In this document: in pieces, positions 1 through 64,000 of the stretch
Numbering within the stretch: position 1 is the first letter of the stretch
How the letters are laid out: every line of letters starts with the position of its first letter
Assembly: GCA_913062645.1 (NCBI GenBank)
Contig: CAJXVW010000001.1
Span: 558,001-622,000 of the forward strand
Reading direction: 5' to 3'
Origin: an uncultured Mycoplasmatota bacterium
GTDB lineage: Bacteria; Bacillota_I; Bacilli_A; Izemoplasmatales; Izemoplasmataceae
Length of the DNA stretch: 64,000 nucleotides
The notes under the pieces: model-generated
What the model saw: the letters and a program-made list of their open reading frames with translations, nothing else
Database searches by the model: none
What the model was told of the DNA's origin: nothing
Translations under genes and position numbers: made by a program

Positions 1-1150
1 CGAACATTACGACATCCCGCTCGTGCTCGGCAGCGCGACGCCCAGCGTTGATTCCTTCTACAAGGCGCAGCGTGGCGTGTACGATCTCCATACGATCCGC
101 CATCGCGCCAATCGCACGACCTTGCCCGATGTCTTCATCGAGGACATGCGCTACGAGTTTCAAGGCGGCAATCGGTCCATTTTCAGTCGCCGCTTGGAGG
201 GCCTCATCGAAGACCGTCTGAACAAGGGCGAACAGACCATGTTGCTACTGAACCGGCGCGGCCATTCGACGTTCGTGATGTGCCGCAGCTGCGGAGAGGT
301 CGTGATGTGTCCCAACTGCGACATCTCACTGACCTATCATGAGCGCACCGGTGCGCTTGAGTGCCATTACTGCGGTCACAAGGAAGCCAGTCCCTCGACG
401 TGCCCGAGCTGCGACAGCCCTCACATCCGCTACATGGGCATCGGGACCGAAAAAGTGGAAAGCCACGTTCGCAAACGCTGGCCCACCGCTCGCGTCATCC
501 GCATGGACACCGACACCACCACCTTCAAGAACGCCCATGAGACGTTGCTGCACGAGTTCGAAACCAACGGCGACATTCTCATCGGCACGCAGATGATCGC
601 CAAAGGGTTGGACTTTCCCCATGTCACGCTGGTCGGCGTGCTCGCTGCCGACATGAGTCTCAACTTGCCGGATTACAAGGCGATCGAGAAGACCTTTCAA
701 CTGTTGACGCAAGTGTCCGGACGAGCTGGTCGGCACGACATCGAAGGTCAGGTCGTGATTCAGACCTACCATCCCGATCACTATGCCATCCGGTATGCCA
801 AGGACCACGACTATCTGGCCTTTTACGAGACGGAAATGAAGATCCGTGAATTGTCGGGTTACACACCGTTTTATCAACTGGTCCAGATCATCGTCAGCGA
901 CAAGGACGTCAAACGCGTCCTCAAAGAAGGTACGAAAATCGTCCTCACGCTGCGCAAGGAACTTGCGGGGGATGTCACCGTACTTGGCCCCGTATTGCCG
1001 AAAATCGCCCGAGTCAACAACTATTACCGCGCCCAGATCATCATCAAATACCGCACGTCGGATAACATCGACCGCGTGCTCAAGCAGATTCACAGCACAT
1101 ACCACGAAGCGATCGGCATCGCCATCGACAAGAATCCGACGCTTCTGTAG
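1..1150 (+). CDS. priA: Primosomal protein N' (replication restart helicase PriA), 3' part
   Basis: The C-terminal ~382 residues of PriA, the DNA helicase that restarts stalled replication forks. The reading frame is open from base 2, so the start lies outside the window. Visible are the LGSATPS helicase motif at the very start, eight cysteines of the zinc-binding insert coded between about 281 and 412 (CRSC, CPNC, CHYC, CPSC) and the helicase C-terminal motifs (IGTQMIAKGLDFP, QVSGRAGR). The end is complete (stop at 1150) and is followed after a few bases by fmt. A priA-fmt order is common in Bacillota (often priA-def-fmt; no def is seen here). Identification is firm. Confidence 0.95.
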   Translation, partial: EHYDIPLVLGSATPSVDSFYKAQRGVYDLHTIRHRANRTTLPDVFIEDMRYEFQGGNRSIFSRRLEGLIEDRLNKGEQTMLLLNRRGHSTFVMCRSCGEVVMCPNCDISLTYHERTGALECHYCGHKEASPSTCPSCDSPHIRYMGIGTEKVESHVRKRWPTARVIRMDTDTTTFKNAHETLLHEFETNGDILIGTQMIAKGLDFPHVTLVGVLAADMSLNLPDYKAIEKTFQLLTQVSGRAGRHDIEGQVVIQTYHPDHYAIRYAKDHDYLAFYETEMKIRELSGYTPFYQLVQIIVSDKDVKRVLKEGTKIVLTLRKELAGDVTVLGPVLPKIARVNNYYRAQIIIKYRTSDNIDRVLKQIHSTYHEAIGIAIDKNPTLL

Positions 1151-1161
1151 GAGGAATGAAC

Positions 1162-2106
1162 ATGACCATCGTATTCATGGGAACACCGGACTTTAGCGTC
1201 CGCATCCTGGAAGCCGTACATGTGACTTATGGGGTTGATCTCGTCGTCACCCAGCCCGATCGCAAAGTCGGACGGAAGAAGATCGTCACACCACCACCCG
1301 TCAAGACGAAGGCCGAAGAACTGGGCATACCCGTCTTTCAGCCACGACGCATCAAGACGGATTTCGCTCCGATTGTCGAACTGAAGCCCGACCTGATCAT
1401 CACCGCGGCTTACGGCCAGATCGTTCCCAGGGAGGTTCTCGATGCCCCGCGTCTGGGCGCGATCAACGTCCATGGCAGTCTCTTGCCGCTGCTCCGCGGG
1501 GGAGCGCCGATTCAACGGGCCATTCAGCGTCGTCACGTCACCACCGGGGTGACGATCATGTACATGGCGATGAAGATGGACGCCGGCGACATCATCACGC
1601 AGCGCAGCATCACGATCCAACCGGACGAGACGTCGGGGACGCTGTTTGAGAAACTGTCGGTGCTCGGTCGCGATCTCTTGATGGACACGCTGCCGAACAT
1701 CTTCGATGGAACCAACGACCGCATTCCGCAGGACGAGAATCTCGTCACGTACGCCTACAACATCAAGCGCGAGGAGGAACGCATCGACTGGAACCAAAGC
1801 TGTCATGAAATCGACGCTCACGTTCGCGCGTTCACCCCGGAACCAACCTGTTACACGACCATCGACGGCAAATCGATCAAGATTCTGAAGGTCGAAAAGT
1901 GCGAGTATCCACGGGATACGACCTTCGATCAATACGACAACGGATCGATCATTGAAATCCGTGACGATTACATCGGGGTCAAAGTTCAGGACGGACTTGT
2001 CAAAGTGTATCAAGTGCAGCTTGCCGGCAAGACCCCGCAGGATGTCAGAACGTTTCTGAGTGGCGCCGGACGCGGTTTGATAAAGTTATACAAAGTGTTT
2101 ATTTAA
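1162..2106 (+). CDS. fmt: Methionyl-tRNA formyltransferase
   Basis: Formylates the amino group of Met-tRNAfMet using 10-formyl-tetrahydrofolate, giving the initiator for translation. The N-terminal Rossmann formyltransferase domain carries the family signature HGSLLPLLRGGAPIQ (catalytic Asn/His) and the downstream Asp in MDAGDI; a C-terminal OB-like domain follows. About 314 residues, normal for Fmt. An ATG at 1156 is in frame, but it sits on the AGGAGGAA ribosome site (1149-1156), so ATG 1162 (MTIVFMGTPDF) is the better start. It follows priA by 11 bp and is probably cotranscribed with it. Confidence 0.95.
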   Translation: MTIVFMGTPDFSVRILEAVHVTYGVDLVVTQPDRKVGRKKIVTPPPVKTKAEELGIPVFQPRRIKTDFAPIVELKPDLIITAAYGQIVPREVLDAPRLGAINVHGSLLPLLRGGAPIQRAIQRRHVTTGVTIMYMAMKMDAGDIITQRSITIQPDETSGTLFEKLSVLGRDLLMDTLPNIFDGTNDRIPQDENLVTYAYNIKREEERIDWNQSCHEIDAHVRAFTPEPTCYTTIDGKSIKILKVEKCEYPRDTTFDQYDNGSIIEIRDDYIGVKVQDGLVKVYQVQLAGKTPQDVRTFLSGAGRGLIKLYKVFI

Positions 2107-2119
2107 TTCGCCATTGTGT

Positions 2120-2125
2120 TATAAT
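2120..2125 (+). promoter_or_regulatory. -10 box (TATAAT) before the PgpA-like gene
   Basis: A consensus TATAAT lies 24 bp before the start codon in a short AT-rich gap after fmt. No convincing -35 box is visible at 17 bp. It suggests that the PgpA-like gene starts a new transcription unit. Confidence 0.5.
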
Positions 2126-2148
2126 AGAATATTATAAGAGGTGATACG

Positions 2149-2709
2149 ATGAAGCACATCGGACTGTATTCCCGCGATGAGATGCTCCAGATGAACATCA
2201 AGACCCTGGAAGAACGCACCGTCAGTGTGGAGGAAATCGCAGAAGTGGCATACCGCCAGCAAGCCAAATGGTCAAAGACGATTTCGATGCAGGATTGCAT
2301 CGATTCGGTCCACAAGATTCTCAGTCTCCGCGACGTGTTCCACATCCTTCAACTGGGTGCGGAAATCGATCGTCTGACCGATGAGAACCAATTCAAGGGA
2401 CCGATTCAGGACATTCTCAAGGTCGATCTCGGCATGTTCGGCATCGACGAGTTGTTCGGACTCGAACTCGCCGGCCTGTACGGCACCATCGGCAAGACCA
2501 ACTTCGGTGACATCGACGTCAACAAACCGCTTGTCGTCAATCGCCTCAACGGCGAAGGCAAGGAAGGCGGTATGTGCCACACCTTCCTCGACGACATCGT
2601 CGGCGCCATCGCCGCCGCGGCCAGCACCCGCGTCGCCCAGATCATCAATGAAATGCAAGCCCAAAAAGATCCCAACGTAGAGGAAATCACGCTCGACCTC
2701 GACCTGTAG
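2149..2709 (+). CDS. Phosphatidylglycerophosphatase A-like protein (PgpA/YutG family)
   Basis: A 186-residue protein of the PgpA/YutG family, whose members dephosphorylate phosphatidylglycerol phosphate or are close relatives of unknown substrate. The family hallmarks are present: a GTIGKTNFGDID segment at about 120-131, and CHTFLDDIVGAIAAA at about 147-161, where the Asp pair likely coordinates metal. The N-terminal ~60 residues form the small helical domain found in the YutG type. The ribosome site AGAGGTG precedes ATG 2149. The next gene follows after 12 bp. The family is clear; the exact phosphatase substrate is inferred. Confidence 0.8.
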   Translation: MKHIGLYSRDEMLQMNIKTLEERTVSVEEIAEVAYRQQAKWSKTISMQDCIDSVHKILSLRDVFHILQLGAEIDRLTDENQFKGPIQDILKVDLGMFGIDELFGLELAGLYGTIGKTNFGDIDVNKPLVVNRLNGEGKEGGMCHTFLDDIVGAIAAAASTRVAQIINEMQAQKDPNVEEITLDLDL

Positions 2710-2721
2710 AGGAGGGAAAGC

Positions 2722-4344
2722 ATGCCATCGAACAAGCGTCTCGATGACTTTTTCCAGAAGTCGAATCAGGAGCCCGAGGAACTCGCGAAATACTACGAGG
2801 ATCTGAACAAGGGCATCGATCCGACCAAACAAACCGTGGCCGACCGCGTCGCATACTTCTTCAAGAATCTCGCTCAGCGGGTGGAAGTCTTCTACAAGAA
2901 AGACAGCAAGAAGGAGAAGGACATCGAGGAGAAACACACCTCGTCGTTCCGCAAGCGACTGCGGGCCATTTTTCGGCTGATTGGCAGACGCTTCACCGAG
3001 AGTTTCAACTTCGAAGCTGGGGTCGACATCCTCGACAACACCTCGGTCCTGTTTCAGCGCAACAAGGTCAACCGCCGCATCCTATTCATCATCAACATCA
3101 TCTTCATCCTCTTCACCCTGATTGGCAACCAGCATCCCAATTACGTCGTCACGGCGGGATTCGCCCTGGCGATGTTCATCATCAGCCGGATGCTCCGCAG
3201 CATCATCAACGAACGACCACGAACGCTGCTCAAACAGCAGATGGCGATGTACATCGGCAGCGTCTACATCCTGATGGCGTCGATCGCCGTCTACATCAAA
3301 CTGCGCGTTTCGGCGGGCGGCGTCAGCATCGCCGATCTCGTCGGGGCCGGCAACACCGAAGGGATCTTGTCGTATATGACCGACATCTCGATCTCGCAGG
3401 CCGGCTACGTGCTGATTTTCTTCGCGCTGCTGGTCATCTCGCTCTACCAGGACGCGACGTTGCTGCGGATTCTGTTCCGTTTCGTGTTCCTGTTCATGTT
3501 CCTGCTTCACATCACGATCATGTACCCGCTCTACGAGCATGCATCGAGCATCACGTCGCTGTACAACTATCTGTTCGTCACCAATCTCAATGTGACGATT
3601 GACATCGTACTAAGGAGCATCACCTTGTTCGTGTTCTACCTAGCGCTCTATTCCTCGGTCGCGATCGGTCAGATGCTCAACAGCAAGCGCAAAGAAGAAC
3701 TGATCAAGCGCCGCGAAATGGAACACGACTTCACCGCCGTCGTCGGCGATGTCTTCGACGTCATCGGCGTCTTCAACAGCCACACCATCAACCAAAGCAA
3801 ACAAGACGTGCACCGCGTCGCCGAACTGGCCAGCCGACTCGCCAACATTCTCGGCCTGTCCAGCCGCCTGTGCACGGAAATCTACGAATACAGCGTTATC
3901 CACATCGACCGTGTCAACGACCTGTCGATCCTCGAATACGAAGGCAAGGACAGCCTCACCGAAAAGGACTACGCGGTCATCCGTGAAAAAACGATCCTCG
4001 GCTCGGTCGTCATCAAACGACTCCAGCTCAACCAGAAATCGGAAGACATCGTCCGCGCCCATTTCGAAAAGACCATCGATCCCAACTTCACGGAGAAGAT
4101 GAAACGCGTTCAGCGGAGCCAGGAAGGCCAGATCATCCTGCTTGCCGAAATGTACGACATCCTCCGTCAGGAGCGCAACTACAAGAGCGCGCTCAAGCAC
4201 AAGCGGGCGATCGATCTGCTGCAACTCGAATTCAAAGAATATTTCGAACCCTACATCCTCGACCGCTTCCTCAAGTATCAGATGGAGTTCGAAGGGTTCT
4301 ACGACAACTACAAATACTCGGAAGTAGGAGAGAAGACATCATGA
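2722..4344 (+). CDS. Multi-pass membrane protein with degenerate HD-GYP-like domain
   Basis: A 540-residue protein. The N-terminal ~115 residues are charged and soluble, followed by about seven hydrophobic segments (roughly 118-330) and a cytoplasmic C-terminal domain (about 340-530). That domain reads like [21 protein letters not shown], then LTEKDYAVI, a [18 protein letters not shown] stretch and [10 protein letters not shown] match family blocks in order. The metal-binding residues are mostly lost: the HD pair reads HID, and the HPEIG and HHE histidines are Lys-Thr and His-Phe. It therefore looks like a binding or sensing domain rather than a phosphodiesterase. The good AGGAGG site and overlap with metK (ATGA) place it in a pgpA-like/metK operon. 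Function is not known. Confidence 0.6.
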
Positions 4345-5492
4345 AGCACTTGTTCACCTCGGAGAGCGTCACCGAAGGCCATCCCGACAAAATATGCGAC
4401 CAGATCAGCGACGCCATTCTGGACGCCATTCTGACCGACGATCCCGACGCCCGCGTCGCCGTCGAAACCAGCGTCACCACCGGCCTCGTGCTGGTGGCCG
4501 GCGAAATCACCACATCGACCTACGTCAACATCCAGGACATCGTCCGCAAGACCGTTGACGACATCGGCTACAATCGCGGCAAATATGGCTTCGACGCCGA
4601 GAACCTCGCCGTTCTCGTCGCCATCGACAGCCAGTCCGAAGACATCGCCATTGGCGTTGACGACAGCGCCGATCACGAACAGGGCGCCGGCGATCAGGGC
4701 ATCATGTTCGGCTACGCCACCAACGAAACACCGGAATACATGCCGATCACGGCCGCACTTGCGCACAAGCTGGCCCGTCGCTTGAGCGCCGTTCGCAAAG
4801 ACGGACCGCTCGATTACCTCCGTCCTGACGGCAAGACCCAGGTGACGATGGAGTTTGACAAGCGGGGAACACCGATGCGCATCGACAGCATCGTCGTGTC
4901 CTGCCAACATGCCCCAGACATCGCCCAAAGTCAAATTCGCAACGACATCATGGAACACGTCATCAAAGTCGTCATCCCCTGCGATTTGTTGGATGACGAT
5001 ACGAACTTCTACATCAACCCGACCGGCCGTTTCGTCATCGGCGGTCCCCAGGGGGACGCCGGTCTCACAGGTCGCAAGATCATCATCGACACCTACGGTG
5101 GCGCCAGTCGCCACGGCGGCGGTGCGTTCAGCGGCAAGGACCCCTCGAAGGTCGACCGCAGCGCAGCCTACGCCGCCCGCCACGTCGCTAAGAACATCGT
5201 CGCGGCCGGCCTGGCCGATCGCTGTGAGATTCAGCTCGCCTACGCCATCGGCGTCGCCAAGCCAATGAGCATCATGGTCGAAACCTTCGGCACCGGCAAG
5301 GTGTCGGACGACACGATCGTCGAGGCGATCGAAACCCACTTTGATCTCCGCCCCAAGGCGATCATCCGCGATCTCGACCTGAAACGTCCGATCTACCGCC
5401 AGACGGCGGCATACGGACACTTTGGACGAACCGATCTCGATCTGCCGTGGGAGCGTCTTGACAAAGTGGAGGTTCTCAAACAATATCGATAG
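4341..5492 (+). CDS. metK: S-adenosylmethionine synthetase
   Basis: Makes S-adenosylmethionine from methionine and ATP. The 383-residue length is standard. Signatures seen are [20 protein letters not shown] at the N-terminus, the [12 protein letters not shown] hexapeptide region at about 113-124, and [19 protein letters not shown] at about 256-274 (P-loop-like, metal and phosphate binding). The ATG overlaps the stop of the upstream membrane protein gene, so translation is probably coupled. A single-TM LemA-like gene follows after 12 bp. Confidence 0.97.
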
Positions 5493-5504
5493 GAGGTAGT
5501 CCTC

Positions 5505-5987
5505 ATGAACTGGCTGTTTGATCTGTTGCTGATTGTGGTGCTGATCGTTCTCTTGACGATCTGGATCATTTATCTGCGCAAACGTCTGTTGGAACTGTGG
5601 AAGGAAGTCACCACCCAGGAGGTGGCCTTTTACCGGCAACTTGAACGGGTGCTGAAGGAGTTTTACGAGCATCTCGATCACCTCACCACCGAGGACAACC
5701 GCGAGTTCGTGCGGATGATTCGCCGGTATCGCAAAAAGCGTGTGCGCTCGTTGTTGTTGCACACCCGTCAGGAACTCTACAATGCGATGAACATCGTCTA
5801 CGACCAGGTGCTTGAACGTGAAGATCACGACGAATGCAAGAAACTGATCGAGCAATACGACAAGCTCCAGAAGATCCGCCGCGTCTACAACAGCAAGGTA
5901 TTGATCTACAATCAGACGATCAGCGTCTTCCCGACCAGATATCTGGCGCTGCGGATGAAACTCGAACTCAAGGAATATTTCGGCTAG
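5505..5987 (+). CDS. LemA-like membrane-anchored protein
   Basis: A 160-residue protein with one N-terminal membrane helix (about 4-25) followed by a long helical, charged region. The C-terminal part (about 122-160) resembles the LemA family block in which R-x-x-YN-x-x-V-x-x-YN is followed by a conserved FP pair and a terminal KEYFG. LemA proteins are helical bundles displayed on the membrane; their role is not settled. AGGAGG precedes the ATG, and a UUCG-loop terminator follows directly, so this is the last gene of the metK transcript. The LemA assignment rests mainly on the C-terminal block. Confidence 0.6.
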   Translation: MNWLFDLLLIVVLIVLLTIWIIYLRKRLLELWKEVTTQEVAFYRQLERVLKEFYEHLDHLTTEDNREFVRMIRRYRKKRVRSLLLHTRQELYNAMNIVYDQVLEREDHDECKKLIEQYDKLQKIRRVYNSKVLIYNQTISVFPTRYLALRMKLELKEYFG

Positions 5988-6007
5988 GCACACTTCGGTG
6001 TGCTTTT
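5988..6007 (+). terminator. Rho-independent terminator after LemA-like gene
   Basis: GCACAC-TTCG-GTGTGC hairpin followed by TTTT, directly after the stop codon at 5987. The UUCG tetraloop makes it a stable hairpin. Confidence 0.85.
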
Positions 6008-6013
6008 CCTTTG

Positions 6014-6084
6014 ATGAAAATTGTTTCATTTGACCAACGCTCATGAAAACCGATGAAAACCGACGATTTTGATGAAAAAACCGA
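6014..6084 (+). repeat. Cluster of ATGAAAA(CCGA) repeats upstream of the glutamate locus
   Basis: ATGAAA paired with TTTCAT (6014-6019/6024-6029) forms a short palindrome. ATGAAAACCGA then occurs at 6043-6053 and 6053-6063, exactly 10 bp apart, with a variant ATGAAAAAACCGA at 6072-6084. The one-turn spacing suggests side-by-side protein binding sites, but no regulator is identified. Confidence 0.45.
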
Positions 6085-6090
6085 CATTTT

Positions 6091-6104
6091 CGCAAGCGCT
6101 TACA
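6091..6104 (+). promoter_or_regulatory. cre-like operator (CcpA site) before the glutamate locus
   Basis: CGCAAGCGCTTACA matches 12 of 14 positions of the Bacillota cre consensus TGWAARCGYTWNCW, with the central AAGCGCTT palindrome intact. It lies about 50 bp upstream of the TATAAT at 6153-6158. CcpA binding is inferred from sequence only. Confidence 0.5.
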
Positions 6105-6152
6105 AAAAAATCGTGAAAACACTTGAAATATACTCTTAAGTGGTTTAATATA

Positions 6153-6158
6153 TATAAT
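6153..6158 (+). promoter_or_regulatory. -10 box of the glutamate mutase operon
   Basis: TATAAT in a very AT-rich stretch. The leader RNA would begin near 6165, just before the structured element at 6188. No clear -35 box is seen at 17 bp; a TTGAAA at 6123 is 24 bp away, which is too far. Confidence 0.5.
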
Positions 6159-6187
6159 GTTTAATTGGAAATCATTCCACTAAGACC

Positions 6188-6330
6188 GAGGTCGAGAACG
6201 ATGACGGAGCATTCCGAACAAGCGTCACAACAACACGATACATCCGCCGTTTTGAACCAAAACGACAACTGTTTATTCTTGACCTCAAAATTCCGAGGAT
6301 AGAACGCTTTTCGCGTCGCTGTCCTTTTTA
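6188..6330 (+). ncRNA. Candidate riboswitch-like structured leader with terminator
   Basis: An 11-bp closing stem (6188-6198 with 6276-6286, one G-U) encloses two hairpins: a nested stem at 6202-6227 (TGACG/CGTCA or the alternative CGGA-gcat-TCCG) and a 7-bp hairpin at 6248-6264 (CGTTTTG/CAAAACG). An intrinsic terminator follows at 6296-6329. The 3' strand of the closing stem (CCTC 6283-6286) can also pair with GAGG 6295-6298, which includes the first bases of the terminator stem, so the two folds compete. This is the layout of a transcriptional riboswitch. I see no B12-box, T-box, lysine, glycine or SAM signatures. Ligand unknown. Confidence 0.55.
6296..6329 (+). terminator. Attenuator terminator in the glutamate mutase leader
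   Basis: AGGATA pairs with TGTCCT (6296-6301/6320-6325), with an inner ACGC/GCGT stem, followed by TTTTT at 6325-6329. It lies 23 bp before the glmS start codon, so it must be read through for expression. Confidence 0.7.
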
Positions 6331-6351
6331 AATGCCCGGGAGGAATCGGAT

Positions 6352-6759
6352 ATGAACACAGTGGTAATCGGCGTCATCGGCGCCGACGTGCACGCCGTTG
6401 GCAACAAGATCATCGACTACGTATTGACCCAAAGCGGGTTTCACGTCGTCAACATCGGTGTGCTGTCGAGCCAGGAAGACTTCATCAACGCCGCCATCGA
6501 AACCGATGCCAAGGCCATCCTTGTCAGCAGTCTCTATGGTCATGGCGAGATGGACTGTCGGTACTTCAAGGAGAAGTGCGTCGAAGCCGGATTGGACCAT
6601 GTGAAACTGTACGTAGGTGGCAACATCGTGGTCGGGAAACAAGAGTTCAGCGAGGTGGAAGCCCGCTTCAAGGCGATGGGCTTCGACCGTGTTTATGGAC
6701 CCGGCCAAAAAATCGAGGACGCGATCGCCGACCTCAAACTGGATCTGAACATGGCATGA
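6352..6759 (+). CDS. glmS: Glutamate mutase (methylaspartate mutase) S subunit
   Basis: The small B12-binding subunit of glutamate mutase, which together with GlmE rearranges L-glutamate to L-threo-3-methylaspartate using adenosylcobalamin. At 135 residues it has the expected size. The cobalamin motif D-x-H-x-x-G is seen as DVHAVG at about 12-17, with SSLYGH at about 60-65 and GGNIVVGK at about 89-96 (the S-x-L and GG motifs of the B12 fold). GGGAGGAA precedes the ATG. It is the first gene of the operon and overlaps glmL by 4 bp (ATGA). Not to be confused with glucosamine-6-phosphate synthase, also called glmS. Confidence 0.93.
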
Positions 6760-8144
6760 AAGCCTATCTGTTAGTTGATTTCGGATCCACCTACACCAAA
6801 CTCACCTGCGTCGATTTGGAAAACGAATACATCATCGGGACCGCGAAAGCGCCGACAACCGTCGAGACCGACGTGCTCGAAGGATATGACCGCGCCTTCA
6901 AGTACCTGATCAGCGATCATCCGGAGATCAAGGAGATTTCCGGCATTTCCGCGTGCTCCAGCGCTGCCGGCGGACTCAAGATGGCCGCCATCGGGCTCGT
7001 TGAGGAACTGACGGTGGAAGCCGCCAAACGCGCCTGTCTCGGCGCCGGGGCGATCGTCAAGAGGGTCTATGCCCATCATATGACCAAACGCGAAGCGAAG
7101 GAACTCAAGGAATCGGACATCGACATCATTCTGCTCGCCGGCGGCACCGACGGCGGCAACGCCGAATGCATCATCCACAATGCCCGCAAGCTCGTCGAGG
7201 CCGACATCCATGTCCCGGTCATCGTCGCCGGTAACAAGGATGCCTACGACACCATCGAGGACATCTTCGAACCATCGAACGTCGAGTATTTCCTCGTCAA
7301 GAACGTCATGCCTCAACTCAAAAAACTCGACGTCGAAGAAGCCAAACACCAGATCCGCAAGATCTTCATCGACAAGATCATCGACGCCAAAGGCATCAAG
7401 AAGGCCGAGGAGAAAATCGGTGAGATCATCATGCCGACCCCGGAAGCCGTGTTGCTTGCGGCCGAACTGCTCAGCAAGGGGTACGAGGATGAAGAGGGGT
7501 ACGGTGAACTGATCGTCATCGACATCGGTGGCGCGACCACCGACGTCCACACCATCGGCGAAGGTTTCCCGAAACGCACCGAAGTCATTCTCAAAGGACT
7601 TGAAGAACCATTCGCGAAACGCACCGTCGAGGGCGATCTCGGCATGCGCTACAGCGCCAATGCGCTGCTCAGCCTGGTTTCCAACTGGGAGTTCAAACAG
7701 TACTTCGAAGACGACGACGCCTGCGACCACAACATCGAAAAATCACTCAACCGACGCAGCAGCAACGTTGATTTCATCCCCAAGACCAAGGACGAAGAGG
7801 AGTTCGACAAGGCCATCGCGAAAATCTGTTGCGACGTTTCGATGAGCCGCCACGTCGGTCATGTCGAAGTCGTCCATACACCGCTTGGCGACATGTACTA
7901 CCAGACCGGCAAGGACCTCACCGGCATCCGCTACGTGATCGGTACCGGCGGTGTCCTGATCAACAACAAGGATGCCAAGAAGATCCTCAAGCAAGTCAAC
8001 AAGAAATCGAACAAGGCACTCGAACTGCGCCCCACCAATCCGTCGATCCTGATTGACAAGAGTTACATCATGGCCGCCATGGGACTGCTCAGTCAGAAGT
8101 ACCCGAAGGTCGCCATCCGCCTGTTGAAACAATACCTGATGTAG
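6756..8144 (+). CDS. glmL: Glutamate mutase accessory ATPase GlmL (MutL-like)
   Basis: An actin-fold ATPase always found between the mutase subunit genes in clostridial glutamate mutase operons; it is thought to repair or load the B12 enzyme. The ATG at 6756 overlaps the glmS stop, giving [15 protein letters not shown] with the phosphate-1 motif DFGSTYTK. The ASKHA phosphate-2 block is seen as [13 protein letters not shown] in the middle of the protein, and GTGGVLI near the end is the adenosine motif. About 462 residues. The open frame extends upstream into glmS, but the start at the ATGA overlap fits the family N-terminus. Confidence 0.9.
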
Positions 8145-8157
8145 AGGACGATGCACG

Positions 8158-9615
8158 ATGATCCAGAACAAGAAACTGCCACTGTCGGACTTTCTCGCGA
8201 TTCGCAAGGAAGTACTCGCCGGCTGGCCGACCGGCAACCACCCCGATCTCGATCTCGACCGGGCCGTTGCCAAACTGAAACAGATCCCTGCCCACAAACA
8301 GTTCCCGTACGTCCTGCGTGAAGCCAAACGCCAAGGCATCACGCTGGTTCAGCCACGCGCCGGCATGGCGCCGCTCGACAAGCACATTGAACTGCTGCAA
8401 TACCTCCAGGACGAAGGACAAGCCGATCTGCTCCCGTCGACGATCGATTCCTACACGCGTCACAATCGCTATGCGAACGCCGAAGACGGCATCAAGGAAT
8501 CGGAAACCCAGGGCCGCAGTTTTTTGAACGGCTTTCCCGCCGTCAACTACGGCGTTGACGGCTGCACCAAAGTGATGGAGGCGATCCAAGTACCGATCCA
8601 AGCTAGGCACGGTACGCCGGACGCCCGTCTCCTCAGTGAAATCATCCACGCCTCCGGTTGGACCTCCAACGAAGGCGGCGGCATCAGCTATAACCTGCCC
8701 TACGCCAAAAACATCTCGCTCGAAGACACCATCCGCTACTGGCAGTATTGCGACCGTCTCGTCGGCTATTACGAAGAACACGGCGTGGCACTCAACCGCG
8801 AACCGTTCGGGCCGCTGACCGGGACGCTCGTACCGCCGTCGATCGGCAATACCGTCGCCATCATCGAAGCCTTGCTCGCCGCCGAACAAGGAGTCAAGAA
8901 CATCACCGTCGGCTACGGCCAGGGCGGCAACATGATCCAGGACATCGCCGCGCTTCGGGCACTGGAAGAACAGACCAATCGCTACCTGAAGCTGTTTGGT
9001 TACGACGATGTCTTCGTCACCACCGTCTTCCACCAATGGATGGGGGGCTTTCCCGCTCGCGAAGGTGAGGCATTCGCCCTGATCGGGTACGCTTCGACCG
9101 TTGCCAGTCTTGGCAAAGCAACCAAAATGATCACCAAGACCACCCATGAGTCGTTCGGCGTGCCAACCAAGGAAGCCAACGCCGAAGCGCTTCGCACATC
9201 AAAGTATCTGTGCCGACTCCTCCAGGATCAGAAGGCCGCCGACAGTCCTGAACTGACGGCTGAGATCAATCAGATCAAACGCGAAGTCGACGAACTGATG
9301 CGGGCCACCGTCGAAGTCGGCCGAGGCGATCTTGCCCAAGGTACCGTCAACGCCTTCAAACAAGGTTTGCTTGACATTCCGTTCGCCCCCAGCGAACTGA
9401 ATGCCGGCAAGATTCTGCCGGCTCGTGACATCGACGGCAAGATTCGCATCCTCGAATTCGGCAATCTCGCCTTTTCCGACGAGGTCAAACAATTCCACCA
9501 CGACAAGCTCGCCGCTCGCGCCAAGGCGCAACAACGCGAGATGACCATCCAAATGGTCATCGACGACATCTACGCCGTCAGCAACGGCCGTCTCGTCGGC
9601 CACGAAGGAGAATGA
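8158..9615 (+). CDS. glmE: Glutamate mutase (methylaspartate mutase) E subunit
   Basis: The large catalytic TIM-barrel subunit of glutamate mutase. 485 residues, matching the family. Typical blocks include [16 protein letters not shown] (about 63-78), [12 protein letters not shown] (about 124-135), the HGTPDARLL loop (about 149-157) and [11 protein letters not shown] (about 220-230). An ATG at 8151 is out of frame; ATG 8158 follows an AGAGGA site. It sits 13 bp after glmL and 1 bp before mal. With glmS it commits glutamate to the methylaspartate route. Confidence 0.95.
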
Positions 9616-9616
9616 C

Positions 9617-10861
9617 ATGAACATCATCGACGTCCTCACCAGCACCAGCATGACGGGATTCTATTTCGACGATCAGAAAGCGATCAAAGCCGGCGCGCTG
9701 CAGGATGGGTTCACCTATCTCGGCGAGCCGCTGACCGAGCGGTTTTCACAAATTCGCCAAAAGGGCGAAGCACTCAGCATCATGCTCGTACTCGACAACG
9801 GCGCGGTCGCCTTCGGTGACGCCGCAGCCGTGCAATACAGCGGTGCCGGCGGACGCGATCCGTTGTTTTTGGCGGCCGTAGCGATGGAGCGCATCGAACG
9901 GGACATCAAGCCGCTTCTGATTGGTCGTGATGTCACGACATTCCGCGACAATGCCGCATATTTCGATCGTCTGGAAGTCGACGGACAACGCCTGCACACG
10001 GCACTCCGCTACGGCATCACCCAGGCGCTCCTCGACGCCACAGCCAAAGCCAATCGGATTACGATGGCGGAAGTGGTGCGCAACGAATACGGCATCGACG
10101 ACCCACATTATCGTCGCATTCCCTTGTTTGCACAAACCGGTGACGATCGGTACACCAATGTCGATAAGATGATTTTGAAAGAAGTCGAGGTCATGCCGCA
10201 TGCGTTGATCAACAACATCGACACCAAACTCGGTCGCCACGGCGAACTCCTCAAGGAATATGTCGCATGGCTGCGCGGTCGCGTCCTTCAACTGCGGACG
10301 CGCCCCGACTACCGACCGGTGTTCCACATCGACGTCTATGGGACGATTGGCATCATTTTCGACAATGACATCGACAAGATGTATCAGTACCTGACGGAAC
10401 TGGAAGACATCGCCGCCCCGTTCCAACTGCGCATCGAAGGTCCCGTCGACGCCGGCAACCGCCGCGAAACGATGCAGTATCTGAAGACCCTTACCGAGCG
10501 CATCAACGACAACAAGCGTACGGTGGAAATCGTCGCCGACGAATGGTGCAACACCCTCGATGACGTCAAATATTTCGCCGATCACGGGGCCGGCCACATG
10601 CTGCAGGTCAAAACCCCCGACCTCGGCGGTGTCAACAACATCATCGAAGCGCTCCTGTATTGCAATGAAAAAGGCGTTGGCGCCTACAGCGGCGGCACCT
10701 GCAACGAAACCGACATCTCGGCCCAGGTGACGACCGCCATCGCCATCGCCTGTAACGCCAAACAATGCCTAGCAAAGCCCGGCATGGGCACCGACGAAGG
10801 CATCATGATCGTCAACAACTACATGAACCGCACCCTGGCCCGCATCAACCGAAAGCAGTGA
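9617..10861 (+). CDS. mal: Methylaspartate ammonia-lyase
   Basis: Removes ammonia from 3-methylaspartate to give mesaconate. An enolase-superfamily enzyme; 414 residues, normal length. Seen are the N-terminal capping domain (TGFYFDDQKAIKAGA), the RIPLFAQTGDDRYTNVDKMILK block around 172-193 that holds the catalytic Lys region, the metal ligand blocks (HIDVYG, RIEGPVDAGNR, VADEWCN) and a C-terminal lid with the GTCNETD loop. AGGAGA at the end of glmE provides the ribosome site. The next gene, citD, starts 4 bp after the stop, so both are in one transcript. Confidence 0.96.
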   Translation: MNIIDVLTSTSMTGFYFDDQKAIKAGALQDGFTYLGEPLTERFSQIRQKGEALSIMLVLDNGAVAFGDAAAVQYSGAGGRDPLFLAAVAMERIERDIKPLLIGRDVTTFRDNAAYFDRLEVDGQRLHTALRYGITQALLDATAKANRITMAEVVRNEYGIDDPHYRRIPLFAQTGDDRYTNVDKMILKEVEVMPHALINNIDTKLGRHGELLKEYVAWLRGRVLQLRTRPDYRPVFHIDVYGTIGIIFDNDIDKMYQYLTELEDIAAPFQLRIEGPVDAGNRRETMQYLKTLTERINDNKRTVEIVADEWCNTLDDVKYFADHGAGHMLQVKTPDLGGVNNIIEALLYCNEKGVGAYSGGTCNETDISAQVTTAIAIACNAKQCLAKPGMGTDEGIMIVNNYMNRTLARINRKQ

Positions 10862-10865
10862 TCCT

Positions 10866-11120
10866 ATGAACGTGACCGCAGGAACCTACGAATCCAGTGA
10901 CTGTCTGATTCGACTGTCGCCGTCGACGACCCGCAAGGTGATCGTCGAAAGCATTGTCTTCGATCAGTTCGGCGACGCCATCCAGCGTGTGCTGAACGAT
11001 ACCCTCGATCAATACGGCGTATCCGCCGTCCAGGTCGAGTGTTTCGACAAAGGGGCACTGGATTACACCGTGCGGGCACGGCTCATCACAGCCTTGAAAC
11101 GAGGTGGCTACATTGAGTAG
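10866..11120 (+). CDS. citD: Citrate/citramalate lyase acyl carrier protein (gamma subunit)
   Basis: The acyl carrier protein of the lyase, which carries the phosphoribosyl-dephospho-CoA arm. 84 residues, slightly shorter than usual (about 95). The prosthetic-group serine lies in the N-terminal GTYESSD segment (GTLES-D in known CitD), and FGDAI and DKGALDYTVRAR match the family. It stands directly after mal, so the complex most likely cleaves citramalate rather than citrate. It overlaps the start of citE. Confidence 0.92.
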   Translation: MNVTAGTYESSDCLIRLSPSTTRKVIVESIVFDQFGDAIQRVLNDTLDQYGVSAVQVECFDKGALDYTVRARLITALKRGGYIE

Positions 11121-11925
11121 AAGTTATCTGTTCATTCCCGGCAACACTCCCAGCATGATCCAAAGTCATGACGTCTATGACAGCGATGCCGTGATACTCG
11201 ATCTCGAAGACAGCGTCGCCGTCTACGACAAGGACGCGGCCCGCGAACTGGTCCGGTCGTTCCTCGCAGCACACCGCGGAAACGTCGAAGTCTTCGTCCG
11301 CATCAACGATGTTGACAGCGGACATTTCCACAGGGACGTCAGTGCCGTGGACGATCTGGCGATCAACGGCTATGTCCTGCCCAAAGCCAACCCACAAGCG
11401 ATCGACGCGCTTGCGAAAGCCTGCAACCATCCGATCCTGCCGATCATCGAAGATCCGCAGGCGGTGTTGGACGCGTATGCGATCGTCCGTCATCCGCAGG
11501 TCAAGGGCGCGATTCTCGGTGCCGAAGATCTGACCAAGGAGATGATGATTGAACGTACGTCCGATGGAATCGAAATCCACCACGTTCGCAGCCATCTGGC
11601 ACTCGTTTGTCACGCGCTTCAGAAACCCTTTATCGATACGCCTTGGACAGTCGTTGACGACCTCGACGGACTCGCCAAGGATGCCTCCTTGGCGCGATCG
11701 CTCGGTGCCACCGGCAAGGCTGCCATTCATCCCAATCATGTCGCTCTGATCAATGACTTGTTCGGACCATCGGAAAGCGCCATTCGCGATGCCGAGCGAA
11801 TACTCGCCAAAGCATCGGAAACCGGCAAGGGCGCGTTCCGCCTCGACGGCAAGATGATTGACGAACCGATTGTCGAAAAAGCGCGACGGCTGATCGCCGC
11901 CGCGGCGCGATACAACAAACGGTAG
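11113..11925 (+). CDS. citE: Citrate/citramalate lyase beta subunit
   Basis: The lyase subunit that splits the citramalyl (or citryl) thioester into acetyl-carrier and pyruvate (or oxaloacetate). About 270 residues. Family blocks: SYLFIPGNTPSM, AVILDLEDSV (metal site), the FVRIND strand (substrate Arg), PIIEDPQAV and GAEDLTKEM. The frame is open from a GTG at 11104, but that lies inside the ribosome site GAGGTGG (11101-11107). TTG 11113, 5 bp further on, is therefore the likely start, overlapping the citD stop by 8 bp. Confidence 0.9.
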   Translation: MSRSYLFIPGNTPSMIQSHDVYDSDAVILDLEDSVAVYDKDAARELVRSFLAAHRGNVEVFVRINDVDSGHFHRDVSAVDDLAINGYVLPKANPQAIDALAKACNHPILPIIEDPQAVLDAYAIVRHPQVKGAILGAEDLTKEMMIERTSDGIEIHHVRSHLALVCHALQKPFIDTPWTVVDDLDGLAKDASLARSLGATGKAAIHPNHVALINDLFGPSESAIRDAERILAKASETGKGAFRLDGKMIDEPIVEKARRLIAAAARYNKR

Positions 11926-11933
11926 GTGATTGC

Positions 11934-13340
11934 ATGCCACCGGTATTCTGCCATTCGCTGGAGGAACTGTTCCAGCACATTGACATCCACAAGCACAAGC
12001 ACTTGTCGTTTCATCACCACCTGCGAAACGGCGATTTTGTCATGAATACCGTATTGCGGCATTACCGTGATGAACAGGTCGAAGGATTGCATCTTCATCC
12101 GAGTTCGATTTTCCCATCGTACACGATGCTGTTGGAACTTCTCGAGCGTGGGCAGATCGCCTCCGTGACCACCAATTATCTCAACGGTCCCGTTGCGCAG
12201 TGGATCTCGGAGCACGGACTCCCGGGCGAATTGAAAATGCAGACGCATGGCGGACGTGCCCGCAGCATCATCGACGGCCGCGATCGCATCGATGTCGCCT
12301 ATCTGGCAGCTCCCGCCGTGGATGCCATGGGCAATGCCGTCGGTTATTTGGGACAACATCGCTGCGGCAGTTTGGGGTACGCCGTGGCCGACAGCCAGCA
12401 TGCTGGCATCACGGTACTTGTCACCGACACCGTATTGAGCGATCCCATCACCGATCCCGAGATTCAGGGCGTCGATGTCGACTATGTCGTCATCGTCGAC
12501 GCCATCGGCGATCCAGACGGCATCGTCAGCGGCACCACCTCGATCACCACCCATCCGATTGGCGTGCGGATCGCATCGCTGACCGTCGCGGCACTGGATG
12601 CGATCGGCGCGATTCGCGAGGGTTTCAGTTTCCAAAGCGGGGCGGGAGGAGTCAGTCTCCGCGTCACCGATGAACTGAGCAAGATCATGCGCCAACGTCA
12701 CATCACCGCCTCCTTTTTCAGCGGCGGCATCACCGGTCATCACGTCGCGATGCTGGAAGCGGGACTGGTCGATCGTCTGTATGACGTGCAGTGTTTCGAT
12801 CTGGCCGCCGTCGACAGTCTCGCCCGCAACGACCGACACATTCCCATCAGCGCTTCGCGCTACGCCAATCCCGCCGATCCCGATCAGGTGATCGCCGATC
12901 TCGACGTGGTCATTCTAGGCGCCACCGAAGTTGATCTCGACTTCAACGTCAATGTCACAACCGACAGTCATGGCGTGCTGATCGGTGGCAGTGGCGGACA
13001 CAGCGACACCGCCAGTGAAAGTCAGGTGACGGTCATCGTCTCACCGCTCATGCGCGGTCGCCTGCCACTCATCAAAGACCGGGTGACAACGATCACCACC
13101 AAAGGGGAACACGTGGATCTGATCGTGACCGAACGCGGCATCGCCGTGCATCCCGAACGCGTCGATTTGAAAGCCAAACTGGAACAGACGACGTTGCCGG
13201 TGATGACGATCGAGACGCTGCAAGCGATCGCCCACAGCTATACCGGAAAACCCGTCGACCCACCCCTGGGCGAGCGCATCATCGGCGTCGTCGAAGACCG
13301 CACCTACGAAATTCTCGACAACATCCACCAAAAGAAATAG
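11934..13340 (+). CDS. citF: Citrate/citramalate lyase alpha subunit (CoA-transferase type)
   Basis: Exchanges the acetyl group on the carrier protein for the substrate, forming citramalyl-ACP and releasing acetate. 468 residues (family about 500). Visible blocks are SFHHHLRNGD (about 29-38), HPSSIFPSYTMLLELLERG, NGPVAQWISEHG, THGGRARSII and the C-terminal VTERGIAVHP. AGGTGATTGC precedes the ATG, 8 bp after citE. A strong terminator follows the stop, so citC and citXG are expressed separately or by read-through. Confidence 0.93.
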   Translation: MPPVFCHSLEELFQHIDIHKHKHLSFHHHLRNGDFVMNTVLRHYRDEQVEGLHLHPSSIFPSYTMLLELLERGQIASVTTNYLNGPVAQWISEHGLPGELKMQTHGGRARSIIDGRDRIDVAYLAAPAVDAMGNAVGYLGQHRCGSLGYAVADSQHAGITVLVTDTVLSDPITDPEIQGVDVDYVVIVDAIGDPDGIVSGTTSITTHPIGVRIASLTVAALDAIGAIREGFSFQSGAGGVSLRVTDELSKIMRQRHITASFFSGGITGHHVAMLEAGLVDRLYDVQCFDLAAVDSLARNDRHIPISASRYANPADPDQVIADLDVVILGATEVDLDFNVNVTTDSHGVLIGGSGGHSDTASESQVTVIVSPLMRGRLPLIKDRVTTITTKGEHVDLIVTERGIAVHPERVDLKAKLEQTTLPVMTIETLQAIAHSYTGKPVDPPLGERIIGVVEDRTYEILDNIHQKK

Positions 13341-13365
13341 ACAACCCGGTTGTCTTTCTTTTTCC
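13339..13365 (+). terminator. Terminator between citF and citC
   Basis: AGACAAC paired with GTTGTCT (13339-13345/13349-13355) with a 3-nt loop, followed by TTTC and TTTTT. The hairpin begins in the citF stop codon. Confidence 0.85.
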
Positions 13366-13373
13366 TTTGGGTG

Positions 13374-13379
13374 TATAAT
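13374..13379 (+). promoter_or_regulatory. -10 box of citC
   Basis: TATAAT immediately after the citF terminator and 34 bp before the citC start. It indicates an independent promoter for the lyase maturation genes. Confidence 0.55.
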
Positions 13380-13413
13380 GAAGTTGAAGCAAGATCACAA
13401 AGGAGGCCACCTC

Positions 13414-14433
13414 ATGTTCGTCATCAAGGAAGTGCTCATCGAAGCGGAAAAACAGGAACTGATCGCGTTTCTTCATCGTCACAACATGGAGTACGAACAC
13501 GACATCACGTACTCGATCTTCGTGTACGACGTCGACCGCGTGATCGCCACCGCTTCGCTCGCCAACAATGTCATGAAGTGTTTTTTGGTGATCGACGACT
13601 ACAAGCAACAAAATGTCACCAACATCATGTTTCATCATCTTGTCAACGTGCTCGCCGAACACGGTGTCGACCATTATTTCGTTTACACGCTACCTCGCAA
13701 CGAAGCCGTCTTCACCTCGCTCAACATGACCAAGATCGTGGAAACGATGAACACCGTTCTGCTGGAAGGGGGGCGCCGCATTCAGGATGTCCTCGCCCAG
13801 TTGAAGGCACAATACCACGTCTCTGACAAGAAGAAGGCGGCGGTCATCGTCAACGCCAATCCGATGACCAACGGCCATCTCCATCTGATCGAGACGGCCG
13901 CTCGTGAAAACGATGAGGTTCTGGTGTTCGTGGTCAGCGAGGATCTCTCCAGTTTCCCGTTTGCCGATCGGTTCGCGATAATCCAGAAGGCGACCGCCCA
14001 CCTGAAACAAGTTACGGTGCTGCCGACCCTCAGTTATCTGGTCAGCCGCATCACCTTCCCCAAATACTTTCTCAAAGAAGATCAATTGATTCAAGACGAA
14101 CAGACGCTCGTCGATGTTCTCGTATACAAGGAATATTACACCAAAATGTTCAACATCAATCGTCGCTATCTCGGCGAAGAACCATTCAGTTACAATACCG
14201 CCAAGTACAATCAGGTTCTGAAGGACCACCTCGGCAACCACATCCGCATCATCCCCCGCAAGACCTTCAAGAACAAAGCGATCAGCGCGTCAATGGTCCG
14301 CAAGTTGATCAAGGCCGGCAAGATCGAAAAAATCCGCGACTACGTGCCGCAAGCGACCTTCGACTATCTGTCGGGCGAATCCGGCAAAGCGGTCATCGAG
14401 ATGATCCGTTCGCACACCCTGGGGCGACACTGA
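13414..14433 (+). CDS. citC: [Citrate (pro-3S)-lyase] ligase
   Basis: Acetylates the thiol of the lyase prosthetic group, using acetate and ATP, to activate the enzyme. About 339 residues. The N-terminal acetyltransferase-like part is followed by a nucleotidyltransferase domain with the AAVIVNANPMTNGHLHLIE block (HxGH-like, about 144-162) and the C-terminal KAISASMVRKLI (the ISxS motif of the family). The frame is open upstream to 13378, but AAAGGAGG at 13399-13406 places the start at ATG 13414. It touches citXG by a single-base overlap. Confidence 0.93.
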   Translation: MFVIKEVLIEAEKQELIAFLHRHNMEYEHDITYSIFVYDVDRVIATASLANNVMKCFLVIDDYKQQNVTNIMFHHLVNVLAEHGVDHYFVYTLPRNEAVFTSLNMTKIVETMNTVLLEGGRRIQDVLAQLKAQYHVSDKKKAAVIVNANPMTNGHLHLIETAARENDEVLVFVVSEDLSSFPFADRFAIIQKATAHLKQVTVLPTLSYLVSRITFPKYFLKEDQLIQDEQTLVDVLVYKEYYTKMFNINRRYLGEEPFSYNTAKYNQVLKDHLGNHIRIIPRKTFKNKAISASMVRKLIKAGKIEKIRDYVPQATFDYLSGESGKAVIEMIRSHTLGRH

Positions 14434-15734
14434 TGCATCCCGTGCTCGACGCCCGGGAAGCACGAGCGGCGCACATCAAGGAACTGATGGACGCCCATCC
14501 CGACAAGACGACCGTGATTCTCAAAACCAACGTCGCAGGCACAGACAAGAACCCACCTCACATGCGGTTCATATGTGCCTTTTTCAACGACCTCATGCAT
14601 CGGACCTTCCATCGGAAGATTCAACTGATGGGCAAGCGCAACTCGGATGATGGCAATTACTGTTTCTACGTCATAAACGAGCGAGGTGCGCAAGTCAAGG
14701 CGCGCACGATTGAACTGGAAGAATCAACGCCGCTCGGTCGGCTCGTCGATCTCGACGTCTACCACCGGACGTCGATCACCCGTCAGGATCTTCAGTGTGA
14801 GATGCGCAAATGTCTCCTGTGCGACAATTACGCGCATCTGTGTGCCCGCAATCAAACGCACAGCGCCGACGAACTGCATGCCAAGGTCAAATCGATCGTC
14901 ACCGACTTTCTCGTCGATCACCTCACCAACATCACCATCAAGGCGATTTTCAGCGAACTCGAGCTGTACCCTAAATTCGGCCTCGTCAGTCATCGTGACA
15001 GCGGCTGTCACGACGACATGGATTATGAAACGTTCATCCGCAGCACGTTTGCGATTCGACATGACATCGAAGACTACATCCGCGCCGGCTTGAACGGTGA
15101 CATCGACGCCAACGAACTGGTTGCGATCGGCAAGCAGGCCGAACGGCACATGTTCGCCGCGAGCGGCGGCGTCAACACGCAGAAAGGATTGATTTTCCTT
15201 CTGGGTGTCTTTCTGCCGACGCTGGCCGAGGCCATTTACGACAATCACGATGAACGTCAGTTGCGGCAATCGATTGCTGCACTGAGCGACATCATCGTCG
15301 GCGATCATTTCAGAACATTGACAGAAGCGACGGCGTCGACCCATGGCGACCGCGTCTATCTCGAATATGGACTGAAAGGCGTTCGCGGCGAAGCGCTGAA
15401 CGGGCTGGCACGGATCTTCGATATGCCATCGTGGCAACACTTCGATGACGACATCGTGCATCACGATTTTCTGATCCATCTGATGAGCAGCCTCGACGAC
15501 ACGACGATTGTTCACAAGCACGACATGGCGACCTTGCGCCGGGTTCAGGAACAAATGATCGACATCGTCAATCAGGGCGGCTACCGCTACAACAAGGAAC
15601 GCGTTCGCAAACTTAGCGAAGAGTACAAACGACAGGGCATCTCTCCCGGCGGCAGCGCCGACATGCTGGTGCTCAAGATCATCTACGACGATGTCCGTCA
15701 TCTGCTTGGCCACAAGAAGGAGGAATCATCATGA
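14433..15734 (+). CDS. citXG: CitX-CitG fusion: apo-citrate lyase phosphoribosyl-dephospho-CoA transferase / triphosphoribosyl-dephospho-CoA synthase
   Basis: A single 433-residue protein that makes and attaches the lyase prosthetic group. Residues about 1-150 are CitX (transfer to CitD; GRLVDLDVY is the family signature, with CLLC following). About 150-433 are CitG (makes triphosphoribosyl-dephospho-CoA from ATP and dephospho-CoA; HRDSGCHDDMDYETF, ASGGVNTQKG and SPGGSADMLV are typical). Such fusions are known in Haemophilus and lactic acid bacteria. Its presence shows that the citDEF lyase is of the self-acylating ACP type. The AKR gene overlaps its end by 4 bp. Confidence 0.92.
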   Translation: MHPVLDAREARAAHIKELMDAHPDKTTVILKTNVAGTDKNPPHMRFICAFFNDLMHRTFHRKIQLMGKRNSDDGNYCFYVINERGAQVKARTIELEESTPLGRLVDLDVYHRTSITRQDLQCEMRKCLLCDNYAHLCARNQTHSADELHAKVKSIVTDFLVDHLTNITIKAIFSELELYPKFGLVSHRDSGCHDDMDYETFIRSTFAIRHDIEDYIRAGLNGDIDANELVAIGKQAERHMFAASGGVNTQKGLIFLLGVFLPTLAEAIYDNHDERQLRQSIAALSDIIVGDHFRTLTEATASTHGDRVYLEYGLKGVRGEALNGLARIFDMPSWQHFDDDIVHHDFLIHLMSSLDDTTIVHKHDMATLRRVQEQMIDIVNQGGYRYNKERVRKLSEEYKRQGISPGGSADMLVLKIIYDDVRHLLGHKKEESS

Positions 15735-16663
15735 ACTATCGTCATCCCGCGCGCATCGACCGTGACATTTCCATCGTCGGTTTCGGTGCGTGGCAACTCG
15801 GCAACCTCGAGATGTGGGGGGACATGGATGAAGCCGAAGCCATCCAACTGGTCCGACAAGCCGTGGCCCAAGGTGTGAATCTGTTCGACACGGCGCCCGG
15901 CTACGGTGGCGGCGAAAGCGAACGACTCCTGGGCGTGGCCTTGGAGGGCGTTCGCGACAAGGTGTTCATCAACACCAAGTTCGGCCATACCGTCGACAAC
16001 CGCATGGACTTCACGGTTGCCGGCTTGGACAAATCGCTCAAAGGCAGTCTCACCCGGTTGCGTACCACCTACGTGGATGGATTGATTCTCCACAATCCCG
16101 GCATCGAGCTGTTGTACGGGGAGGGGCCTCTGTATGACAGATTGCGCGAGCTGAAAACCGCCGGTGTGATCCGTCATTATGGCGTCAGCATCGACTCCCG
16201 CGAAGAACTCGACGTCGTCTTGCAACACAACGATGTCGACATCATCGAACTGATGTTCAACATCATCCATCAACGGCCGCGTGAATTGTTTGAAGAGGTC
16301 CGAAAACGAGGCATCCTGTTGATGATCAAAGTGCCGCTCGATTCGGGCTGGCTGACGGGCCGTTACACCAAGGATACCGCCTTCAGCGGCATCCGTGCGC
16401 GCTGGAGCGAGGACGTCAAGGCGACGCGTCATGACATCGTGCTGCGCATCAAGCAGATCGTCGGCACGGCGGATCTGGTGCACACCGCATTGCGGTATTG
16501 TCTTTCGTATCCCGCCGTCACGGCCGTGATCCCCGGAACCCACAACATGCGCCAGTTGGCGTCCAATGTCGCGGCCGCCGAAGGAACCCTGAGCGAAGCG
16601 ATGAAACGACAACTGGAACTCCTGTGGGAGGATTACATTCAGTACCAACACACCCCATGGTAA
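15731..16663 (+). CDS. Aldo/keto reductase family protein
   Basis: A 310-residue TIM-barrel NAD(P)H-dependent oxidoreductase. The catalytic tetrad can be placed as Asp and Tyr in FDTAPGYGGGESE (about 53-65), Lys in INTKFGH (about 82-88) and His in ILHNPG (about 117-122). SIDSREELD and AVIPGTHN fit the C-terminal cofactor site. It is the last gene of the citC transcript (ATGA overlap with citXG), which could mean a role in disposing of reductant or a carbonyl intermediate, but the substrate is unknown. A bidirectional terminator follows. Confidence 0.85.
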   Translation: MNYRHPARIDRDISIVGFGAWQLGNLEMWGDMDEAEAIQLVRQAVAQGVNLFDTAPGYGGGESERLLGVALEGVRDKVFINTKFGHTVDNRMDFTVAGLDKSLKGSLTRLRTTYVDGLILHNPGIELLYGEGPLYDRLRELKTAGVIRHYGVSIDSREELDVVLQHNDVDIIELMFNIIHQRPRELFEEVRKRGILLMIKVPLDSGWLTGRYTKDTAFSGIRARWSEDVKATRHDIVLRIKQIVGTADLVHTALRYCLSYPAVTAVIPGTHNMRQLASNVAAAEGTLSEAMKRQLELLWEDYIQYQHTPW

Positions 16664-16691
16664 AAAAATGACCCGATGACGGGTCATTTTT
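16663..16691. terminator. Bidirectional terminator between convergent genes
   Basis: ATGACCCG-atga-CGGGTCAT hairpin (16668-16687) with an A run on the left and a T run on the right. It serves both the aldo/keto reductase (+) and the radical SAM gene (-), whose stop codon lies inside the stem. Confidence 0.85.
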
Positions 16692-17619
16692 GTTGGAAAC
16701 GGATTCCTTGGTGGGTGCCGCGGCGGCGCAACATTTTGTCGATTTCATTCATCACCACGAACTTCTTGCGGGTCCACGCCGGTGCCAGCAACAATGAATC
16801 CGGAGCGTCACCGGTCAGACGGTGGATGATGATCGACGGGTCGAGTCGTTCGATCTGGTCGCAGACGATGTCGACGTATTCGTCGCGACTCAGGATTGGG
16901 AATGGCTTCTTAAGATAGGCATGCCCCATTGCGGTATGTTTCATCACATGGAGCATGTGGATCTTGATGCCTTGTACGTGGAGCGAGTTGATGTAGTCGA
17001 CGGTCGCCAGCATGTCCTGTTTGGTCTCGCCAGGCAGACCGTTGATGATATGTACCACGGTGTTGATGTTGCGCCGAACAAGCTCGCGGGCGGCCGTTGT
17101 GAAGCAATCGAGATCGTGGCCGCGGTTGATCGTTTCGGCGGTGTCGGGATGGATTGTCTGGAGGCCCAGTTCGACCTGCAGGTGGGTCCGCTCGTTGATT
17201 TCGGCGAGAAGATCATAAATGTCGGCATCGAGCGCGTCGCAACGCGTCGCGATGGCGAGACCGACGATGTTGTCGTCGAGGTTCAGCGCTTCGTCGTAGA
17301 GTTGGCGTAGTCGCGCGGGCGAATCGTAGGTGTTGGTGTTGGCTTGGAAGTAGGCGATGTACTTTGCGTCAGGCCATTTTTGGCGCATCCTGCCGCACAC
17401 CGCATCGAATTGAAGCGCGAGCGGCTTTTGGGGATCGCCGGCGAAATCACCGCTGCCTTCGACACTACAGAAGGTACAGCCGCCGACACCGGCGGTGCCG
17501 TCCCGGTTGGGACAGGTGAATCCGCCGTTCAGCGACACTTTGAACACCTTGCTGCCGAAGATGTCGCGATAGTAGGCATTGAGCACATTGTAGGGTTTTG
17601 CTTTGGTCATCCAGGTCAT
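16684..17619 (-). CDS. Radical SAM protein, TIGR01212/YtqA family
   Basis: A 311-residue radical SAM protein of the YtqA family. The iron-sulfur motif is of the spaced type in the N-terminal third: C in TCPNRDG, then CTFC after a GVGG turn, giving three cysteines (about 37, 48, 51). FQANTNTYD and ELGLQTIH are further family blocks. The convergent aldo/keto reductase ends at the same terminator. The reaction is not established for this family as far as I know; an RNA-modification role has been suggested for relatives. Two ATGs lie at the 5' end; the longer start is kept. Confidence 0.85.
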   Translation of the reverse strand: MTWMTKAKPYNVLNAYYRDIFGSKVFKVSLNGGFTCPNRDGTAGVGGCTFCSVEGSGDFAGDPQKPLALQFDAVCGRMRQKWPDAKYIAYFQANTNTYDSPARLRQLYDEALNLDDNIVGLAIATRCDALDADIYDLLAEINERTHLQVELGLQTIHPDTAETINRGHDLDCFTTAARELVRRNINTVVHIINGLPGETKQDMLATVDYINSLHVQGIKIHMLHVMKHTAMGHAYLKKPFPILSRDEYVDIVCDQIERLDPSIIIHRLTGDAPDSLLLAPAWTRKKFVVMNEIDKMLRRRGTHQGIRFQQK

Positions 17620-17665
17620 TCGATCACCTCACAATCATTTTACCACATTTTTTTCGATTCTGTGG

Positions 17666-17671
17666 TATAAT
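17666..17671 (+). promoter_or_regulatory. -10 box of the DUF1189 gene
   Basis: TATAAT 18 bp before the start codon chosen at 17689, in the gap between divergent genes. It implies a very short leader. Confidence 0.5.
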
Positions 17672-17688
17672 AACACAAGGTGATGAAC

Positions 17689-18504
17689 ATGTGGAATCGC
17701 TTCAAAGACAGTCTGATCACGCCGAAAAACATCGTCGAGTATCGCAACGACTCACTGTGGTGGGTGTTTTTGTACATCATCGTGTTCGCGCTCTTGCTCA
17801 GCACGCGAACGACGATCACCACCCTGACCTTCGACGGATTGAGTCCGGCCGATCGTGAGATCATCGCCCAGGATCTGGCCGACGTCAACGATGGCTGTGC
17901 GATGGAAAGTGGCGTGTTCGACTGCGACGAAGCGGCGACCCAACTGATATACGAAGACTTGTTGCTCGGATACTATCTGGAATCGAACGACACGCTTCAG
18001 TATGACAATTACGAGCGCGACTACAGCGTGGTCGTCTTTCAGGAAAACGTGTTGTTCGTGTTCAACGACACGATCCTGTTCGAGGTCTTGATCGCCGATC
18101 TTGATCCGGCCGTTCAGAATCTTGATTTCGCGCTGCAAGAGACCGATGAGGATGTCTTTCACGACGCCATCTTCCGCGCTGTCGATCAGTTCATTCTGTC
18201 CTATCGTTCGACGTGGACGCCACTCGTCATCGCGATCGATGTGATCACCAGTTTCGTATTGTTCCTCTTGTTCATCCTCGTCAGTGCCTGGATGCTGCGG
18301 CTGCGTTTCCGCGAAGTGCGGTTTCGTCAGCTCTTCACGATGACATCCTATTCGTCGACGGGACTGTATCTGATTCTCATTTTCGACAGTCTGTTCAACC
18401 TCAGTTTCCTACTCGTGATCCTGTTGATTCTGTTCGCCTTCCGGCAGAACAACCAACTGTCGATGGAACTGTATCGGCGTCTCAACCAAAACAAAAAGCC
18501 TTGA
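17689..18504 (+). CDS. DUF1189-family membrane protein
   Basis: A roughly 271-residue membrane protein of the DUF1189 type. One N-terminal membrane helix (about 25-42), a large extracytoplasmic domain (about 45-180) and three or four C-terminal helices are visible. N-terminal FKDSLITPKNIVEYRND is typical of the family. ATGs at 17683 and 17689 are both in frame; AAGGTGA at 17677-17683 favours 17689. It stands alone between the divergent radical SAM gene and the leuS leader. Function unknown. Confidence 0.7.
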   Translation: MWNRFKDSLITPKNIVEYRNDSLWWVFLYIIVFALLLSTRTTITTLTFDGLSPADREIIAQDLADVNDGCAMESGVFDCDEAATQLIYEDLLLGYYLESNDTLQYDNYERDYSVVVFQENVLFVFNDTILFEVLIADLDPAVQNLDFALQETDEDVFHDAIFRAVDQFILSYRSTWTPLVIAIDVITSFVLFLLFILVSAWMLRLRFREVRFRQLFTMTSYSSTGLYLILIFDSLFNLSFLLVILLILFAFRQNNQLSMELYRRLNQNKKP

Positions 18505-18529
18505 TTAGTTTCACATCCTATGTTATTAT
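18501..18529 (+). promoter_or_regulatory. Promoter of the leuS T-box leader
   Basis: TTGATT (18501-18506) and TATTAT (18524-18529) with 17-bp spacing. The -35 box overlaps the stop codon of the upstream gene. Transcription would start near 18536, at the 5' end of the T-box. Confidence 0.65.
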
Positions 18530-18535
18530 ACGTGT

Positions 18536-18768
18536 AAGCAACGAGGAACCGGAAATAGTAGCGCGTTCCAGGCGCATCAAAGAGACCCGATGATGGTGGA
18601 AATTCGGGATGTCGCAGCGCGTGAACTGGTCCGGGGAGTTCGGCGGGTGAAACACGGGAGCCCGTCGCGTCATCCGGCGTTAACGGAACCCAAGCGCCCG
18701 GCTCGCCGGGAACAAAGGTGGTACCGCGGACTGATTGGTTCGTCCTTGATTTGGGGCGGGCTTTTTTT
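18536..18768 (+). ncRNA. T-box leader for leuS, specifier CTG (Leu)
   Basis: A classic T-box that reads tRNA-Leu charging. Stem I has the AG bulge (AGAGA near 18580) and the GGTGGAAA loop (near 18595). The specifier loop is bounded by CCGGA/TCCGG and GCGCG/CGCGC and holds AGTA on the 5' side and GAA-CTG on the 3' side, so the specifier is CTG at 18626-18628, a Leu codon. The T-box sequence TGGTACCGCG is at 18719-18728 and would bind the ACCA end of uncharged tRNA-Leu. A terminator with GGAC/GTCC and CCGC/GCGG pairing ends in seven T at 18762-18768. Confidence 0.93.
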
Positions 18769-18793
18769 ATACCTATCATAAGGAGTGAGCATC

Positions 18794-21193
18794 ATGGAAT
18801 ACCATCACAAACAGATCGAAGCGAAATGGCAGAAACACTGGTTTGAAGGCGATCGTTTCCAAGCCGTCGACTTCAGCGAGAAGCCGAAGTATTACGCACT
18901 TGTCGAATTCCCGTATCCGTCGGGCGTCGGCATGCACGTCGGCCACATCCGCGCCTATTCGTCGCTTGAAATCATCGCTCGCAAGCGCCGCATGGAAGGC
19001 TACAACGTGCTGTTTCCGATCGGTTTCGATGCATTCGGTCTGCCGACCGAAAACTACGCAATCCAAACCAACACCCATCCCCGCGTCGTGACCGACACCA
19101 ACATCACGACCTTCCTCAACCAGCTCAAGATGGCCGGTTACGGTTTCAACTACGATCGTCAGGTCGACACCACCGATCCCGCCTATTACAAATGGACGCA
19201 ATGGATCTTCATCCAGCTGTTCAAAAAAGGCCTCGCGTTCCGCGACAAGACCTACGTCAACTATTGTCCGTCGTGCAAGGTCGTCCTGTCCAACGAGGAC
19301 TCCCAGGGCGGCAAGTGCGATCGTTGTGATACACCGGTCGTGCAGAAGGAAAAAGACGTCTGGTTTCTCAAGATCACCGACTACGCGGAACGCCTCCTGA
19401 GCGGTCTCGAGGAGCTCGAGACCCTGCCGCGCATCAAAAGCGAACAGGAACACTGGATCGGCAAGTCGACCGGTGCCCATGTCGACTTCCCGGTCAAGGA
19501 CACCGACGAAGTCCTGAAGGTCTATACGACCCGGCCCGACACGCTGTTCGGCGCGACCTTCATGGTCATCGCGCCGGAACATCCGATTCTCGAGCGCCAA
19601 CACGACAAGATCAACAACATGAACGCCGTTCACGCCTATCAGGAACAGGCGCGGATGAAGACCGAATTCGAACGCGTCGAACTGGCCAAGGACAAGACCG
19701 GCGTCAAACTCGACGGTCTGTCGGCGATCAACCCGCTCACCAACGAGGACATACCCATTTTCGTTGCCGATTACGTCATGATCGGCTACGGCACCGGCGC
19801 GATCATGGCCGTTCCGGCCCATGACGAACGCGATTACGAGTTTGCCAAGAAATTCGGTTGCGACATCGTCGAAGTCATTCAGGGCGGCGACATCACCAAG
19901 GAAGCCTATACCGACGTCGACGAGGGCATCCTCGTCAACAGCGGTCTGATCAACGGATTGTCGGTCGCCGACGCCAAAGCCAAGATCATTGCCTATCTGG
20001 AAGAACAAGGCATCGGCGAAGCCGCCACCAACTACAAGATGAAGGACTGGGCGTTCAATCGTCAGCGTTACTGGGGCGAACCGATTCCGATCGTTCACTG
20101 CGATCATTGCGGCATGGTGGCGATTCCGGAAGAAGAGCTCCCGCTGATCCTGCCGGACGTCGACAAGTTCGAACCCGGCGAAGACGGGGAGAGCCCGCTG
20201 GCCAACATTCCCGCATTTGTCCACACGACGTGCCCCAAGTGCGGCGGTCCCGCGAAACGGGAAACCGACACGATGCCGCAGTGGGCGGGATCGAGCTGGT
20301 ACTTCCTGCGTTACACCGATCCGCACAACGACAACGAACTTGCCGCGATGGACAAGTTGAAGTACTGGATGCCCGTCGATTGGTACAACGGGGGCATGGA
20401 ACACGTCACCCGGCATGTCATCTATTCGCGTTTCTGGCATCAGTTCCTCTACGACATCGGGGTCGTGCCAACCGAAGAGCCCTATCGCAAACGAACGGCG
20501 CAGGGGCTCATCCTTGGCGAAGACGGCGACAAGATGTCGAAATCCAAAGGCAACGTTGTCGATCCGCTGGAAATCATCGATGAATACGGTGCCGACACGC
20601 TTCGCCTGTACATTCTCTTCATCGGCGACTACGAACAATCCACTCCGTGGAATCCCAACGGCGTCAAAGGCGCTCGTCGCTTCCTCGACAAACTGGCTCG
20701 CCTTGAAGACAAGGTCGAAGACAAGCCGAACGCGAACTACGAAACGCTCCTTCACAAGACGATTCAGGCGGTCGGTGACGACATCGAACACGTCAAGTTC
20801 AACACCGCGATCGCCAAACTGATGACCCTCGTCAACGAACTCGGCAAGGAGGATCATGTCGCCAGGGACGATTATGAAATCGTTCTGAAACTGGTCTATC
20901 CGTTCGCGCCGCACATCTGTGAGGAACTGTGGCAGCGTCTCGGCCATGATGAAGACATGGTCTACGCCCCGTGGCCGGATTACGAGGAAAGCAAGATGCA
21001 GGAGTCGACCGTCGAGATCGTCGTCATGATCAACGGCAAACTCCGCGACAAACTGATGATCCCCGTCGACATGGCCAAGGACGACGTCATCGCCAAAGCC
21101 AAAGCACAAGACAAGATCCATGCTCTGATCGACGGCCAAGCAATCAAGAAAGAGATCTACGTACCACAAAAACTTGTCAACATCGTTCTGTAA
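18794..21193 (+). CDS. leuS: Leucyl-tRNA synthetase
   Basis: Charges tRNA-Leu. About 799 residues, normal for bacterial LeuRS. Class I signatures are PYPSG followed by HVGH (about 39-50) and KMSKS (about 577-581). An editing domain with TTRPDTLFG lies in the middle, and zinc-type pairs CPSC/CDRC and CDHC/CPKC are present. A GTG at 18785 is in frame, but it lies in the AAGGAG ribosome site (18780-18785), so ATG 18794 is used. Expression is governed by the T-box immediately upstream. A strong hairpin terminator follows. Confidence 0.97.
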   Translation: MEYHHKQIEAKWQKHWFEGDRFQAVDFSEKPKYYALVEFPYPSGVGMHVGHIRAYSSLEIIARKRRMEGYNVLFPIGFDAFGLPTENYAIQTNTHPRVVTDTNITTFLNQLKMAGYGFNYDRQVDTTDPAYYKWTQWIFIQLFKKGLAFRDKTYVNYCPSCKVVLSNEDSQGGKCDRCDTPVVQKEKDVWFLKITDYAERLLSGLEELETLPRIKSEQEHWIGKSTGAHVDFPVKDTDEVLKVYTTRPDTLFGATFMVIAPEHPILERQHDKINNMNAVHAYQEQARMKTEFERVELAKDKTGVKLDGLSAINPLTNEDIPIFVADYVMIGYGTGAIMAVPAHDERDYEFAKKFGCDIVEVIQGGDITKEAYTDVDEGILVNSGLINGLSVADAKAKIIAYLEEQGIGEAATNYKMKDWAFNRQRYWGEPIPIVHCDHCGMVAIPEEELPLILPDVDKFEPGEDGESPLANIPAFVHTTCPKCGGPAKRETDTMPQWAGSSWYFLRYTDPHNDNELAAMDKLKYWMPVDWYNGGMEHVTRHVIYSRFWHQFLYDIGVVPTEEPYRKRTAQGLILGEDGDKMSKSKGNVVDPLEIIDEYGADTLRLYILFIGDYEQSTPWNPNGVKGARRFLDKLARLEDKVEDKPNANYETLLHKTIQAVGDDIEHVKFNTAIAKLMTLVNELGKEDHVARDDYEIVLKLVYPFAPHICEELWQRLGHDEDMVYAPWPDYEESKMQESTVEIVVMINGKLRDKLMIPVDMAKDDVIAKAKAQDKIHALIDGQAIKKEIYVPQKLVNIVL

Positions 21194-21200
21194 GCAATCG

Positions 21201-21228
21201 GGCACGCCCGCCGGGCGTGCCTGTTTAT
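21201..21228 (+). terminator. Terminator after leuS
   Basis: GGCACGCCC paired with GGGCGTGCC (21201-21209/21213-21221), followed by the U-rich tail TGTTTATT. Confidence 0.75.
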
Positions 21229-21268
21229 TGGGAAGAGAATCGACCATAGAAAAAGAAGTGGTTTCCTC

Positions 21269-21299
21269 TTGACAAGAGTGGCCCCATTCCCAGTATAAT
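21269..21299 (+). promoter_or_regulatory. Promoter of tRNA-Arg(CCT)
   Basis: TTGACA (21269-21274) and TATAAT (21294-21299), spacing 19 bp, 12 bp before the tRNA. The bases just before the tRNA (TATAATAT..TATGCAC) are repeated before the second Arg tRNA. Confidence 0.6.
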
Positions 21300-21310
21300 A
21301 TGGTATGCAC

Positions 21311-21387
21311 GCACCCGTAGCTCAGTTGGATAGAGCAGAACCCTCCTAAGGTTCAGGTCGCATGTTCGAATCATGTCGGGTGCGCCA
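21311..21387 (+). tRNA. tRNA-Arg (anticodon CCT)
   Basis: A 77-nt cloverleaf with encoded CCA. Acceptor stem GCACCCG/CGGGTGC, D stem GCTC/GAGC, anticodon stem GAACC/GGTTC with loop CTCCTAA (anticodon CCT, reads AGG), T stem GCATG/CATGT with loop TTCGAAT. Discriminator G. Confidence 0.95.
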
Positions 21388-21422
21388 CCTTCTGGTGGCT
21401 CGGACATTCTTGCGGTTTTCTC

Positions 21423-21452
21423 TTTACAATGGACGGACCTTTTGTGTATAAT
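21423..21452 (+). promoter_or_regulatory. Promoter of tRNA-Arg(CCG) and tRNA-Ser
   Basis: TTTACA (21423-21428) and TATAAT (21447-21452), spacing 18 bp, 12 bp before the tRNA. Confidence 0.6.
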
Positions 21453-21463
21453 ATCATATGCAC

Positions 21464-21540
21464 GCACCCGTAGCTCAGTTGGATAGAGTGGGACCCTCCG
21501 AAGGTTCAGGTCGCATGTTCGAATCATGTCGGGTGCGCCA
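21464..21540 (+). tRNA. tRNA-Arg (anticodon CCG)
   Basis: A 77-nt cloverleaf that differs from the preceding tRNA-Arg at only four positions: three at the D-stem/anticodon-stem junction and the third anticodon base (loop CTCCGAA, anticodon CCG, reads CGG). Acceptor, T arm and CCA are identical. Confidence 0.95.
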
Positions 21541-21542
21541 GT

Positions 21543-21631
21543 GGAAGAATACTCAAGTGGCTGAAGAGGCATGCTTGGAAAGCATGTAGGTCGGAGACGG
21601 CGCAGGGGTTCAAATCCCCTTTCTTCCACCA
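21543..21631 (+). tRNA. tRNA-Ser (anticodon GGA)
   Basis: An 89-nt class II tRNA starting 2 bp after tRNA-Arg(CCG), so the two are cotranscribed. Acceptor GGAAGAA/TTCTTCC, D stem CTC/GAG, anticodon stem CATGC/GCATG with loop TTGGAAA (GGA), a long variable arm (about 21588-21604), T stem AGGGG/CCCCT. The discriminator reads A followed by encoded CCA. Confidence 0.93.
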
Positions 21632-21643
21632 GTAGTCAGCGAG

Positions 21644-21671
21644 TGCCCGGTTTCATCTTTGGAACCGGGCA
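21644..21671 (+). terminator. Hairpin after tRNA-Ser
   Basis: TGCCCGGTT paired with AACCGGGCA (21644-21652/21663-21671). The T tract is weak (TGAATTT), so termination strength is uncertain. Confidence 0.5.
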
Positions 21672-21690
21672 TGAATTTGATACAAGGGAC

Positions 21691-21719
21691 TTTACAGAAC
21701 CAGGTCTTTCGTATATAAT
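21691..21719 (+). promoter_or_regulatory. Promoter of tRNA-Gln
   Basis: TTTACA (21691-21696) and TATAAT (21714-21719), 17-bp spacing, 24 bp before the tRNA. Confidence 0.65.
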
Positions 21720-21742
21720 GTAACAGTGTCAATTTCTCACAT

Positions 21743-21817
21743 CGGGCCATGGCCAAGTGGTTAAGGCAGCGGACTCTGAATCCGCGACCGTGAGTTCGAA
21801 TCTCACTGGCCCTGCCA
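21743..21817 (+). tRNA. tRNA-Gln (anticodon CTG)
   Basis: A 75-nt cloverleaf with encoded CCA. D stem GCC/GGC, anticodon stem GCGGA/TCCGC with loop CTCTGAA (CTG, reads CAG), T stem GTGAG/CTCAC. The acceptor is CGGGCCA/TGGCCCT, so the first pair 1-72 is a C-U mismatch; weak 1-72 pairs are usual for tRNA-Gln. Confidence 0.92.
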
Positions 21818-21826
21818 TTGGAATCC

Positions 21827-21855
21827 ATCACGACGTTTCGACGTCGTGATTTTTT
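21827..21855 (+). terminator. Terminator after tRNA-Gln
   Basis: A 10-bp perfect stem ATCACGACGT/ACGTCGTGAT with a TTCG loop, followed by six T. A weaker outer repeat (TGGAATCCA / TGGATTCCA) flanks it. Confidence 0.9.
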
Positions 21856-21931
21856 GTTGGATTCCAGGGTTCTGTGAAAATTGTTCGTGTCGAAAATATT
21901 GCCATGTGCTATAATGGATGTGGTGATAGAC

Positions 21932-22543
21932 ATGCAGCAAAACGTTAAAAAATGGTGGCCGCTCGCCATCGTGCTGGTCGGTACGGTGGGGCTTCTCGCC
22001 TACATCATCAGCGACGCCTTCTTCAGTGAACTGGAGAATCCGATCTTGTCGATTCGGCTGTTCAAGTATTTCACGATGCTGGCCAATTTGCTGGCTGTTG
22101 TGTATTTTTGGTTGATCTACAGTATGCGGATGCAGATCCGCTCGCGCACCTTCGACCATTTCATCGGCGGTGTCGTGATGTATCTGTTTGTCACGTTCGT
22201 CATCTATGCGATATTGCTCGAAGGCGATTACGAATCACAGGGACTCGATCTGATTGGCAACGTCGCACTCCATTATCTCAATCCATTGCTGGTGATCGTG
22301 TATTACGGCGTGTTCCGCAAGGATTACAAATTCGAAAACAAGGACATTGCGATCTGGTTCGTGTTTCCCATCGCATATCTCGTTTTTCTGGTGTTGCACG
22401 GGGTTGTCACGGACGATTATCTGTATCCGTTCTTCCAAGTTGCCGAAGTTGGTGTCACCGGGTTGATTTCCATGATTGCCATCCTCGTTGGCGTGTTTTT
22501 CCTTTTGTCATTCATTCTCGTGAAAATGGTTTCACCGAAATAA
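21932..22543 (+). CDS. Pr6Pr-like integral membrane protein
   Basis: A membrane protein of about 203 residues with six predicted helices and little soluble sequence. KYFTMLANLLAVVYF in the second helix region and the overall layout match the Pr6Pr (FAR-17a/AIG1-like) family. The frame is open from 21881, but GGTGAT before ATG 21932 and a TATAAT at 21910-21915 make 21932 the start. Single-gene unit with a hairpin terminator. No function can be assigned. Confidence 0.6.
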   Translation: MQQNVKKWWPLAIVLVGTVGLLAYIISDAFFSELENPILSIRLFKYFTMLANLLAVVYFWLIYSMRMQIRSRTFDHFIGGVVMYLFVTFVIYAILLEGDYESQGLDLIGNVALHYLNPLLVIVYYGVFRKDYKFENKDIAIWFVFPIAYLVFLVLHGVVTDDYLYPFFQVAEVGVTGLISMIAILVGVFFLLSFILVKMVSPK

Positions 22544-22572
22544 CCTGCATTTTCACCATTTTCATAAAAAAT

Positions 22573-22595
22573 AAATGGCTTTGTTAAGCCATTTT
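22573..22595 (+). terminator. Terminator after Pr6Pr-like gene
   Basis: AAATGGCTT paired with AAGCCATTT (22573-22581/22586-22594), followed by TTATATTTA. Confidence 0.7.
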
Positions 22596-22634
22596 ATATT
22601 TAACTGAAAAAAATCCAAAAAGCTTTTTGAGCGG

Positions 22635-22663
22635 TTGAATGTGAACCATATATTTGATATAAT
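22635..22663 (+). promoter_or_regulatory. Promoter of the 2-oxoacid oxidoreductase operon
   Basis: TTGAAT (22635-22640) and TATAAT (22658-22663) with exact 17-bp spacing, followed within about 10 bp by a cre-like site. Confidence 0.75.
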
Positions 22664-22673
22664 AACACTGGTG

Positions 22674-22687
22674 TAAAAACGCTTTCA
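22674..22687 (+). promoter_or_regulatory. cre-like operator overlapping the transcription start
   Basis: TAAAAACGCTTTCA matches 13 of 14 positions of the cre consensus TGWAARCGYTWNCW. It lies at about +4 to +17, where bound CcpA would block transcription. Catabolite repression of branched-chain oxoacid use is the expected effect. Confidence 0.6.
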
Positions 22688-22756
22688 TTGAAATGAAGAC
22701 GAACACCGGCGCAAGGAGGTAACCCGGCTTGTTTTTTATGTACGAGTCGGTACGCT

Positions 22757-23407
22757 ATGAAACGAATCACGATTCTAGCCGGCCATTACGGCAGCGGCAA
22801 AAGCGAAATCAGCGTCAACCTGGCGCTTGCCAATCAAATCGACTACATCGTTGATCTTGACATCATCAATCCCTATTTTCGCAGTCGCGCCCTCGGCGAA
22901 TTGTTCGAGGAACGGGGCATCCATCTTGTCGAATCGACGATCAAAGGCATGCTCGGCAGCGACTTGCCGTATGTGTCGGGAGAAGCGGCGGTGCCATTCG
23001 TCAACAAGAAACTTACAGCGATCTACGATCTCGGTGGCACCGAAAACGGCGGTCGCGTACTCATCCAGTTCAAGGATCGCATCACCGATCGCGAGAACAT
23101 CGACTTGTTCTATGTCGTCAATCTGTATCGACCGGAAACCGACAACAAGGACAAAATCATCCGCGCCATCCGGGCCCTGGAATGCGAAGCGCAACTGCCT
23201 GTCACCGGGCTGATCAACAACACCAACCTGATGCAGCACACGACCGAAGCCATCGTCATGGAAGGTCAGGCGGTGTTGCTTGAGGTCGGCAAGGAACTCG
23301 ATTTGCCAATCGTTTATACAGTCATTGAAGAAACCCATCATTTTCCCGGCCCGTTCGCCGGTGAAACCATCATACTATCAAGAATCGTAGCCGAGAAGTG
23401 GCTATAG
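22757..23407 (+). CDS. P-loop NTPase (CobQ/MinD/ParA-like) of the 2-oxoacid oxidoreductase operon
   Basis: A 216-residue P-loop protein. The Walker A motif GHYGSGKSE is at about 9-17, and a deviant Walker B/switch region (VDLDIINPYFRSR at about 32-44, IYDLGGTENGGR at about 90-101) resembles the CobB/MinD/ArsA fold. No membrane segment. It is the first gene of the vor-ptb-buk operon; genes like it often accompany 2-oxoacid:ferredoxin oxidoreductases, possibly as maturation factors, but the role is unproven. ATG 22757 has no good ribosome site: a strong AAGGAGGT lies 36 bp upstream (22713-22720) with no in-frame start near it. Confidence 0.6.
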   Translation: MKRITILAGHYGSGKSEISVNLALANQIDYIVDLDIINPYFRSRALGELFEERGIHLVESTIKGMLGSDLPYVSGEAAVPFVNKKLTAIYDLGGTENGGRVLIQFKDRITDRENIDLFYVVNLYRPETDNKDKIIRAIRALECEAQLPVTGLINNTNLMQHTTEAIVMEGQAVLLEVGKELDLPIVYTVIEETHHFPGPFAGETIILSRIVAEKWL

Positions 23408-23418
23408 GAGGAGATCAC

Positions 23419-23649
23419 ATGGCAAAAGGACAAATCATCATCGACGAGGACATGTGCAAAGGCTGTAGCCTCTGCACCTATTACTGCCCCGTCAACATTC
23501 TCGAGCTTGATGCGTCGAGAACCAACAAGCGCGGCTACACGCCGCTCATCGTCACCGACAAGGACAAGTGCATCGCCTGCGGATTCTGCGCCATCATGTG
23601 CCCCGACAGCGTGATCACCGTCGAGCGTTTCGTGAAGGAGGCGAAGTAA
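23419..23649 (+). CDS. 2-oxoacid:ferredoxin oxidoreductase, ferredoxin-like delta subunit
   Basis: A 76-residue protein with two [4Fe-4S] motifs: CKGCSLCTYYCP (about 12-23) and CIACGFCAIMCP (about 47-58). This is the delta (VorD/KorD/PorD-type) subunit that carries electrons from the TPP site to external ferredoxin. AGGAGGAGAT places the start at ATG 23419; a GTG at 23398 in the end of the upstream gene is not needed. It abuts the alpha subunit gene directly (TAAATG). Confidence 0.9.
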   Translation: MAKGQIIIDEDMCKGCSLCTYYCPVNILELDASRTNKRGYTPLIVTDKDKCIACGFCAIMCPDSVITVERFVKEAK

Positions 23650-24717
23650 ATGTCAAAGGTATTGATGAAAGGCAATGAAGCAATGGCCCTGGCCGCGATC
23701 AAGGCCGGCGTCGAAGCGTTCTACGGCTACCCGATCACCCCGCAGAACGAACTGCCCGAATACATGAGCAAACACATGGCCGAGCACGACCGCGTGTTCG
23801 TCCAGAGCGAAAGTGAAGTCGCCGCCATCAACATGGTCTACGGCGCCGCCGGCGCCGGAGCACGCGTGATGACGTCCTCCTCGAGTCCCGGCATCGCCCT
23901 CAAGCAAGAAGGCATCAGCTACATCGCCGGAGCCGAACTCCCGGCCGTCATCATCAACGTCATGCGCGGTGGACCCGGTCTCGGTGGCATTCAGCCCTCG
24001 CAAGGCGATTACAAACAGATTACCCGCGGCGGTGGCAATGGGGATTACTATCTCTACAGCCTCGCTCCGGAAAGTCTCCAGGAAGCCGTTGATCTGATCA
24101 AGGAAGCATTCGACATCGCCGATTATTTCCGCAACCCGGTGATGATCGCCGTCGATGGTCTGATCGGCCAGATGATGGAACCGGTCGACTTTGATCACCC
24201 GGTCCCCAAATGGGATCTCCCGCCCAAAACCTGGGCCGCCGACGGCAACCGCAAGAACGGGCGTGAGAAGAACATCATCAACAGTCTCTACCTCGACCCC
24301 GCGGTATTGGAACAACATAACCTCAAACTAAAAGCCAAATACGACGAAATGAAACGCGATCATCAGCGTTATGAAATGATCAACATGGAGAGCGCCGACA
24401 TCGTCATCGTGGCCTTCGGTTCCACGGCGCGGATTGCCCGTACGGCGGTCGAAATCCTTGCCGACAACGGCATCCGCTGCGGCATCATTCGCCCGATCGC
24501 GATCTTCCCGTTCCCGACCAATGCGTTTGATGAGATTCCCGACCACGTCAAGGACATTCTCGTGGTTGAAATGAACACCGGCCAGATGGTCGACGACGTC
24601 CGGCTCGCCGACAAATGCCGGCGCAACATCCATTTCTACGGCCGCGTCGGCGGCATTGTCCCCGAAGCGGAGGAAATCGTCGAACAAGTCATGACCATTG
24701 TCGGAGGTGACAACTGA
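23650..24717 (+). CDS. vorB: 2-oxoacid:ferredoxin oxidoreductase alpha subunit (VorB type)
   Basis: A 355-residue alpha subunit. FYGYPITPQNELPEYM (about 23-38) and the QSESEVAAINMVYGAA active-site block (about 52-67) are family signatures. The sequence GGPGLGGIQPSQGDY is typical of VorB, the 3-methyl-2-oxobutanoate (branched-chain) type, rather than pyruvate enzymes. The C-terminal domain (FGSTARIARTAVEIL, RPIAIFPFP) is the transketolase-C-like domain. Oxidises 2-oxoacids with CoA to acyl-CoA and CO2, reducing ferredoxin. Presence of ptb and buk downstream supports isobutyryl/isovaleryl-CoA as product; 2-oxoglutarate cannot be excluded. Confidence 0.85.
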   Translation: MSKVLMKGNEAMALAAIKAGVEAFYGYPITPQNELPEYMSKHMAEHDRVFVQSESEVAAINMVYGAAGAGARVMTSSSSPGIALKQEGISYIAGAELPAVIINVMRGGPGLGGIQPSQGDYKQITRGGGNGDYYLYSLAPESLQEAVDLIKEAFDIADYFRNPVMIAVDGLIGQMMEPVDFDHPVPKWDLPPKTWAADGNRKNGREKNIINSLYLDPAVLEQHNLKLKAKYDEMKRDHQRYEMINMESADIVIVAFGSTARIARTAVEILADNGIRCGIIRPIAIFPFPTNAFDEIPDHVKDILVVEMNTGQMVDDVRLADKCRRNIHFYGRVGGIVPEAEEIVEQVMTIVGGDN

Positions 24718-25481
24718 TGCCCGATGTGAAAACCGTCTATAAAAAGTCCCCAGGACTCACCGATTATACCCTAACTTACTGCCCGGGTTGTACCCACGGC
24801 ATCATCCACAAACTCGTCGCCGACAGTCTCGTCGAACTCGACTTGCTGGATCGTGCCATCGGCATCAGCAGCGTCGGCTGCAGTGCGCTCAACTACGATT
24901 TCTTCAGTTGCGACATGGTACAGGTCGCCCATGGCCGCGCACCGGCGGCGGCAACCGGCATCAAACGCGTTCGTCCCGATGCGATCCTGTTCACCTACCA
25001 GGGCGACGGCGATCTCGCCTCGATCGGCATCGCCGAAGCGATTCACGCCGCGCACCGCAGTGAAAACATCACGATCGTCTTCGTCAACAACGCGATTTAC
25101 GGGATGACCGGCGGCCAGATGGCTCCAACCACCCTGATTGGTCAGAAGACGACGACATCGCCCGATGGACGCGACGCAAAAACGACGGGTCTGCCACTCA
25201 AGATCAGCGAAATGATGGCGACGATTCCCGGCGCCACCTATGTGGAACGGGTCAGCGTCCATGATCCCAAACACGTCAACAAAGCCAAAAAAGCGCTGAA
25301 AAAAGCGTTTGAAATTCAAAACAACAAACAAGGCTTCAGCCTCATCGAGTTCATATCGACCTGTCCCGTCAACTGGGGCATGACGCCGAAGGACGCGATC
25401 GACTGGGCCGTGGAGAACATGATCCCCTATTATCCCCTCGGAGTCTTTAAAGACGCCACCAAGGAGGATGACGCCCAATGA
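24717..25481 (+). CDS. 2-oxoacid:ferredoxin oxidoreductase beta subunit (TPP-binding)
   Basis: A 254-residue beta subunit that binds thiamine pyrophosphate. CPGCTHG (about 22-28) gives a cluster/TPP-site motif, QGDGDLASIGIAEAIHAA (about 99-116) is the TPP motif GDG-x(about 25)-N, and NNAIYGMTGGQMAPTTL (about 127-143) completes it. One-base overlap with vorB (TGATG) and 4-bp overlap with the gamma gene (ATGA). Confidence 0.9.
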   Translation: MPDVKTVYKKSPGLTDYTLTYCPGCTHGIIHKLVADSLVELDLLDRAIGISSVGCSALNYDFFSCDMVQVAHGRAPAAATGIKRVRPDAILFTYQGDGDLASIGIAEAIHAAHRSENITIVFVNNAIYGMTGGQMAPTTLIGQKTTTSPDGRDAKTTGLPLKISEMMATIPGATYVERVSVHDPKHVNKAKKALKKAFEIQNNKQGFSLIEFISTCPVNWGMTPKDAIDWAVENMIPYYPLGVFKDATKEDDAQ

Positions 25482-26020
25482 TCAACGAAAAACTGATTGT
25501 CGCCGGATTCGGCGGCCAGGGCGTGATGCTGATGGGACAACTGTTGTCCTATTGCGCAACGACCCGTAACATCAACACCTTGTGGTTCCCGTCCTACGGA
25601 CCGGAAACCCGTGGCGGCACCGCCAACTGCAGCGTCACGATCAGCGACGCCTATGTCAACAGTCCCGTCATCAGTACCCCCGATTCGATCATCATCATGA
25701 ACAAACCGTCACTCGCCAAGTTTCAACCGAAACTGAAGGCGGGCGGAAACTGCTTCATCAATTCCAGTCTCGTCGTCGATATCGATTTTCGCGACGACGT
25801 CACGCTCTACAAAGTTCCAGCCAACGAGCTGGCGCTCGAACTCGGCAACCTCAAAGTCGCCAACATGGTCATGCTCGGGGCCTATCTCAAGGTCACCGGA
25901 CTGTTCAGCAACGACGAAGTGCTGGCGGTCTTGAAACAGAAATTCACCGGCGCCAAAGCCAAACTCATCGACATCAACAAGAAAGCGCTCGAACTGGGAC
26001 AACAAGCTGTCGCATCGTAA
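25478..26020 (+). CDS. 2-oxoacid:ferredoxin oxidoreductase gamma subunit
   Basis: A 180-residue gamma subunit, forming the CoA-binding or structural part of the enzyme. GFGGQGVMLMGQLLSYCA (about 10-27) and SYGPETRGGTANCSV (about 39-53) are the family signatures; NMVMLGAYLKVTG follows. Translationally coupled to the beta gene. AAGGAG after its stop serves ptb. Confidence 0.92.
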   Translation: MINEKLIVAGFGGQGVMLMGQLLSYCATTRNINTLWFPSYGPETRGGTANCSVTISDAYVNSPVISTPDSIIIMNKPSLAKFQPKLKAGGNCFINSSLVVDIDFRDDVTLYKVPANELALELGNLKVANMVMLGAYLKVTGLFSNDEVLAVLKQKFTGAKAKLIDINKKALELGQQAVAS

Positions 26021-26033
26021 GGAGATGACCACG

Positions 26034-26933
26034 ATGTTTCGCAATTTCACCCAAGTCGTCGATTACGCCCGCAATCTGGAAACGAAGGATCTGATCGTCG
26101 CCTGTCCGGAGGACACGGCGATTCTGATCGCCATCAACGATGCGTTTCAGATGGGCCTGATTCACCCCGTGCTGGTCGGAGACAAGAAGAAGATCCTCGA
26201 TCTGTTCATGGAACTCGGCATCAGCAAGAAAGGCTATGAAATCTACAACGCCGTCGACAAGAAGGACGCGGCACTGATGAGTGTGAAACTCGTCAGCAAA
26301 CAGGAAAACGCGATTTTGATGAAGGGCTTGATCGATTCGATGACCCTGATCGATGAAGTGCTCGATGCCGAACACGGCCTTTTCACCGGCGAGTTCCTCA
26401 GTCACCTTGGTGTCATCGACATCCCGAACTACCACAAATTGCTGTTCATCAGCGATGCGGCGTTCAACGTCAAACCGACCCAGGACGAAAAAATCAAAAT
26501 CATCCACAACACCCTTGATTTCGTCACCTCGCTCGGCATCTTCAAACCGAAGATCGCTCTTGTCAGCGCGTTTGAAACGGTGCACGAAGAAATCGCGTCG
26601 ACGGTCGAGGCAAAAAACATCGTCGAACAGCTCAAGGATGACGAACGCTTCTACATCGGCGGCCCGATGTCGATCGACATCGCCGTCAGCCACGAAGCCG
26701 CCGAAACCAAAGGCATCAAACACGTTGTCGCCGGCGACGCCGATATCCTCATCTTCCCCAACATCGAAGCCGGCAACACATTCTACAAATCCACGGCGTT
26801 CTTCGCCAATTCCACTCCGGTAGGCATCATTCTCGGCGCGTCCAACCCGATCGTCCTCACCTCGCGCAGCGATTCCTACAAATCCAAACTCTACTCGATC
26901 GCCCTGGCGGTCGTCAGCACCGACATCCTATGA
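26034..26933 (+). CDS. ptb: Phosphate butyryltransferase
   Basis: Converts butyryl-CoA or branched-chain acyl-CoA with phosphate to the acyl phosphate. About 299 residues. The family pattern is clear (LIAINDAFQMGLIHPVLVGDKKKI near the N-terminus, GPMSIDIAVSHEAA and NIEAGNTFYKSTAFFA near the C-terminus). An ATG at 26025 is in frame but abuts the AAGGAG site; ATG 26034 has 9-bp spacing and fits the family start MFRNF. It overlaps buk by 4 bp. With vor genes upstream, isobutyryl- and isovaleryl-CoA are likely substrates. Confidence 0.92.
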   Translation: MFRNFTQVVDYARNLETKDLIVACPEDTAILIAINDAFQMGLIHPVLVGDKKKILDLFMELGISKKGYEIYNAVDKKDAALMSVKLVSKQENAILMKGLIDSMTLIDEVLDAEHGLFTGEFLSHLGVIDIPNYHKLLFISDAAFNVKPTQDEKIKIIHNTLDFVTSLGIFKPKIALVSAFETVHEEIASTVEAKNIVEQLKDDERFYIGGPMSIDIAVSHEAAETKGIKHVVAGDADILIFPNIEAGNTFYKSTAFFANSTPVGIILGASNPIVLTSRSDSYKSKLYSIALAVVSTDIL

Positions 26934-27994
26934 GAAACCTCGTCATCAACCCGGGGAGCACGTCGACCAAAATCGCCGTGTTCGAGGATGAAACGGTCGC
27001 GTTCAAGGAAACCATTCGACACTCCGCCGAAGAACTGCAGGAATTTGAGGAACTGATCGATCAGCTGGCGTTCCGCAAGGATCTGATCACCACCGCTCTC
27101 GAGCGGCATGATGTTCCCTTCGATTCGATCGATGGCTTCATCGGTCGCGGGGGACTGATGAAACCGGTGCCTTCGGGCATCTACGAAGTCAACGCCGACA
27201 TGATCACCGACATGGGCACGTGTCGCTATGGCGAACATGCGTCGAACCTCGGTGGCATTCTCGCCAAGGAACTGGCCGACAAGGTGCACAAGAAGGCCTA
27301 CATCGCCGATCCCGTCGTTGTCGACGAGATGTCGAGCGTGGCCAAGATCTCCGGTCTCAACGGCATCCAGCGGCGCCCCTTGTGGCACGCTCTCAATCAG
27401 AAGGCGGTCGCCAGACGTTACGCCAAATCGATCGGCAAACCATACAGTGAACTGGTTCTGATCGTCGCGCATCTGGGTGGCGGCATTTCCGTCGGTCTCC
27501 ACAAACGCGGTCGCGTCACCGATGTCAACAACGCGCTCAACGGCGATGGCCCGTTCTCGCCCGAACGAACCGGCGGTCTGCCGGTGGCAAGTGTGTACGA
27601 ACTCGCCTACAGCGGCCAGTACTCGATCGAACAGATGCGCAAACTCAACCATGGCTTCGGCGGACTGGTGTCCTACCTCGGCACCAACGACGCCCGCAAG
27701 GTCAGTGAAATGATCGCCGACGGTCATGTCATGGCCAAACGCGTGATGAAAGCGATGGTATACCAGATCGCCAAAGAAATCGGCGGCCTCCATGCGGTCA
27801 CCCGCGGATCGCTCGATGCGATTCTGATCACCGGTGGTCTCGCCTACAACAAGGATGTCATCGGTCCGCTCACGGAGTATCTGGATCACGTCGCCCCGAT
27901 CAAGGTCTATCCCGGCGAAGGCGAAATGGAAGCCCTCAACGACAATCTGCTGCACATGGAACAAGGATTGATCAGCGTCAGCAAATACGAATGA
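26930..27994 (+). CDS. buk: Butyrate kinase
   Basis: Transfers the phosphate of butyryl- or branched-chain acyl phosphate to ADP, giving ATP. 354 residues. The acetokinase-family P motif NPGSTSTKIAVFEDE is at about 6-20, with GRGGLMKPVPSG (about 66-77), AHLGGGISVG (about 179-188) and the NDARKV segment further on. Last gene of the operon; a strong terminator follows. Completes a route from amino-acid-derived 2-oxoacids to fatty acids with substrate-level ATP. Confidence 0.95.
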   Translation: MRNLVINPGSTSTKIAVFEDETVAFKETIRHSAEELQEFEELIDQLAFRKDLITTALERHDVPFDSIDGFIGRGGLMKPVPSGIYEVNADMITDMGTCRYGEHASNLGGILAKELADKVHKKAYIADPVVVDEMSSVAKISGLNGIQRRPLWHALNQKAVARRYAKSIGKPYSELVLIVAHLGGGISVGLHKRGRVTDVNNALNGDGPFSPERTGGLPVASVYELAYSGQYSIEQMRKLNHGFGGLVSYLGTNDARKVSEMIADGHVMAKRVMKAMVYQIAKEIGGLHAVTRGSLDAILITGGLAYNKDVIGPLTEYLDHVAPIKVYPGEGEMEALNDNLLHMEQGLISVSKYE

Positions 27995-28001
27995 ACAAGC
28001 A

Positions 28002-28032
28002 AAGAACCTCGCCATGGCGAGGTTCTTTTTTG
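28002..28032 (+). terminator. Terminator after buk
   Basis: AAGAACCTCGCC paired with GGCGAGGTTCTT, followed by six T. Confidence 0.92.
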
Positions 28033-28087
28033 TGCGACAGGATGATATGGGGTTGACGGAGCTGTCGCGGGATATATCAAGATGGCG

Positions 28088-29395
28088 CTAGGCCAGTTTT
28101 TGGAGTTCTTTGCTTTGGAACGAGATGATCGTCATCAGGAGCATCGCGCCGACCATCACCAACATCGGGAAATACATCGAGTAATGATCGATCATGTATC
28201 CTGCGGCGAGTGCGGTAAGCGGGAACAAGACACCGCCGAAACTGTTGATCAACATCGAGATCTTACCGATTTTGGATGGTTCGATGTACTTTTGGAGCGA
28301 GGCATTGAGCGGCGCATTGATGGTGGCGTTGACCATGCCGGCGAAGAAGTTGATGGCGATGTAGGCGAAAATGAAGGCGTTCGACGTGATCACGTCGGTA
28401 TCGAAGGCGCGAATGACCATGAAGTAGAGGACGCCGATCGCGAAGAACAGCGAACCGCCGAGACGAAACAGCTGGTAGATTTTGAATCGCGAGGCGATTT
28501 GGGCAACGACGAGACTCATCAGGATGACGCCGACACTTTCGACGAACTGGGTCGAGGCAAGCAGGTAATCGGCCTGGACGTTCTGGAAGGTGAAGTATTC
28601 CTTGAACATGTAGGGTACCCCGATCGTGAACCAGGGACTGACGAGCGTGGCGCTGATGAGGATGATGACGGTCACCATCAACACCGGTTTGCCGCTGTGG
28701 AGCAAATATTCAAGTGCTCCTTTCAGATCCGCATACACCCGTTTCGAAATGTTTCGCAAGGATGGTGTCTCGGTCTGTTCGACCTTGTCGTGCATGCCGT
28801 CGATTTTGATGAACATTTCGCTGATTGCCGACAATACGAAACTGACGGCGTTGATCACCATCAAGGCGACGATGCCGAAGTTGAGATAGAGCACGGCACC
28901 GAACAACAAACCGGCGATGTTCTGAATGCTGCCGGTGATCTGCATGATCGAACTGGCACTGACGAGTTCGTCCTTGTCGACGATGCGCGGAATGATCGCG
29001 CTCACGGTCGGATGGAAAAAGGCGGTCTGACTGGCGATGAATATCAGGGCGGTGTAGATCGTGACGAGGACCATCGTGGTGTTTCCGAGTGACAGGAAGA
29101 TGGTAACCCCGGTGGCGGAGAGAAGATAGAACAGCGCGCGGCCATAATCGGTGACATAGAGAACGCGCGGTTTGTTGTTCCATCGGTCGGTGAACGTCGC
29201 GGCAATCGGACCGACGACAAACATGATTACGCTCCACACGGCGACGTAGATGGCGGTGCTGGATGCTTGGCCCGTCAAGTCGAGAAGGAACAACGAGATG
29301 CCGAAACCATACACGCGGCTGCCGACACCGGAAACTAAATTTCCAAAAAACAACAATAAATAATTCTTATCTCTCATAAACTTTTTGTTGAACAT
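28088..29395 (-). CDS. MFS transporter (drug-efflux-like)
   Basis: A membrane protein of about 435 residues with 12 predicted helices, of the major facilitator superfamily. GNLVSGVGSRVYGFGISLFLLDLTG in the first helix and the RxxDxxRALFYLLSA-like block (VTDYGRALFYLLSA) in the third to fourth helix region fit the MFS_3/macrolide-efflux group. The frame is open to 29428, but on the minus strand AAGGGG is followed about 9 bp later by ATG 29395 (MFNKKFMRD). Substrate unknown. It is one of three minus-strand genes and borders an AT-rich gap. Confidence 0.8.
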   Translation of the reverse strand: MFNKKFMRDKNYLLLFFGNLVSGVGSRVYGFGISLFLLDLTGQASSTAIYVAVWSVIMFVVGPIAATFTDRWNNKPRVLYVTDYGRALFYLLSATGVTIFLSLGNTTMVLVTIYTALIFIASQTAFFHPTVSAIIPRIVDKDELVSASSIMQITGSIQNIAGLLFGAVLYLNFGIVALMVINAVSFVLSAISEMFIKIDGMHDKVEQTETPSLRNISKRVYADLKGALEYLLHSGKPVLMVTVIILISATLVSPWFTIGVPYMFKEYFTFQNVQADYLLASTQFVESVGVILMSLVVAQIASRFKIYQLFRLGGSLFFAIGVLYFMVIRAFDTDVITSNAFIFAYIAINFFAGMVNATINAPLNASLQKYIEPSKIGKISMLINSFGGVLFPLTALAAGYMIDHYSMYFPMLVMVGAMLLMTIISFQSKELQKLA

Positions 29396-29566
29396 ATCAA
29401 TCAACCCCTTAACAAAATTAATCTTCAACTTAATTATAGAGAGTTCTAATCAAGATGTCAAGGGTATAATCAAAAAAATTAATAATAAAATTGAAAATAT
29501 TAATATTTTAATTAAATATATGAATAATACTTTCTATATCAATAAAAAAACCACTCGTTTGAGTGG
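29396..29566. other. AT-rich intergenic island
   Basis: About 170 bp of strongly AT-rich DNA (runs such as ATTAATATTTTAATTAAATATATG), unlike the GC-rich surroundings. It holds the upstream region of the MFS gene and the terminator of the tocopherol-cyclase-like gene. A 61-codon open frame on the plus strand here looks like low-complexity noise. No gene is supported. Confidence 0.6.
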
Positions 29567-29567
29567 T
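29546..29567 (-). terminator. Terminator of the tocopherol-cyclase-like gene
   Basis: ACCACTC-gttt-GAGTGGT hairpin; on the minus strand it is followed by seven T. It overlaps the stop codon at 29567-29569. Confidence 0.85.
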
Positions 29568-30460
29568 TAGTACATCAGTTCCAAACCAACGTTTGTGTAA
29601 TCGTCTTCGAACACCAGCTCCCGTTTGTGGTAGACGCGGATCGATGCGGTTGCTTCGATCGACTCGAAGACATCGAGATTCATCCGTCCGTTCTTGCTTG
29701 GTCCGACCAGGCGCACCGGATGCTGGGTGGCGGCCGTCAGGACGATCATCGTCTTGCCGCGCTTGATGGTGAACGTGGTTTCCGTTTCTGAGATTTCCTT
29801 GATGCGGATCCGTGCGAAGTTGTAGGAGCCGAAGCGGTGTTCGACACCATCTTTGCGATAAATCAGGAAGAAACCCTTGACGTGGAAGAACAACACCGGA
29901 ACCAACCCGACACTGAACGTCAGGGCACTTCCGTTGCTGGCATGGTTGGCCTGCAACCAGATCCACTTCTTGGGAAAGTTGGTGCCGTAGGTTTTCTCCA
30001 TGTACGATTTGCCTTTGTAATTGGCTCCGTTGAGGGTGAATGTGACGGCACTGTCGAGATAGATGACTTCCTGAAAGCATTCGAGCGGGGCTTTCGCAAG
30101 ATATCCCATCGCGCTCTGATGGCCGTGATACGGCTCGAGAAACGTCTGATTGCCCATGCTCGCAACAAGATCCACGTCGTCGGTCTTGACGCGCGCATTG
30201 GTGAGCGACAGATAATTGTCGCCGATCGAGACCGTCTTGGTCGTATCGTCATATGCGAATGCGTCGCTTTGGAAGGTGTAGTAAAACGCCTGTTGCTGTT
30301 TGCCGTCATAATATTGGATGAAACTGTGCGGGTTGTCCTTGTCCTTGGTAATGGCAAAGATGATGGCGACATTCGTGTGTTTATCGTCATCGGTGAACCG
30401 AACATACCATCCTTCGAAATAGTTCTGATTCTTTTTGTTCTGGTAACCGAACGTATTCAT
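29567..30460 (-). CDS. Tocopherol cyclase-like (lipocalin-type) protein
   Basis: A roughly 297-residue soluble protein related to the tocopherol cyclase family. The N-terminal YFEGWYVRF (about 13-21) and the central block SYMEKTYGTNFPKKWIWLQANH are the family hallmarks. No signal peptide or membrane segment. Bacterial members are widespread but of unknown function, and no tocopherol synthesis is expected in this organism. GAGGTG on the minus strand places the start at ATG 30460 rather than the preceding TTG. The divergent exonuclease gene lies 80 bp away. Confidence 0.75.
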   Translation of the reverse strand: MNTFGYQNKKNQNYFEGWYVRFTDDDKHTNVAIIFAITKDKDNPHSFIQYYDGKQQQAFYYTFQSDAFAYDDTTKTVSIGDNYLSLTNARVKTDDVDLVASMGNQTFLEPYHGHQSAMGYLAKAPLECFQEVIYLDSAVTFTLNGANYKGKSYMEKTYGTNFPKKWIWLQANHASNGSALTFSVGLVPVLFFHVKGFFLIYRKDGVEHRFGSYNFARIRIKEISETETTFTIKRGKTMIVLTAATQHPVRLVGPSKNGRMNLDVFESIEATASIRVYHKRELVFEDDYTNVGLELMY

Positions 30461-30541
30461 CAAATCACCTCAACTCATTATAGCACGCTTTTGCTGCGTT
30501 GCGGTGAGAAAATGTGTTACAATGGACGTGAGGTGATGCCA

Positions 30542-31063
30542 ATGCCCTATGTCGTATTCGACATCGAGACCACCGGACTCAATCCGCGCACCGATCGGAT
30601 CGTGGAGATCGGAGCCGTGAAAGTGGAGGGTGGTCAAATCGTTGAAGAGTTCTCCATGCTGATCAATCCAGGCGTGCCGATGCCGCCGCAAGTGAGTGCC
30701 ATCAACAACATCACCGATGCGATGTTGGCGAAGGCCGACCTGCCGGGATCCGTGTTGTACCGGTTCCATCAGTTCATCCGTGACGCCGAGTTTCTGATCG
30801 GTCACAATGCACGCAATTTTGACTACAAGTTTCTGGAGTTTGAGTTCGATCGTCACTTCGTCAAGTTCGAACCATTCCGCGTCAAGGACACGATGTGGGA
30901 AGCGAGGCGTCGACTAAAGGGGTTGCGAAGCTATTCGCTGGCAGCTTTATGTCGCATCTTCCAAATTGAGAATGTCGAGGCGCATCGCGCCTTGAGTGAC
31001 GTCTACGCCACCCATCAAGTCTACCTCGAATTATTGAAACGGGACAAACCGACATCTCGCTAG
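30542..31063 (+). CDS. DnaQ/PolC-type 3'-5' exonuclease domain protein
   Basis: A 173-residue stand-alone DEDDh exonuclease. Exo I motif FDIETTGL is at about 5-12, Exo II GHNARNFDYKF at about 86-96, and Exo III HRALSDV at about 149-155. It resembles the PolC/DnaQ epsilon domain, acting on DNA or RNA 3' ends. GAGGTG overlaps an ATG at 30536; ATG 30542 has proper spacing. Its place ahead of a ComFC-like protein, hpf and secA recalls the comF region of Bacillus. Confidence 0.85.
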   Translation: MPYVVFDIETTGLNPRTDRIVEIGAVKVEGGQIVEEFSMLINPGVPMPPQVSAINNITDAMLAKADLPGSVLYRFHQFIRDAEFLIGHNARNFDYKFLEFEFDRHFVKFEPFRVKDTMWEARRRLKGLRSYSLAALCRIFQIENVEAHRALSDVYATHQVYLELLKRDKPTSR

Positions 31064-31088
31064 TATCATATTGGCGAGGTGTTTTTAT

Positions 31089-31472
31089 ATGCAATGCAAA
31101 CTGTGTGGTCGTCATCTGTATGAAACGATGAGTTTTGCGATCTTGTTCAAGTGGAACTACCACCTCCATCCCGCATGCGAACAACGTCGGCTATCGTTCG
31201 ATCAAGCGGCGGTGTTTCCCCTGTTTGACAAGATGGCGGTATACGACGCCTTGTTCGAAGCGGGATCGACCCTGGGAGACACGGCGTATCTTCATGCATT
31301 CCATCTTCGGGACCGGTACTTGGAATGGGTGGGGTTGCAAGATCGGTCAATCGTAATATTCGTCGATGATCTCGATGACATGGGCGATCTTCGCCTGCTG
31401 GCTCCGCTCGCTGTTGAACAGGTCATCCTGTTTTCCCTGTGGCGGATGGAAATCGTCGCCGAGGATGCCTGA
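31089..31472 (+). CDS. Small zinc-ribbon protein at the comF position (possible ComFC remnant)
   Basis: A 127-residue protein with a Cys pair CKLCG (about 3-7) and a later HPAC, giving a CxxC...HxxC metal-site pattern. The order CxLC-(x)-SFAILFKW-(x)-C recalls the N-terminal zinc finger of ComFC (CLLC ... ALF ... C), but the phosphoribosyltransferase domain of ComFC is absent; the rest is unrecognised. GAGGTG precedes ATG 31089. In Bacillus, comFC directly precedes hpf and secA, as this gene does here. Homology is inferred from position and the short motif only. Confidence 0.5.
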   Translation: MQCKLCGRHLYETMSFAILFKWNYHLHPACEQRRLSFDQAAVFPLFDKMAVYDALFEAGSTLGDTAYLHAFHLRDRYLEWVGLQDRSIVIFVDDLDDMGDLRLLAPLAVEQVILFSLWRMEIVAEDA

Positions 31473-31567
31473 AGCAGATTTGATTTTCGTTGTTGCTTTT
31501 AGGTGAATTTCATGTCAAGATGTGGTATAATGAGGTATCAACAAATCACAGATAAGGGAGTGTTGAA

Positions 31568-32107
31568 ATGAAAGTCCAAGTACGTGGCAAGAACGGCTTT
31601 GAAGTGACCGACGCCATCGAGCGCTACGCCATCGACAAACTGTCGAAAATCGAGCGGTACTTCCGCGAAGAACTCGATGCCTTCGTCGTCTGCAAAGTCT
31701 ACAACGACCACCACAAAGTCGAAGTAACCATCCCTACGAAGTACTACACGATGCGCGCCGAGGTCGGCAATCCCGACATGTACGGCGCAATCGATCTCAC
31801 GATCGACAAGCTCGAATCCCAGATCCGCAAGCACAAGGCAAAAATCACCCGCAGCCTCCAAAAAAAAGAAGGCGTCAAGGCGATCTTCACCGACAACCTC
31901 GACCTCGAAGCCCTCGAACGCGAACTGGTTCACACTCCGGTCCGCACCAAGCAGATCGAACTCGAACTGATGAGCGACGAAGAGGCGATTACCGCCCTCG
32001 AGATGCTCGGTCACGATTTCTACATCTACAAGAACGAAGACACCGAGCAGGTCAACGTTGTGTATCTCCGCAACGACGGACGCTACGGGATCATCGAGAC
32101 GGAATAA
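31568..32107 (+). CDS. hpf: Ribosome hibernation promoting factor, long form
   Basis: A 179-residue long HPF. The N-terminal domain (about 1-100) binds the 30S decoding centre; the C-terminal domain (about 120-179; RTKQIELELMSDEEAITALEMLGHDFYIYKN) dimerises ribosomes into 100S particles. A TATAAT-like box sits at 31525-31530, and AAGGGAGTG provides the ribosome site. A terminator separates it from secA. Confidence 0.96.
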   Translation: MKVQVRGKNGFEVTDAIERYAIDKLSKIERYFREELDAFVVCKVYNDHHKVEVTIPTKYYTMRAEVGNPDMYGAIDLTIDKLESQIRKHKAKITRSLQKKEGVKAIFTDNLDLEALERELVHTPVRTKQIELELMSDEEAITALEMLGHDFYIYKNEDTEQVNVVYLRNDGRYGIIETE

Positions 32108-32110
32108 ACA

Positions 32111-32135
32111 AATGCGCCTCCGGGCGCATTTTTTT
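32111..32135 (+). terminator. Terminator after hpf
   Basis: AATGCGCC-tccg-GGCGCATT followed by T7. Confidence 0.9.
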
Positions 32136-32238
32136 GTGATATAATATAACTTGGTGTATGATAATATATTGTTTATATTCTTTCAAAACAACACACGTTT
32201 GTGATATGATATTAGTGACTCCAAAGAGGTGGTAACAC

Positions 32239-34737
32239 ATGTTAAAACGACTATTTGATCCAAGCCGTCGCGAGTTGCGACGATACGAAAAAATCGCCGA
32301 CCAGGTCTTCGCTCTCGAGGACGAGTTCAAGCAGCTCTCGGATGATGCCCTGCAAGCCAAGACCAATGAGTTCAAACAACGTCTGGCGAGTGGCGAAACG
32401 ATGGACGACCTGCTCGTCGAAGCCTACGCGACCGTTCGCGAAGCGTCAACCCGCGTGCTCAAGATGACCCCGTTCTACGTACAGGTCATGGGTGCCGCGG
32501 CGATCCACGAAGGCAACATCGCCGAAATGAAGACCGGGGAAGGGAAAACCCTGACGTCGGTCATGCCGGCGTATCTCAACGGTCTCAGTGGCGAAGGCGT
32601 GCACATCGTCACCGTCAACGAATACCTCGCCCGGCGTGAAGCCGAAGGCGAGATCGGTGACTTGTTCCGCTGGCTCGGTCTGTCGGTCGGGCTCAACATC
32701 CGCGACCTGACCAAGGACGAAAAACGAGAAGCGTACTTGTGCGACATTCTCTATTCGACCAACAACGAGCTGGGATTCGACTATCTGCGCGACCACATGG
32801 TCATCTACAAGGAACAGATGGTACAACGTCCGCTCCATTATGCGATCATCGATGAAATCGACTCCATCCTGATCGACGAAGCAAGGACACCGCTCATCAT
32901 CAGCGGCGGCGCCAAGAACACGAGCAGCATCTACCTGCAGGCTCAGGCTTTTGCCCGCAATCTGAGCGAAAGTGACTACGACGTCGACATCAAGACCAAA
33001 ACCGTCACGCTCACGGAGAAGGGCATCGCTCGCGCCGAGAACTATTTCTCGCTGGAGAACCTCTACGACATCAGCAACGTCACGATTCTCCATTCGATCA
33101 ACAATGCGATCAAGGCCAACTACACCATGGATCGCGACGTCGACTATGTCGTCCAGGACAACGCCGTCATCATCGTCGACAGCTTCACCGGCCGGCTGAT
33201 GCACGGTCGTCAGTTCTCCGAAGGACTCCACCAGGCTCTCGAAGCCAAAGAAGGCGTCGAGATTAAGAAGGAGACCACGACACTCGCCACGATCACCTTC
33301 CAGAACTACTTCCGAATGTATGCGAAACTCTCAGGTATGACCGGTACGGCCAAAACCGAAGAAGAAGAGTTCCGCAACATCTACAACATGCTGGTTGTGG
33401 AAATCCCCACCAATGAACCGGTCATTCGCGAAGATGCGAACGATCTCATCTTCGCCACCATGAAAGCCAAATACAAAGCGATTGCCGACGAAATCAAACG
33501 TCGCTACGAGATCGGCCAGCCGATGCTCGTGGGGACGATTTCGATCGAAACATCCGAATATCTCTCCAAGCTGCTCAAGCGGCGCGGCATCAAACACGAT
33601 GTCCTGAACGCCAAACAGCATGAGCGCGAAGCGGACATCGTCGCCAATGCCGGACAGAAATACGCCGTCACGATCGCCACCAACATGGCCGGTCGCGGAA
33701 CCGACATCAAACTTGGCGAAGGCGTCGTCGAACTCGGCGGTCTCGCCGTCCTCGGCACCGAGCGTCACGAATCCCGTCGCATCGACAATCAGCTGCGCGG
33801 TCGCAGTGGACGACAGGGCGACCCGGGATACTCTCGTTTCTTTCTGTCGGCCGAAGACGATCTCTTGCGTCGGTTCGGTGGCGAAACCTTCAAACAACGT
33901 CTCGCTACGCTGACCAAGGTTCGCGGCAGCGACGACGAAAGCCCGATCGACATGAAGTTCTTCAGTCGTGTCGTCGAGCGCGCTCAGCGTCAGATTGAAG
34001 GCAACAACTTCGACCGCCGCAAAACCGTCCTGCAGTACGACGAAGTCAACCGCAAACAGCGTGAAGTCATTTATCAGCAACGCCGCGACATCCTGTTCCA
34101 GGACGAAGTTACCGACATCGCCCAGGGCATGATCGAACGCAGCATCAACAACATCATCAACAGTCATCTCGACCCCGAGGCGAAACAACCTCAAGTGCTC
34201 GGTGGAGAACTGTACAAGGCGTTGCTCGGACGCTATTTCGCACCGAACATGGTGTCCAAGTCGCGGTTGAGCGACGCACCTGAAGTGGTGTACGACTATC
34301 TGATGGACATCATCAACAACGACATCGCGACGAAAATGGAATCGGCCTCGCCCGAGAAGTTCAATGAATTCCTCAAGGCCATCATTCTTCGTGTGGTCGA
34401 CACGTATTGGGTTCAGCACATCGACCAGATGAGCGAACTGCGTCAGGGCATCGGCCTCCAGAGCTACGCTCAGATGAATCCGCTCCGCGAGTACCAGGAC
34501 ACCGGTTTCCGGATGTTCAACGAAATGATCGCGTCGATCGAAGACGACGTCACCCGCTATGTCCTCCGTGCGCAGATGCGCGACAACATGCAGCGCGTCC
34601 AGGTCGCCAAACCGACCCATACGTCAAGCGGCAAAGAAGAAACCAAACGCAAACCGCGCACCGTCGACAAAGTCGGGCGCAACGATCCCTGCCCGTGCGG
34701 CAGCGGCAAGAAATACAAACACTGCCACGGCAGATAA
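32239..34737 (+). CDS. secA: Preprotein translocase ATPase SecA
   Basis: The motor ATPase of the Sec export pathway. 832 residues. Walker [10 protein letters not shown] (about 98-106), Walker B region [20 protein letters not shown] (about 205-224), the preprotein cross-linking domain, the helicase domain II ([19 protein letters not shown]) and the C-terminal zinc motif [14 protein letters not shown], which binds SecB or ribosomes, are all intact. A possible promoter TTTCAA-18-TATGAT (32181-32210) and AGAGGTGG precede it. Directly followed by prfB, as in many Bacillota. Confidence 0.97.
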
Positions 34738-34745
34738 ATCGAACC

Positions 34746-34770
34746 GACCCAACTCCGGTTGGGTCTTCTT
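34746..34770 (+). terminator. Hairpin between secA and prfB
   Basis: GACCCAAC-tccg-GTTGGGTC followed by TTCTT. The T tract is short, so partial read-through into prfB is likely. Confidence 0.55.
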
Positions 34771-34783
34771 ACAAGGTGATAGC

Positions 34784-35887
34784 ATGCAAGCAAACGAAGT
34801 CAAACCAGTCTTTCAGGACGTTCAGAAGCAATACGAGAACATTCTCGAGATGATCGACAGCAAAGCCCTCGACGACGAAGTCGCGGCGCTTGACAAACTG
34901 ACCTACGATCCGTCGTTCTGGAACGATCCGACCAGCGCCAACAAGGTCATCAAGAAACTCAAAGGTCTCAAGCGGAAGCAATCGCGTCTCCGTGATTTTT
35001 CCACGTTGTTCGGCGACATTGAAGTGACCTATGAGTTCATTCAAGCCGACGAAGACATGATCGACGAGTTCGCGGAAGCCACCACACGGTTCTTCCAAGA
35101 AGCCGAAGCGCTCACCATTGCACTCTTGCTCAGCGACGACAACGACGCCCTCGACGCCATCGTCGAAATTCATCCCGGCGCCGGTGGTACCGAAAGTCAA
35201 GACTGGGCGAGCATGTTGTACCGGATGTACATGCGGTACGCCGAAACCGAAGGTTTCACGTTCGAACTGCTCGATTACCTGGCCGGCGACGAAGCCGGCA
35301 TCAAACGAGTCACGTTCGCCGTTCGCGGCGACAACGCCTTCGGCTACCTCAAAGCCGAACACGGCGTCCATCGCCTGGTTCGCATAAGTCCCTTTGACAG
35401 CGGCGGCCGGCGACACACGAGTTTCGCGAGCGTCACCGTCATTCCCGAGTTCGACGAGGACATCGACATCGAACTCCTCGACAAGGACATCAAGATCGAC
35501 ACTTACCGTTCGAGCGGCGCCGGCGGCCAGAGCGTCAACACCACCGACAGCGCCGTCCGCATCACCCATATCCCGACCAACACGGTCGTCACCGTTCAAA
35601 ACGAACGCTCGCAGATCAAGAACCGGGAAACGGCGATGCAGATCCTCAAGGGGAAACTCTACATGCTGGAACTGGAGAAAAAGCAGGAAGAACTGTCGAG
35701 TTATCGCAGCGATGCGGCCAACTCGTTCGGCAGCCAAATCCGCAGTTACGTGATGCATCCATATTCGATGGTCAAGGACCATCGCACCAACCATGAAACC
35801 GGCAACGTTCAGAAAGTGATGGATGGCGACGTACAGCCGTTCATCAACAGCTGGTTGAAACAGAAAGCGACGGGCGACCTCGGATGA
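34784..35887 (+). CDS. prfB: Peptide chain release factor 2
   Basis: Releases peptides at UGA and UAA. About 367 residues. The GGQ motif is in SSGAGGQSVN, and the SPF tripeptide (stop codon reading) is in RISPFDSGG. The gene reads straight through from ATG 34784 (AAGGTGAT ribosome site): there is no in-frame TGA or CTTTGA slip site at codons 20-30, so the usual programmed +1 frameshift is absent. Its presence agrees with TGA being a stop codon here. The ATG of the YitT gene overlaps the stop (ATGA). Confidence 0.96.
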   Translation: MQANEVKPVFQDVQKQYENILEMIDSKALDDEVAALDKLTYDPSFWNDPTSANKVIKKLKGLKRKQSRLRDFSTLFGDIEVTYEFIQADEDMIDEFAEATTRFFQEAEALTIALLLSDDNDALDAIVEIHPGAGGTESQDWASMLYRMYMRYAETEGFTFELLDYLAGDEAGIKRVTFAVRGDNAFGYLKAEHGVHRLVRISPFDSGGRRHTSFASVTVIPEFDEDIDIELLDKDIKIDTYRSSGAGGQSVNTTDSAVRITHIPTNTVVTVQNERSQIKNRETAMQILKGKLYMLELEKKQEELSSYRSDAANSFGSQIRSYVMHPYSMVKDHRTNHETGNVQKVMDGDVQPFINSWLKQKATGDLG

Positions 35888-36765
35888 GTCGACGCAATCC
35901 GCTACGTCAGATCACCAAAGTCGAACAGTACCTGATGATCGGCTTTGGCATTCTTTTGATGGCGGCCGGGTTCCATTTCTTTCTGATTCCCCTGCGGCTC
36001 GTAGCCGGTGGTGTCACCGGGCTCGGCATCGTGCTCGAACACCTGTTCAATTTGCGCATCTCGCTCTTTGTCCTGATCTTGAACGGACTGTTGTTGCTGC
36101 TTGGTCTCGTCGTTCTCGGCAAGACGATCTTCCTCAAAAGCATCTATGGCAGTTTGTTGTTTCCGGCGATTCTGTTTCTAATGGAACGGTTCGTCACACC
36201 ATTCGACATACAGGAAGACTATGTCATCGGCGCCCTCTTCGGCGGCGCGTTGGTCGGCATCGGGTTCGGACTGATGTTGAAATACGGTGGCACTTCAGGA
36301 GGCACCGACATCCCCGTGAAGATCCTCTACAAGAAGTTCCACGTCCCCGTCAGCACCAGCGTCTACCTGTTCGACGGCATCATCGTCGCCACCGGCATCA
36401 TCGTGTTTTTCGGTGAGAATGGTGTGCTGGCCGGACTGTACGCATTGATTGCGATCGCCATCAGCGGCAAGCTCGCCGACATCGTCGTCGTCGGCGGCAA
36501 CACCAAAAAGGCGATGCAAATCATCACCGACCGCCCCGATGCGATCAAGCAGGCGATCTACGACGGCGTGTCCCGCGGCGTCACCGTCGTCAACATCAAG
36601 GGTGGTTACACCAATCTCGACAAAACCATGCTGGTGACCGTCATCACCAGACAAGAATATTATGCGATTCGCAACATCATCGCCCGCATCGACGAGCGCG
36701 CCTTCGTCTACGTGACACCGGCGACCGAGATCCATGGCGAATTTCTGGAAAGAGAGAGTGATTGA
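35884..36765 (+). CDS. YitT family membrane protein (DUF2179)
   Basis: A 293-residue protein with about five or six N-terminal membrane helices (about 12-205) and a C-terminal cytoplasmic DUF2179 domain (about 215-290; TDRPDAIKQAIYDGVSRGVTVVNIKGGYT is typical). Blocks LVAGGVTGLGIVLEHLF and KYGGTSGGTDIP are family hallmarks. Transport role suspected; not established. Translationally coupled to prfB; the protease gene starts 1 bp after its stop. Confidence 0.85.
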   Translation: MSRRNPLRQITKVEQYLMIGFGILLMAAGFHFFLIPLRLVAGGVTGLGIVLEHLFNLRISLFVLILNGLLLLLGLVVLGKTIFLKSIYGSLLFPAILFLMERFVTPFDIQEDYVIGALFGGALVGIGFGLMLKYGGTSGGTDIPVKILYKKFHVPVSTSVYLFDGIIVATGIIVFFGENGVLAGLYALIAIAISGKLADIVVVGGNTKKAMQIITDRPDAIKQAIYDGVSRGVTVVNIKGGYTNLDKTMLVTVITRQEYYAIRNIIARIDERAFVYVTPATEIHGEFLERESD

Positions 36766-36766
36766 C

Positions 36767-38200
36767 ATGACAAAAAGAATCGTAGGCATCGTTGCCTTGG
36801 CGGCCGTTGCCGTCCTCAGCTTCTTCGGTGGTCGGATGACCGTCGACGTCGGCTACACCGGTGCTACCGAAGTGACCGACGAAGTGTTTCTCGAAGTCCT
36901 TCAGGAACTGATGGACAACCATTTCCTCCAACCGGACAAGGACGCGTTGATGGAAGGTGCCGTACAGGGCATGATCGATGCGCTGGACGACCCCCATACC
37001 ACGTACTTTGATTACGAAGAATATGCGCAGTACCAAACGGGGTTCGGTGAAAGTTACGTCGGCATCGGCGTCACCGTACGCTACAGTGACAATCTGATCG
37101 TCGTCGAGGAAGTCAAAGCCGACGGTCCGGCCGACAATGCCGGCATCCGTCCCAGTGACATCATCGCCTTTGTCGATGGCGAGGACATCCGCACCGACCC
37201 GTATTACGAGACGATCAACAAAATCATCGGAGAAGAAGGCACAACGGTCACCATCGGCATCATCCGCCCCGGCGTCGAGGAGCCGATTCATCTCGAGATG
37301 ACCCGGGCCGTGATCGAAAACTCAAGCGTCAACTACACGTCGTTTGCTCAAGGCGCCGAAACGATCGGTTACATCGAAGTGACCCAGTTCGGCAACGAAA
37401 CCGCCGACAAGTTCGGCGACGCCATCGAAGCGCTCGAAGCACAGGGCATCGACGGCTTGATCGTCGATCTCCGCAACAACGGCGGCGGCCATTTGTACAC
37501 CGTCGTGCAGATGATGAACGAGTTTCTGATCGACAACGGCAGTCCGATGTTTTCCACCGAGTACTACAACGACGGCGAATTCTATCGTCAGGAATACTAT
37601 TCGCAGAACGACACGTTGAAAGCCTATGACATCGTCACCCTCGTCAACGAGTTCAGCGCCAGCGCCTCGGAAGTATTCGCTTCGGGCATGCAGGAACAAG
37701 GCGGCTATCCGCTCGTCGGCACCGTCACCTATGGCAAAGGCACGATGCAGACCGACGTCATCCTCCGCGCCACCGTCAGCGATCGGTTGCACATCTCAAT
37801 CGGCAAATGGCTCACCAGCAATGGCAACTGGGTGCATTTCAACGGCGGTACCGACGGCATCACACCGGACATCCTCGTCGAGCCGACGATTTACGAAACG
37901 GCCTACAAGCTGTTCCTTTTCGATGGCGAGACATTCGTCGCCGACACCGTCGACGACCGCATTCAGAACATGCAGTTGATTCTCACGATCATGGGTTACG
38001 ACGTCCGTGAGGACGGCTATTTCGATGATGCGACCGAACTCGCCATCATCGACATTCAGACCGACAACGGCCTCACCGCCGACGGCATCGTCGACCAGGC
38101 AACCTTGAACATTCTCAATGCTGCGCTCGACGCCTATCAGGACGATCCCGCCAACGACACGCAACTGCTGGCCGCACTGGATTATTTCACCCAGCCATGA
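36767..38200 (+). CDS. C-terminal processing protease (S41 family) with PDZ and peptidoglycan-binding domains
   Basis: A secreted or membrane-anchored protease of the CtpA/CtpB family, about 477 residues. An N-terminal membrane/signal segment (about 4-21) is followed by a PDZ domain (about 75-165; YVGIGV and GIRPSDIIAFVDGEDI), the S41 catalytic domain (about 180-370; catalytic Ser in EFSASASEVFA, Lys in YGKGTMQ) and a C-terminal peptidoglycan-binding domain (about 400-455; TADGIVDQATLN). The frame is open to 36734 inside the upstream gene; ATG 36767 begins the signal segment MTKRIVGIVALA. Overlaps recX by 4 bp. Confidence 0.9.
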   Translation: MTKRIVGIVALAAVAVLSFFGGRMTVDVGYTGATEVTDEVFLEVLQELMDNHFLQPDKDALMEGAVQGMIDALDDPHTTYFDYEEYAQYQTGFGESYVGIGVTVRYSDNLIVVEEVKADGPADNAGIRPSDIIAFVDGEDIRTDPYYETINKIIGEEGTTVTIGIIRPGVEEPIHLEMTRAVIENSSVNYTSFAQGAETIGYIEVTQFGNETADKFGDAIEALEAQGIDGLIVDLRNNGGGHLYTVVQMMNEFLIDNGSPMFSTEYYNDGEFYRQEYYSQNDTLKAYDIVTLVNEFSASASEVFASGMQEQGGYPLVGTVTYGKGTMQTDVILRATVSDRLHISIGKWLTSNGNWVHFNGGTDGITPDILVEPTIYETAYKLFLFDGETFVADTVDDRIQNMQLILTIMGYDVREDGYFDDATELAIIDIQTDNGLTADGIVDQATLNILNAALDAYQDDPANDTQLLAALDYFTQP

Positions 38201-38982
38201 TCACCATCACCGACGTCAAGCTGCGCGGTGGGGAACAAGCGGTCGTGACCGTCGACGACGGTGCGACGAAGACCCCGCACGTCACGACCCATCAGCTCGT
38301 CGTGCGGTATCATCTCGAAGCCGGCAAGACACTGACCCAAGACGAGTTTCGGACGTTCATCGCCGCCAACGAGTTCGATCTTCTCTACAACAAGGCGCTA
38401 TCGTATCTGTCGTACCAGATGCGCACGATCAGCGAAGTCAAGAAGCACCTTCGCAAGTCGACGTCCGACGAGCGGCTGATCGCCAAGCTGATCGCCGTCT
38501 TGAAGCAGAACAACTATCTGTCGGATTCCCGTTACGTGGAAGAGTATGTGACGGAGAAGATGCAGTTTGATCTCGTCGGCCCGATCCGGATCAAGGAGAA
38601 ACTGATCCAAAAGGGCATCCATTACGATCTGATCGACGCCGAACTGATCCGTTTCAGCGGCGACATCGAATACGACAAGGTGAGCGAACTGATTCAAAAA
38701 GAGATTCGCCATCGTCTCAAAAAACCCTATCGCAAGGCAATCGACAGCCTCAAGCGCAAATGCGTCACCAAAGGGTTCCACCTCAACGTCATCGACGCGG
38801 CGATCCTGTCGATGAAGGAGGACATCATGGCGCAGATCGATGAACGCGATCTGCTCGAAACGGCCTTTTTGAAACTCAAGAAGGGCGTTGATCTCGATGA
38901 TTACGAACAACGTCAGAAACTGATGCACAAACTGATGAGCAAAGGATTTTCCTATGAGCTCGTCAAAGACATCGTCAAATAA
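38197..38982 (+). CDS. recX: Regulatory protein RecX
   Basis: Inhibits or modulates RecA filaments. 261 residues, the long Bacillota form with three or more helical RecX repeats; KALSYLSYQMRTISEVKKHL (about 67-86) is the typical first repeat, and YLSDSRYVEEYV follows. Coupled to the protease gene by ATGA overlap; glgB starts 13 bp downstream after AAACGGAGG, so the glycogen genes may be cotranscribed with it. Confidence 0.88.
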   Translation: MITITDVKLRGGEQAVVTVDDGATKTPHVTTHQLVVRYHLEAGKTLTQDEFRTFIAANEFDLLYNKALSYLSYQMRTISEVKKHLRKSTSDERLIAKLIAVLKQNNYLSDSRYVEEYVTEKMQFDLVGPIRIKEKLIQKGIHYDLIDAELIRFSGDIEYDKVSELIQKEIRHRLKKPYRKAIDSLKRKCVTKGFHLNVIDAAILSMKEDIMAQIDERDLLETAFLKLKKGVDLDDYEQRQKLMHKLMSKGFSYELVKDIVK

Positions 38983-38995
38983 ACGGAGGTCCCTC

Positions 38996-40852
38996 ATGAT
39001 CAGCAAAGAAGACTTGTATTTCTTCAATCAAGGCCGTCTGTACGACGCGTATCGCGTCTTCGGCGCCCATCTCAAGAAAGACGACGACGGCAATCAGCTC
39101 GGCGTCGAGTTCACCGTCTGGGCGCCGCATGCCAAAGAAGTCAGCGTGCTCGGCGAGTTCAACGGCTATCAGGCCTGGGTCCACAATCTAAGCAAAGTCG
39201 ACAGTGCCGGTGTCTGGCGTCTGTTTGTCAAGGATGCCCGTGAGTGGCACGAGTACAAGTATGAAATCAAGACGCACGACGGACGGACCCTCTACAAGGT
39301 CGATCCCTATGGCTACTTCAGCGGTGAACGGCCGCAACAGATGTCCAAGGTCTACGATCTCGAGGGATATGAATGGCACGACGGCGATTACATGGCGCAT
39401 CGCAATGACACGACACCCTACGATACGCAAATGTCGATCTACGAAGTCCATCTCGGTACCTGGATGACCAAACCCGACGGATCCTACCACAAATACAACG
39501 AACTGGTCGATCTGTTGATTCCCTATCTGTTGGAAAACGGGTTTACCCACGTAGAACTGATGCCCGTCACCGAGCATCCGCTCGATCAGTCATGGGGCTA
39601 TCAGGGCGTCGGCTACTACAGCGCCACCTCGCGATACGGCGTCCCCAAGGACCTGATGTATTTCGTCGACCGTTGTCACCAAGCCGGCATCAAGGTCATT
39701 CTCGACTGGGTTCCGGGACACATCAACCGCGATGAACACGGGCTCTACATGTTCGATGGCGAGCCGCTTTACGAGTACCAGGAAGAGTGGAAACGCGAGA
39801 ACGTCGTCTGGGGCACCGCCAACCTCGACCTCGGCAAAGGCGAGGTCCAGAGTTTCCTGATTTCCAACGCGCTGTTTTGGATGCGCAAGTTCCACGTCGA
39901 CGGGTTCCGCATCGACGCCGTCAGCAACATCATCTATTATCTCGGGGACAGTCGCAACGGCATCAACGACGGCGCGATTCATTTTCTGCGCAGTTTGTCG
40001 GCGCAACTGTTCAACGAGTATCCCAACGGACTCTTGATCGCCGAGGATTCGACCGCGTTTCCCGGCGTCACCCACCCCGTTCATCACGGCGGACTCGGGT
40101 TCAACTTCAAGTGGAATATGGGCTGGATGAACGATACGCTCGAATACTTCGAGAAGGATCCCGTCTATCGCAAGTACCATCATTCGAACATTACCTTCGG
40201 GCTCGAGTACGCTTTCAGCGAGAACTTCGTGCTGCCGCTCAGTCATGACGAGGTCGTGCACGGCAAAAAGTCGCTGGTCGACAAGATGCCGGGCGATTAC
40301 TGGCAGAAATTCGCCAATTACCGGGCGTTGATGGGCCTGTTCTTCACCCATCCAGGCAAGACGCTCTTGTTCATGGGTGGCGAGTTCGCCCAGATGCATG
40401 AATGGAAGGACCACGAGGAACTCGACTGGCATCTCCTCGAATATCCCCTCCACCGTGCTGCGCAGCGATTCAATCGCGACATGAACCAAGTCGTTAAATA
40501 CAACCCGGCGCTCTACGAGCTCGACACCAAGTCGGACGGATTCCGCTGGATCGACGCCCAGAACGCCGATCAGAGCGTGTTCAGTTTCGTACGCTACGCC
40601 AAAGACAAGAACGACTTTGTCGTGGTCGTTTTGAATCTGACGCCGCTCGTTCATCACAACTATCGCATCGGTGTCCCGAAGGCGGGACGCTACCATGAAC
40701 TGATCAATTCCGACAAGGACGTCTACGGCGGCAGCAACCAGTACAACGGAGCCGACATGATCACCGACGACGTGCCGATGCACGGCATGGCCCAGTCGCT
40801 CCAGATGTTGCTCAGTCCGTTGTCCATATCCATTTTGAAATGTGGTGACTAA
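38996..40852 (+). CDS. glgB: 1,4-alpha-glucan branching enzyme
   Basis: Adds alpha-1,6 branches to glycogen. About 618 residues. An N-terminal CBM48 domain (FTVWAPHAKEVSVLGEFNGY) is followed by a GH13 barrel with ELMPVTEHPLDQSWGYQGVGYY, DGFRIDAVSN (nucleophile Asp), LIAEDST (acid Glu) and LSHDEVVHGK (third Asp). The frame is open to 38954 in recX, but CGGAGG places the start at ATG 38996. First of four glycogen genes. Confidence 0.96.
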   Translation: MISKEDLYFFNQGRLYDAYRVFGAHLKKDDDGNQLGVEFTVWAPHAKEVSVLGEFNGYQAWVHNLSKVDSAGVWRLFVKDAREWHEYKYEIKTHDGRTLYKVDPYGYFSGERPQQMSKVYDLEGYEWHDGDYMAHRNDTTPYDTQMSIYEVHLGTWMTKPDGSYHKYNELVDLLIPYLLENGFTHVELMPVTEHPLDQSWGYQGVGYYSATSRYGVPKDLMYFVDRCHQAGIKVILDWVPGHINRDEHGLYMFDGEPLYEYQEEWKRENVVWGTANLDLGKGEVQSFLISNALFWMRKFHVDGFRIDAVSNIIYYLGDSRNGINDGAIHFLRSLSAQLFNEYPNGLLIAEDSTAFPGVTHPVHHGGLGFNFKWNMGWMNDTLEYFEKDPVYRKYHHSNITFGLEYAFSENFVLPLSHDEVVHGKKSLVDKMPGDYWQKFANYRALMGLFFTHPGKTLLFMGGEFAQMHEWKDHEELDWHLLEYPLHRAAQRFNRDMNQVVKYNPALYELDTKSDGFRWIDAQNADQSVFSFVRYAKDKNDFVVVVLNLTPLVHHNYRIGVPKAGRYHELINSDKDVYGGSNQYNGADMITDDVPMHGMAQSLQMLLSPLSISILKCGD

Positions 40853-40853
40853 C

Positions 40854-41981
40854 ATGCGCAAACACGTCATTGCGATGGTCATGGTCGGGGGCCGCGGCAC
40901 CCGACTCGAGAACATCACCAAAACCACCGCCAAGCCGGCGGTGCCTTTTGGTGGGAAATACAAACTGATTGATTTCGTGTTGTCCAATCTGTCGAATTCG
41001 AACATCGACACGGCGGGCATCATCACCCAGTACGAACCGCATGAACTGATGAGCTACATCGAGCATGGCAGCACCTGGGATCTGGACGTCAATCAGGGTG
41101 GAATTTCGTTCTTGACTCCATATACCACATACAATGGCGATTTGTGGCAGAAAGGTACCGCTCATGCGATCCGGCAACACTTCCGATACATTGACCAACA
41201 TAACCCGGATTACGTCTTGATCCTATCAGGCGACCACATCTATAAAATGGACTACAACAAGATGGTGGATCACCACGTCAAAGTGGGCGCCGATGTCACG
41301 ATCGGTGCGTTCCAGGTTCAGAAGGACGCCAGCCGCTATGGCATCATCGAAACCGATGTCAATCAACGTGTCCTGTCGTTTGAAGAGAAGCCGAAGAACC
41401 CCAAGTCATCGCTGGCTTCGATGGGCATCTACGTGTTTTCCAAGGATGTGCTCAAACAGCTTTTGGATGATGAGTATGGCGAACATTTCGACTTCGGTCA
41501 GGACATCATCCCGCTGGCGCTCGCTCGCGACAAGCATGTCTCGGTCTACCGTTTCAACGGCTATTTCCGCGACGTCGGAACGATCGACAGTCTGTACAAG
41601 GCCAACATGGAACTGCTCGACAATCCGCAGTTTCTGAAACTGCACGAGTACGTCGATTTCCCGATCTATACGAAATCGTCGAACCTGCCGCCCCATCACA
41701 TCGGCAAGAAGTGCATTGTCAAGAATACGATGATCAGCGATGGTTGTCTGATACTTGGCGACATCTATCACTCGATCCTGTCCGAGCGAATCATCGTCGA
41801 AGACGGAGCGCTCATTCGCGATTCGCTCTTGTATCCCGACGTGCGCATCGGCGAAGGCAGCACGATCACCAATGCGATCGTGCTCGAAGGTACCCACGTG
41901 CCACCAGAATCGCGTTTTGAATTTGCCGAACCGACGGTGCTCGACGCCGAGCGGATCGCGGAAGGTGGTGCGTCGTCATGA
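40854..41981 (+). CDS. glgC: Glucose-1-phosphate adenylyltransferase
   Basis: Makes ADP-glucose from ATP and glucose-1-phosphate. About 375 residues. The nucleotide motif GGRGTRLENITKTTAKPAVPFGGKYKLIDF is at about 11-40 (quoted in parts: GGRGTRLE, KPAVPFGGKY), with LSGDHIYKMDY at about 121-131 and GTIDSLYKANMEL. A left-handed beta-helix C-terminus follows. GTGs at 40842 and 40845 are in frame but precede the better ATG 40854, which is 1 bp after the glgB stop. Overlaps the GlgD-GlgA fusion by 4 bp. Confidence 0.95.
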   Translation: MRKHVIAMVMVGGRGTRLENITKTTAKPAVPFGGKYKLIDFVLSNLSNSNIDTAGIITQYEPHELMSYIEHGSTWDLDVNQGGISFLTPYTTYNGDLWQKGTAHAIRQHFRYIDQHNPDYVLILSGDHIYKMDYNKMVDHHVKVGADVTIGAFQVQKDASRYGIIETDVNQRVLSFEEKPKNPKSSLASMGIYVFSKDVLKQLLDDEYGEHFDFGQDIIPLALARDKHVSVYRFNGYFRDVGTIDSLYKANMELLDNPQFLKLHEYVDFPIYTKSSNLPPHHIGKKCIVKNTMISDGCLILGDIYHSILSERIIVEDGALIRDSLLYPDVRIGEGSTITNAIVLEGTHVPPESRFEFAEPTVLDAERIAEGGASS

Positions 41982-44389
41982 ACAACATGCTCGCCATCGT
42001 CGACGCGACGTTCAAGGACAACCTCGATCAGCTGACGCTTCACCGCATGCCGGGGGCGTTGCCGTTCGCTGGAAAATTCCGGTTGATCGACTTCACACTC
42101 AGCAACCTCCGCAACAGCGACATCACCAACGTCGCGATTTTTCCCTACGGCAACTACCGCAGCCTGCAGGACCACATCGGCAGCGGAAAACGCTGGGACC
42201 TCGACCGTCGTCGCGACGGGCTGTTCATTTTGCCCCCCAAGAACCTGTACATCGTGCCCGGCAACATGATCACCTTCCAGCGCATGTACGAACACATCGA
42301 ATACTTCCGGCGTTCCAATCAGGAATACGCCTTGATCACCGCCGCCAACATCGTCTGGAACATCGATTTCAACGACGTGCTGGCAGAACACCTGACGGTC
42401 GGTGCCGACATCACCGAAGTGATGTACGAAAACATTCGGCTCAAGACGTTCATTCTGTCCAAGAAGTTGTTGCTGGATTACATCCTGTCCTACGACTCGC
42501 TGGAATACCGCAACGTCGTCGAACTGGTCGAAAAGGCTCCGAATCTCAGAACCCACATCTACAAGCATCAGGGGTACACGCGCACCATCACCGATAGCTT
42601 CAACTATCTGAAGAGCAATCTCGACATGCTGCGCTTCGAGATCGGCAAGAGCATCTTCAAGGACGACTATCCGATCTTCAGCAAGGAGAAGACGGCGCCG
42701 CCGGCGAAGTATCTGAGCAACGCCCGGATCGACAACTCGATGGTCTCTTCCGGAAGCATCGTCGACGGGACCGTCATCAACAGCGTGATCGGGCGCGACG
42801 TGACGATCCGCAAGGGCGCGATCGTCAAGAACAGTTTCGTCATGGCCAACAGTTTCATCGAAGAAAACGCGCATCTCGAATACGCCATATTGGACAAGCA
42901 GACGGTCATCAAGGAACACACGCTCGTGACCGGTACCCTGCGCCGTCCCTACATCACCCAGAAAGAACAGATCGTCACCAATCAGGAACGCCAGCGAATC
43001 TTGTTCGTCGCCAGTGAGTCCTATCCGTTCATCAAGACCGGCGGACTCGCGGACGTCATCGGCGCGCTCAGCCGCAACTTGGGTCGTCTCGGCATCGACG
43101 TCACCGTGATCATTCCGCTGTACAGCAAGATCAAGGACAGCTTCCAGGAAAGTTTGCGCCGCGAAGAGGGACGGTCGATTCTCTACGACAACGAATACTT
43201 CTTCATTCGCAAGTATTCGTACCGGTACAAGAAAGTCAAATATTACTTCATCGAAAGTCACGATTTCTTTGATCGCGAGGACGTCTACAACTATCCCGAC
43301 GACGTAGATCGGTTCGCCTTCTTCAACAAGGCTGTCGTCGATCTTCTGGACGATTTCGAACCGTTCGACCTCGTTCACATCCACGACTGGCATACGGCCT
43401 TGTTGCCGCTGTTGATCGACAATTCCAAACACCAGGGGCTCAAGACGTTGTTGACGATCCACAACATCGATTATCAAGGGGTCGCCAGCGCCGACATCAT
43501 CAAGAAACTCGGCGTCACCAATTTCATCTTCCGCGACGAGTACATCAACATGCTCGAAATCGGCATCAACACGGCGACCAAACTGTCGACCGTGTCGCCG
43601 ACCTACAAGGAAGAACTGAAGTACGAGTACTACGGCAAGAACCTCACCTATGCGCTGCTCAACCGGGAACGCGACTTCTACGGCATCCTGAACGGAATCT
43701 CGAGCAGTCTCAATCCCGATACCGACAAGTTGATCCACACCAACTACAATCGCAACAATCTTGAACTCAAGGCCGAAAACAAGGCCTATCTCCAGCAGAC
43801 CATGGGCCTGGCCGTACGTGCCGACACGCTGGTGCTCGGCATGGTCAGCCGGATCGTCGAACAGAAGGGGTTCGATCTGATTCTCCACAGCTTCGATGAC
43901 TTGTTGAACGAGCATGACGTCCAGTTCGTGTTCCTCGGTACCGGTGACGCATCCTACACCGCCGAACTGCGGAATCTCGAACGCCGCCACCCCGACAAGA
44001 TCAAACTCAACATCGGCTACGACGCCACCGTGCCCAACTACATTTATGCCGGGGCCGATGCGTTTCTGATGCCGAGTCGTTTCGAACCGTGCGGTCTCGG
44101 CCAGATGATTGCCCTCAAATACGGCACGCTGCCGATTGTTCGGGATACCGGCGGGCTCGCCGACACAGTGTTCAAGTACGATCCGATCACCAAGAAGGGC
44201 AACGGCTTCAAGTTCTTCAATTACGACGCCAACGAACTCAAACATACGATCATTGAAGCCATTCACATCTTCCGGGAAGAACCCGACGTCTGGACGCAGC
44301 TCATGAAACGGGCGATGAAGTCCGACAACAGCCTCAAACGCAGTGCCTCCCGTTACATCGACCTGTACCGTGCAATCATCGAAAATTGA
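41978..44389 (+). CDS. GlgD-GlgA fusion: ADP-glucose pyrophosphorylase-like regulatory domain fused to glycogen synthase
   Basis: One uninterrupted 803-residue frame. Residues about 1-335 are GlgD (LHRMPGALPFAGKFRLIDF, SLQDHIGSGKRWDLDRRRDG; the catalytic GGRGTRL loop of GlgC is missing), which in Bacillota pairs with GlgC as a non-catalytic subunit. Residues about 342-803 are a GT5 glycogen synthase (ILFVASESYPFIKTGGLADVIGALS at its start, KTGGL binding ADP-glucose; VHIHDWHTALLP; MPSRFEPCGLGQ with catalytic Glu). The join falls between the beta-helix and the GlgA start. The usual order glgC-glgD-glgA is thus preserved with the last two fused. Confidence 0.92.
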   Translation: MNNMLAIVDATFKDNLDQLTLHRMPGALPFAGKFRLIDFTLSNLRNSDITNVAIFPYGNYRSLQDHIGSGKRWDLDRRRDGLFILPPKNLYIVPGNMITFQRMYEHIEYFRRSNQEYALITAANIVWNIDFNDVLAEHLTVGADITEVMYENIRLKTFILSKKLLLDYILSYDSLEYRNVVELVEKAPNLRTHIYKHQGYTRTITDSFNYLKSNLDMLRFEIGKSIFKDDYPIFSKEKTAPPAKYLSNARIDNSMVSSGSIVDGTVINSVIGRDVTIRKGAIVKNSFVMANSFIEENAHLEYAILDKQTVIKEHTLVTGTLRRPYITQKEQIVTNQERQRILFVASESYPFIKTGGLADVIGALSRNLGRLGIDVTVIIPLYSKIKDSFQESLRREEGRSILYDNEYFFIRKYSYRYKKVKYYFIESHDFFDREDVYNYPDDVDRFAFFNKAVVDLLDDFEPFDLVHIHDWHTALLPLLIDNSKHQGLKTLLTIHNIDYQGVASADIIKKLGVTNFIFRDEYINMLEIGINTATKLSTVSPTYKEELKYEYYGKNLTYALLNRERDFYGILNGISSSLNPDTDKLIHTNYNRNNLELKAENKAYLQQTMGLAVRADTLVLGMVSRIVEQKGFDLILHSFDDLLNEHDVQFVFLGTGDASYTAELRNLERRHPDKIKLNIGYDATVPNYIYAGADAFLMPSRFEPCGLGQMIALKYGTLPIVRDTGGLADTVFKYDPITKKGNGFKFFNYDANELKHTIIEAIHIFREEPDVWTQLMKRAMKSDNSLKRSASRYIDLYRAIIEN

Positions 44390-44398
44390 GAATAAGAG

Positions 44399-44430
44399 AA
44401 CGGTTTCAGCAATGCGAAACCGTTTGTCTT
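44399..44430 (+). terminator. Terminator after the GlgD-GlgA gene
   Basis: AACGGTTTC paired with GAAACCGTT (44399-44407/44416-44424), followed by TGTCTTTGG. Confidence 0.65.
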
Positions 44431-44433
44431 TGG

Positions 44434-44439
44434 TATAAT
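44434..44439 (+). promoter_or_regulatory. -10 box of glgP
   Basis: TATAAT just after the terminator and 27 bp before the glgP start, so glgP has its own promoter with a short leader. No -35 consensus seen. Confidence 0.5.
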
Positions 44440-44465
44440 GAAGTCGCGAATAGGAGTTGACAAAC

Positions 44466-46862
44466 ATGATTGATCATTTCAAGGACGAGCTCACCTTTCT
44501 GAGTGAGTTCAAGTCCCGCATCGAACGCACGTACATCACCGACCTGGCCCATGCCAGTGTCCGCCAACAATACAATGTCCTCGGCGAACTCGTCGCCGAA
44601 CGTCTCGCCGCCGATTGGCTCAAGACCAAACAACAGCTCGCCGCGAGCGACCACAAGGAAGTCCATTATTTCTCGATGGAATTTCTGATGGGTCGGCTGA
44701 TCACCAACAACATCATGAACCTCGGCTTGCGCGACGTCATCGAACGAGCTCTGACGAAAGAAGGACTCGATCTCAATGCCATCGAGCATTACGAAAGCGA
44801 CGCCGGTCTCGGCAATGGCGGTCTCGGTCGTCTCGCCGCCTGTTTTCTTGATTCGATCGCTTCGATCGGATACCCCGGATACGGCAACGGCATCCGTTAT
44901 CGTTACGGTCTGTTCGAGCAAAAGATCGAAGATGGTTACCAGGTGGAAAAACCGGACGACTGGCTGAAAGACGGGTACGTCTGGGAAGTCCGGGCCGAAG
45001 AGGAGGCAATCGACGTACCGTTTGGCGGTCACGTCGAGTTCAAGGACGGCAAAATGATCTACCACCCGGACGAACTGATCCACGCCGTTCCGTACGACAT
45101 CCCCGTCGTCGGCAATAAGAATGGCGTCGTCACCCATCTTCGTTTGTGGAATGCCGAACCGACCGATCTCCGCCCGCCCCACCAGAACGCCTTCGAATAC
45201 GATACGGAGATTCGCCAGATCAGCGGCTTTTTGTACCCCGATGACGCAACCGTGGAAGGAAAGATCCTGCGCATCAAACAACAGTATTTCTTCAGTGCCG
45301 CCGGAGTCAATCGGCTCGTCAAGCGCCACGTTGAGCGCTATGGCGACATTGCATCGTTGCCGGACAAACTTGTCATTCAGATCAACGACACCCATCCGTC
45401 GCTCGTGATCGCCGAATTGATGCGACTGCTCGTGGATGATCTCGAAGTACCATGGGAAGACGCCTGGGACATCACCACCAGAACGTGTGCCTACACCAAC
45501 CACACGATTCTCGCCGAAGCGTTGGAGCAATGGCCGGTTGACATCTTCCAACCGGTGTTGCCGCGCATCTATCAGATCATCGAAGAAATCAACCGACGCT
45601 TCTGCAAGCAACTGTTGGATGACAACCATCCTCAGGATAACGTGACCAAACTGGCGATCATCGCTCATGGCCGCATCCGCATGGCGCATCTCGCCATCAT
45701 CGGCAGCTTCAGCGTCAACGGCGTGGCCGCCCTTCATACCAACATCCTGAAAAATATCGAAATGAAGGAGTTCCACAAACTCTATCCCGGCAAGTTCAAC
45801 AACAAGACCAACGGCATCACGCATCGCCGCTGGCTGCTGCATTCGAATCCGGAACTGAGCGCGATTCTCGACATGGTTTCCGACAACTGGGTGTTCGATC
45901 CCAACGCGTTAGAGAATCTTATGAAAAAGGCCAATACCAAGAAATACCGTAAATTAGTTAAAGACATGAAAATAGCGAAGAAACAGCAACTTGCTGACCG
46001 CATTGAAAAAGAACAAAACATCAAATTGGATCCCAACAGCATGTTCGACATTCAAGTCAAGCGTTTGCACGAATACAAACGCCAGCTGATGAATGCGTTG
46101 CATATCATGTACGTCTACAACAAACTGAAAAGCGACGCCAACTTCAAGGCCAATTACGCACCGCACAGTTTCATCTTCGGCGCCAAGGCCGCAGCCGGAT
46201 ACTACTTCGCCAAGAAGGTCATCAAGCTGATCAACACGATTGCCGACAAAGTCAACAACGATCCCGAAACGAATCATTTGCTGAAAGTCGTGTTCGTGGA
46301 AAACTACAACGTGACCTACGCCGAAGAGATCATGCCCGCATGCGATCTCAGCGAACAGATTTCCACCGCGTCGAAGGAAGCCAGCGGCACCGGCAACATG
46401 AAGTTCATGATGAACGGTGCGATCACCATTGGTACGCTGGATGGCGCCAACGTTGAAATCGCCGAACTGGTCGGCAGCGACAACATCGTCCTGTTTGGCA
46501 TGACGGCCGACGAAGTCAATGACGCCTATCGGCGCAACGACTATCGTCCACGCGACATCTATGAGAACCATGTTGATCTCCGCCTCGTCATCGACCAACT
46601 CACCAACGGCTTCTTCGACAACGTCGACAAGGAAGAGTTCCGTGAAATCAGCGATCGACTCCTGCAAGGTGACACGTACTTCGTTCTCAAGGATTTCGAA
46701 AGCTACCGCCTGGCGCATGAACGCGCCAATGCATGGTACAAGGACGAAGACGCGTGGTACAAATCGTGCATCGTCAACATCGCCAAAAGCGGCTATTTCT
46801 CGAGCGATCGCACAATCCGTCAGTACGCCGAGGAAATCTGGAACATCACCCCCATCAAATAA
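44466..46862 (+). CDS. glgP: Glycogen/starch phosphorylase
   Basis: Releases glucose-1-phosphate from glycogen using phosphate. About 798 residues. SMEFLMGRL, GLGNGGLGRLAACFLDS (about 118-134), the KKTNGITHRRW-like NNKTNGITHRRW block, and the pyridoxal phosphate site EASGTGNMKFMMNGA (Lys binds PLP) are all present. A TTG at 44457 lies right after the AGGAG site; ATG 44466 has good spacing. A short stretch around 45905-46040 uses AT-rich codons unlike the rest. Works against glgB/C/DA to mobilise glycogen. Confidence 0.95.
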   Translation: MIDHFKDELTFLSEFKSRIERTYITDLAHASVRQQYNVLGELVAERLAADWLKTKQQLAASDHKEVHYFSMEFLMGRLITNNIMNLGLRDVIERALTKEGLDLNAIEHYESDAGLGNGGLGRLAACFLDSIASIGYPGYGNGIRYRYGLFEQKIEDGYQVEKPDDWLKDGYVWEVRAEEEAIDVPFGGHVEFKDGKMIYHPDELIHAVPYDIPVVGNKNGVVTHLRLWNAEPTDLRPPHQNAFEYDTEIRQISGFLYPDDATVEGKILRIKQQYFFSAAGVNRLVKRHVERYGDIASLPDKLVIQINDTHPSLVIAELMRLLVDDLEVPWEDAWDITTRTCAYTNHTILAEALEQWPVDIFQPVLPRIYQIIEEINRRFCKQLLDDNHPQDNVTKLAIIAHGRIRMAHLAIIGSFSVNGVAALHTNILKNIEMKEFHKLYPGKFNNKTNGITHRRWLLHSNPELSAILDMVSDNWVFDPNALENLMKKANTKKYRKLVKDMKIAKKQQLADRIEKEQNIKLDPNSMFDIQVKRLHEYKRQLMNALHIMYVYNKLKSDANFKANYAPHSFIFGAKAAAGYYFAKKVIKLINTIADKVNNDPETNHLLKVVFVENYNVTYAEEIMPACDLSEQISTASKEASGTGNMKFMMNGAITIGTLDGANVEIAELVGSDNIVLFGMTADEVNDAYRRNDYRPRDIYENHVDLRLVIDQLTNGFFDNVDKEEFREISDRLLQGDTYFVLKDFESYRLAHERANAWYKDEDAWYKSCIVNIAKSGYFSSDRTIRQYAEEIWNITPIK

Positions 46863-46886
46863 CAGCTGCCGTCGCAGCTGTTTTTT
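46861..46886 (+). terminator. Terminator after glgP
   Basis: AACAGCTGC-cgtc-GCAGCTGTT followed by T6, starting at the glgP stop codon. Confidence 0.9.
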
Positions 46887-46932
46887 GTAATGTTTTCTAA
46901 TGTGGAAGGATGCAATGACCAACACATTATGA

Positions 46933-46938
46933 TATAAT
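46933..46938 (+). promoter_or_regulatory. -10 box before the ferric-reductase-like gene
   Basis: TATAAT 31 bp before the start codon, after the glgP terminator. It marks the start of the redox island. Confidence 0.5.
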
Positions 46939-46968
46939 GTGGTTTAGTATCGAAACGGAGGTCGTCCG

Positions 46969-47604
46969 ATGATCACGATTTTGCTCCTTTTGGCGATGTT
47001 GCTGTACCTGGGATTGTTGTCCGACGGACTGACGATTCTGGCACTTTCGGCGATGTTCGGCATCGTTGCCTACAAGTGGCGCAACGTGCATCGGCTGGCG
47101 CCGTATTGGTATGGGATCGCCTTGTTGTTGGGCGTGCTTTCGGTGGTTTGGAACGACAGTCCGTATTTGTCGTATGTGTATCGCGGATTTCTGGGATATG
47201 CATTGATGCTGGTGGTGATGTTCGTCGGCATCCTCCCCAATCGCTCTTCGGTTGCGCGCAACATCAAGAAAAATCGGGGTGTTTATTCGATCTTGTCGTT
47301 TCTGCTGATCTCACCCCATGCCGCCTTGCATGTCTTCGGCGCGCTCGACGGTGTCAATCTGTTCGGCATCGTCGCCTACGTATTGATGGTCCCGCTCACC
47401 GTCATCAGCTTTCAGCTGGTGCGGCGCGAGATGGATCCGCGCGATTGGCGCAACGTTCAAAAAGCCGCGTATGTCATCTATCTGTCGCTGTTTGTCCACG
47501 TCATCTGGGTCGGCGACTGGTTCGATAAAAGCGTGTATGCCGTGCTGGCGACACTGTATGTCAACAACAAACTGATGAAGGAGTTGCGTCATGAAGCTGA
47601 TTGA
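46969..47604 (+). CDS. Ferric-reductase-like heme membrane protein (MsrQ/YedZ-type fold)
   Basis: A 211-residue protein with about six membrane helices. The layout fits the ferric-reductase-like transmembrane domain: RGFLGYALMLVVMFVGILPNRSSVA, then SPHAALHVFG (about 115-124) and SLFVHVIWVG (about 182-191), whose histidines are likely heme ligands. No flavin or NADPH domain is attached. CGGAGG precedes the ATG. It overlaps a 60-residue membrane protein gene and sits just upstream of cydAB. Electron donor and acceptor unknown. Confidence 0.6.
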   Translation: MITILLLLAMLLYLGLLSDGLTILALSAMFGIVAYKWRNVHRLAPYWYGIALLLGVLSVVWNDSPYLSYVYRGFLGYALMLVVMFVGILPNRSSVARNIKKNRGVYSILSFLLISPHAALHVFGALDGVNLFGIVAYVLMVPLTVISFQLVRREMDPRDWRNVQKAAYVIYLSLFVHVIWVGDWFDKSVYAVLATLYVNNKLMKELRHEAD

Positions 47605-47773
47605 GAGTTCCATCTATGCGTTGATTCTGTTTGTCGGCGTGTACGTCGTTATCAGTGTAGCGATGCGGGTGTTCGAGTGGACGACCGTGTTTTACGCCCA
47701 CGTCATCGGCGGCGTGGCCGCAACCGTGATTGGCGTTGGAGCGTTCGTGCTGTTTTTATTGAAAAAGAAGTGA
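47591..47773 (+). CDS. Small two-helix membrane protein
   Basis: A 60-residue protein with two hydrophobic helices (about 7-26 and 36-57), ending in LLKKK. Its start overlaps the end of the ferric-reductase-like gene by 14 bp, indicating coupled translation and likely partnership. Not recognised. Could be an accessory subunit of the heme membrane protein. A cydA promoter follows. Confidence 0.5.
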   Translation: MKLIESSIYALILFVGVYVVISVAMRVFEWTTVFYAHVIGGVAATVIGVGAFVLFLLKKK

Positions 47774-47794
47774 TGGCCAATGTTGTCATTGTGC

Positions 47795-47800
47795 TATAAT
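47795..47800 (+). promoter_or_regulatory. Extended -10 box of the cydAB-rnf operon
   Basis: TGCTATAAT: an extended -10 (TG-N-TATAAT), 29 bp before the cydA start. No -35 consensus seen, as expected for extended -10 promoters. Confidence 0.55.
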
Positions 47801-47828
47801 TTAGATAAGAAGTTACAGGAGGTATGAC

Positions 47829-48998
47829 ATGGTAGAAATCTTGTCGCGACTGCAGTTCGCGCTGACGATTGCGTTTCATTTCATTTTCGTCCCGCTGACG
47901 GTCGGACTGATCATCATCGTACTCGTGTTCGAGTTTCGATATTATCGTAAGGGTGAGGAGAAGTTCAAGAAACTGAGCAATTATTTCAGCGACATCTTCC
48001 TCATCAATTACGCATTCGGAATTGTAACAGGAATCGCGATGACGGTCCAGTTCGGAACCAACTGGGGCAATTTCTCGATCGCCATGGGCGACGTGTTCGG
48101 GAGTCCGTTGGTGCTCGAGGCGATCATCGCCTTCTTCCTGGAGTCGACGTTCAACGGCATCTGGTTCTTCCGACGGCACGCGCTGTCGAAGGGGCTTCGG
48201 TTGTTGACGGTCGCGATGATCACGGCGGGAACGACATTGTCCGCGGTCTGGATCATCACCGCCAACGGGTTCATGCACAACCCCGTCGGCGCGACCTGGA
48301 ACGGCACCAAGATGGTGCTTGAGGACTTTGGTCAAATCGTGCTCAATCCCTATACGTGGTACATGTTCGTGCACAATCACCTGTCGGCCATCCTGCTGAG
48401 CGGGTTTGTTGTGCTGGCGATTTCATCGTGGCATCTGCTCAAGGGCAAAGCCGAAGACAAAGAACTGTTCAAGACGGCCGCCCGTTACGGCACCTGGATC
48501 ATTCTCATCACGTCGATCCTTCTGCCCGTGCTCGGCAACTCGTATCTGGCCTATCTGAACACGGTGCAACCGACCAAGATCGACATGATCACCGGTCTTG
48601 ACACGGCGGCGCTCGCCGTGGTCGTGCGTCTCAGTTTCCACGTCATGGTCGGGCTTGGTTTCGTGTTCCTCGGATTCGGCATTTACACCACCGTCTTCCG
48701 CAAGCGCTACGAACAGTCGCCGACCCTGCAGAAGTACTACATCTACCTTGTTCCCCTACCCTATATCGCCATCATCGCCGGCTGGCTCGTGACCGAACTC
48801 GGTCGTCAGCCGTGGATCATTTATGGCATCATGGAAACCAGTGCCGGCGTGTCCGACGTACCGGTCTCGCAAGTCTGGTTCTCGCTGATCACCATCGTGC
48901 TCTTTTACGGCATCCTGTTCGTGATGGACTATGTATTGACGATTGCCCGCATCAAGAAGGGCATTTTGGCACACGAGGGAGGTGTTGTCAATGAATAG
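47829..48998 (+). CDS. cydA: Cytochrome bd oxidase subunit I, Q-loop-less variant
   Basis: 389 residues, well below the usual 440-520. The redox core is intact: His17 (AFHFIF, heme b595), Glu97 and Glu105 (LEAII, LES), His182 (MFVHNH) and Met273 (HVMVGLGF) match the E. coli heme ligands and proton-path glutamates; GRQPW is near the end. The Q-loop is almost gone: only about 22 residues separate the conserved QPTK (247-250) from the Met273 helix, against 60 or more in short-loop enzymes. Lys252 of E. coli is kept (Lys250) but the essential Glu257 position is Thr255. Oxygen reduction is expected; quinol oxidation is doubtful. Overlaps cydB. Confidence 0.9.
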   Translation: MVEILSRLQFALTIAFHFIFVPLTVGLIIIVLVFEFRYYRKGEEKFKKLSNYFSDIFLINYAFGIVTGIAMTVQFGTNWGNFSIAMGDVFGSPLVLEAIIAFFLESTFNGIWFFRRHALSKGLRLLTVAMITAGTTLSAVWIITANGFMHNPVGATWNGTKMVLEDFGQIVLNPYTWYMFVHNHLSAILLSGFVVLAISSWHLLKGKAEDKELFKTAARYGTWIILITSILLPVLGNSYLAYLNTVQPTKIDMITGLDTAALAVVVRLSFHVMVGLGFVFLGFGIYTTVFRKRYEQSPTLQKYYIYLVPLPYIAIIAGWLVTELGRQPWIIYGIMETSAGVSDVPVSQVWFSLITIVLFYGILFVMDYVLTIARIKKGILAHEGGVVNE

Positions 48999-50025
48999 TG
49001 CGTTCTTGGGTGACGCCCTGTTTGTCGTCATCGCCCTGTCGTGGACCGTGTATCTTGTCCAGGAGATTTTCATCACCGGCTCCAGCGCGCTCAATCTCAC
49101 GCTCGCCAAGGACGAAGGCGAACGCAAGCAGATTCAGGTCGCCAGCGGTCTTCATTGGGACGGCATCGAAGTGTGGCTGATCGCCGCCATCGTCTTGACA
49201 TTCGGTGCGTTTCCATTGGCCTTCGCCACATCGTTCACCGTTCTGTATGTGGTGTTTTTCCTGCTTCTCTATGCGCTCATCACCCGTGGCGTCGTGATCG
49301 AAACCTTGTACAAACTCGACAATTCGAGATGGATCCGCGCCAACGCGATCGCCTGGAGCGTGTCCAGTGGATTGATCGTGTTCTTGCTTGGGGTTTACGT
49401 GACAAGCCTGTTCTACGGTTTGCCGATTGAAGCCGATCACAGCGCCAGCGGCAGTGTCTTCGCCCTGTTCAATGTGACGACGATCGGTGGCGGGTTGTTG
49501 TTTCTCAGTCTCGCCCTCGCCAGTGGCGCCGCATGGATTGCCCTGACTACCGAAGGCGCTCTTGCAGACAACGCAACGGCACTGATCAAGAAGTATGGCA
49601 TCTTCCTGATGCCGCCGGTGTTCTTATTGCTCGTATTCATGGGGTTCAACGTGCTGGATAACTCCATTTTCATCGGTGTGTTGTTCACCGCTGCTCCGAT
49701 CTTGTTCGTCTTGCCGGCCCTGACCTTTGTCACCAGTCTCGGCGTACTCTATTTCGGCCTCAAACAACAAGCCGATCGACTGTTCTTGTTTGCGCTGTTG
49801 ACGATGGCGTTGTTCCTTGTCACCGGCTTCGTCGGAACGTATCCGATCGTGTTGCCGTCGCGTGTCGATCCCGCATTCGGCATCACCATCGCCGACGCGA
49901 TGACGCAGGTCGCTTCGGCGCGGATCATCTTCATCGCCGTCTGTTTCTTTTATCCGCTCATCCTGTTCTATCAGGGTTGGAAATACAAGCGGTTTGCCCA
50001 GAAGGTCAAACCCCATGATGCGTGA
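48991..50025 (+). CDS. cydB: Cytochrome bd oxidase subunit II
   Basis: A 344-residue integral membrane subunit with about eight helices. The signature HWDGIEVWLIAA (about 55-66, with the conserved Trp-Asp) and RWIRANAIAWSVSSGLIVFLLG fit CydB, but the first helix lacks the usual TDGFDMG block (it reads FITGSSALN), so the residue matching E. coli Asp25 is changed. The frame is open to 48943 inside cydA, but GAGGGAGGTG before ATG 48991 sets the start. Eight bp overlap with cydA; rnfD1 follows after 12 bp. Confidence 0.88.
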   Translation: MNSAFLGDALFVVIALSWTVYLVQEIFITGSSALNLTLAKDEGERKQIQVASGLHWDGIEVWLIAAIVLTFGAFPLAFATSFTVLYVVFFLLLYALITRGVVIETLYKLDNSRWIRANAIAWSVSSGLIVFLLGVYVTSLFYGLPIEADHSASGSVFALFNVTTIGGGLLFLSLALASGAAWIALTTEGALADNATALIKKYGIFLMPPVFLLLVFMGFNVLDNSIFIGVLFTAAPILFVLPALTFVTSLGVLYFGLKQQADRLFLFALLTMALFLVTGFVGTYPIVLPSRVDPAFGITIADAMTQVASARIIFIAVCFFYPLILFYQGWKYKRFAQKVKPHDA

Positions 50026-50037
50026 GGAGGGGATTTT

Positions 50038-51096
50038 ATGGCTGCAAAGAAAGTAATGCTATGGCCGTCGACGCGCTCCAAGTTCGTCAAGGACAAGCAC
50101 ATGGAAATCCTGTACCGTTCCTTGTTGCTGGTGGCGCTCGTAATGGTCGTCGAAACGTATTTCATGTACTCCTTCATGTACGCGATCAAACTCGCCTTGA
50201 TGGTGCTTGTCTCAATCGTGCTCACCATCGAGATGGAGATTCTGTTCTATACCCATGACAAGGATGTGGATCGCCAGAAAGCGAAGGAACTGATTGTCAA
50301 ATCGTACCCGAAACTGACCGCGATCATCTACGCACTGCTGATTCCGATCGGCACGCCGCTGTGGTTGGTCGGGCTCGGTGCCGTGCTGGCCACGCTGCTC
50401 GGTAAGCTGATCTTCGGAGGATTTGCCCATCAGGTGTTCCACAGTTCGCTTGTCGGCGTCATCTTCGTGACTCTGGGATGGACGCAACTCGTCGATTCGG
50501 TCGCCTTCATGACATCGTTTGACAACTACATCCTCGAACTGATGTTCGACAACGCGTTCTTCAACAACAACCTGTCGCTGGGCGGCATGTACGATCCCGC
50601 CGATCTGACGAGTGCGCTCGGCATGTTGGCCGGTGGTGACGCATACGATTTCCATCTCGTGTTCCTCGGTCTTGCGCCGGGCATCACCGGGGCCGGTTTC
50701 GTGTTGGTCGGTCTGTTTGCCTATTACCTTGTCAAAGGCATCGTCAACTGGATTACCCCAACCATCACGATCGCCAGTTTTCTGGTCGTCGCGTTGATCG
50801 CGACCGCCGTCAACGGCGAAACGGCGATGTATCCGTTGCAACAACTGTTCAGCGGTGCGTTCCTGTTCGTCGTCGTGTTCGTTGTCACCGATCCGATCAC
50901 GACCCCGATTCCGACCATCGGCAAAATCATCTTCGGCGTCGTCGCCGGAGCATTGACGATGACGATCCGTCTCGCCGGAACCTATGAAGAAGGCGTGCTG
51001 TTTGCGGTATTGTTCATGAACATGCTGACGCCGCTTCTCAACGAGGTCTTCAAACAGAAGAAGAAACCCGTCAAGAAGGCGGTGGCAAAAGCATGA
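50038..51096 (+). CDS. rnfD: Rnf-type electron transport protein RnfD (set 1, beside cydAB)
   Basis: A 352-residue RnfD/NqrB-family membrane protein with about nine helices. Family blocks: PKLTAIIYALLIPIGTPLWLVGLGAVLA, LIFGGFAHQVFHSS, FVVTDPITTPIPT. The covalent FMN site, normally (S/D/A)GAT, reads DLTS (about residues 193-196) and looks degenerate; RnfD of set 2 keeps AGAT. GGAGGGG precedes ATG 50038. Operon with cydAB upstream and rnfG downstream (ATGA overlap). Confidence 0.85.
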   Translation: MAAKKVMLWPSTRSKFVKDKHMEILYRSLLLVALVMVVETYFMYSFMYAIKLALMVLVSIVLTIEMEILFYTHDKDVDRQKAKELIVKSYPKLTAIIYALLIPIGTPLWLVGLGAVLATLLGKLIFGGFAHQVFHSSLVGVIFVTLGWTQLVDSVAFMTSFDNYILELMFDNAFFNNNLSLGGMYDPADLTSALGMLAGGDAYDFHLVFLGLAPGITGAGFVLVGLFAYYLVKGIVNWITPTITIASFLVVALIATAVNGETAMYPLQQLFSGAFLFVVVFVVTDPITTPIPTIGKIIFGVVAGALTMTIRLAGTYEEGVLFAVLFMNMLTPLLNEVFKQKKKPVKKAVAKA

Positions 51097-51656
51097 AGAA
51101 AACACTGTATTTCGCGGCGTTTCTGACGGTTACCGCGATGCTTGTGACGGCAATCGCCTATCTGGGATATCATTATACGCAACCGATCATCGAAGCCAAT
51201 ACGATCGCCAAGATCAATGAAAACATCGCGCTGCTTTACAATCCGGACGAAGGCTACACGCGAAATGCCGATCAGGCGGACAACAGCTATAAGGAAAACA
51301 ACTCCAACTACAAGGAAATCTCATCCATCTACGAAGTACTGGATGGCGACGGGGAACTTCATGTCATCATTTATGACATGGCCGTGCAAGGGCGCAATGA
51401 CATCATTCACGCGCTGGTCGCCGTCGATCCCTACACATCGACGATCGCCGCCGTGACGTATTACGACCATGCGGAAACGCCGAACATCGGCGAAAAGTAC
51501 ACGCGTCAGGAGGCCATTGACACGTTGATCGGACAATCGCTTGACGATGTCCAGATCGACATGTACGCCGGTGCCACCACGACGTGGACGTCGCTCAACG
51601 TGATGTTCGACAAGATCAAAGAACACTACAATGCGGAAGGGGTGGCCGTCCAATGA
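51093..51656 (+). CDS. rnfG: Rnf-type electron transport protein RnfG (set 1)
   Basis: A 187-residue protein with one N-terminal membrane helix (about 5-27) and an extracytoplasmic FMN-binding domain. The flavinylation site is DMYAGATTT (about 159-167); the Thr is the expected FMN-phosphate attachment residue. Transfers electrons on the outer face of the membrane between RnfD and RnfB/E. ATGA overlaps on both sides show coupled translation. No apbE flavin transferase gene is in the window. Confidence 0.85.
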   Translation: MKKTLYFAAFLTVTAMLVTAIAYLGYHYTQPIIEANTIAKINENIALLYNPDEGYTRNADQADNSYKENNSNYKEISSIYEVLDGDGELHVIIYDMAVQGRNDIIHALVAVDPYTSTIAAVTYYDHAETPNIGEKYTRQEAIDTLIGQSLDDVQIDMYAGATTTWTSLNVMFDKIKEHYNAEGVAVQ

Positions 51657-52375
51657 GCAGAAAGAAGAAACGGCTCACGCCCAAGCAGAACATACTCAAG
51701 GGTCTGATCAAGGAAAATCCGACCTTCGTGCTCGTGCTCGGCATGTGTCCGACACTCGGAGTCACGACGTCGCTCGAGAATGGTCTCGGCATGGGACTGT
51801 CGGTATTGTTCGTGCTGATGCTGACCAACGCCGTCATCGCCTCGATCCGCAAGATCGTTCCCGATGAAATCCGCATTCCCGTCTACATTGTCGTGATCGC
51901 GCTGGTGGTAACCCTCCTCGAGTGGTTCCTCAATGCGTTCATTCCCAGTTTGTACGACGCGCTCGGCATCTTCCTGCCGCTGATCGTCGTCAACTGCATC
52001 GTGCTCGGTCGCGCCGAAGCGTACGCGTCCGACAACACCGTCGTCGATTCGATCTTCGACGGCATGGGCATGGGGCTTGGCTTCACGCTCGGTCTGTCGA
52101 CGCTGGCCTTCACCCGCGAGCTGCTTGGCACCGGCAGTGTCCAATTGCTTGGGTTCACGCTGTTCGACGCCAACAGCGCCGCAACGTTCCTCGTGCAACC
52201 GGCCGGGGCGTTCCTGACACTCGGTCTGTTGATCGGCATCATCAATACGGTGCGCATCGACCGCGAGAAGAAGAAACAGGCGATTCTCGATGAAAAGATC
52301 AAGATCGCACTGGCCAAAAAAGCGGCCAAGGAAGCCGCCAAGAAGAAACAACTCGAAGCAGAGGGGGCGAACTAA
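51653..52375 (+). CDS. rnfE: Rnf-type electron transport protein RnfE (set 1)
   Basis: A roughly 240-residue membrane protein with six helices. LVLGMCPTLGVTTS and IVVNCIVLGRAEA carry the two conserved half-membrane cysteines that with RnfA bind the intramembrane iron-sulfur site. A long charged C-terminal tail rich in Lys and Ala (about 205-240) follows. ATG 51653 overlaps the rnfG stop. rnfA starts at the next base after its stop. Confidence 0.88.
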   Translation: MSRKKKRLTPKQNILKGLIKENPTFVLVLGMCPTLGVTTSLENGLGMGLSVLFVLMLTNAVIASIRKIVPDEIRIPVYIVVIALVVTLLEWFLNAFIPSLYDALGIFLPLIVVNCIVLGRAEAYASDNTVVDSIFDGMGMGLGFTLGLSTLAFTRELLGTGSVQLLGFTLFDANSAATFLVQPAGAFLTLGLLIGIINTVRIDREKKKQAILDEKIKIALAKKAAKEAAKKKQLEAEGAN

Positions 52376-52951
52376 GTGGAAAATCTGTTGACACTCGCAT
52401 TCACGTCGTTTCTCGTTCAGAACATCATTCTGAATCAGTTCCTCGGCATCTGTTCGTTCCTCGGTGTGTCCAACAAACGCTCCAAGGCGATCGGCATGGG
52501 CCTCGCGGTGTTCGCCGTCATCACCCTGTCGAGCATGTTGACGTGGGCGATCTACTACCTGATTCTCGTTCCCGGTGAACTGACGTTCATGCGCACGATC
52601 GTGTTCATCCTCGTCATCGCCGGCATGGTTCAGATCCTCGAGATGGCGATCAAGAAGTTCAGCCCGTCGCTGTATGGCGCGCTCGGCGTCTATCTGCCGC
52701 TGATCACCACCAACTGCGCGGTGCTCGGGGTGTCGCTCCTGCACGTGCAAAACAACTTCACTTTCAGCGAGACCGTCGTCTTCGCGGCCTTCACGTCACT
52801 CGGATACACGGCCATCATCATCGTGTTCTCCTACATTCGCGAGCAGATGTATCGGGCGCCGATTCCCGAAGGCTTCAAAGGCATTCCCGCCGGATTGATC
52901 GCCGCCAGCATCATGGCGCTGATTTTCAAGGGCTTCGTGGGGCTGATCTGA
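52376..52951 (+). CDS. rnfA: Rnf-type electron transport protein RnfA (set 1)
   Basis: A 191-residue six-helix protein starting with GTG (GAGGGGG ribosome site). NQFLGICSFLGVS and PLITTNCAVLGVS carry the conserved cysteines, mirrored in RnfE. Forms the inverted RnfA/RnfE pair in the membrane centre. The RnfB-like gene starts 1 bp after the stop. Confidence 0.9.
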   Translation: MENLLTLAFTSFLVQNIILNQFLGICSFLGVSNKRSKAIGMGLAVFAVITLSSMLTWAIYYLILVPGELTFMRTIVFILVIAGMVQILEMAIKKFSPSLYGALGVYLPLITTNCAVLGVSLLHVQNNFTFSETVVFAAFTSLGYTAIIIVFSYIREQMYRAPIPEGFKGIPAGLIAASIMALIFKGFVGLI

Positions 52952-52952
52952 C

Positions 52953-53252
52953 ATGTGGATCGCGATCTTGCAGATTGGCGCGATCGGACTCGTGCTCGGC
53001 GTCGCCATCGGCGTCGCCAACAAGTATCTGGAGGTCAAGGTGCCTCCCATGGTGCAGACCGTCTACGACCGCTTGCCGCACTTCAACTGCGGCGCCTGCG
53101 GAACCCCGGGATGCATGGCGATGGCGAATGCCGTCGTCAACGACGGCTACCCCGTCACCAACTGCAAACCCGGCACCGATCAGATGAAGCGGGAAATTCA
53201 AAAGCTTCTGGATGATTACAAGTCAGGAAAATTGACGTTTGACGAAGAGTGA
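52953..53252 (+). CDS. rnfB: Short RnfB-like protein lacking the ferredoxin domain (set 1)
   Basis: 99 residues, about half the smallest usual RnfB (about 190). The N-terminal helix (about 4-22) and the first cluster motif NCGACGTPGC plus NCKPG are present, giving four cysteines for one [4Fe-4S]. The domain with two ferredoxin clusters that normally follows is missing; the gene ends in a terminator, not in a decayed extension. Last gene of the cydAB-rnf operon. The truncation is matched in set 2, so it is likely ancestral. Confidence 0.85.
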   Translation: MWIAILQIGAIGLVLGVAIGVANKYLEVKVPPMVQTVYDRLPHFNCGACGTPGCMAMANAVVNDGYPVTNCKPGTDQMKREIQKLLDDYKSGKLTFDEE

Positions 53253-53277
53253 TTTCGCGAGAAATCGCTCTTTTTTT
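53248..53277 (+). terminator. Terminator of the cydAB-rnf operon
   Basis: AGTGATTTC-gcga-GAAATCGCT (one G-U pair) followed by cTTTTTTT, starting in the rnfB stop. Confidence 0.88.
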
Positions 53278-53294
53278 AGAAATACTACGAATAC

Positions 53295-53319
53295 AAATGG
53301 TTTTATTTGACAACCATTT
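53295..53319. promoter_or_regulatory. Inverted repeat overlapping the ribU -35 box
   Basis: AAATGGTT (53295-53302) and AACCATTT (53312-53319) form a perfect 8-bp inverted repeat with a 9-bp spacer that contains most of the -35 TTGACA. It looks like an operator for a dimeric repressor. Confidence 0.45.
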
Positions 53320-53335
53320 CAATGTGGCATATAAT
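53307..53335 (+). promoter_or_regulatory. Promoter of the FMN riboswitch-ribU unit
   Basis: TTGACA (53307-53312) and TATAAT (53330-53335) with exact 17-bp spacing: a full-consensus promoter. Confidence 0.85.
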
Positions 53336-53347
53336 ACACGTGGATTA

Positions 53348-53531
53348 ATCTTCAGGGCAGGGTGAAATTCCCGACCGGCGGTAACAGTCCGCGAGCGCGA
53401 GAGCGCATGAATGGGTGCGATTCCCATACCGATAGTACAGTCTAGATGGAAGAAGATGAAACAACGGTGGGAGAGGTCTCCCCCGATGTCCTTTTTCACG
53501 TGCCCAACGAAGATCCATTCGTTGGTTTTTT
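53348..53531 (+). ncRNA. FMN riboswitch (RFN element) before ribU
   Basis: The aptamer (53348-53458) has the conserved ATCTTCAGGGCAGGGTGAAA start, CCCGACCGGCGGTAA, GCGAGCGC, GATAGTACAGTCTAGATGG and the closing GAAGAT. The platform contains GGGAGAggTCTCCC and a final terminator CCAACGAA/TTCGTTGG with T6 (53504-53531). FMN binding is expected to switch off riboflavin uptake. Confidence 0.95.
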
Positions 53532-53552
53532 ATTTGAAAAGGAGGTAATACC

Positions 53553-54182
53553 ATGACCAGAAAACGAGTGATCCAACTGACGGTGATTGCCAATCTCACC
53601 GCCCTGTCCGTGTTGTTCTACTTCACGCTCAAGTTCCCGCTCCCCTTCTTGTTCCCCAGTTTCCTCGACATTCAGTTCTCCAATCTGCCGGCGATCATCG
53701 GCGGCTATGCACTGGGTCCGATCGCCGGTAGTGCGATCGTGGCGATTCGAACACTGATCAAGTTGCCGTTTTCCTCAACGGCGATGGTCGGTGAACTGAT
53801 CGACCTCATTGTCGGGGTGGCGACGGTCTTGACATCATCTTTGATCTACAAGAAGATTCATACCAAGAAAGGTGCCATCTACGGCATGATCGCCGGCATC
53901 TTCGTCTGGGTGCTGATCGCCGTCATGGCGAACTGGCTGTTTGTCTTGGATTTCTACATCGAGTTCTACTTCGACGGTGCCGTCGAACCGCTCGTCGGCA
54001 TGTTGTCGGTGATTCCCGGCGTTACCGTCGACAACTATCTGGAGCGCTTCATCCTGTATGCGGCGATTCCCTTCAACATCCTGTTGGCGACGCTGGTGTA
54101 TGCCATCACATTCCTGGTGTACAAGCGAATCAGCCATCTGATTCACGAACTGAGCGACAAATTCGCAACAAACGGCAAATAA
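53553..54182 (+). CDS. ribU: Riboflavin ECF transporter S component RibU
   Basis: A 209-residue membrane protein with about six helices; the S component that binds riboflavin for ECF-type import. FLDIQFSNLPAIIGGYALGPIAGSAIVAI (quoted in part: LDIQFSNLPAII, GPIAG) and the IKLPFSSTAMVGEL segment are RibU features. The FMN riboswitch upstream confirms the substrate class. AAAAGGAGG precedes the ATG. ECF energising genes are not in the window. It may supply flavin for the two neighbouring flavin-using Rnf operons. Confidence 0.92.
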   Translation: MTRKRVIQLTVIANLTALSVLFYFTLKFPLPFLFPSFLDIQFSNLPAIIGGYALGPIAGSAIVAIRTLIKLPFSSTAMVGELIDLIVGVATVLTSSLIYKKIHTKKGAIYGMIAGIFVWVLIAVMANWLFVLDFYIEFYFDGAVEPLVGMLSVIPGVTVDNYLERFILYAAIPFNILLATLVYAITFLVYKRISHLIHELSDKFATNGK

Positions 54183-54208
54183 GCACTTCTTACGGAGTGC
54201 TTTTTTTG
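54182..54208 (+). terminator. Terminator after ribU
   Basis: AAGCACT paired with AGTGCTT, loop of 8, followed by T7. Confidence 0.85.
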
Positions 54209-54232
54209 TTATACTAAAAGCGAGGTGATAAC

Positions 54233-55048
54233 ATGTACGACAACGCACAGGAAGCGGCGTCGACGATCCGACGGACCTTTCATCGCGAAGCGAAGACGGC
54301 GATCGTCCTCGGCAGCGGTCTCGGAGCGATTCTTGATTGGCTCGATGATGCCGAGGAACTGGCCTATAAGGACATTCCGCATTTCCCCATCAGCACCGTG
54401 TCCGGTCATACGTCGAAACTCGTCAGTGGCGTATTGAACGGCACCGATGTGCTGATCATGAGCGGTCGATTCCATTACTACGAGGGATATGCGATGCAGG
54501 AGGTGACATTTCCGCTCTATGTGTTTCAACTGCTGGGGATCGAGAACCTGATTCTGACCAACTCCTGCGGTGGCATCAACACCGAGAAACTCGAACCAGG
54601 CAGCATCATGGTGATCAAGGACTTCATCAATCTGATGCCGTCCAATCCGCTGATCGGGCCGAACGACGAACGATTCGGGCCACGCTTTCCCGACATGACC
54701 GAACCCTACAGTCTGGAGTTGCGCGGACTGGCTTTGGAGAAGGCGCGCGACATGCGCATCGATTACGTTGAAGGCGTGTATGCGGGCTTCATGGGCCCGT
54801 ATTACGAAACCAAGGCGGAGATCGAAATGATCCGCCGCATGGGTGGCGAAGCCGTCGGCATGTCGACGGTTCCGGAAACGATCGTCGCCAATTATCTGGG
54901 CATGAAAGTCCTCGCGTTCGCGACCATCACCAACATGGCAACCGGCATCCAGCGCGTCAAGCATTCGCACGAGAACGTCGTCAAAATGGCCGGCATCGCC
55001 AGCAAGACGCTCGCCGAATGGATCCGCAAGGTGGTGGGGGAATTATGA
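54233..55048 (+). CDS. Purine nucleoside phosphorylase (PNP-I, trimeric type)
   Basis: Phosphorolyses inosine/guanosine-type nucleosides. 271 residues. AIVLGSGLGAILD (about 23-35, phosphate site), HTSKLVSG, MSGRFHYYEGY (about 80-90), TNSCGGIN (about 108-115), YAGFMGPYYETKAEI and GMSTVPE (about 211-217) are signatures of the PunA/Pnp family. GAGGTGAT precedes the ATG. A small membrane protein gene overlaps its stop. Confidence 0.94.
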   Translation: MYDNAQEAASTIRRTFHREAKTAIVLGSGLGAILDWLDDAEELAYKDIPHFPISTVSGHTSKLVSGVLNGTDVLIMSGRFHYYEGYAMQEVTFPLYVFQLLGIENLILTNSCGGINTEKLEPGSIMVIKDFINLMPSNPLIGPNDERFGPRFPDMTEPYSLELRGLALEKARDMRIDYVEGVYAGFMGPYYETKAEIEMIRRMGGEAVGMSTVPETIVANYLGMKVLAFATITNMATGIQRVKHSHENVVKMAGIASKTLAEWIRKVVGEL

Positions 55049-55458
55049 TGAAATGGGTATCGCTCGCCGCGCGCATCGGACTCGGGCTCGTTGCTTTGTT
55101 CTTTCTGATCATGTCGTTTGACGTGTTCGTCATGGAGGACTACTCGTTCGGCGAACAACTCGCGGGATGGTTCATCAATGCTTCCCCGGGCATTCTCCTC
55201 GGATTGTTGTTGTGGGGATTGTGGCGGAAACCCGTCTATCTCGGTGGTGCGGTACTCGCATACGGGACCGCACTGATGTGGTTCTTCCATGTCTTTCAGA
55301 ACTGGCCGGAACGGGCGATCGTGTTGTTCGTCGTCATCGTTCCGCTGTATCTGGCCGGCTTCGTCCTGTTGATTGACTGGCACATGAAACAAAGCGAAAA
55401 ACCAGGCTCTGAGAACGATCTGGAACCGTTGACTATAAAGAACAATAAGACGGATTGA
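55045..55458 (+). CDS. Small four-helix membrane protein of unknown function
   Basis: A 137-residue protein with four predicted helices (about 6-24, 40-58, 62-80, 88-108) and a charged tail. The frame runs back to 55018, but GGTGGGGG and the overlap with the PNP stop favour ATG 55045 (ATG 55048 is equally possible). Probably translated with PNP. Not recognised beyond being an integral membrane protein. Confidence 0.5.
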   Translation: MMKWVSLAARIGLGLVALFFLIMSFDVFVMEDYSFGEQLAGWFINASPGILLGLLLWGLWRKPVYLGGAVLAYGTALMWFFHVFQNWPERAIVLFVVIVPLYLAGFVLLIDWHMKQSEKPGSENDLEPLTIKNNKTD

Positions 55459-55499
55459 TTTGTTGAAAGAACGAATATTTGAAACAAATAGAAACCAAC

Positions 55500-55556
55500 G
55501 ATGGTTGTTGACCGGTGTCTCTTCCAAATCGATATTGACCGGCACTGGTAACCATC
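55500..55556. repeat. Long imperfect inverted repeat upstream of the peroxiredoxin promoter
   Basis: GATGGTT-gttg-ACCGGTG (55500-55517) pairs with CACTGGT-AACCATC (55543-55556): 14 bp per arm with a 4-base bulge and one G-U. A direct repeat TTGACCGG is inside. No T tract, so not a normal terminator. It ends 21 bp before the -35 box of the peroxiredoxin gene. Confidence 0.5.
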
Positions 55557-55576
55557 ACAAATGTGTTACATTTTGA

Positions 55577-55604
55577 TTGCACTATTTCCGTGATTTGGTA
55601 CAAT
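55577..55604 (+). promoter_or_regulatory. Promoter of the peroxiredoxin gene
   Basis: TTGCAC (55577-55582) and TACAAT (55599-55604), spacing 16 bp. No PerR-like box seen. Confidence 0.55.
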
Positions 55605-55648
55605 GAATTTTGTAGCGACATCACGATATCCAAGGAGGAAACCACACA

Positions 55649-56224
55649 ATGAAATTTGAAAATGAATTCTATGTCACCGGCGCCAAAGTCGGAAAACCGG
55701 CACCGCGGTTCGAAATGGAAGCGATTCTGCCAAAGGGCGATGGCCTTGATCGATTCGGAACCGTCAACCTCGACGACTTGCTCGAACAGGGAAAATGGGT
55801 CGTTCTGTACTTCTATCCGCTTGATTTCACCTTCGTCTGCCCGACCGAAATCCAGCGATTCAACCAGTTGAACGACAAGTTCGAGGAACTCGGCGCGGTA
55901 TTGATCGCCGCCTCGACCGACAGCTGCCACAGCCATCTGGCCTGGCAGGAGCACAGCTCGCTCGGTCGACTCAACCACATTCACGCATCCGACAACAACC
56001 ACGAGGTCAGCGAAGCCTACGGCATCCTCGATGAAGAGAAGGGCGTCGCCTGGCGCGGTACCTTCATCATCAGCCCCGAAGGCATCCTCAAAGCCGCGCA
56101 CGTCAACCACGGCGAAGGCGGACGCAATGTCGAAGAAGTCCTGCGCACGCTGGAAGTATACCTCAAGGAAAACGCCGGAGAAATGGTTCCGTGCGGCTGG
56201 TTCCCGGGCGACAAAACGCTCTGA
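55649..56224 (+). CDS. Typical 2-Cys peroxiredoxin (AhpC/Prx1 type)
   Basis: Reduces hydrogen peroxide and organic peroxides. 191 residues. Peroxidatic Cys in FTFVCPTEI (about 53-61), resolving Cys in MVPCGWFPGDKTL at the C-terminus. AAGGAGG precedes the ATG. No dedicated reductase (ahpF) is beside it. Together with cytochrome bd it forms the oxygen-defence capacity of an otherwise fermentative gene set. Confidence 0.93.
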   Translation: MKFENEFYVTGAKVGKPAPRFEMEAILPKGDGLDRFGTVNLDDLLEQGKWVVLYFYPLDFTFVCPTEIQRFNQLNDKFEELGAVLIAASTDSCHSHLAWQEHSSLGRLNHIHASDNNHEVSEAYGILDEEKGVAWRGTFIISPEGILKAAHVNHGEGGRNVEEVLRTLEVYLKENAGEMVPCGWFPGDKTL

Positions 56225-56265
56225 ACTAACCCCCAAGCAAACCATCGCAGCAAGCAAATCGAGGA

Positions 56266-56296
56266 AAGACTATTTTACATTGTAAAATATGTCTTT
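56266..56296 (+). terminator. Terminator after the peroxiredoxin gene
   Basis: AGAC-TATTTTAC-att-GTAAAATA-t-GTCT followed by T7. Confidence 0.85.
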
Positions 56297-56302
56297 TTTT
56301 GT

Positions 56303-56308
56303 TATAAT
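56303..56308 (+). promoter_or_regulatory. -10 box of the phosphohexomutase gene
   Basis: TATAAT directly after the terminator T tract, 35 bp before the start codon. Confidence 0.5.
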
Positions 56309-56342
56309 GAATCCGATGTTTTTGAGAAGAAAGGTGATATCG

Positions 56343-58040
56343 ATGATCGAAGCGACCTACCGCAACTGGATCAACCAACCGGACCTGGAAGACAGCTTGC
56401 GTCAAGAACTCGAAACCATGACCGAAGAAGCGAAACAAGATGCGTTCTACCGCAGTCTCGAATTCGGTACGGGTGGCATGCGCGGCGTCATCGGCGCCGG
56501 CATCAACCGGATGAACATCTACACCATCCGCAAGGCCAACTACGGATTCGGCTCCTATCTCCGCGACAAGTGGAACGACGATGTCACTCGCGGTGTCGTG
56601 ATCGCTCACGACAACCGTCACATGAGCGTCGCCTTCGCCCGCGAAAGCGCGAGCGTGCTCGCCACCTTCGGCATCAAGACGTATTTGTTCGACGCCCTTC
56701 GGCCCACGCCCGAACTGTCGTTTGCCGTCCGTCACCTCAACGCGATCGGCGGCATCGTCATCACCGCCAGTCACAATCCCCCCAAATACAACGGTTACAA
56801 AATATACGACGAAGACGGTTGTCAGCTCGTCCCGGCTTTGGCCGATCAGGTCATCGCCCGTGTCGACGCCGTCGATGACATCTTCGCGATTCCGACGATT
56901 CGTTACGACGACTGCGTCGAACAAGGATTCGTTCAGACCATCGGTGCTGCCATCGATGATGCCTATCTGGCGATGGTCGACACCGTCCAGCTTCGGCCGG
57001 ACGTGAAGAAGACGCTCGACATCGTGTTCACTCCGCTGCATGGAACCAGTGCGACCATCGGCGTGCGAGCGCTCGAGCAAAACGGATTTCACGTCATTCC
57101 CGTGACCGAACAGATGGTCGCGGATCCCGACTTTTCCACCGTCAAGAGCCCCAACCCCGAAAACAAGGAAGCCTTCGAATATGCGATCCGCTACGGCAAG
57201 GAGCATCAAGCCGACATCCTGATCGCCACCGATCCCGACGCCGACCGACTTGGTGTCGCCGTTTGGCACGACGGCGAATACAAGCTTCTGACCGGCAACC
57301 AGACGGGCGCGATCATGGTCGACTACATCCTTCGTACCCGTCAGGAACAAGGCACCCTGCCGCAACACGGCATGGTCTACAATACGATCGTCACGAGCGA
57401 TCTTGGCGCCGTCATCGCCAAGTCCTTCGGCATGAACGTCAAGAGCACGCTCACCGGGTTCAAGTTCATCGGCGAACAAGCCAAGCGCATCGAAGACACC
57501 GATACTGAGTTCCTGTTCGGATACGAGGAAAGTTATGGCTACGTCGTCAAGGACTTCGTTCGCGACAAGGATTCGATTCAGGCGTTGCTTCTGATCAGCG
57601 AAATCGCCAATCTCGGCAAACAAAGCGGCAAGACGCTCTGGGATTATCTGATGTTCGTGTACGAGCAATACGGCTACTACGTCGAAGACCTCGTCAACAT
57701 CGTCTTGGAAGGTCAGGTCGGCGAACAGAAGATCCAGGCGATCCTCGCTCATTTCCGCGATCACAAGCCGAACCGCCTTGGTGAGAGCGCCGTTGTCGCC
57801 GTCGAGGATTATCTGATCGGTGAACGCTACGAAGGCGATCACAACCAACCGCTCGACTTGCCGCCGTCCAACGTCCTCAAGTTCTTCCTGGCCGACGGAT
57901 CATGGTTCGTGCTGCGTCCCTCAGGCACCGAACCAAAACTAAAAATCTACATCGGCGTCACCGCGGATTCGCTCGCCGCCGCACGCACCAGAAATCAACA
58001 GATCAAGGATCAAGTACAAGCCATAATCGACACCATCTGA
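56343..58040 (+). CDS. Phosphoglucomutase/phosphomannomutase (alpha-D-phosphohexomutase family)
   Basis: Interconverts hexose 1- and 6-phosphates. About 565 residues, the long PgcA-like type. Active-site Ser in ITASHNPPKYNGYK, metal loop DPDADR, sugar loop GYEES and phosphate loop RPSGTEPK are all present. AAGGTGAT before ATG 56343 sets the start although the frame is open from 56289. Links the glycogen genes (glucose-1-phosphate) to glycolysis. rnfC starts only 19 bp after the stop with no terminator between, so cotranscription with Rnf set 2 is possible. Confidence 0.94.
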   Translation: MIEATYRNWINQPDLEDSLRQELETMTEEAKQDAFYRSLEFGTGGMRGVIGAGINRMNIYTIRKANYGFGSYLRDKWNDDVTRGVVIAHDNRHMSVAFARESASVLATFGIKTYLFDALRPTPELSFAVRHLNAIGGIVITASHNPPKYNGYKIYDEDGCQLVPALADQVIARVDAVDDIFAIPTIRYDDCVEQGFVQTIGAAIDDAYLAMVDTVQLRPDVKKTLDIVFTPLHGTSATIGVRALEQNGFHVIPVTEQMVADPDFSTVKSPNPENKEAFEYAIRYGKEHQADILIATDPDADRLGVAVWHDGEYKLLTGNQTGAIMVDYILRTRQEQGTLPQHGMVYNTIVTSDLGAVIAKSFGMNVKSTLTGFKFIGEQAKRIEDTDTEFLFGYEESYGYVVKDFVRDKDSIQALLLISEIANLGKQSGKTLWDYLMFVYEQYGYYVEDLVNIVLEGQVGEQKIQAILAHFRDHKPNRLGESAVVAVEDYLIGERYEGDHNQPLDLPPSNVLKFFLADGSWFVLRPSGTEPKLKIYIGVTADSLAAARTRNQQIKDQVQAIIDTI

Positions 58041-58059
58041 CTTCCCAGGATGTGACAAA

Positions 58060-59370
58060 ATGATTAAGAAATCCAGCAAAGTGCGGGATTACAAGGAGCT
58101 GACAAAGGCTCTGCCGACGATGGACTTTCTCGAACCCGAGAGCGTCTACATTCATCTGCAGAACGGCCGATGCAAAACCTACGACCTGCACGTCAAGGAC
58201 GGTGACCATGTGACCGTCGGACAGGTAATCGGCGTCCGCCACGGCGGCTTTTTCGAGCAACCGATCCACGCCACCGTCAGCGGCACCGTCGGACCCGTCA
58301 CCAAGAAACTGCACCGCACCGGTCGCAAGGTCGACTGCGTGGAAATCCGCAATGACTTCAAAGAGACCTACCACGAATCGGTTGTCAATCGACCCGATCA
58401 TGTCATCGACCAGCTGACCCAGCAGGAGATGGTCGACATCCTTCGCGAGAAATCGCTTGTCGGTCTCGGTGGCAGCGGCTTCCCCACACACATCAAACTG
58501 GCGACCAAGGATCCGATTCACACGGTCATCATCAACGCCGTCGAATGCGAACCCTATCTGTCCAGCGACTACCGCCTCATCATCGAAGATCCGCAGCGGG
58601 TGTTGCTGGGGCTCAAGTATATTCTTCAAGCACTGAAAGCGGAGCGTGGCATCATCGCCATCAAGAGCGACAAGAATCCGCTCAAGGAAGTGCTGGACCA
58701 AGTGCTCACCGTCAAGTTCCCGGACCTTCCCGTCGAAGTCATGAAACTCGGCAATCACTATCCGCAAGGATGGGAGATCGAAGTGTTCCGCGCCGCCCTC
58801 GGCCTCGATGTGCCTTATGGCGAACTGCCGACCAAATACGGCGTCATTTCGTTCAATGTCTCGACCACGGCCGGCGTCCATGACGCGATCAAATACAACC
58901 TTCCCGTCATCAGCCGTTATTTCACGCTGACCGGTGATGCGATAGAGTTCCCGCAGAACTACCACGTCAAGGTCGGCACCAGCATCAAGCAGCTGATCGC
59001 GCTGTCCGAAGGATACAAAGAAGAATACGACAAAGTCAACGTGATCATGGGTGGTCCGATGATGGGCGTCAGTACCGTATCCGATGATGTCATCGTATCG
59101 AAGACGACGACCTCGGTCATCGTGCTCGCCGACACCGACTATCACGAAGAACCCTGTGTCCGCTGCGGCAGCTGCGTCTACAGTTGTCCGGCGCGGATCG
59201 AACCGGTTCAGATCATGAACGCCGTCAAAAAGAACCACAAGGAACTGATGAAACAGCTCGGCGCCTACAAATGCGTCGAATGCGGACTCTGTGCATACGT
59301 CTGCACCAGCAAGATCCACGTTACCGACTATGTCCGCAAAGCCAAGAAACTGGTAGGTGATATCCGATGA
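58060..59370 (+). CDS. rnfC: Rnf complex subunit RnfC (set 2)
   Basis: The cytoplasmic NADH/flavin subunit of Rnf. 436 residues. An N-terminal barrel-sandwich hybrid region (about 25-95), the FMN/NADH fold with GLGGSGFPTHIKL (about 136-148) and NAVECEPYLSSDYR (about 159-172), and two C-terminal [4Fe-4S] motifs CVRCGSCVYSCP (about 367-378) and CVECGLCAYVC (about 406-416). Only copy of rnfC in the window; it could serve set 2 alone or both sets. Coupled to rnfD by ATGA. Confidence 0.95.
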   Translation: MIKKSSKVRDYKELTKALPTMDFLEPESVYIHLQNGRCKTYDLHVKDGDHVTVGQVIGVRHGGFFEQPIHATVSGTVGPVTKKLHRTGRKVDCVEIRNDFKETYHESVVNRPDHVIDQLTQQEMVDILREKSLVGLGGSGFPTHIKLATKDPIHTVIINAVECEPYLSSDYRLIIEDPQRVLLGLKYILQALKAERGIIAIKSDKNPLKEVLDQVLTVKFPDLPVEVMKLGNHYPQGWEIEVFRAALGLDVPYGELPTKYGVISFNVSTTAGVHDAIKYNLPVISRYFTLTGDAIEFPQNYHVKVGTSIKQLIALSEGYKEEYDKVNVIMGGPMMGVSTVSDDVIVSKTTTSVIVLADTDYHEEPCVRCGSCVYSCPARIEPVQIMNAVKKNHKELMKQLGAYKCVECGLCAYVCTSKIHVTDYVRKAKKLVGDIR

Positions 59371-60443
59371 GTTACACACCGACCATCGTCCGCAAGACCA
59401 GCCCGTATCTGCGCCGCCCCCAGGCGACCGTGGTACGGATGATGCGCGATGTCGTCATCGCGCTCCTTCCCGTGACGGCCTTCGCCGTCTACAACTTCGG
59501 CATCAGTGCCGTCTACATTCTGCTCGCCGCCATCTTGTCGATGGTGGTGACCGAATACGTGTACTACCAGGTCATCGACCTGCTCAACAAGGAATCGTTC
59601 CAGTGGAAGAACAAGAGTTTCACGCTCTATAACTACACCGCGCTCGTCAGTGGTCTGATCTACGGCCTGACGCTTGCGGATGGGACCCCGATCTGGGTCG
59701 TGGTCGTATCGGGATCGCTCGGGATCCTGATGGCCAAGCATTTCTTTGGCGGACTGGGCCAGAACATCTTCAATCCGGCCGCCCTTGCTCGCGTGCTTGT
59801 CGCCATCAACTTCGCGACCTTCGCCACCTACGACGCCCATGTCGCCGACATCGACGGCGTCGCCGGCGCGACCGTGCTCGGCGTCCTCAATGACAGCAGT
59901 TTTTCCACGGCGATGCTTGCCGACTTTCCGCTGTGGCGGATGTTCACCGGCATCGGCCTGCCCGGCAGTCTCGGTGAAGTCAGTGCGCTGTTGATTCTGA
60001 TCGGCGCGATTTATCTCGGCGTCCGCACCAGTTTTGAAGTGCGCATTCCGATCGCTTACGTGTTGACGGTCTTCGTGCTGGCCGGTGTCGTTGCCCTCCA
60101 GAAGGGGCTTGGCATCTGGTATCCGCTGACGCACGTGCTTTCCGGCGGCGTGATGTTCGGTGCCGTGTTCATGGCCACCGATCCGATCACTTCGCCAATC
60201 AGCATGCCCTCGCGGGTCTATTACGGATTCGCGCTTGGTTTCGTGACGTTCATCATTCGGCTGTTCGGGGCGCTTCCCGAAGGCGTCGTCTTCAGCATCC
60301 TAATAATGAATATGTTCGTCCCGAGTTTCGATTATGTCAAGTGGTCATATCCGCGGTTCACCAAACGAGGAACGTTGCTGTTCGCCGGCGTCATCGTCGT
60401 TGCGATCGCGATCGTCATGGCAGGTGTTCATTATGTTGGATAA
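59367..60443 (+). CDS. rnfD: Rnf complex subunit RnfD (set 2)
   Basis: A 358-residue membrane subunit with about nine helices and covalent FMN. RRPQATVVRMMRDVVIALLP at the start and the flavinylation motif DGVAGATVLG (about 166-175) are intact, unlike set 1. FMATDPITSPISMP is the C-terminal signature. Overlaps rnfC by 4 bp and rnfG by 11 bp. Confidence 0.95.
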   Translation: MSYTPTIVRKTSPYLRRPQATVVRMMRDVVIALLPVTAFAVYNFGISAVYILLAAILSMVVTEYVYYQVIDLLNKESFQWKNKSFTLYNYTALVSGLIYGLTLADGTPIWVVVVSGSLGILMAKHFFGGLGQNIFNPAALARVLVAINFATFATYDAHVADIDGVAGATVLGVLNDSSFSTAMLADFPLWRMFTGIGLPGSLGEVSALLILIGAIYLGVRTSFEVRIPIAYVLTVFVLAGVVALQKGLGIWYPLTHVLSGGVMFGAVFMATDPITSPISMPSRVYYGFALGFVTFIIRLFGALPEGVVFSILIMNMFVPSFDYVKWSYPRFTKRGTLLFAGVIVVAIAIVMAGVHYVG

Positions 60444-60969
60444 ACTGAAAACCGCATTGGTGCTGTTCGTCATCGCGACCGTCGCCGGATTGATGATTTT
60501 CGGGACCAACGAGCTTACTTATGATGGCATCGTCGCCAACCGACTGGCTCGGGAACAGGCCTTTTACAAAGCGATGTTCGATCTTGATGAAGACAGCGAC
60601 ATCACCACGATTTCCGCCGAACTCGATGGCGTTTTGGACGAAGAGTTAGCCATTTATGATGATCAGAATAACCTCATGGGTTATGTCTACAAAGGCGAAG
60701 AAACCAATAATTACGGTGACATAACCGTATTGGTCGGCGTTCGCATCGACGGCACCATCGTTCAGGTCGTGATTTCATCGACCACCAACACACCGACCTT
60801 CGTCAAGAAGATTGAAACCACCTATCTCGCACCGTTCGTCGGGCAAGACACGACCGATGTGACCTACGACGAACGCACCGGTGCGTCGTATACCTACGGC
60901 AGCGTTCAGAGGTTCGTCGAAGCCGCCGCCGATTATTTCCAGAACGAACGGGGAGGTGACGCGTCGTGA
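60433..60969 (+). CDS. rnfG: Rnf complex subunit RnfG (set 2)
   Basis: A 178-residue protein with one N-terminal helix and an extracytoplasmic FMN-binding domain. The flavin site reads DERTGASYTYGS (about 150-161), with Ser/Thr acceptors in the (S/T)GA(T/S)xT pattern. The frame is open upstream to 60334, but ATG 60433 after AGGTG begins the membrane helix. It overlaps rnfD by 11 bp and rnfE by 4 bp. Confidence 0.88.
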   Translation: MLDKLKTALVLFVIATVAGLMIFGTNELTYDGIVANRLAREQAFYKAMFDLDEDSDITTISAELDGVLDEELAIYDDQNNLMGYVYKGEETNNYGDITVLVGVRIDGTIVQVVISSTTNTPTFVKKIETTYLAPFVGQDTTDVTYDERTGASYTYGSVQRFVEAAADYFQNERGGDAS

Positions 60970-61727
60970 GTACAAAAGACAATTTCCTCAAGGGGTTTGT
61001 GAAGGAGAATCCGATTTTCGTGTTCCTGCTCGGCATGTGTCCGGCGCTGGCCGTCACCGCGACGGTCGAAACTGCGCTCGGCATGGGCATCCTCGTGGTG
61101 TTCGTGCTGACCAGCAGCAACATCGTCGTCAGCCTTGTTCGCAAGTTCATTCCTAATGATGTGCGGACGCCATCCTATATTGTCATCATCGCCACGTTCG
61201 TTACCATTGTGCGGATGATGACCGAGCGCTACGCACCGGATCTCTACATTGCCCTCGGCGTATTCATTCCGCTGATCGTCGTCAACTGTCTGATCCTCGG
61301 TCGCGCCGAAGCATTCGCTTCGAAAAACACCGTCTTCGACAGCATGATCGACGGCCTCGGCATGAGCCTCGGGTTCACGATGGCGCTGGTCATCATCGGG
61401 GTCTTCCGCGAACTGCTCGCAACCGGTGAAATATTGTACGGTGTCTATTTGCCGTTCTTCGTGGAGAGTGAAATCGCCATTTTTGATCTGGACTGGTTGA
61501 TTCCGCTCTCGGGCGCATCCGTCAACGATTACATGCTGCCGATGTTCAGTCTCGCCCCGGGTGCGTTCATCGCGCTGGGCATCATCCTCGCCGTCATCCA
61601 GCGTCGTAAAGTCGTCGGTGACGAGAAGAAAGAAGCGGCCCGGCAAGCGATGATCGAAGAGAAGAAACGGCTTGCTCTCGAACGTAAGAAAGCGGCAGCC
61701 AAGAAGAAAGCAGGTGAGGCGGCATGA
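60966..61727 (+). CDS. rnfE: Rnf complex subunit RnfE (set 2)
   Basis: A 253-residue six-helix subunit starting with GTG (GGGAGGTG ribosome site). LLGMCPALAVTAT and IVVNCLILGRAEA hold the conserved cysteines. A loop insertion (about 160-190) and a Lys/Ala/Glu-rich C-terminal tail (about 220-253) distinguish it from standard RnfE. Coupled to rnfA by ATGA. Confidence 0.92.
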   Translation: MSTKDNFLKGFVKENPIFVFLLGMCPALAVTATVETALGMGILVVFVLTSSNIVVSLVRKFIPNDVRTPSYIVIIATFVTIVRMMTERYAPDLYIALGVFIPLIVVNCLILGRAEAFASKNTVFDSMIDGLGMSLGFTMALVIIGVFRELLATGEILYGVYLPFFVESEIAIFDLDWLIPLSGASVNDYMLPMFSLAPGAFIALGIILAVIQRRKVVGDEKKEAARQAMIEEKKRLALERKKAAAKKKAGEAA

Positions 61728-62329
61728 GTTTCACGGTATTCGCCACCGCCATCGTCAGCGCGATGCTGATCAACAACGTCATCCTGATGCAGTTCCTCGG
61801 TGTCTGTCCGTTCCTCGGTGTATCGAAACGCACGTCGAGCGCAATCGGCATGTCCGCCGCTGTGTTGTTCGTGATGGTCGTCGCCAGTGCGGTCACCTAC
61901 ACCATCTATGATCTGATTCTGTTTCCCTATGACATTCCCTACATTTCGACGATCGCCTTCATCCTCGTCATCGCGTCGCTCGTGCAACTCGTCGAAATGG
62001 TCATCAAGAAATACAGTGCGCCCTTGTACAAGGCGCTCGGCATTTATTTGCCGCTGATCACCACCAACTGCGCGATTCTCGGCGTCAGCGAAGGCAACAT
62101 CGCCTCGATCTGGACCGAAACAATGCCCTATGGCGAAGGTTTGTTCCTCGCCGTCTCGACGGCGATCGGCACCGGTCTCGGGTTTGGTCTTGTCATCTTC
62201 GCGTTCTCGTCGATTCGTGAACGGCTTGACGCCGCGAACGTACCGAAATCATGGCAAGGTGTTCCGATCAGCCTCCTCGTCGCCGGCATCATGTCGCTCG
62301 CGTTCCTCGGTCTGCAGGGGGTGATCTGA
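61724..62329 (+). CDS. rnfA: Rnf complex subunit RnfA (set 2)
   Basis: A 201-residue six-helix subunit. MQFLGVCPFLGVS and PLITTNCAILGVS carry the conserved cysteines. The next gene, a Cys-rich mini-protein, starts on the last base of its stop codon (TGATG). Confidence 0.94.
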   Translation: MSFTVFATAIVSAMLINNVILMQFLGVCPFLGVSKRTSSAIGMSAAVLFVMVVASAVTYTIYDLILFPYDIPYISTIAFILVIASLVQLVEMVIKKYSAPLYKALGIYLPLITTNCAILGVSEGNIASIWTETMPYGEGLFLAVSTAIGTGLGFGLVIFAFSSIRERLDAANVPKSWQGVPISLLVAGIMSLAFLGLQGVI

Positions 62330-62502
62330 TGCAAGCATTCGTACCCTACATCATGCTCGGCAGTCTGGTCATGCTCTACATTCTGTCCTATGCGCTCAAC
62401 AAGCGCACGGCACCACCCGCGGACTGTCTGAGTGACATCGAGAAAGTAGCCTGCAAGGCCTGTCACAATTTCTCGTGCAGTCACCACGGAGGTGACGACT
62501 GA
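62329..62502 (+). CDS. Cys-rich single-helix mini-protein within the rnf operon
   Basis: A 57-residue protein inserted between rnfA and rnfB of set 2. One N-terminal membrane helix (about 5-23) is followed by a short cytosolic or external tail with four cysteines (33, 42, 45, 50) arranged C-x8-C-x2-C-x4-C. The last three have the same spacing as the CGACGYPGC motif of RnfB, so an iron-sulfur cluster is plausible. The open frame extends upstream into rnfA, but the TGATG junction sets the start. Overlap with rnfB (its stop overlaps the rnfB ATG) makes coupled translation likely. Not a standard Rnf subunit; set 1 lacks it. Confidence 0.7.
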   Translation: MQAFVPYIMLGSLVMLYILSYALNKRTAPPADCLSDIEKVACKACHNFSCSHHGGDD

Positions 62503-62807
62503 TGGCCGCGACCCTGACCCTCGCCGTAATGGGCCTGTTGCTCGGACTTGGTCTGGCGTACGCCGCGGAGTTCTTCAAGGTCGAGGTCGACGAACGGCTG
62601 GAGGAAGTCGAAAACCGGCTTCCCGGTTACGACTGCGGTGCCTGCGGGTATCCCGGTTGTGCCGCCTTCGCCGAAGCGATCGTCACCGGCGAAGCCGAGA
62701 AGCTGTCTCTATGCAAACCCGGCAAAGACGAACATTACAATGCCATTTTGGAGTATCTCAAGGATCATCCGAACAAGGACGGATCTCCCGTCGACATCAA
62801 AAAATAG
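62502..62807 (+). CDS. rnfB: Short RnfB-like protein lacking the ferredoxin domain (set 2)
   Basis: 101 residues: a membrane helix (about 4-22), then DCGACGYPGC and a later LCKPG, four cysteines for one [4Fe-4S]. The two-cluster ferredoxin domain of normal RnfB is absent, as in set 1. It closes the operon and is followed by a strong terminator. In this lineage the RnfB role as ferredoxin acceptor must therefore be filled by RnfC clusters, the mini-protein or a free ferredoxin. Confidence 0.88.
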   Translation: MAATLTLAVMGLLLGLGLAYAAEFFKVEVDERLEEVENRLPGYDCGACGYPGCAAFAEAIVTGEAEKLSLCKPGKDEHYNAILEYLKDHPNKDGSPVDIKK

Positions 62808-62830
62808 ACAGGTTGCGACCTGTCTTTTTT
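62806..62830 (+). terminator. Terminator of Rnf operon 2
   Basis: AGACAGGT-tgcg-ACCTGTCT followed by T6, starting at the rnfB stop codon. Confidence 0.92.
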
Positions 62831-62845
62831 GTGGGTGGAAATCAC

Positions 62846-62859
62846 TACAAGCGTTTTCA
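62846..62859 (+). promoter_or_regulatory. cre-like operator upstream of ppdK
   Basis: TACAAGCGTTTTCA matches 12 of 14 positions of the cre consensus. It lies about 42 bp upstream of the -35 box, a position compatible with activation or with repression by looping. Confidence 0.45.
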
Positions 62860-62901
62860 TTGGGAAAAGCGTCCGAGGGTGGATTTTTTCATCCCTTTTA
62901 G

Positions 62902-62930
62902 TTGAAAATGACAGACTTAAATGATATAAT
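62902..62930 (+). promoter_or_regulatory. Promoter of ppdK
   Basis: TTGAAA (62902-62907) and TATAAT (62925-62930) with exact 17-bp spacing. Confidence 0.8.
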
Positions 62931-62977
62931 ACAACCGGTCTTTTTTAGAAACTATATGATATAGAAAGGTGAGTCAC

Positions 62978-64000
62978 ATGAAAAGAATTTACATGTTCGG
63001 CGAAGGTGGCAAAGAACTCAAGAACTTGCTTGGCGGCAAGGGCGCCAACCTCTCCGAAATGAAGAAACTGGGCGTACCCGTTCCCGCCGGTTTCACCATC
63101 ACCACGGAAATGTGCAACGAGTATTACAAGAACGGCAAGAAAAACTCCGACGAACTGCTCGCAGACCTCAAGGAGTACACGAAGAAACTGGAAGCCGAAA
63201 CCGGCAAAACCTTCGGCAGCGACTCCGATCCGCTGCTCGTCAGCGTCCGCAGTGGTGCCCGCGTCTCGATGCCGGGCATGATGGACACGATCCTCAACCT
63301 CGGTCTGACCGAAACCGCCGTCAAAGGTATGGTCGAAAAAACCGGCAACCCGAAATTCGTCTACGACATCTATCGTCGCTTCATTCAGATGTTCGCCGAA
63401 GTCGTTCAGGGTGTCGAATTCGATCTGTTCGAAGCCGTCATCGACGGCGTCAAGAAAAAACACGGTTACAAGGGCGACCTGGACCTCACTGCCGACGATT
63501 GGAAATTCGTCAGCGAAGAGTTCCTCAAGATCGTTGCCAAGGAAACCGGCAAACCGTTCCCGCAGGATCCGTTCACACAGCTTGAAATGGCTGTCAACGC
63601 GGTCTTTGAATCATGGGACACACCGCGCGCCAAAATCTATCGTCGTCACAATGACATCGAAGATTCCTGGGGCACCGCCGTCAACGTCCAGCAAATGGTC
63701 TTCGGCAACACCGGTGACAAATCCGGTACCGGCGTACTGTTCACCCGCAACCCGAAAACCGGGGAAAAACACATCTTCGGTGAGTTCCTGTTCAATGCGC
63801 AGGGCGAAGACATCGTCGCCGGCATCCGCACGCCGCTCGATCTCGACGACCTCGCACAAGTCGAACCGAAACTCTACAAGGAACTCGAAGACATTCTCGA
63901 TAACCTCGAAGCGCACTACAAAGACATGCAGGACGTCGAATTCACGATCGAAGACGGCAAACTGTTCCTGCTTCAGACCCGTACCGGCAAACGCACCGCA
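62978..64000 (+). CDS. ppdK: Pyruvate, phosphate dikinase (5' part)
   Basis: Interconverts pyruvate + ATP + phosphate and phosphoenolpyruvate + AMP + pyrophosphate. The frame is open from ATG 62978 (GAAAGGTGAG site) to the window end, giving 341 residues of an expected ~880. The N-terminal ATP-grasp domain is seen: LLGGKGANLSEM (about 18-29), PVPAGFTITT, VSVRSGARVSMPGMMDTILNLG (about 88-109, in parts SVRSGA and MPGMMDT) and GTGVLFTRNP. Pyruvate from citramalate cleavage could feed it for gluconeogenesis and glycogen. Preceded by a cre-like site. Confidence 0.95.
   Translation, partial: MKRIYMFGEGGKELKNLLGGKGANLSEMKKLGVPVPAGFTITTEMCNEYYKNGKKNSDELLADLKEYTKKLEAETGKTFGSDSDPLLVSVRSGARVSMPGMMDTILNLGLTETAVKGMVEKTGNPKFVYDIYRRFIQMFAEVVQGVEFDLFEAVIDGVKKKHGYKGDLDLTADDWKFVSEEFLKIVAKETGKPFPQDPFTQLEMAVNAVFESWDTPRAKIYRRHNDIEDSWGTAVNVQQMVFGNTGDKSGTGVLFTRNPKTGEKHIFGEFLFNAQGEDIVAGIRTPLDLDDLAQVEPKLYKELEDILDNLEAHYKDMQDVEFTIEDGKLFLLQTRTGKRTA

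Follow-up and report, generated by a model that had tools for sequence, protein, structure and literature searches.

A cytochrome bd oxidase without Q-loop joined to a stripped-down Rnf suggests a way to breathe oxygen without quinones in the Izemoplasma group

Organization of the cyd-rnf gene cluster

We analysed a stretch of 64,000 nucleotides (the window) from an uncultured relative of the Izemoplasmatales, whose genome of 1.99 Mb is 99.7% complete; genome-wide work on this host comprised 12 family or protein searches. The features of the region are compiled in Table 1. Seven genes in the order cydA-cydB-rnfD-rnfG-rnfE-rnfA-rnfB occupy positions 47829-53252, and their families (Pfam, NCBIfam), their coordinates and the overlaps or gaps of at most 12 bp all agree with the closely packed set described in an earlier note on this DNA. 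The terminator which that note placed at 53248 corresponds to a strong hairpin followed by a T run, and the unit behind it opens with a perfect consensus promoter and an FMN riboswitch. Of the extended -10 promoter proposed ahead of cydA, the sequence TGTGCTATAAT is present, but it has no -35 box and is missing from the output of the sigma-70 scan. The conserved cluster begins further upstream than cydA, with the genes for an MsrQ-like protein and for a 60-aa protein that matches no Pfam family.

Table 1. Features of the cyd-rnf region and of the second Rnf set (positions in the window)
Feature	Position	Strand	Evidence or remark
MsrQ-like / ferric-reductase-like membrane protein, 211 aa, candidate b-heme electron carrier	46969..47604	+	PF01794, E = 6.7e-6, just under cut-off
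60-aa two-helix membrane protein, no known family	47591..47773	+	invariant His37
Extended -10 promoter-like TGTGCTATAAT, without -35 box	47790..47800	+	read in sequence
cydA, cytochrome bd oxidase subunit I without Q-loop, 389 aa	47829..48998	+	PF01654, 1.2e-112
cydB, cytochrome bd subunit II	48991..50025	+	PF02322, 1.2e-53; TIGR00203 over cut-off
rnfD, Cyd-linked set; flavin-Thr motif degenerate	50038..51096	+	PF03116, 4.7e-49
rnfG, extracytoplasmic FMN carrier; flavinylation motif DMYAGAT	51093..51656	+	PF04205, 7e-8
rnfE, half of intramembrane [2Fe-2S] site	51653..52375	+	TIGR01948 over cut-off; two invariant Cys
rnfA, other half of [2Fe-2S] site	52376..52951	+	TIGR01943, 3.7e-66; two invariant Cys
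Short rnfB, 99 aa: one TM helix and one 4-Cys Fe-S domain	52953..53252	+	PF04060, 1.8e-12; Cys46, 49, 54, 71 invariant
Intrinsic terminator	53244..53273	+	hairpin -17.2 kcal/mol, z = -4.3, then T run
Second, conventional Rnf set: rnfC-D-G-E-A-small Cys-rich ORF-short rnfB	58060..62808	+	comparison set

The cyd-rnf cluster has no rnfC, neither in the window family nor in the related genome G090 (see below). The earlier note was right on this for the cluster, but the genome does carry a complete rnfC (58060-59370) at the head of the second Rnf set, 5 kb downstream, and its product could serve as a partner of the Cyd-linked set. The short RnfB indeed matches PF04060 only and lacks a ferredoxin domain in the Pfam search; as a sign of rewiring, however, it was rejected, as the complete Rnf at 58060-62808 carries a short RnfB too. 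Elsewhere in the window, at about 23.4-26.0 kb, we read an operon resembling 2-oxoacid:ferredoxin oxidoreductase.

Conservation of the linkage across genomes

A close CydA was found in 8 of the 90 genomes of the order, and the same CydA is carried by the named relatives Candidatus Izimaplasma HR2 and Ca. Izemoplasma acidinucleici as well as by other Mycoplasmatota MAGs. The order cydA-cydB-rnfD-G-E-A-B is kept in all seven informative genomes of the family (the window included), that is, in those whose contig reaches the downstream genes; the contig of the eighth, G056, stops in cydB. On every contig that extends far enough, cydA is preceded by the msrQ-like and 60-aa genes. A class-wide search of 395 genomes yielded three further families (G090, G091 and G119). 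G090 carries cydAB-rnfDGEAB, with the MsrQ-like and 60-aa genes missing beside it, while G091 has a single cluster of another order, rnfD-G-E-A-B-nuoE-nuoF-HydA-like-HydA-like-rnfC-like-msrQ-orf60-cydA-cydB, in which these two genes again directly precede cydA. In G119 cydAB is found without rnf nearby. Neither order-wide searches around these three genomes nor a sample of 392 genomes from the phylum revealed additional cases.

Thus the synteny of cydA, cydB and rnfD, which the earlier note had wished to see checked, is not limited to the host genome. At 75 unrelated CydA loci no rnf gene turned up in the surrounding 8 kb, as far as the contigs extend, and since the arrangement is kept in 7/7 informative family genomes and in two further families, chance adjacency of cyd and rnf can be rejected. 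Linkage of cyd to rnf is a genuine variant, unusual and conserved, found in three families and two gene orders.

The two proteins encoded upstream of cydA are conserved as well. His117 and His177 of the MsrQ-like protein are invariant in 8 homologues, but its AF2 model is poor (pLDDT 62) and gave no significant fold match; the 60-aa protein, with one invariant His, recurs at all 9 loci compared, G091 among them. Judged from its sequence, one of the HydA-like proteins of G091 has TSDSPAL in place of the hydrogenase motif TSCCP and is therefore probably devoid of an H-cluster. The NuoEF-like and HydA-like subunits of this genome suggest an entry for NADH.

A CydA without Q-loop

The window CydA belongs to the bd superfamily, as the defining ligands His19, His186, Met393 and Glu445 (E. 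coli numbering) are all conserved. The heme ligands H17, H182, M273 and E323 are kept in the window and their counterparts in the relatives, E97 and E105 are retained too, and the AF2 model of the protein matches a solved bd CydA (7oy2_C, E = 7.8e-16). What is absent is the Q-loop with the quinol site, by which quinol-oxidising bd oxidases (qOR) are recognised. From the residue matching E. coli Lys252 to the one matching Arg391, the interval in the window protein measures 22 residues, as it does in the linked CydA of the family, compared with 140 in E. coli and 73-79 in the 75 comparison CydA (one truncated contig excepted), and positions 252-309 of the PF01654 profile are missing. In cryo-EM the quinone lies on the periplasmic side beneath the lid of the Q-loop (residues 259-306), at a distance of 6.7 Å from heme b558 (PMC13189123); the region of this lid is wholly missing in the window CydA. 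Of the residues regarded as holding the loop and not as binding quinone, Lys252 and Glu257 (PMC13189123), the former is retained in the window, whereas the latter is replaced by Thr (Thr or Asn within the family, Ser in G090, Val in G091), although it is kept in 75/75 comparison CydA and in G119.

The Q-loop is lost in G090 and G091 as well. All CydA without the loop group together in a single clade (100/100), at the base of which G119 branches off, long branches advising caution. G119 has a Q-loop-less CydA with Glu257 kept and without linked Rnf, yet it possesses the quinone prenyltransferase UbiA, encoded next to a polyprenyl synthase and an NDH-2-like protein. Loss of the Q-loop alone is therefore no proof of quinone independence.

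Motifs and ancestry of the Cyd-linked Rnf

In the Cyd-linked set the cysteines of the [2Fe-2S] site shared by RnfA and RnfE and the four cysteines of RnfB are invariant, and the flavinylation motif of RnfG, D-x-x-[AST]-G-A-[ST] (PMC12052999), is present in 7/7. The core thus comprises intact A, E, G and one-cluster B subunits, with B lacking the ferredoxin domain, together with a D subunit whose flavin motif is degenerate. The motif D-x-x-x-x-A-T is absent from the window RnfD, where Ser occupies the aligned residue; it is degenerate in 7/7 Cyd-linked sets of the family and has Tyr in G090. RnfD of the second set keeps DGVAGAT, and the motif is intact in G091, whose cluster holds an RnfC-like protein. 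A clean rule that the RnfD flavin is lost wherever RnfC is missing was weakened, as the motif is degenerate and not deleted, and as set 3, which has an RnfC-like protein, deviates too.

The Cyd-linked Rnf of the three families share common ancestry: in a concatenated RnfD/E/A tree they form one clade (96/91), separate from the second set of the host, set 3, E. coli, two Clostridia and Nqr; a tree of RnfE alone does not set this clade apart. Nor is the cluster an NQR, given that nqrA and nqrF are missing from it, that RnfB is present and that in the tree the set stands apart from Nqr.

Quinone and heme supply

The earlier note had also suggested a look at quinone synthesis genes, and here the search covered UbiA alone among the genes of the pathway. 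UbiA was found neither in the host nor in nine relatives (0/10 genomes of the linkage lineage, nine of which show rnf in the cluster, while the contig of the tenth, G056, ends in cydB), while 14/14 controls were positive. Judged by UbiA, synthesis of quinone by the cell itself, a further mark of the qOR type, would be missing in these ten genomes. Ferrochelatase was likewise not found in any of the 7 genomes tested, so that heme must come from outside or be made by another route. With heme probably external, quinone could be taken up as well.

Proposed mechanism

Taken together, we lean towards the reading that the cluster codes for an oxygen reductase that works independently of quinones and is fed directly by a truncated Rnf. 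The quinone-free, Rnf-fed oxidase envisaged in the earlier note gains strength from the loss of Q-loop and Glu257 with heme ligands kept, the ten genomes without UbiA, the linkage in three families and the single Rnf clade, while a physical complex, direct transfer from Rnf to CydA, direction of flow, identity of the donor, reduction of O2 and ion pumping are steps that we infer. For the more specific version, a ferredoxin (or NADH):oxygen oxidoreductase module in which the RnfC-less core passes electrons from the FMN on the outer face to heme b558 of the Q-loop-less bd oxidase, with neither quinone nor cytochrome c and possibly with pumping of Na+, we consider the chances about even.

In canonical Rnf, electrons pass from RnfB via RnfA/E, RnfG, the FMN of RnfD and riboflavin to RnfC, where RnfG acts as a swinging extracytoplasmic carrier between RnfA/E and RnfD (PMC12174285). 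With a D subunit of structural role beside B, A/E and G, the truncated Rnf would take cytosolic electrons from ferredoxin, presumably the natural donor in the window family, whereas in G091 the donor would be NADH through the NuoEF-like subunits. The electrons would cross the membrane from the [4Fe-4S] cluster of RnfB via the [2Fe-2S] cluster of RnfA/E to the FMN of RnfG at the outer face, and the usual continuation from the RnfD flavins through RnfC to NAD+ would be bypassed. RnfG would instead dock at the former place of the Q-loop and reduce heme b558 of CydA, perhaps via the MsrQ-like heme protein, which may form part of the path; docking on CydA instead of RnfD is plausible because the FMN domain of RnfG and the former Q-loop site lie at the same outer face and RnfG swings between partners. 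From b558 the electrons would reach b595 and heme d, where O2 would be reduced to water. Such a module would likely serve an anaerobe to remove O2 and to re-oxidise its ferredoxin. Since outward electrons and outward protons to heme d roughly cancel, a gain in energy would depend on pumping of Na+ or H+ still taking place at the RnfA/E/D step.

Alternative explanations

Some lactic acid bacteria respire when heme and menaquinone are added, and in a comparable manner CydAB could still be a quinol oxidase working on scavenged quinones, with Rnf a separate machine that is co-transcribed for redox balance under O2. The probably external supply of heme, the retained K252 and the combination of a Q-loop-less CydA with UbiA and NDH-2 in G119 would fit with this, as would the quinone pool assumed in the Xianfuyuplasma coldseepsis genome paper (PMC8397711). 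We nevertheless hold it to be unlikely, given that every linked CydA has lost the lid as well as Glu257, a residue that the 75 compared proteins and G119 retain, that UbiA was not found in ten genomes, and that one Rnf clade is linked to cyd across three families and two gene orders.

The position of the msrQ-like and 60-aa genes directly ahead of cydA in the family and in G091, together with their invariant His, might indicate that CydA draws its electrons mainly from a cytosolic reductase by way of the MsrQ-like b-type cytochrome and of the 60-aa protein, with Rnf a partner or an alternative source. MsrQ-like proteins are described as flavin-associated transmembrane cytochromes in PMC11334425 and PMC8238504; still, neither gene lies beside cydAB-rnf in G090, the PF01794 match stays under the cut-off and the structure model is poor, which makes this reading distinctly improbable. 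More improbable again is that the Cyd-linked set is a second ordinary ferredoxin:NAD+ Rnf that borrows the RnfC of the neighboring operon, with cyd merely co-regulated. The complete rnfC 5 kb downstream would allow for it, but the RnfD flavin motif required en route to RnfC is degenerate in 7/7 sets and Tyr in G090, Cyd-linked Rnf and second host set fall into separate clades, and the Q-loop-less oxidase would be left without a donor.

Significance

By general teaching, dehydrogenase and oxidase of an aerobic electron transport chain have to be linked by a mobile quinone or by cytochrome c. If direct feeding of CydA by Rnf holds true, two membrane machines can be wired directly, an Rnf core to a bd oxidase without quinol site, and this would explain how wall-less fermenters related to Mollicutes handle O2 without quinones, in a group for which a published genome paper had assumed a quinone pool (PMC8397711). 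As far as gene sequences can tell, the Izemoplasma-group oxidase and its stripped-down Rnf suggest a way to breathe O2 without quinones.

Comparison with known systems

Papers on the group (PMC8397711, PMC7761423, PMC6256511) list Rnf and bd oxidase as distinct components, two of them along with quinone-linked enzymes. A literature search, with Skennerton 2016 and Murali 2021 outside its coverage, returned no description of cyd-rnf linkage, a missing Q-loop or absent quinone synthesis in the group. With the quinol bd oxidases (qOR1; E. coli CydAB, PDB 6rko, 7oy2) the window protein shares the CydA/CydB fold, the ligands of b558, b595 and d, the GRQPW motif and the equivalents of Glu99 and Glu107, but it differs in the Q-loop interval (22 versus 140 or 73-79 residues), the loss of Glu257, the linkage to rnf and a host without UbiA. 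Among the subfamilies of the bd superfamily, OR-C is linked to cytochrome c. OR-N is reported as CydAA' in Nitrospirales (PMC12342949), and both subfamilies go back to Murali et al. 2021, as cited in PMC13189123. Both have in common with our cluster a bd-type CydA outside the quinol-binding qOR group; what differs here is a CydAB pair joined to Rnf, a distinction drawn from the descriptions of these subfamilies, and the grouping of Murali et al. may already include the clade.

NQR/RNF-like and other flavinylation-based extracytosolic routes also send electrons outward through Rnf-type parts and have a D subunit without flavinylation site, but the NQR/RNF-like systems comprise two subunits and an NAD-binding domain, and the passages of PMC8238504 and PMC11334425 that describe them name no bd oxidase as partner. 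Finally, the [2Fe-2S] cysteines of RnfA/E, the covalent-FMN motif of RnfG and the homology of RnfD and RnfB are shared with the ferredoxin:NAD+ Rnf (PDB 7zc6, 8ahx, 9eri), from which the present system differs by a cluster without RnfC, a one-cluster RnfB, a degenerate flavin site in RnfD and the proposed coupling to an oxidase.

Genes accompanying the cyd-rnf operon

Wherever it occurs, the gene of a 60-aa protein lies between an MsrQ-like gene upstream and cydA downstream; the protein is possibly a new small subunit of the oxidase or of a cytochrome. The flavin-dependent cyd-rnf operon is followed immediately 3' by an FMN riboswitch and an ECF transporter S component, the latter probably serving riboflavin uptake. 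The window's conventional Rnf set and the Cyd-linked set of G090, a genome from another family, have in common a Cys-rich single-helix ORF that matches no known family. In the cyd-rnf cluster of G091, from a further family, a NuoF-like gene precedes the two HydA-like genes, one with a degraded H-cluster motif, and an RnfC-like gene follows them. CydA of the relative G119 (loci L114 and L119) has lost the Q-loop and retained Glu257, and this genome encodes UbiA, a polyprenyl synthase and an NDH-2-like protein; G119 may represent an intermediate state.

Further Rnf-type and Nqr loci

The third Rnf-type set of G000 comprises a [FeFe]-hydrogenase-like protein, RnfC-like, RnfD, RnfG (641 aa, several FMN-binding repeats), RnfE and RnfA, with no RnfB in the set. 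At the Nqr locus of this genome, which lacks UbiA, no nqrA adjoins nqrB-C-D-E-F; a lipoprotein-like protein with at least five cytochrome b5 domains adjoins them on the opposite strand. This Nqr may have been rewired for sending electrons outward.

Table. Locations of the features
Feature	Location	Strand	Position or property
60-aa membrane protein	window 47591-47773		two helices, one invariant His
FMN riboswitch	window 53344-53461		5' of ECF transporter S component gene
Small Cys-rich ORF, single helix	window 62330-62502		between rnfA and rnfB, conventional set
Small Cys-rich ORF, single helix	L113 (G090) about 4084-4272	-	between rnfA and rnfB, Cyd-linked set
Two HydA-like proteins (G091)	L117 99-3694 and L112 10449-11588		
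Third Rnf-type set (L121)	G000:C1:425105-432304		
nqrB-C-D-E-F and cytochrome b5-domain protein (L122)	G000:C1:1366521-1370362 and 1372841-1374439
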